The translations under genes and the position numbers were made by a program. DNA of 12,319 nucleotides from Acetobacteraceae bacterium (GTDB lineage: Bacteria; Pseudomonadota; Alphaproteobacteria; Acetobacterales; Acetobacteraceae), in NCBI GenBank assembly GCA_003164305.1, contig PLSZ01000287.1, positions 380 through 12,698 of the forward strand, in the 5' to 3' direction. The notes under the pieces were generated by a model, which saw only the letters and a list, made by a program, of their open reading frames with translations, did not search any database and was not told the origin of the DNA. This document shows positions 1-12,319 of the stretch, one piece after another. Position 1 is the first letter of the stretch. The number at the start of each line of letters is the position of its first letter.

Positions 1-844
1 CCCCATTCGCCTGCAGCAGCCGCACCTGCTCGGCCGCGACCACCATCCCGATCATCCGCCGTAGTTCCGGTTCGTTTTCGGTGCCCTCGAACAGGCGGCC
101 CAGCCAGGCGGGAACGCTGGCGCCGCACATGGCTGAGAAGCGGGCGATCTGGGAAAAATTCGACACCGGCATGATGCCCGGCACGACAGGCGCGGTGATC
201 CCCGCGGCGAGGCAGCGGTCCAGGAATCGCAGATACACATCCGTATCGAAGAAATACTGCGTGATCGCCCGTGTCGCGCCCGCGTCGAGCTTGCGCTTCA
301 GCGAATCGAGATCCGCCTCGGGCGTCGCGGCGGCGGGATGGGTTTCCGGATAGGCGCCGACCGAGATCTCGAACGGTGCGATGGCGTGCAGGCCTGCCAC
401 CAGATCGGCGGCATAGGCATAGCCGCCCGGATGCGGCGCGTATTCGGTCCCAGGAGGCGGATCGCCGCGCAGGGCAACGATATGCCGCACGCCGGCTTCC
501 CAGTACTGGCGGGCGACCTCATTCACTTCCTCCTTCGTCGCGCCAACGCAGGTCAGATGCGCGGCGGGCACCAGCGTCGTCTCCCGCGCGAGGCGGGCGA
601 CCGTGCCGTGCGTCCGTTCCCGCGTCGAGCCGCCCGCGCCATAGGTGACCGAGACGAAGCGCGGCGCCAACGGCTGCAGCCGCTGAATGCAGGTCCATAG
701 CTGCTGCTCCGACGCCTCGGTGCGCGGCGGCGAGAACTCGAACGACAGCAGGGGCGCCGGGTGCGCGGCGTCGCGCATCGGCAGGCCGGTGAAGCGAGGG
801 CCGGTCAGCCAGCGGCGGATGGTATGTTGCGTGTCATCGTCCAT
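1..844 (-). CDS. metF: 5,10-methylenetetrahydrofolate reductase (partial, 3' end outside window)
   Basis: Cytosolic FAD enzyme that reduces 5,10-methylene-THF to 5-methyl-THF, the methyl donor for methionine synthesis. Reading leftward from ATG at 844 gives about 281 residues with no stop before the edge; E. coli MetF is 296, so only a short C-terminus is missing. Family motifs are clear: SFEFSPP near residue 34 (its Glu matches the catalytic Glu28 of E. coli), VTYGAGGSTRE near 66, HLTC near 96, ALRGDPP near 124 (FAD/folate Asp), ITQYFFD near 193 and VPGIMPV near 220. A second in-frame ATG at 778 (codon 23) would give a shorter N-terminus closer to E. coli; 844 is preceded by a weak GGGGT purine stretch, so the start is not settled. 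It is divergent from mlaA. The gene looks intact and ordinary; the identification is firm from motifs alone. Confidence 0.95.
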   Translation of the reverse strand, partial: MDDDTQHTIRRWLTGPRFTGLPMRDAAHPAPLLSFEFSPPRTEASEQQLWTCIQRLQPLAPRFVSVTYGAGGSTRERTHGTVARLARETTLVPAAHLTCVGATKEEVNEVARQYWEAGVRHIVALRGDPPPGTEYAPHPGGYAYAADLVAGLHAIAPFEISVGAYPETHPAAATPEADLDSLKRKLDAGATRAITQYFFDTDVYLRFLDRCLAAGITAPVVPGIMPVSNFSQIARFSAMCGASVPAWLGRLFEGTENEPELRRMIGMVVAAEQVRLLQANG

Positions 845-869
845 CGGCTACCCCATTCCCCATTCCGGC

Positions 870-949
870 GGTTCCATGCAAGTGTCCTCGTTAGTTACGG
901 CCATCGCCCCAGTCACACTTCGCATGGGCATTGCTTTGCATGGGGAACC
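870..949. promoter_or_regulatory. Divergent metF/mlaA control region with three TTGCATGG-like repeats
   Basis: The 153 bp between metF (start 844) and mlaA (start 998) hold one inverted and two direct copies of a short motif: CCATGCAA at 874-881, TCGCATGG at 920-927 and TTGCATGG at 936-943. Segment 870-881 pairs with 936-949 (12 bp, 2-nt bulge), and the overlapping segment 874-885 pairs with 915-927 (12 bp, 1-nt bulge). The two pairings exclude each other. On the minus strand a TATGAT hexamer at 974-969 could be a metF -10 box, which would place all three segments in the metF leader; no good -35 was found. It may be a protein operator or alternative RNA helices; the sequence alone does not decide. 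Confidence 0.4.
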
Positions 950-997
950 GTTGCGTGCCAGATGTCTTATCATAAACAATGTGAGTTCGAGGCCTTG

Positions 998-1828
998 ATG
1001 CGCGCCGTGGTCCGCCGTTGCCGACCGGTCAGGTTCATTCTCCTGGCCGCTTGTGTGTCGCTCGCCGGCGGGTTGGCCGGTTGTGCCACGCCCCCGCCCG
1101 CGGACGATCCGGATGCCGTGGCGGATTTCCGTCAGACCAATGACCCGTTGGAGCCGACCAACCGGGTCTTCTACAAGATCAACGACACGCTCGACACCTA
1201 TGCCTTGAAGCCGGCGGCGCAGGCTTATCGCTTTGTGCTGCCGGAGCGTGTGCGCACCGGGATCCACAATGTGCTGGACAATCTGGGCGGTCCGGTCCGA
1301 TTGACCAATGATACATTGGAAGGCAAGCCGAGGCGGGCGGGTGACACCGCGATGCGGTTTCTGATCAACTCGACGGCGGGAGTCGGCGGCATCTTCGACG
1401 TGGCGAAATCGGTTGGCTACCCGAATCACGACACGGATTTCGCCCTGACCCTGGCCAATTGGAACGTACCTGAGGGTCCTTTCCTGTTTCTGCCCGTCCT
1501 GGGCCCATCGAGCCCACGCGATGTGACCGGCTTCGCCGCGGATATGGTCATCAACCCGTTCACCTGGATCGCCCGCGGCCAACGGGTGTTCACGATCACA
1601 TCCTGGACCAAGACCGTGCTCGGGGCGCTGGACGCGAGAGCGGAGTTTTTGGACGCGATCGATAACGTCAAAAAGACTGCCCTCGATCCTTACGCGACCT
1701 TCCGCAGCCTGTATCGGCAAAACCGGGCTGGTAAACTCGAGACGCTGCGGGCTGACAATCGCGCGACAATCCCCATCTGGTGGCCTCAGGCGGTCAGCGC
1801 TCAGGCGGCGAGCGGCGGGGGAAAATGA
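998..1828 (+). CDS. mlaA: MlaA (VacJ) outer-membrane lipoprotein, phospholipid retrograde transport
   Basis: MlaA sits in the outer membrane with porins and removes phospholipids from the outer leaflet, passing them to periplasmic MlaC; this keeps lipid asymmetry. The 276-residue product has an Arg-rich N-terminus, a hydrophobic segment (13-28) and a lipobox LAGC with the lipidated Cys at 29. Family motifs follow: NDPLEPTNRVFYKIND near 48-63, and RFLINSTAGVGGIFDVA near 120-136, then the GPFLFLPVLGPSSPRD stretch near 160-175 typical of VacJ. The frame is open upstream to 761, but the ATG at 998 is chosen because it places a normal lipoprotein signal at the N-terminus and has GAGG at 989-992 five bases before it; a TTG lies immediately upstream at 995. 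mlaC follows 36 bp downstream, so the two form an operon. Role known from family; identification firm. Confidence 0.93.
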   Translation: MRAVVRRCRPVRFILLAACVSLAGGLAGCATPPPADDPDAVADFRQTNDPLEPTNRVFYKINDTLDTYALKPAAQAYRFVLPERVRTGIHNVLDNLGGPVRLTNDTLEGKPRRAGDTAMRFLINSTAGVGGIFDVAKSVGYPNHDTDFALTLANWNVPEGPFLFLPVLGPSSPRDVTGFAADMVINPFTWIARGQRVFTITSWTKTVLGALDARAEFLDAIDNVKKTALDPYATFRSLYRQNRAGKLETLRADNRATIPIWWPQAVSAQAASGGGK

Positions 1829-1864
1829 GCGATCGAGGCCACAGGACAAGATAATCGGAGACTC

Positions 1865-2482
1865 ATGAAGCCCATGTTGGATCGACGCCACTGTCTTATC
1901 GCCAGCCTGGTCGTGGCTGGCACTGGCTTGCCTCTTCACCGCGCGTTCGCGCAGGCGGTGGAAAAGGCGAGCGCGTTCGTACAGCAGATGGGCGACAAAC
2001 TCGTCGGGATCGTGAACGGCGCCCAATCGGCCGCCGACAAGCGGCGGGCACTGACGCAAATCCTTGAGGCCTCGGTGGACGTGGACGGGATCGCCCGGTT
2101 CTGTCTGGGCCGATTCTGGCGCCTGGCGACGCCGGATCAGCAGAAGCGCTATCTGGCCGCGTTCCACGAGGTTCTGGTGACCAACATTTCCTCGAAACTC
2201 GGGGAGTATAAAGGCGTGAAGCTCACCGTGCAGCGCGGGCGGCCGCAGGACGATGAGGCGATCGTGACGACGATCGTGGATCGGCCCAACAATCCGCCCA
2301 CCAATGTCGATTGGGTGATCGAACAGCCAACCGCGGCGCCTCGCATTATCGACGTGATCGCCGAAGGGACGTCGCTGCGGCTGACCCAGCGCCAGGACTA
2401 CGCGTCCTATCTGACACGCAACAACAACAACGTGGACGCGCTGATCAACGCGATGCAGCAGCAGACCGCGCGGAGCGGTTAA
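1865..2482 (+). CDS. mlaC: MlaC (Ttg2D) periplasmic phospholipid-binding protein
   Basis: MlaC carries phospholipids through the periplasm between the MlaA complex and the inner-membrane MlaFEDB ABC transporter. The 205-residue product starts with a signal peptide (cleavage likely after RAFA, residue 29) and continues with the family's helical core: KRRALTQILEASVDVDGIARF near 50-70, CLGRFWRLATPDQQKRYLAAF near 70-90, then the NISSKLGEYKG region and the beta-strand part with PTNVDWVIEQ and RIIDVIAEGTSLRLTQRQDY. Length matches the family (about 200-210). ATG 1865 has GGAG at 1857-1860, four bases away; a second ATG at 1874 is too far from it. The N-terminus carries DRRHCLIAS, which resembles a Tat twin-arginine motif, so export could be Tat or Sec. 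No mlaD/E/F/B is visible in the window. Confidence 0.9.
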   Translation: MKPMLDRRHCLIASLVVAGTGLPLHRAFAQAVEKASAFVQQMGDKLVGIVNGAQSAADKRRALTQILEASVDVDGIARFCLGRFWRLATPDQQKRYLAAFHEVLVTNISSKLGEYKGVKLTVQRGRPQDDEAIVTTIVDRPNNPPTNVDWVIEQPTAAPRIIDVIAEGTSLRLTQRQDYASYLTRNNNNVDALINAMQQQTARSG

Positions 2483-2568
2483 GTCTGTTTCCCGCGTCAC
2501 GGCACGCGAAGACCGCCATGGCATCGTCTCACTTCCGCTGATAGTCTGGGCCTCCACGGAAGCCTGAC

Positions 2569-3540
2569 GTGTCGGAACTGGAAGCGAGCCTGTCTCAGGG
2601 TTTGGCGCTGCATCGTCTGGGACGGCCGGACGAGGCGGCGCGGATTTATCAGGACGTGCTGACCCGATCGCCGGATAACTTCGACGCGCTGCATCTTCTG
2701 GGCGTGGCGGCGTTGCAGTCCGGCCGTGTCGAGTTCGGCATCGCATCGATCCGGAAGGCCATCGAGTTAAACGGCTCCGTCGCCGCCGTTCACGTTTCCC
2801 TCGGCAATGGGCTGCGTGACCTCGGGCGTCCGCTGGATGCGCTCGGGAGTTATGACACGGCGATCTCGTTGGACCCGGACAACGCGCAAGCCTGGCACAA
2901 TCGGGGCAACGCTTTGGTGGACCTGGGGCGAGACGAAGCAGCGATCGGCAGCTTCGACCAGGCACTCTTGCTGCGTCCCGATCTCGCGGAAGCGTATAAC
3001 GGACGGGGTAGCGCGCTATGGCGATTGAAGCGGCCCGATGACGCGATCGAAAGTTACGACAAGGCGATCGCTTTGCGGCCGGATCTCGTGGAGGCGTATC
3101 ATAACCGCGGCAATATTCTGCCGTACTTAAACCGGTTCGATGAGGCGCTGGCGAGTCAGGATAATGCTATCGCGCTGCGACCCGGCCTCGCGGAGGCGAA
3201 TAGCGGGCGCGGCAACGCGCTGTGGGAACTGGGGCGGCCGGAGGAAGCGCTCTTGAGCTATCAACGCGCGATTTCGTTGCGACCTGGTTATACGGACGCT
3301 TACTGGAATGCCAGTCTTTGCATGCTGCAACTCGGGCATTTCGCACAAGGCTGGCGCCTGTTCGAGTGGCGAAAACAGCTTGCCGAGCCGATGGGATCGC
3401 GCGTGTCGCCGCGTCCGTCATGGCTCGGCGAGCAGGACATCTCCGGCAAGACACTGCTCTTGTACTGGAACAAGGACTGGGGGATACGATACAGTTCTGC
3501 CGCTATGCCAGGCTCGTGGCGGCACGCGGCGCGCGGGTGA
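2569..3540 (+). CDS. 5' fragment: eight-TPR region of the split glycosyltransferase
   Basis: As read, this frame encodes 323 residues. Residues about 4-275 are eight consecutive 34-residue TPR-like units; units 3-7 carry the repeated signature NRGNAL..LGR..EAI.SYD.AI.L.P, and unit 8 is the divergent form ending GWRLFEWRKQ that leads into the transferase domain in this family. The match to the family ends at Trp300 (codon 3466-3468). The last 23 residues, from NKDWGIRY to the TGA at 3538, are out-of-frame and have no counterpart in module 2. TPR arrays bind partner proteins or the protein substrate. Start GTG 2569 has a six-base spacing to GGAAG. It follows mlaC by 86 bp on the same strand; a functional link to lipid transport is not shown. 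Truncated here, it would lack any catalytic domain. Confidence 0.75.
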   Translation: MSELEASLSQGLALHRLGRPDEAARIYQDVLTRSPDNFDALHLLGVAALQSGRVEFGIASIRKAIELNGSVAAVHVSLGNGLRDLGRPLDALGSYDTAISLDPDNAQAWHNRGNALVDLGRDEAAIGSFDQALLLRPDLAEAYNGRGSALWRLKRPDDAIESYDKAIALRPDLVEAYHNRGNILPYLNRFDEALASQDNAIALRPGLAEANSGRGNALWELGRPEEALLSYQRAISLRPGYTDAYWNASLCMLQLGHFAQGWRLFEWRKQLAEPMGSRVSPRPSWLGEQDISGKTLLLYWNKDWGIRYSSAAMPGSWRHAARG

Positions 3541-3542
3541 CC

Positions 3543-5591
3543 ATGGAGGTGCAGACATCATTATTTGGATTGCTCCGTGACTCGTTCCCGGGGATCGAGG
3601 TCATAGCGCCGGGACAGGAACCACCCCAGTTTGATTTCCACTGTGCGTTGATGAGCCTGCCTTTGGCGTTCGGGACGACGGTCGATACGATTCCGTCGGA
3701 ACAGCGATACATCCAGGCCGGGAAAGACAGGCGCGCGCTTTGGTTGGATCGGCTCGGGTCGGTGACGAAACCGCGCGTCGGCGTGGTGTGGGCTGGCGGC
3801 GCGGCTTACAAAGGCGACCATAAACGGTCGGTCGATCTGGCGACCTGCCAGCCGTTGTTCATTGCGAACGTCGATTGGATTTGTTTGCAACAGGAACTCA
3901 GCGAGCCCGACGCGGAGGCGCTCCGCCAAACCAATGAACCGAGATTTTTTGGCGGCGAATTGCACGATTTCAGCGATACGGCGGCGCTGATCGATGTGCT
4001 GGACCTGGTGATCACGGTCGATACCAGCGTGGCGCACCTGGCGGGCGCCATGGGCAAGCCCGTCTGGATCTTGCTGCCATACAGCGCGGATTGGCGATGG
4101 TTGCGAGACAGAGACGACAGCCCATGGTATCCGTCCGCCAGATTGTTCCGGCAGCGGCAGGCGGGCGATTGGACCGACGTGATCGAGCGTGTGGCAGGCG
4201 CTTTGCGTTCCTGGCTAAAGGGTCGTGACGATGCCGCGCGGAGCTGGTTCCGGCACGGTAATACGTTCTTAGCCCAGAGGCGGCCCGAGGATGCGATCGT
4301 CAGTTACGATAAGGCTATCGCACTCAACCCCAGGGATCCGAACCCTTATATCAACCGGGGCAACGCGTTGCTGCGGGTTGCTCGCCACGCGGACGCCATC
4401 GCCAGTTACGATGCCGCGATCGCGGTGCGACCCGACGATGCGATCGCGCATCATAATCGAGGAAACGCTCTGCTGGATCCGCGGCGTCCGGCGGAGGCGA
4501 TCGAGAGTCACGATCGCGCGATCGCGTGCAAGCCGGATAGCGCGGAAACCTACGCCGCGCGCGGCAACGCTTTGTGGGAACTGCGCCGCCCGGAAGCAGC
4601 CTTCGCCAGTTTTCAGACGGCGATGGCGCTGAAGCCCGGTTATGCCGACGCTGGATGGAACTCTGGGCTGTGCTTGCTGCGAATGGGACGGCTGGAACAA
4701 GGCTGGCCACTGTTCGAATGGCGCAAGAAGCTCGACCGGCATCCGTCCAATCGATCCTATCCGCGGCCGCTCTGGTCGGGTGAGCAGGATATCCTGGGCA
4801 AAAATTTGTTCATTTATTGGGAGCAAGGGCTCGGCGATACGATTCAGTTCTGCCGTTACGCGGCATTGGCGGAAGCTCGCGGCGCCAGGGTGATCATGGA
4901 AGTGCAGCCGAGCTTGCGCGGATTGCTGACCCAAATCGGCGCCTCGATCCAGATTATCGTTCCGGGTGAAGAACCACCGGAATTCGACTTCCACTGTCCG
5001 ATGTTGAGCCTGCCGCTGGCGTTCCGCACGACAGCCGGGACGATCCCGGCGGCGGCGCGTTACCTCCGGGCTGAGCCGGAGACGCTGGCACGATGGTCGG
5101 AGCGTCTGGGACCGCGGAAAAAACCCAGGATTGGGGTGGCGTGGAGTGGCAGCGCGGGCCACCGGCACGATCACAATCGGTCCATCGATCTGGCGCGCTT
5201 TTCATCGCTGTTCGCCGCTGACGCCGAGTGGATATGTCTGCAGAAAGAGCCTCGCCCTGATGATCGCCTGCCGGAACAACTCGCGCTCTTTGGCGATGAA
5301 CTCACGGACTTTACTGAAACCGCGGCGCTGGTGGAATTGATGGACCTGGTGATCTCGGTCGATACGAGTGTCGCGCATCTGGCGGCGGCGTTGGGGAAAC
5401 CGGCGTGGATTTTGTTGCCGTACAGTCCCGATTGGCGTTGGCTGTTGGATCGATACGACAGCCCGTGGTACCCCACAGCGCGATTGTTCCGGCAACGTGG
5501 TTTTGGCGACTGGCGCGGCGTACTCGACGAAGTGACGCGCGCGCTAACGGCAGAATGCTTTGGCCGCCTCAATATCCCGGCAGCTCGTTGA
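3543..5591 (+). CDS. 3' fragment: GT9-like domain, five TPRs, second GT9-like domain
   Basis: This is the continuation in the other frame. Matching family sequence resumes at EQGLGDTIQFCRYA (from about 3468), upstream of any good start, so the fragment is a remainder and not an independent gene. The best internal start is ATG 3543, three bases after the stop of the first piece; a GTG at 3537 overlaps that stop as GTGA. It encodes the rest of transferase domain 1 with VDTSVAHLAGAMGKPVW near 4018-4070, TPR-like units from about 4234 to 4740, and transferase domain 2 ending in VDTSVAHLAAALGKPAW near 5359-5410 and a C-terminal WRWL.RYDSPWYPTARLFR tail that also ends domain 1. The GT-B C-terminal nucleotide-sugar site motif is like Glyco_transf_9. 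The 3' end overlaps the convergent histidine phosphatase gene by 23 bp. Substrate unknown; a role in surface or protein glycosylation is inference. Confidence 0.72.
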   Translation: MEVQTSLFGLLRDSFPGIEVIAPGQEPPQFDFHCALMSLPLAFGTTVDTIPSEQRYIQAGKDRRALWLDRLGSVTKPRVGVVWAGGAAYKGDHKRSVDLATCQPLFIANVDWICLQQELSEPDAEALRQTNEPRFFGGELHDFSDTAALIDVLDLVITVDTSVAHLAGAMGKPVWILLPYSADWRWLRDRDDSPWYPSARLFRQRQAGDWTDVIERVAGALRSWLKGRDDAARSWFRHGNTFLAQRRPEDAIVSYDKAIALNPRDPNPYINRGNALLRVARHADAIASYDAAIAVRPDDAIAHHNRGNALLDPRRPAEAIESHDRAIACKPDSAETYAARGNALWELRRPEAAFASFQTAMALKPGYADAGWNSGLCLLRMGRLEQGWPLFEWRKKLDRHPSNRSYPRPLWSGEQDILGKNLFIYWEQGLGDTIQFCRYAALAEARGARVIMEVQPSLRGLLTQIGASIQIIVPGEEPPEFDFHCPMLSLPLAFRTTAGTIPAAARYLRAEPETLARWSERLGPRKKPRIGVAWSGSAGHRHDHNRSIDLARFSSLFAADAEWICLQKEPRPDDRLPEQLALFGDELTDFTETAALVELMDLVISVDTSVAHLAAALGKPAWILLPYSPDWRWLLDRYDSPWYPTARLFRQRGFGDWRGVLDEVTRALTAECFGRLNIPAAR

Positions 5592-6189
5592 CACGGGCCA
5601 CGCGCCATCCTTCGGGATGCCGTTCCAGGCAGGTCAGCGACAGGTTGTGAATGGACAAATGCAACGCGTTGTCCGGCCGAATGTCCAACGCGTGCGCGAC
5701 AGCGGCGCGGATGGTGCCACCATGGCTGACGATCACGACATCCTCGCCGCGGTGATCGCGAGCCAGCCGCTCCAGCGCCGCGCCGGCGCGGACGATCACG
5801 TCGACCATGCTCTCACCGCCGGGCGGTTCTTCATCGCCGGCCAGCGGCCAGAACGGATGCGCCGGATAGGCGAGTTTCGCGGGCAGTTCGGCGTGCGGCA
5901 GGCCTTGCCATTCACCGAGGGATTGCTCCATCAATTGTGGCTCGACGCCGAGTTTTTCGGCCGGATAACCGGCTTTGAAGATCGTCTCGGCGGTGCGGCG
6001 GGTGCGCGACAGCGGGGTGACTTTCCAGACCGCCGGCCGCGGCAGGCGCCGCGCCAAAGCGGCGTACATCGGCGCTTGCGACTCCAGCGTGGTCTCGCAC
6101 AGGGGCACGTCCATCACGCCATAGAGAATGGCGCGGGAGTTTTCATCGACCAGAGCGTGGCGGATCAGCCAAAAGCGCGTTTCGGTCAT
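5569..6189 (-). CDS. Histidine phosphatase family protein (phosphoglycerate-mutase-like)
   Basis: A 206-residue cytosolic protein of histidine phosphatase branch 1, which transfers phosphate from a small molecule or protein to a histidine. The nucleophile motif is LIRHA (Arg10-His11; usual form RHG, here Ala replaces Gly), with SRTRRTAET near 61-69 carrying the second phosphate-pocket Arg, LMEQSLGEWQG near 86-96 with the acid Glu88, and VSHGGTIRA near 155-162 with the second catalytic His156. Length fits CobC/GpmB-type members, but the substrate cannot be named. Its ATG overlaps the stop of the ABC permease gene as ATGA (6189-6186), so translation is coupled and it is the last gene of an ABC ATPase-permease-phosphatase operon. 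The 3' end overlaps the convergent transferase gene by 23 bp. A metabolic link to the transporter is plausible but unproved. Confidence 0.88.
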   Translation of the reverse strand: MTETRFWLIRHALVDENSRAILYGVMDVPLCETTLESQAPMYAALARRLPRPAVWKVTPLSRTRRTAETIFKAGYPAEKLGVEPQLMEQSLGEWQGLPHAELPAKLAYPAHPFWPLAGDEEPPGGESMVDVIVRAGAALERLARDHRGEDVVIVSHGGTIRAAVAHALDIRPDNALHLSIHNLSLTCLERHPEGWRVARVNELPGY

Positions 6190-6986
6190 TCACCGATACT
6201 CAACAACGCGCCGCGCACCCGCGCCTGGTGGAATTGCCACGCGAACAGCATCGTCGCGAGGCCCAGCCAAACCGCGTTCAGACCGAATGCCCAGAGGAGA
6301 TGGGCCCACGGAATGACGCCGTCCAACAGCACGCCACGCATGCCTTCGAACACGTGCGCCGAGGGCAGCATCAGCGCGATCGGCCGCACCGACGCGGGCA
6401 GCACGGCGATCGGATAGAACACGGCGGAGAACGGCGTGAGACCGAACAGCACCGACCACGCCAAAGGTTCGGCGCCGGCGCCGTGCCGCAGGATCAGGCT
6501 GACCACGCCCAATGCCACCCACCAGCCCATGATCATGAGGTTCATGAAGAACAGCACCAGGACCGGTCCCATCGCGAACAGGTTAAAGGCGTAGAGCAGC
6601 CAGGCCAGCAAAACCGCGGGCGCGACACCGCCCAGCATGCGGATGATGGACATGCCGATGAGGGCGGCGACCAGTTCCCATGGGCGTAGTGGGCTAACGA
6701 AGACGTGGCCCAGATTGCGCGACCACAATTCCTCCAGAAAGGAGATCGCCATGCCCATCTGGCTGCGCAGGCAGACCTCCCACAGCAGGACGCCGCCCAA
6801 CAAAGCGGAGACCGCGACGGCGGCTCCTGCACCGAGGCGCCCGGCGAGGAACGATGCCGTGAACCCCCAGATGCACATGCCCAGTACGGGCCAGTAAGCG
6901 AGTTCCAGCAGGCGTGGCCAGGACCGGCGGTAGAGCGCGAGGTGGCGATACATCAGCCCCCAGACGCGGCGTGCTGACCCGGTCAC
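6186..6986 (-). CDS. ABC-2 type transporter permease
   Basis: A 266-residue inner-membrane protein with about six hydrophobic segments: residues roughly 28-48, 53-72, 102-130, 133-165, 170-198 and 228-252. The N-terminus LYRRSWPRLLELAYWPVLG and the C-terminal half with PFSAVFYPIAVLP...LPSAHVFEGMRG are typical of ABC-2 export permeases of the NodJ/DrrB kind, where the conserved FSGVFYP-type loop precedes the last helices. Start GTG 6986 overlaps the ATPase stop as GTGA and is the coupled start; the frame is open to 7145 but that part is the ATPase gene. An internal ATG at 6953 is possible. With the upstream ATPase it makes one half-transporter pair; typical cargo for this class is polysaccharide, lipid or drug, and none can be chosen from sequence. 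Coupled by ATGA to the phosphatase gene downstream. Confidence 0.9.
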   Translation of the reverse strand: MTGSARRVWGLMYRHLALYRRSWPRLLELAYWPVLGMCIWGFTASFLAGRLGAGAAVAVSALLGGVLLWEVCLRSQMGMAISFLEELWSRNLGHVFVSPLRPWELVAALIGMSIIRMLGGVAPAVLLAWLLYAFNLFAMGPVLVLFFMNLMIMGWWVALGVVSLILRHGAGAEPLAWSVLFGLTPFSAVFYPIAVLPASVRPIALMLPSAHVFEGMRGVLLDGVIPWAHLLWAFGLNAVWLGLATMLFAWQFHQARVRGALLSIGE

Positions 6987-7753
6987 GCGGGTACTCTCGT
7001 GTGAGCCGCGTTGGCTGAGCGGCGGTCGCGGGCGATGTCCAGGAACACTTCCTCCAGGTCGTCGCGGCCATAGCGGTCGAGCAGGTCCTGGGGGCTGCCG
7101 CGATCCACCACGCGGCCTTGCTTGAGCATCAGAACGTGGGAGCACAGACGCTCAACCTCGGCCATGTTGTGGCTGGCGAGCAGGATCGTGCAGCCGGTTT
7201 CGGCGCGGTAGCGCTCCAGCCATGTGCGAACCAGATCGCCGGTGTCGGGGTCGAGGCTGGCGGTGGGCTCATCGAGCAGCAGCAGTTCCGGTCGGTTGAT
7301 CAGGGATTTGGCCAACGCGACGCGGGTCTTCTGGCCGGCCGACAACTGTCCCGCGGGACGGTCAAGCAACGCGCCGAGATCGAGTTCGGCGGACAATTCG
7401 GCGATGCGCTGGTTGATGTGGCGGACGTTGTACAAATGTCCGTAGACGCGCAGGTTTTCTCGGACGGTCAGGCGGTGCGGCAGAGAAACATAGGGCGAGG
7501 AGAAGTTCATCCGCGCCAGGGCCGCGAACCGGTCACGCAGCATGTCGTGGCCGAGCACGCGAATGGAGCCCGAAGTCGGCAGCAATAAGCCCAGTAGCAT
7601 GGCGATCGTGGTGGTCTTGCCGGCGCCGTTGCCGCCCAGAAGGCCGACGGTCGCTCCCGCGGGCGCGGCGAAGTCGATCCCATCGACCGCCAGCACCGTG
7701 TCGTAGCGCTTGGTCAGGCCCTGAACTTCGATGACATTGGCGGTGAGGCTCAT
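6983..7753 (-). CDS. ABC transporter ATP-binding protein
   Basis: A 256-residue ATPase that drives the adjacent ABC-2 permease. Motifs in order from ATG 7753: Walker A GGNGAGKTT at 40-48, the Q-loop region replaced by MNFSSPYVSLPHRLTVREN near 82-100 (no plain Gln at the usual site), signature LSAGQ at 137-141, Walker B LLLLDEP at 157-163 with D-loop SLD, and H-loop His195 in ASHNM. The C-terminus DLEEVFLDIARD is the typical end of the NodI/CcmA-like exporter group. Start ATG 7753 is chosen because MSLTANVIEVQGLTKRY is the normal beginning; the frame extends to a TTG at 7819 but that adds only low-complexity residues. No clear Shine-Dalgarno precedes 7753. It is the first gene of the operon and is divergent from the membrane-anchored kinase-like gene. 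Confidence 0.93.
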   Translation of the reverse strand: MSLTANVIEVQGLTKRYDTVLAVDGIDFAAPAGATVGLLGGNGAGKTTTIAMLLGLLLPTSGSIRVLGHDMLRDRFAALARMNFSSPYVSLPHRLTVRENLRVYGHLYNVRHINQRIAELSAELDLGALLDRPAGQLSAGQKTRVALAKSLINRPELLLLDEPTASLDPDTGDLVRTWLERYRAETGCTILLASHNMAEVERLCSHVLMLKQGRVVDRGSPQDLLDRYGRDDLEEVFLDIARDRRSANAAHTRVPA

Positions 7754-7891
7754 GGGCGGACGGTTAGACGATTTCCCCGCCGGCGGAAACGGCGCGCGTG
7801 GGAGGCAGCCAGGCGGCAACCCGAAACGCTGTTAACGGAGTCTTTACGAATTCCGCCGATGGTGGGGCCCCGACGGCCCGGGAGCCATGTC
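7754..7891. promoter_or_regulatory. Divergent promoter region with a near-match to a CtrA site
   Basis: 138 bp between the ABC operon (minus) and the kinase-like gene (plus). At 7832-7847 there is TTAA, seven bases, then TTTAC. The CtrA consensus in alphaproteobacteria is TTAA-N7-TTAAC, so this is a one-mismatch match, in a sequence otherwise poor in A and T. It lies 45 bp before the ATG at 7892. No convincing -35/-10 pair was found on either strand. GGGAG at 7880-7884 is the ribosome binding site for 7892. A one-mismatch match can arise by chance, hence the low confidence. Confidence 0.25.
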
Positions 7892-8491
7892 ATGAGCATC
7901 CTTCAACTCGGACTTATCTTCGCGATTTCGGCACCTTTCGCTGTGGCCGTGTGGATGGCGTTGCAGGATCGGGCGGGCGACCATGTCGTTTACCCGCGCG
8001 AAATCGTCGGGTCCGAGCTTCGACTGTGCCGCTCCCGCGCTGAGACATTGGATGTGGAACAGGAGGTGCGCGCGGCGGCGGACTCGGCGGCTGACCTGGC
8101 CTGCGCGCATTCCGTTCGGATCCGGCTCGCGGTCGCCCCAGGCACCACCGCGCGGGTGGATCCGATCGCGTTGCGAACAGCTTTACGGGCGGTGATTGAG
8201 CAGGCCATTCGAACGGCGGTGGGCGGTCAGGTATTGATCACCGCGGCGGCGCTCGGACCCCAGATACACATCCGCGTGACCGACGATGCCGCCGATGCCG
8301 ACCAGAGATCCCGGGAAGCGGGCACGCGAGAGGCCTCGTCGCTGATCGCGCTGCAAGGCGGATCGATCGCGATAGAGGCGGCCCAGGGCCGAGGGACCAC
8401 GGTCACGATACGGCTTCCGTTGCCCGGCAGGATCGATGAGGCGCGGAACCATTATATGGAGGAGACAGCTCTCGCCGATCATGATGCCTGA
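7892..8491 (+). CDS. Membrane-anchored protein with degenerate histidine-kinase ATPase-like domain
   Basis: A 199-residue protein with one N-terminal hydrophobic helix (about 3-24) and a cytosolic part resembling the HATPase_c domain of sensor kinases. The matching order is: ARVDPIALRTALRAVIEQAI (88-106) where the N-box would lie, QIHIRVTDDAADAD (124-137) at the G1/D-box, and LIALQGGSIAIEAAQGRGTT (151-170) followed by VTIRLPLP, the usual end of a kinase. No dimerisation domain with a phospho-acceptor His is present, the N-box Asn residues are replaced (Ala100 and Gln104 by alignment), and the DxGxG motif lacks its glycines. It therefore probably lacks kinase activity and perhaps ATP binding. 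ATG 7892 follows GGGAG by seven bases; the upstream ATG 7859 lacks this. It is not ChpT-like. The next 182 bp before the flavin reductase hold no convincing gene. Function unknown. Confidence 0.7.
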   Translation: MSILQLGLIFAISAPFAVAVWMALQDRAGDHVVYPREIVGSELRLCRSRAETLDVEQEVRAAADSAADLACAHSVRIRLAVAPGTTARVDPIALRTALRAVIEQAIRTAVGGQVLITAAALGPQIHIRVTDDAADADQRSREAGTREASSLIALQGGSIAIEAAQGRGTTVTIRLPLPGRIDEARNHYMEETALADHDA

Positions 8492-8673
8492 CACATTCGC
8501 GCGATTGGCGCGGGTGGCGGTCGTTGTCGGTCTGGACCCGGCACGAAACTCGCGTCTCTTCCGGCGTGGCCCGATAAGGCGGTTGCCAAGACGGGCGCGG
8601 GCCGCGATCATCCGCGTGTCGCGGCGGATCGACTGCGCCGACCTGACGCGACACCTTGCAGAGGGAGCCTGTC

Positions 8674-9168
8674 ATGCCGGTCGAAAAACAGCCCTATCGC
8701 GACGCGATGGCCCGGTTGGGCGCGGCGGTCAATGTCATCACCACCGATGGGCCGGGCGGACGCGCGGGCTTCACCGCGTCGGCGGTGACCAGCGTCACGG
8801 ACACGCCCCCGACGTTGCTGGTGTGCGCCAATCGCGCGAACGATTCCTATCCGGCGTTCATGAAAAATCAGGTGCTGTGCGTGAACACGCTGACTCCCGC
8901 TCAGGAAGGGTTGTCGCCGATCTTCGCCGGCATGACAAAGCATACGGATGAAGAGCGGTTCACCGGCCATGACTGGCATACGCTGGAGACCGGAGCGCCG
9001 GTGCTGGACAAGGCGCTGGTCGTGTTCGATTGCCGGATCACGCAAATCGTCGAGGCGGGGACACACGATGTGTTCTTTTGCTCGGTCGAGGCGGTGCGGG
9101 TCGGCACGGCGAAAGAGGGGCTGATTTATTACGGTCGAGGATATCACACGGTCGCTGTGCAAGGCTGA
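8674..9168 (+). CDS. rutF: NADH:flavin (FMN) reductase, RutF/HpaC family
   Basis: A 164-residue cytosolic flavin reductase that supplies reduced FMN/FAD to a partner monooxygenase. Similarity to E. coli RutF (also 164 residues) is strong from memory of that sequence: RDAMARLGAAVNVITTDGP near 9-27, GRAGFTASAVTSVTDTPPTL near 29-48, LCVNTL near 68-73, FDCRI near 118-122 and the GTHD motif at 129-132, plus YGRGYHTV near the C-terminus. HpaC is the closest alternative family member; both share the fold. ATG 8674 is chosen because AGAGGGAG (8660-8667) lies six bases before it; an in-frame TTG at 8656 would extend the protein by six residues. No rutA, hpaB or other monooxygenase is in the window, so the partner is unknown and the symbol reflects similarity only. 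Confidence 0.88.
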   Translation: MPVEKQPYRDAMARLGAAVNVITTDGPGGRAGFTASAVTSVTDTPPTLLVCANRANDSYPAFMKNQVLCVNTLTPAQEGLSPIFAGMTKHTDEERFTGHDWHTLETGAPVLDKALVVFDCRITQIVEAGTHDVFFCSVEAVRVGTAKEGLIYYGRGYHTVAVQG

Positions 9169-9222
9169 CGGCGCGAGCGGGCACACCGGGCGGCAGGCGC
9201 CGGTCAGTCGTTCCCGGCAGCG

Positions 9223-9290
9223 CCGTCATGGCGAGGACCATTCATCGCGCCACCGAACGAGATAGCCGGGTCGGTGCCCGGCCATGACGG
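9223..9290. repeat. REP-like intergenic palindromic element
   Basis: Perfect 10-bp inverted repeat: CCGTCATGGC at 9223-9232 and GCCATGACGG at 9281-9290. Nested at its right end is a second perfect hairpin, GCCGGG (9265-9270) and CCCGGC (9277-9282) around a 6-base loop. The right part resembles the widespread alphaproteobacterial palindromic repeat whose copies read GGCCGGG...CCCGGCCATGACGG. It lies between two convergent genes, which is where such elements usually sit. Copy number in the genome cannot be judged from this window. Confidence 0.6.
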
Positions 9291-9316
9291 GATCGCGGTC
9301 GGAGCGGGGCCGTTGA

Positions 9317-9373
9317 GGCAAGACAACGTCATCGACGCCATGGCCGACGGACACTGACATCGACGTTGTCGCC
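9317..9373. terminator. Large inverted repeat between convergent genes, possible bidirectional stem-loop
   Basis: GACAACGTC at 9322-9330 is the exact reverse complement of GACGTTGTC at 9362-9370. The arms extend outward with GGC (9317-9319) and GCC (9371-9373) after a 2-base bulge on the left. The 31-base interior is itself partly palindromic. It lies 17 bp beyond the end of the selenoprotein gene and 149 bp beyond the flavin reductase, so a role at transcript ends is plausible. There is no T-tract, so it is not a standard intrinsic terminator. Confidence 0.35.
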
Positions 9374-9389
9374 AATCGGGCGGCTGGGC

Positions 9390-10595
9390 TCAGTTCGGCA
9401 AGAACGGTACCGGGACGAAAAAGCGGCCGCCCACCGTTTTCAGGGCGTTGTTCTCGCTTTTCAAGGCGGCCTCACGGAGAGCGATCAGCATTTGGCCGGC
9501 GACGGTCTTTCGCCAGAACCACCAGTCGATCTGCCGCGCGGATGGCGGAGGACCGTCAGCCTGCACCGCCTCCCCATACAGCGCTTTCAGGTCGTCGGCC
9601 AGAAATCGCAACGCCAAAGCCGGTGTGTCGTGCGAAGGCACGGTCGGCAGCGCCCCGTCCAGGAATGATGTGGCGAACGCCGGCCAGTCCTCGGGCGGTT
9701 GGCCGGCGAGGCCCACCGATGTGCGCCCGAACCGCGCCTTGAACCGCTCCCACACCGGCAGCACCAGCGCAAGTTCAGCCTGGAAGGCGGATCGCCAGGC
9801 CGCCGCCTCGTGCAATGGCGCGGGCGGAGACAAGGAGACGGCGGGCGTCCAGTCGGGCCGGTCGAACCAGCTTGGATTGTCGTCCGGGAAATGCTCCAGA
9901 AGCACGGGTCGATCGGTGCGTTCCAGCAGACGCAGCGCCTGAAGCAGGACGCGGCGCTGGAACGGCGCATCGTTGGGTTCGCCCAACGGCCGGCCCAACA
10001 TGAAAGGCAGCATCAGCGCGCGCGGCGGTTTTGTCTTTTCAACCTGCGGCAGGACCAGGGCGAGAACCGTCGTCGGCAGGCCGCGTTCTTCCAACATATG
10101 TGCCATCGCGCTCACGGCGCGGGTGCACAGCGGTCAGACCGGGGCCAGAACGACGGCGTTGCAGCCCTCGGCCAGCAATCCGGCCGCGATCCCGTCCGCC
10201 GATTCCACCATCGCGGCGGGATCGGTGGAGCCCATGATCGTGTAATGCGTGCTGGTCACGCCACCGATCACGCCCTCGGCCGCGAATTCGCGCAGCCGGT
10301 CGATCGGGTAGACAACGTTGACGTCCCGCTGAAAGCCGGCGCGATCGAAGTTGATCGATACATGGCTGATGAGGATTTCGTCGTTGCTCCAATCGCCGGG
10401 CACCGCGCGGTATTCGCCGGAGCCGAACGGAAATGGCTTATCGCCGCGATGGATCAAAGCGGCGCTGCTGACGATCGCGACGCGCCGCTGAGACAAAGGC
10501 GGACCGGAGACGAATGGCGTGGTGTCGAAGCTCGGGCACGGAATGCTCGCCACGGCGGTGCGGGTCGGCTCGGGGATGTCCTCAAGTCTTGCCAT
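9390..10595 (-). CDS. Selenoprotein of the GrdB/PrdB (glycine/sarcosine/betaine/D-proline reductase B) family, Sec encoded by TGA at 10136-10134
   Basis: Read from ATG 10595 the frame stops at TGA 10136-10134 after 153 residues, but continues open to TGA 9392-9390. The two parts are one family domain: RRVAIVSSAALIHRGD near 37-52, the ISHVSINFDRAGFQRD stretch near 76-91, NVVYPIDRLRE, STHYTIMGSTDPAAM near 115-129, then VVLAPV-U-PLCTRAVSAMAHMLEERGLPT spanning the TGA, and a C-terminal part with FMLGRPLGEPNDAPFQRRVL and WWFWRKTVAGQMLIALREAA. In GrdB and PrdB the residue at the TGA is the catalytic selenocysteine in a U/C-x-x-C motif; here Sec154 with Cys157. A SECIS-like hairpin follows at once. 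Total 401 residues. The substrate is unknown: no PrdA, GrdA or GrdE is nearby. DUF3830 lies 43 bp upstream in the same direction, so they form an operon. Alternatives: a TGC-to-TGA nonsense mutation or error. No strong Shine-Dalgarno precedes 10595. Confidence 0.8.
10099..10136 (-). promoter_or_regulatory. Bacterial SECIS-like element immediately after the in-frame TGA
   Basis: Starting at the TGA (10136-10134), four unpaired bases precede lower stem TGTGC (10129-10125) pairing perfectly with GCACA (10103-10099). A 3x3 internal loop (10124-10122, 10106-10104) leads to upper stem CGCGC (10121-10117) pairing perfectly with GCGCG (10111-10107). The apical loop is CGTGA (10116-10112). The loop begins 17 nt after the TGA, its first two bases include G, and it holds a GT step. 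These fit the known bacterial SECIS geometry (loop about 16-37 nt after the UGA, short GC-rich upper stem, G early in a small loop). It would recruit SelB-GTP-Sec-tRNA. Confidence 0.75.
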
Positions 10596-10638
10596 TCAAG
10601 CTGCTTTCATTGTTGGGACGCGGCGGGGTTGGCATCCA

Positions 10639-11055
10639 TCAGGCGGGGGCGGAAAACACGATAGCCTGCGCGCCGGACCAAAGCACCAGTTTCCCGAGGC
10701 TGGCGAGATTTTCGTTGCCTTCGACCACGGTCAGAAAATGGTTGCCGGCGAGCTGCCCCATTTTGCTGGCGAATTGCACACCGCCGTACGCCAGCAAGAT
10801 TTCGGTTTCGCTGATCCCACCAGGGTAAAGCAGGATTTGCCCCGGCGCCGGGTAGCTGGTGTGGTTTTCAAAGCCGAGGCCGAGATCGAGATCGCCGAGC
10901 GGGATCCAGCAGGCTTCGCCGCTCCAGCGGACGTGGATGATGCGTTCGTGATAGGGCAGCAACCGCTGGAAGCGCGCGCAGGTTTTCGGCGCCGCGGCAT
11001 CCTCGAAACGAGCGGTGAACTGAAACGGTCCAGCGGTGATTTGGATCAGGCTCAT
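10639..11055 (-). CDS. DUF3830 family protein (cyclophilin-like fold)
   Basis: A 138-residue soluble protein. From ATG 11055 it reads MSLIQITAGPFQFTARFED, then APKTCARFQRLLPY near 22-35, and the block characteristic of DUF3830: HVRWSGEACWIPLGDLDLG (41-59), ENHTSYPAPGQILLYPGG (63-80) and ISETEILLAYGGVQFASKMG (81-100), followed by GNHFLTVVEG. The early APKTC.RF..LLP segment resembles the start of cyclophilin-like beta-barrels. No enzymatic function is established for the family to my knowledge. The start 11055 is chosen because it begins directly at the conserved domain and has GAGAG about eight to nine bases upstream; the frame extends to 11265 but those residues look non-coding. It precedes the selenoprotein gene by 43 bp on the same strand, so it may be a partner or share a substrate; this is inference. 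Confidence 0.85.
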   Translation of the reverse strand: MSLIQITAGPFQFTARFEDAAAPKTCARFQRLLPYHERIIHVRWSGEACWIPLGDLDLGLGFENHTSYPAPGQILLYPGGISETEILLAYGGVQFASKMGQLAGNHFLTVVEGNENLASLGKLVLWSGAQAIVFSAPA

Positions 11056-11643
11056 GCGTGGGTCTCTCGCTGGATCGGGTCTTGGGGAGCGGTGGGGGTT
11101 GGTCGAGGGCAATCGGCCAAACCTAACCGCGGAGGCGCCGCGCCGCAAACCGGGGGCAAACGGGGAACGATCGAGCCGCCCGCGCTGCCGAAAGCCCCGG
11201 GGGTTCGTGGCCTGTGGTTCCCCGAGGCGGACGGGACACAGCGCCATCGGGTGGGCGTTTGGCATCGGCGCCGATTTTTATGGGGAGATTGGGAGGTGGG
11301 GAGCATGGGAGGTGACACGGGGATCCTTCGCTTTGCCGGGAGGCGCTACCTCCCCTCCCCGAAGCGGCCGAAAGTGCCCCGCGATCACGGCACCAGTTCC
11401 CGCGACGGGGGTGATATCGCGAGGTCTGGTACCCTCCCAGCCTCCCTGCGAAAGTGCCAGCCGCCCACCGTCACGTCGCCAGTGGCGCACGATCTCCGGG
11501 TGCGCCGCCAAAATCCGGCGCTCCTGGCGGTTGCCCCGGAGAAGCGCCGGTTCCGCCGCGAATCAGCCCCAGGCGAGTCGTGAAGGCCTCGCTCTTGCCT
11601 GCTCGCCCGATTGATCCGACATTCCCACAAAGAGGTGACGCAT
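11056..11643. other. 588-bp stretch without a convincing gene
   Basis: Divergent region between DUF3830 (minus) and grxC (plus). Several frames are open, as expected at this GC content, but none shows a recognisable domain, a good start and a ribosome binding site together. The best candidate is minus 11511-11278, whose first 50 residues look protein-like (AHPEIVRHWRRDGG, PVAGTGAVIAGHF) and whose last 25 do not; it could be a remnant. A G-run cluster on the plus strand (11282-11309) fits a G-quadruplex pattern. GGGAGGT at 11307-11313 and ACCTCCC at 11348-11354 form an inverted repeat. No tRNA-Sec or other tRNA could be folded here by eye. Confidence 0.5.
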
Positions 11644-11904
11644 ATGCCGAAGATCGAAATCTATACCCAACCCTGGTGCCCGTTCTGTGAGCGGGCGGTG
11701 CATGTCCTGTCCACGAAAAACGTGGAATTCCGGGAGATCGACGCACCCCACGGATCGGCCGAGCGTGAAGAGGCGAAACGCCGCTCCGGCGGGCGCACGA
11801 CAATGCCGCAGATCTTCATCGACGACCGGCATATCGGCGGTTGCGACGACCTTCTGGCGCTGGATCGCGCCGGAAAACTGGACCCGCTGTTGCGGGCGGC
11901 GTAA
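11644..11904 (+). CDS. grxC: Glutaredoxin 3
   Basis: An 86-residue cytosolic thiol-disulfide oxidoreductase that uses glutathione to reduce disulfides. The N-terminus IEIYTQPWCPFC contains the active-site motif C12-P-F-C15 (class I dithiol type; CPYC is more usual), followed by the cis-proline segment TTMPQIFID near 52-60 and the glutathione-binding GGCDDLLALD near 65-74. Length fits GrxC (about 83-87). ATG 11644 has GAGG at 11632-11635, eight bases upstream; the frame runs back to 11611 without a better start. In related alphaproteobacteria grxC is commonly followed by a carbon-nitrogen hydrolase and a DUF1178 gene; here DUF1178 follows at 96 bp and the hydrolase gene is absent from this position. 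Identification firm. Confidence 0.95.
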   Translation: MPKIEIYTQPWCPFCERAVHVLSTKNVEFREIDAPHGSAEREEAKRRSGGRTTMPQIFIDDRHIGGCDDLLALDRAGKLDPLLRAA

Positions 11905-11911
11905 GGGAGCA

Positions 11912-11938
11912 CTGGCACTCTCTTGTCATGAGTGCCAA
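11912..11938. promoter_or_regulatory. CIRCE-like inverted repeat (possible HrcA operator)
   Basis: CTGGCACTC at 11912-11920 and GAGTGCCAA at 11930-11938 flank exactly nine bases. The CIRCE operator of the heat-shock repressor HrcA reads TTAGCACTC-N9-GAGTGCTAA, so the GCACTC-N9-GAGTGC core and the spacer length match, while the outer bases differ (TGG/CCA for TAG/CTA). It lies 8 bp after grxC and 63 bp before the DUF1178 start. A CTTG at 11922-11925 and CCCAAAT at 11944-11950 could be a sigma-32-like -35/-10 pair overlapping it. No T-tract follows, so it is a poor terminator. Confidence 0.42.
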
Positions 11939-12000
11939 CGTCACCCAAATTCACGAATCGTCCGGTGGCAGTTCGCCATCGGATCAGGCCGGAACCAAGG

Positions 12001-12319
12001 ATGATTCATTACCAGCTGTTATGCGACCAGGATCACGAATTCGACGGCTGGTTTAACGACAGCGCCGGGTTTGAGAAACAAGCCAAACGTGGCCTGATCG
12101 AATGTCCGGCCTGCGGCGCCAAGAAAGTTCGCCGCGCGTTGATGACTCCCGCGGTGTCCACGCGTGACGCGCCCGAGCCCAAACCGCCGGTTCCCGTGCA
12201 GCAGGTTCTGCCCCCGGCGCCGCCCGCGCAGCCTCAGCCTGGAGCGCCGCTGCCGGCCCAAATGCTGGCCATGCTGCAGCGCATGCGCGCCGAGGTGGAA
12301 AAAAACTGCGATTACGTCG
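12001..12319 (+). CDS. DUF1178 family protein, zinc-ribbon-like (partial, 3' end outside window)
   Basis: The first 106 residues of a DUF1178 protein. Cys8 and the HEFDGWFNDSAGF segment (12-24), then C35-x-x-C38 in ECPACGAKKVRRALMTPAV, form the conserved N-terminal block; the Cys residues suggest a small zinc ribbon. A proline- and glutamine-rich linker (about 59-86) follows, then the helix AQMLAMLQRMRAEVEKNCDYV, which begins the conserved C-terminal part where the window ends. ATG 12001 is chosen because the conserved sequence MIHYQLLCD starts there; the Shine-Dalgarno is poor, with AAGG directly abutting the ATG. Function of the family is unknown. Neighbour grxC and the CIRCE-like site between them are the only hints of context. 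Confidence 0.88.
   Translation, partial: MIHYQLLCDQDHEFDGWFNDSAGFEKQAKRGLIECPACGAKKVRRALMTPAVSTRDAPEPKPPVPVQQVLPPAPPAQPQPGAPLPAQMLAMLQRMRAEVEKNCDYV

Follow-up and report, generated by a model that had tools for sequence, protein, structure and literature searches.

An internal TGA in a PrdB-like enzyme gene of Acetobacteraceae, split by gene finders, almost certainly encodes selenocysteine

In the known Grd and Prd reductases, a carbonyl group of a partner subunit is believed to activate the substrate for attack by the selenocysteine (Sec) subunit (PMC10838667, PMC13188914). PrdB, which in clostridia is the Sec subunit of D-proline reductase, counts as one of the most widespread selenoprotein families of bacteria (PMC9312934), and Sec-containing proteins called 'PrdB' are described among the commonest selenoproteins of surface-ocean metagenomes (PMC1088965, PMC2398784), with 42 sequences reported from the Sargasso Sea (PMC1088965) and 235 Sec and 110 Cys forms from the GOS survey (PMC2398784). 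A GrdB-family protein with a predicted Sec and a new proposed substrate is described in the FarB/FarE fluoroacetate reductase of Synergistota, in which the partner lacks the pyruvoyl cysteines (PMC10838667). According to a recent review, selenoproteins are seldom retained in aerobic bacteria (PMC13188914), and in the Alpha-, Beta- and Gammaproteobacteria Sec is reported to serve mainly formate dehydrogenase (PMC8124441, 2021).

Here we describe a gene in a stretch of 12,319 nucleotides from an Acetobacteraceae bacterium (the window; features in Table 1), whose product shares with clostridial PrdB a core of about 200 residues that spans the UxxC site. The window protein differs from PrdB in scoring far below the family cut-off, in having an extra helical C-terminal domain, in the lack of a PrdA family match (a search without a positive control), and in having its relatives among the Acetobacteraceae and other members of their class. 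By their description, to which our comparison is limited, the marine 'PrdB' proteins resemble it in having Sec and a UxxC motif, in their assignment to PF07355 in the GOS table and in being named by similarity. FarB/FarE differs from our locus, in the account of PMC10838667, by its GrdE-like partner, its operon and its anaerobic rumen host. The fdoGHI-selABC(D) clusters of Alphaproteobacteria, as presented in PMC8124441, resemble the genomic islands described below in that the Sec machinery lies beside a selenoprotein gene, which is formate dehydrogenase in those clusters and a PrdB-like protein in the islands.

Table 1. Features of the PrdB-like locus and its surroundings in the window.
Feature	Position	Strand	Basis or remark
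Probable PrdB-like selenoprotein gene	9390..10595	-	401 codons plus stop; no conserved partner gene found adjoining
Predicted selenocysteine, in-frame TGA, codon 154, U of UPLC	10134..10136	-	TGA kept in relatives
Cys157, predicted resolving thiol of the UxxC pair	10125..10127	-	Invariant in a 31-row alignment (A1)
SECIS-like element directly after the UGA	10096..10133	-	Fold, synonymous conservation, pairing in Sec paralogues
SECIS outer stem	10129-10125 with 10103-10099	-	Predicted fold
SECIS inner stem	10121-10117 with 10111-10107	-	Predicted fold
SECIS apical loop CGUGA	10116-10112	-	Predicted fold
PrdB-like core, residues 33-228, predicted alpha/beta domain	9912..10499	-	TIGR04483 match; AlphaFold2 model
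C-terminal six-helix domain, residues 255-401	9393..9833	-	Model; alignment
Upstream DUF3830 gene	10639..11265	-	PF12903, 111.9 bits

The protein matches the Pfam family GRDB (PF07355) with 31.9 bits, above the gathering threshold of 22, residues 82-151 being aligned to positions 275-345 of the 347 in the profile. Its best NCBIfam match is PrdB (TIGR04483; 101.6 bits, E-value 4e-29) over the core given in Table 1, against an equivalog cut-off of 300 bits that is exceeded in none of the 15 relatives' genomes. The scores for the GrdB, GrdF and GrdH equivalogs (45.0, 54.2 and 56.9 bits) also stay below their cut-offs of 602.2, 800 and 775, as does that for the subfamily TIGR01918 (49.5 versus 65.45 bits). 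The first-pass annotation had placed the gene in the GrdB/PrdB family, an assignment that stands at the level of the Pfam family and does not extend to membership of the PrdB or GrdB equivalogs. It had also proposed a stand-alone protein without companion subunits. PF09338, the GrdE/PrdA family, gave no match in the 15 relatives or in 385 genomes of the class, and PF04723 (GrdA) none in the 15 relatives; as no control genome gave a match in these searches, absence of a pyruvoyl partner is likely rather than shown. That the protein is a true PrdB or GrdB subunit of a D-proline, glycine, sarcosine or betaine reductase would agree with the Pfam score and with TIGR04483 as best NCBIfam match, but the equivalog scores far below their cut-offs, the zero partner matches from these uncontrolled searches and the extra C-terminal domain all speak against it, and we consider this identity very unlikely. 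In an AlphaFold2 model of the whole protein (mean pLDDT 90.3), the predicted Sec154 is located just after a strand, at the start of helix 155-170. The C-terminal domain, modelled alone with a mean pLDDT of 93.9, gave no PDB match at E ≤ 0.001 in fold searches, and the alignment shows that it is absent from shorter paralogues of about 310 residues that the relatives' genomes also hold.

The gene is read on the minus strand, as one frame of 401 codons, from an ATG at 10595 to a final TGA at 9392-9390, and its sole internal stop is the TGA of codon 154 (10136-10134). Direct reading of the frame thus agrees with the first-pass annotation, whose prediction that ordinary ORF calling would yield pieces of 153 and 241 residues was reproduced mechanically; the UxxC context APV-U-PLC around the TGA was confirmed as well, and alignment of relatives bore out the conserved sequence on both sides of it. 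The two pieces could in principle be two separate proteins, an N-terminal polypeptide of 153 residues and a C-terminal one of roughly 238. Among the 120 matches listed, out of 823 in the database, 118 are pieces of 231-242 residues, as this reading would have it, and it also agrees with the expectation of some termination at the UGA, which is to be expected in any selenoprotein. Against it, the Cys homologues P0003, P0004, P0123 and P0127 each consist of one full-length chain, both parts share one frame in 15/15 close relatives, the predicted core spans residue 154, and the constraint on the hairpin described below would be left without a role. We therefore give two separate proteins very little credence, and favour a single chain with Sec at codon 154.

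The fate of the TGA was followed in 15 relatives from one scan of GTDB species contigs, with 72-86% protein identity (one of them, L015, being cut at its 5' end), 13 of which are titled as belonging to the Acetobacteraceae group, in line with the proteobacterial host suggested earlier. All 15 have a TGA at the position equivalent to codon 154. The decay downstream of the TGA that had been proposed as a sign against a selenoprotein was looked for, and all 15 frames remain open for a further 240-248 residues to the final stop. The proposed check of homologues for U or C at residue 154 was also made, and U/C154, P155 and C157 are invariant in the 31-row alignment. Among 59 relatives of one of these genomes (G010), each of the 18 full-length copies has one TGA; 12 of these overlap with the 15 above, and in the six new ones the TGA is read at the UPxC motif. 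In a sample of 385 genomes from the class of G010 (Alphaproteobacteria, as inferred from the Acetobacteraceae titles), a match was present in 51. The 35 full-length rows, from 32 genomes, comprise 32 with TGA at the motif and three with Cys codons (TGC, TGT and TGT). Full length was set by us as a row reaching model position 376 or beyond, and at most the best four candidates per genome were scored; this count leaves out G318:C31 (ending at 337, with TGA) and G372 (ending at 345, with TGA and TAA), and also rows matching the core only, which are mostly short paralogues.

A pseudogene or sequencing error, in which the TGA would either end the protein early or be a misread Cys codon, with decaying sequence after it, could explain an in-frame stop, and two distant copies do look damaged, G072 through an additional TAG and G413 through matches in two frames (the latter was kept in the class count, and L115, which represents it in the tree, contained nine stops). 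The retention of the TGA in 15/15, 18/18 and 32/35 copies, the first set with 72-86% identity through to the end, and a synonymous constraint that is highest just after the TGA make such an origin exceedingly improbable. In a tree of 66 chosen rows, which include eight of 15 short-paralogue copies, the window protein groups among Acetobacteraceae MAGs. The clade of long proteins holds 51 Sec and seven Cys rows, the latter in three separate groups. Sec predominates over the whole tree, in which the Sec/Cys label needs four changes, three of them forced by well-supported branches; 17 of the 63 inner branches are weak. The gene thus has an in-frame UGA kept at one codon, with Cys in homologues at that column, as expected for a selenoprotein. 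Two MAG records, L007 and L011, are titled Nitrosovibrio and Candidatus Kuenenia; since the tree places their genes within the Acetobacteraceae group, and their genomes are among the G010 relatives or the class sample, these titles look wrong.

The 38 bases that follow the UGA are predicted to fold into a two-part stem with a CGUGA loop, at -15.8 kcal/mol (z -1.59). This energy is ordinary for this GC-rich gene, being equalled in 8/200 shuffles and in 128/1168 windows of the gene; alone it is weak evidence, and was therefore not relied upon. Codon usage is more informative. In pairwise comparisons of 15 sequences over the first 240 codons, codon identity at unchanged residues is 0.88 for codons 155-171 (13 codons) versus 0.55 elsewhere (105 codons), and the best 11-codon windows of synonymous conservation fall within the same codons 155-171. 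The hairpin is also the predicted fold in 4/4 Sec paralogues and in 0/11 Cys paralogues; in the former the stem sequence differs and the loop is identical to that in the window. In a covariation set of 20 aligned sequences, eight of them distinct, 98.8% of the cells pair, 11 cells are changed on both sides, and the covariation score is 0.471, none of these three values being attained in 500 shuffles, and sliding the partners by 1-3 columns lowers pairing to 65% or less. The remaining two of five covariation measures are matched by the shuffles, namely the number of pairs with a double change (3; as high in 261/500 shuffles) and that of further pair types (7; as high in 491/500), and the double changes represent chiefly one contrast between two clades. 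A stem-loop just 3' of the UGA with a G in a small apical loop, as found here with an energy that is not outstanding, is the feature that PMC1088965 describes for bacterial SECIS elements.

The machinery for Sec insertion was sought in the relatives and in the class sample, so that this evidence concerns those genomes and not the window's own. Matches over the cut-off were obtained in the 15 relatives for selA (12/15), selB (14/15) and selD (13/15), and a tRNA-Sec of at least 64.9 bits in 12/15; ARAGORN likewise found tRNA-Sec in all four scanned selA or selC loci of relatives. In the closest relative, G001 (86% identity), selA was not found and the tRNA-Sec matches did not rise above 47.4 bits; G003 and G011 likewise gave neither selA nor a strong tRNA-Sec. 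The completeness of these three MAGs is unstated. In G004, whose gene order is in large part that of the window, selA, selB, selD and tRNA-Sec are all present. A changed code, in which TGA is read as tryptophan or generally suppressed in the lineage, and for which we found no supporting point, has a negligible probability, given that TGA is also the final stop of the window gene and of its counterparts in 12/15 relatives (TAA or TAG in the other three), that Cys occupies the site in the non-TGA homologues examined, and that the tRNA-Sec has the anticodon TCA in 4/4 selC loci of relatives and in the 11/11 islands scanned.

A separate observation concerns SelB, of which six relatives' genomes (G002, G005, G007, G010, G013 and G015) hold two full-length copies each, from two groups (loci L054, L055, L058-L061 and L067-L072). 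The groups are 37-42% identical to each other and 54-89% and 62-73% within themselves. In each of these genomes a single tRNA-Sec match exceeds 64 bits, besides weaker matches near 47-50 bits. In a quick tree, the SelB of most islands with a PrdB-like gene is nearer to the first group, with mean identities that hardly differ. Two classes of SECIS element would be one explanation.

Reading of codon 154 as Sec agrees with the distribution of selA in the class, where it is over the cut-off in 28 of 29 genomes with the TGA form and in none of the three with the Cys form; of the 356 genomes in which no TGA copy was counted, 28 have it (Fisher p 7e-26). The long TGA form is carried by 28 of the 56 selA-positive genomes. 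The gene and selA are on one contig in 12 of the 28 class genomes that have both, at most about 16 kb apart and with a spacing of about 130 bases in G324 and G232. In 11 of these 12 linked genomes (G335 was left out) we examined the resulting islands, in all of which selA, selB, tRNA-Sec and the PrdB-like gene lie within 4.7-17.0 kb, accompanied by selD in eight. Identities were checked against NCBIfam for selA, selB and selD in L139, selB and selD in L143, and selD in L145. In 10 of the 11 islands, whose annotation is partial, 26 ORFs were scanned, and none is a formate dehydrogenase. The gene and selA are on different contigs in the other 16 class genomes, and, in the window's own clade, in 12/12 selA-positive close relatives. 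The selenoprotein proposed by the first-pass annotation is thus supported by the kept TGA, the Cys of homologues at the same column, the SECIS-like element, and sel genes that in relatives occur together with the gene and in some lie beside it. The hairpin, the added C-terminal domain and this proximity to sel genes go beyond what the first-pass annotation had noticed. We conclude that the internal TGA of one enzyme gene, split by gene finders, almost certainly encodes Sec, and that the gene very probably specifies a single PrdB-like protein with Sec at this UGA.

No conserved operon was found around the gene in the loci compared, in some of which the upstream DNA is short (none in L015, 1084 bases in L002 and 1568 in L011). 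The upstream DUF3830 gene was considered as a partner and rejected as a general link; it is near the gene in just 3/16 loci (the window, L001 and L004), and for this reason is probably outside the system. Two neighbour genes cluster with 2-hydroxyacid dehydrogenases in five loci (by Pfam in L005 and L010 only), and other neighbours include an EamA (L007) and a chlorite-dismutase-like gene (L003). A GST gene adjoins the PrdB-like gene in L011, where it is directly upstream, and in L139; a homologue of the L139 GST adjoins it in L140, and in L007 GST genes are two and three genes upstream. These GST neighbours are a weak hint of a glutathione link in the mechanism. Elsewhere in the window, at 2569-5591, two long overlapping frames on the plus strand (323 and 789 residues) seem to form one repeat protein, TPR-like by eye; such a resemblance to parts of one protein would suggest a frameshift.

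In the proposed mechanism, SelB would bind the hairpin after the UGA, and this binding would cause the ribosome to insert Sec at codon 154, giving a stand-alone PrdB relative with a helical C-terminal domain. As the searches without a positive control gave no activating carbonyl partner, we infer that the selenol attacks a substrate that is already electrophilic: the selenolate, placed where helix 155-170 begins, may attack a small molecule and reductively break a C-N, C-halogen or S/O bond, Cys157 would then resolve the adduct as a Se-S bond, and glutathione or thioredoxin could reduce this bond. A pyruvoyl partner would be unneeded, or an unrelated partner used instead. We put forward this catalysis by a UxxC selenol reductase as a tentative possibility, to which we attach somewhat less than even weight.

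Further PrdB-like copies were observed in several genomes. The 15 copies of the short paralogue that were read (L039-L053), two each in G010 and G014, comprise four Sec (TGA) and 11 Cys forms. A homologous gene follows the short paralogue in 9/15 loci, and in the two scanned it is a CoA-transferase of family III. Our guess is that these paralogues represent the marine 'PrdB' type and the window protein a long type. In five genomes of the class sample (G118, G133, G225, G233 and G396) there are at least four PrdB-like matches apiece, the majority of them containing an in-frame TGA, and in these the family seems to have expanded as selenoproteins.

Since PrdB-like selenoproteins have already been reported, the kind itself is known; the literature searched, which lay mostly outside subscription journals, gave no account of the long type, of the domain at its C-terminus or of PrdB-like sel islands. 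The Cys copies, three of them in genomes where no selA was found, offer a natural test of the contribution of Sec. The gene is easily hidden, as the truncated pieces that dominate the database matches listed illustrate. A long PrdB-like selenoprotein that is linked to sel genes in 12 sampled genomes points to a client of Sec other than the one mainly described for these bacteria. It is conceivable, and we suggest it with considerable reserve, that in many Alphaproteobacteria a selA-selB-selC-(selD) island is the form in which the Sec trait travels and persists, and that such an island mainly serves this two-domain, stand-alone PrdB-like selenoenzyme, of undescribed activity, and not formate dehydrogenase. 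Because annotation splits the gene, a chief reason for keeping selenocysteine in these bacteria may have gone unseen.
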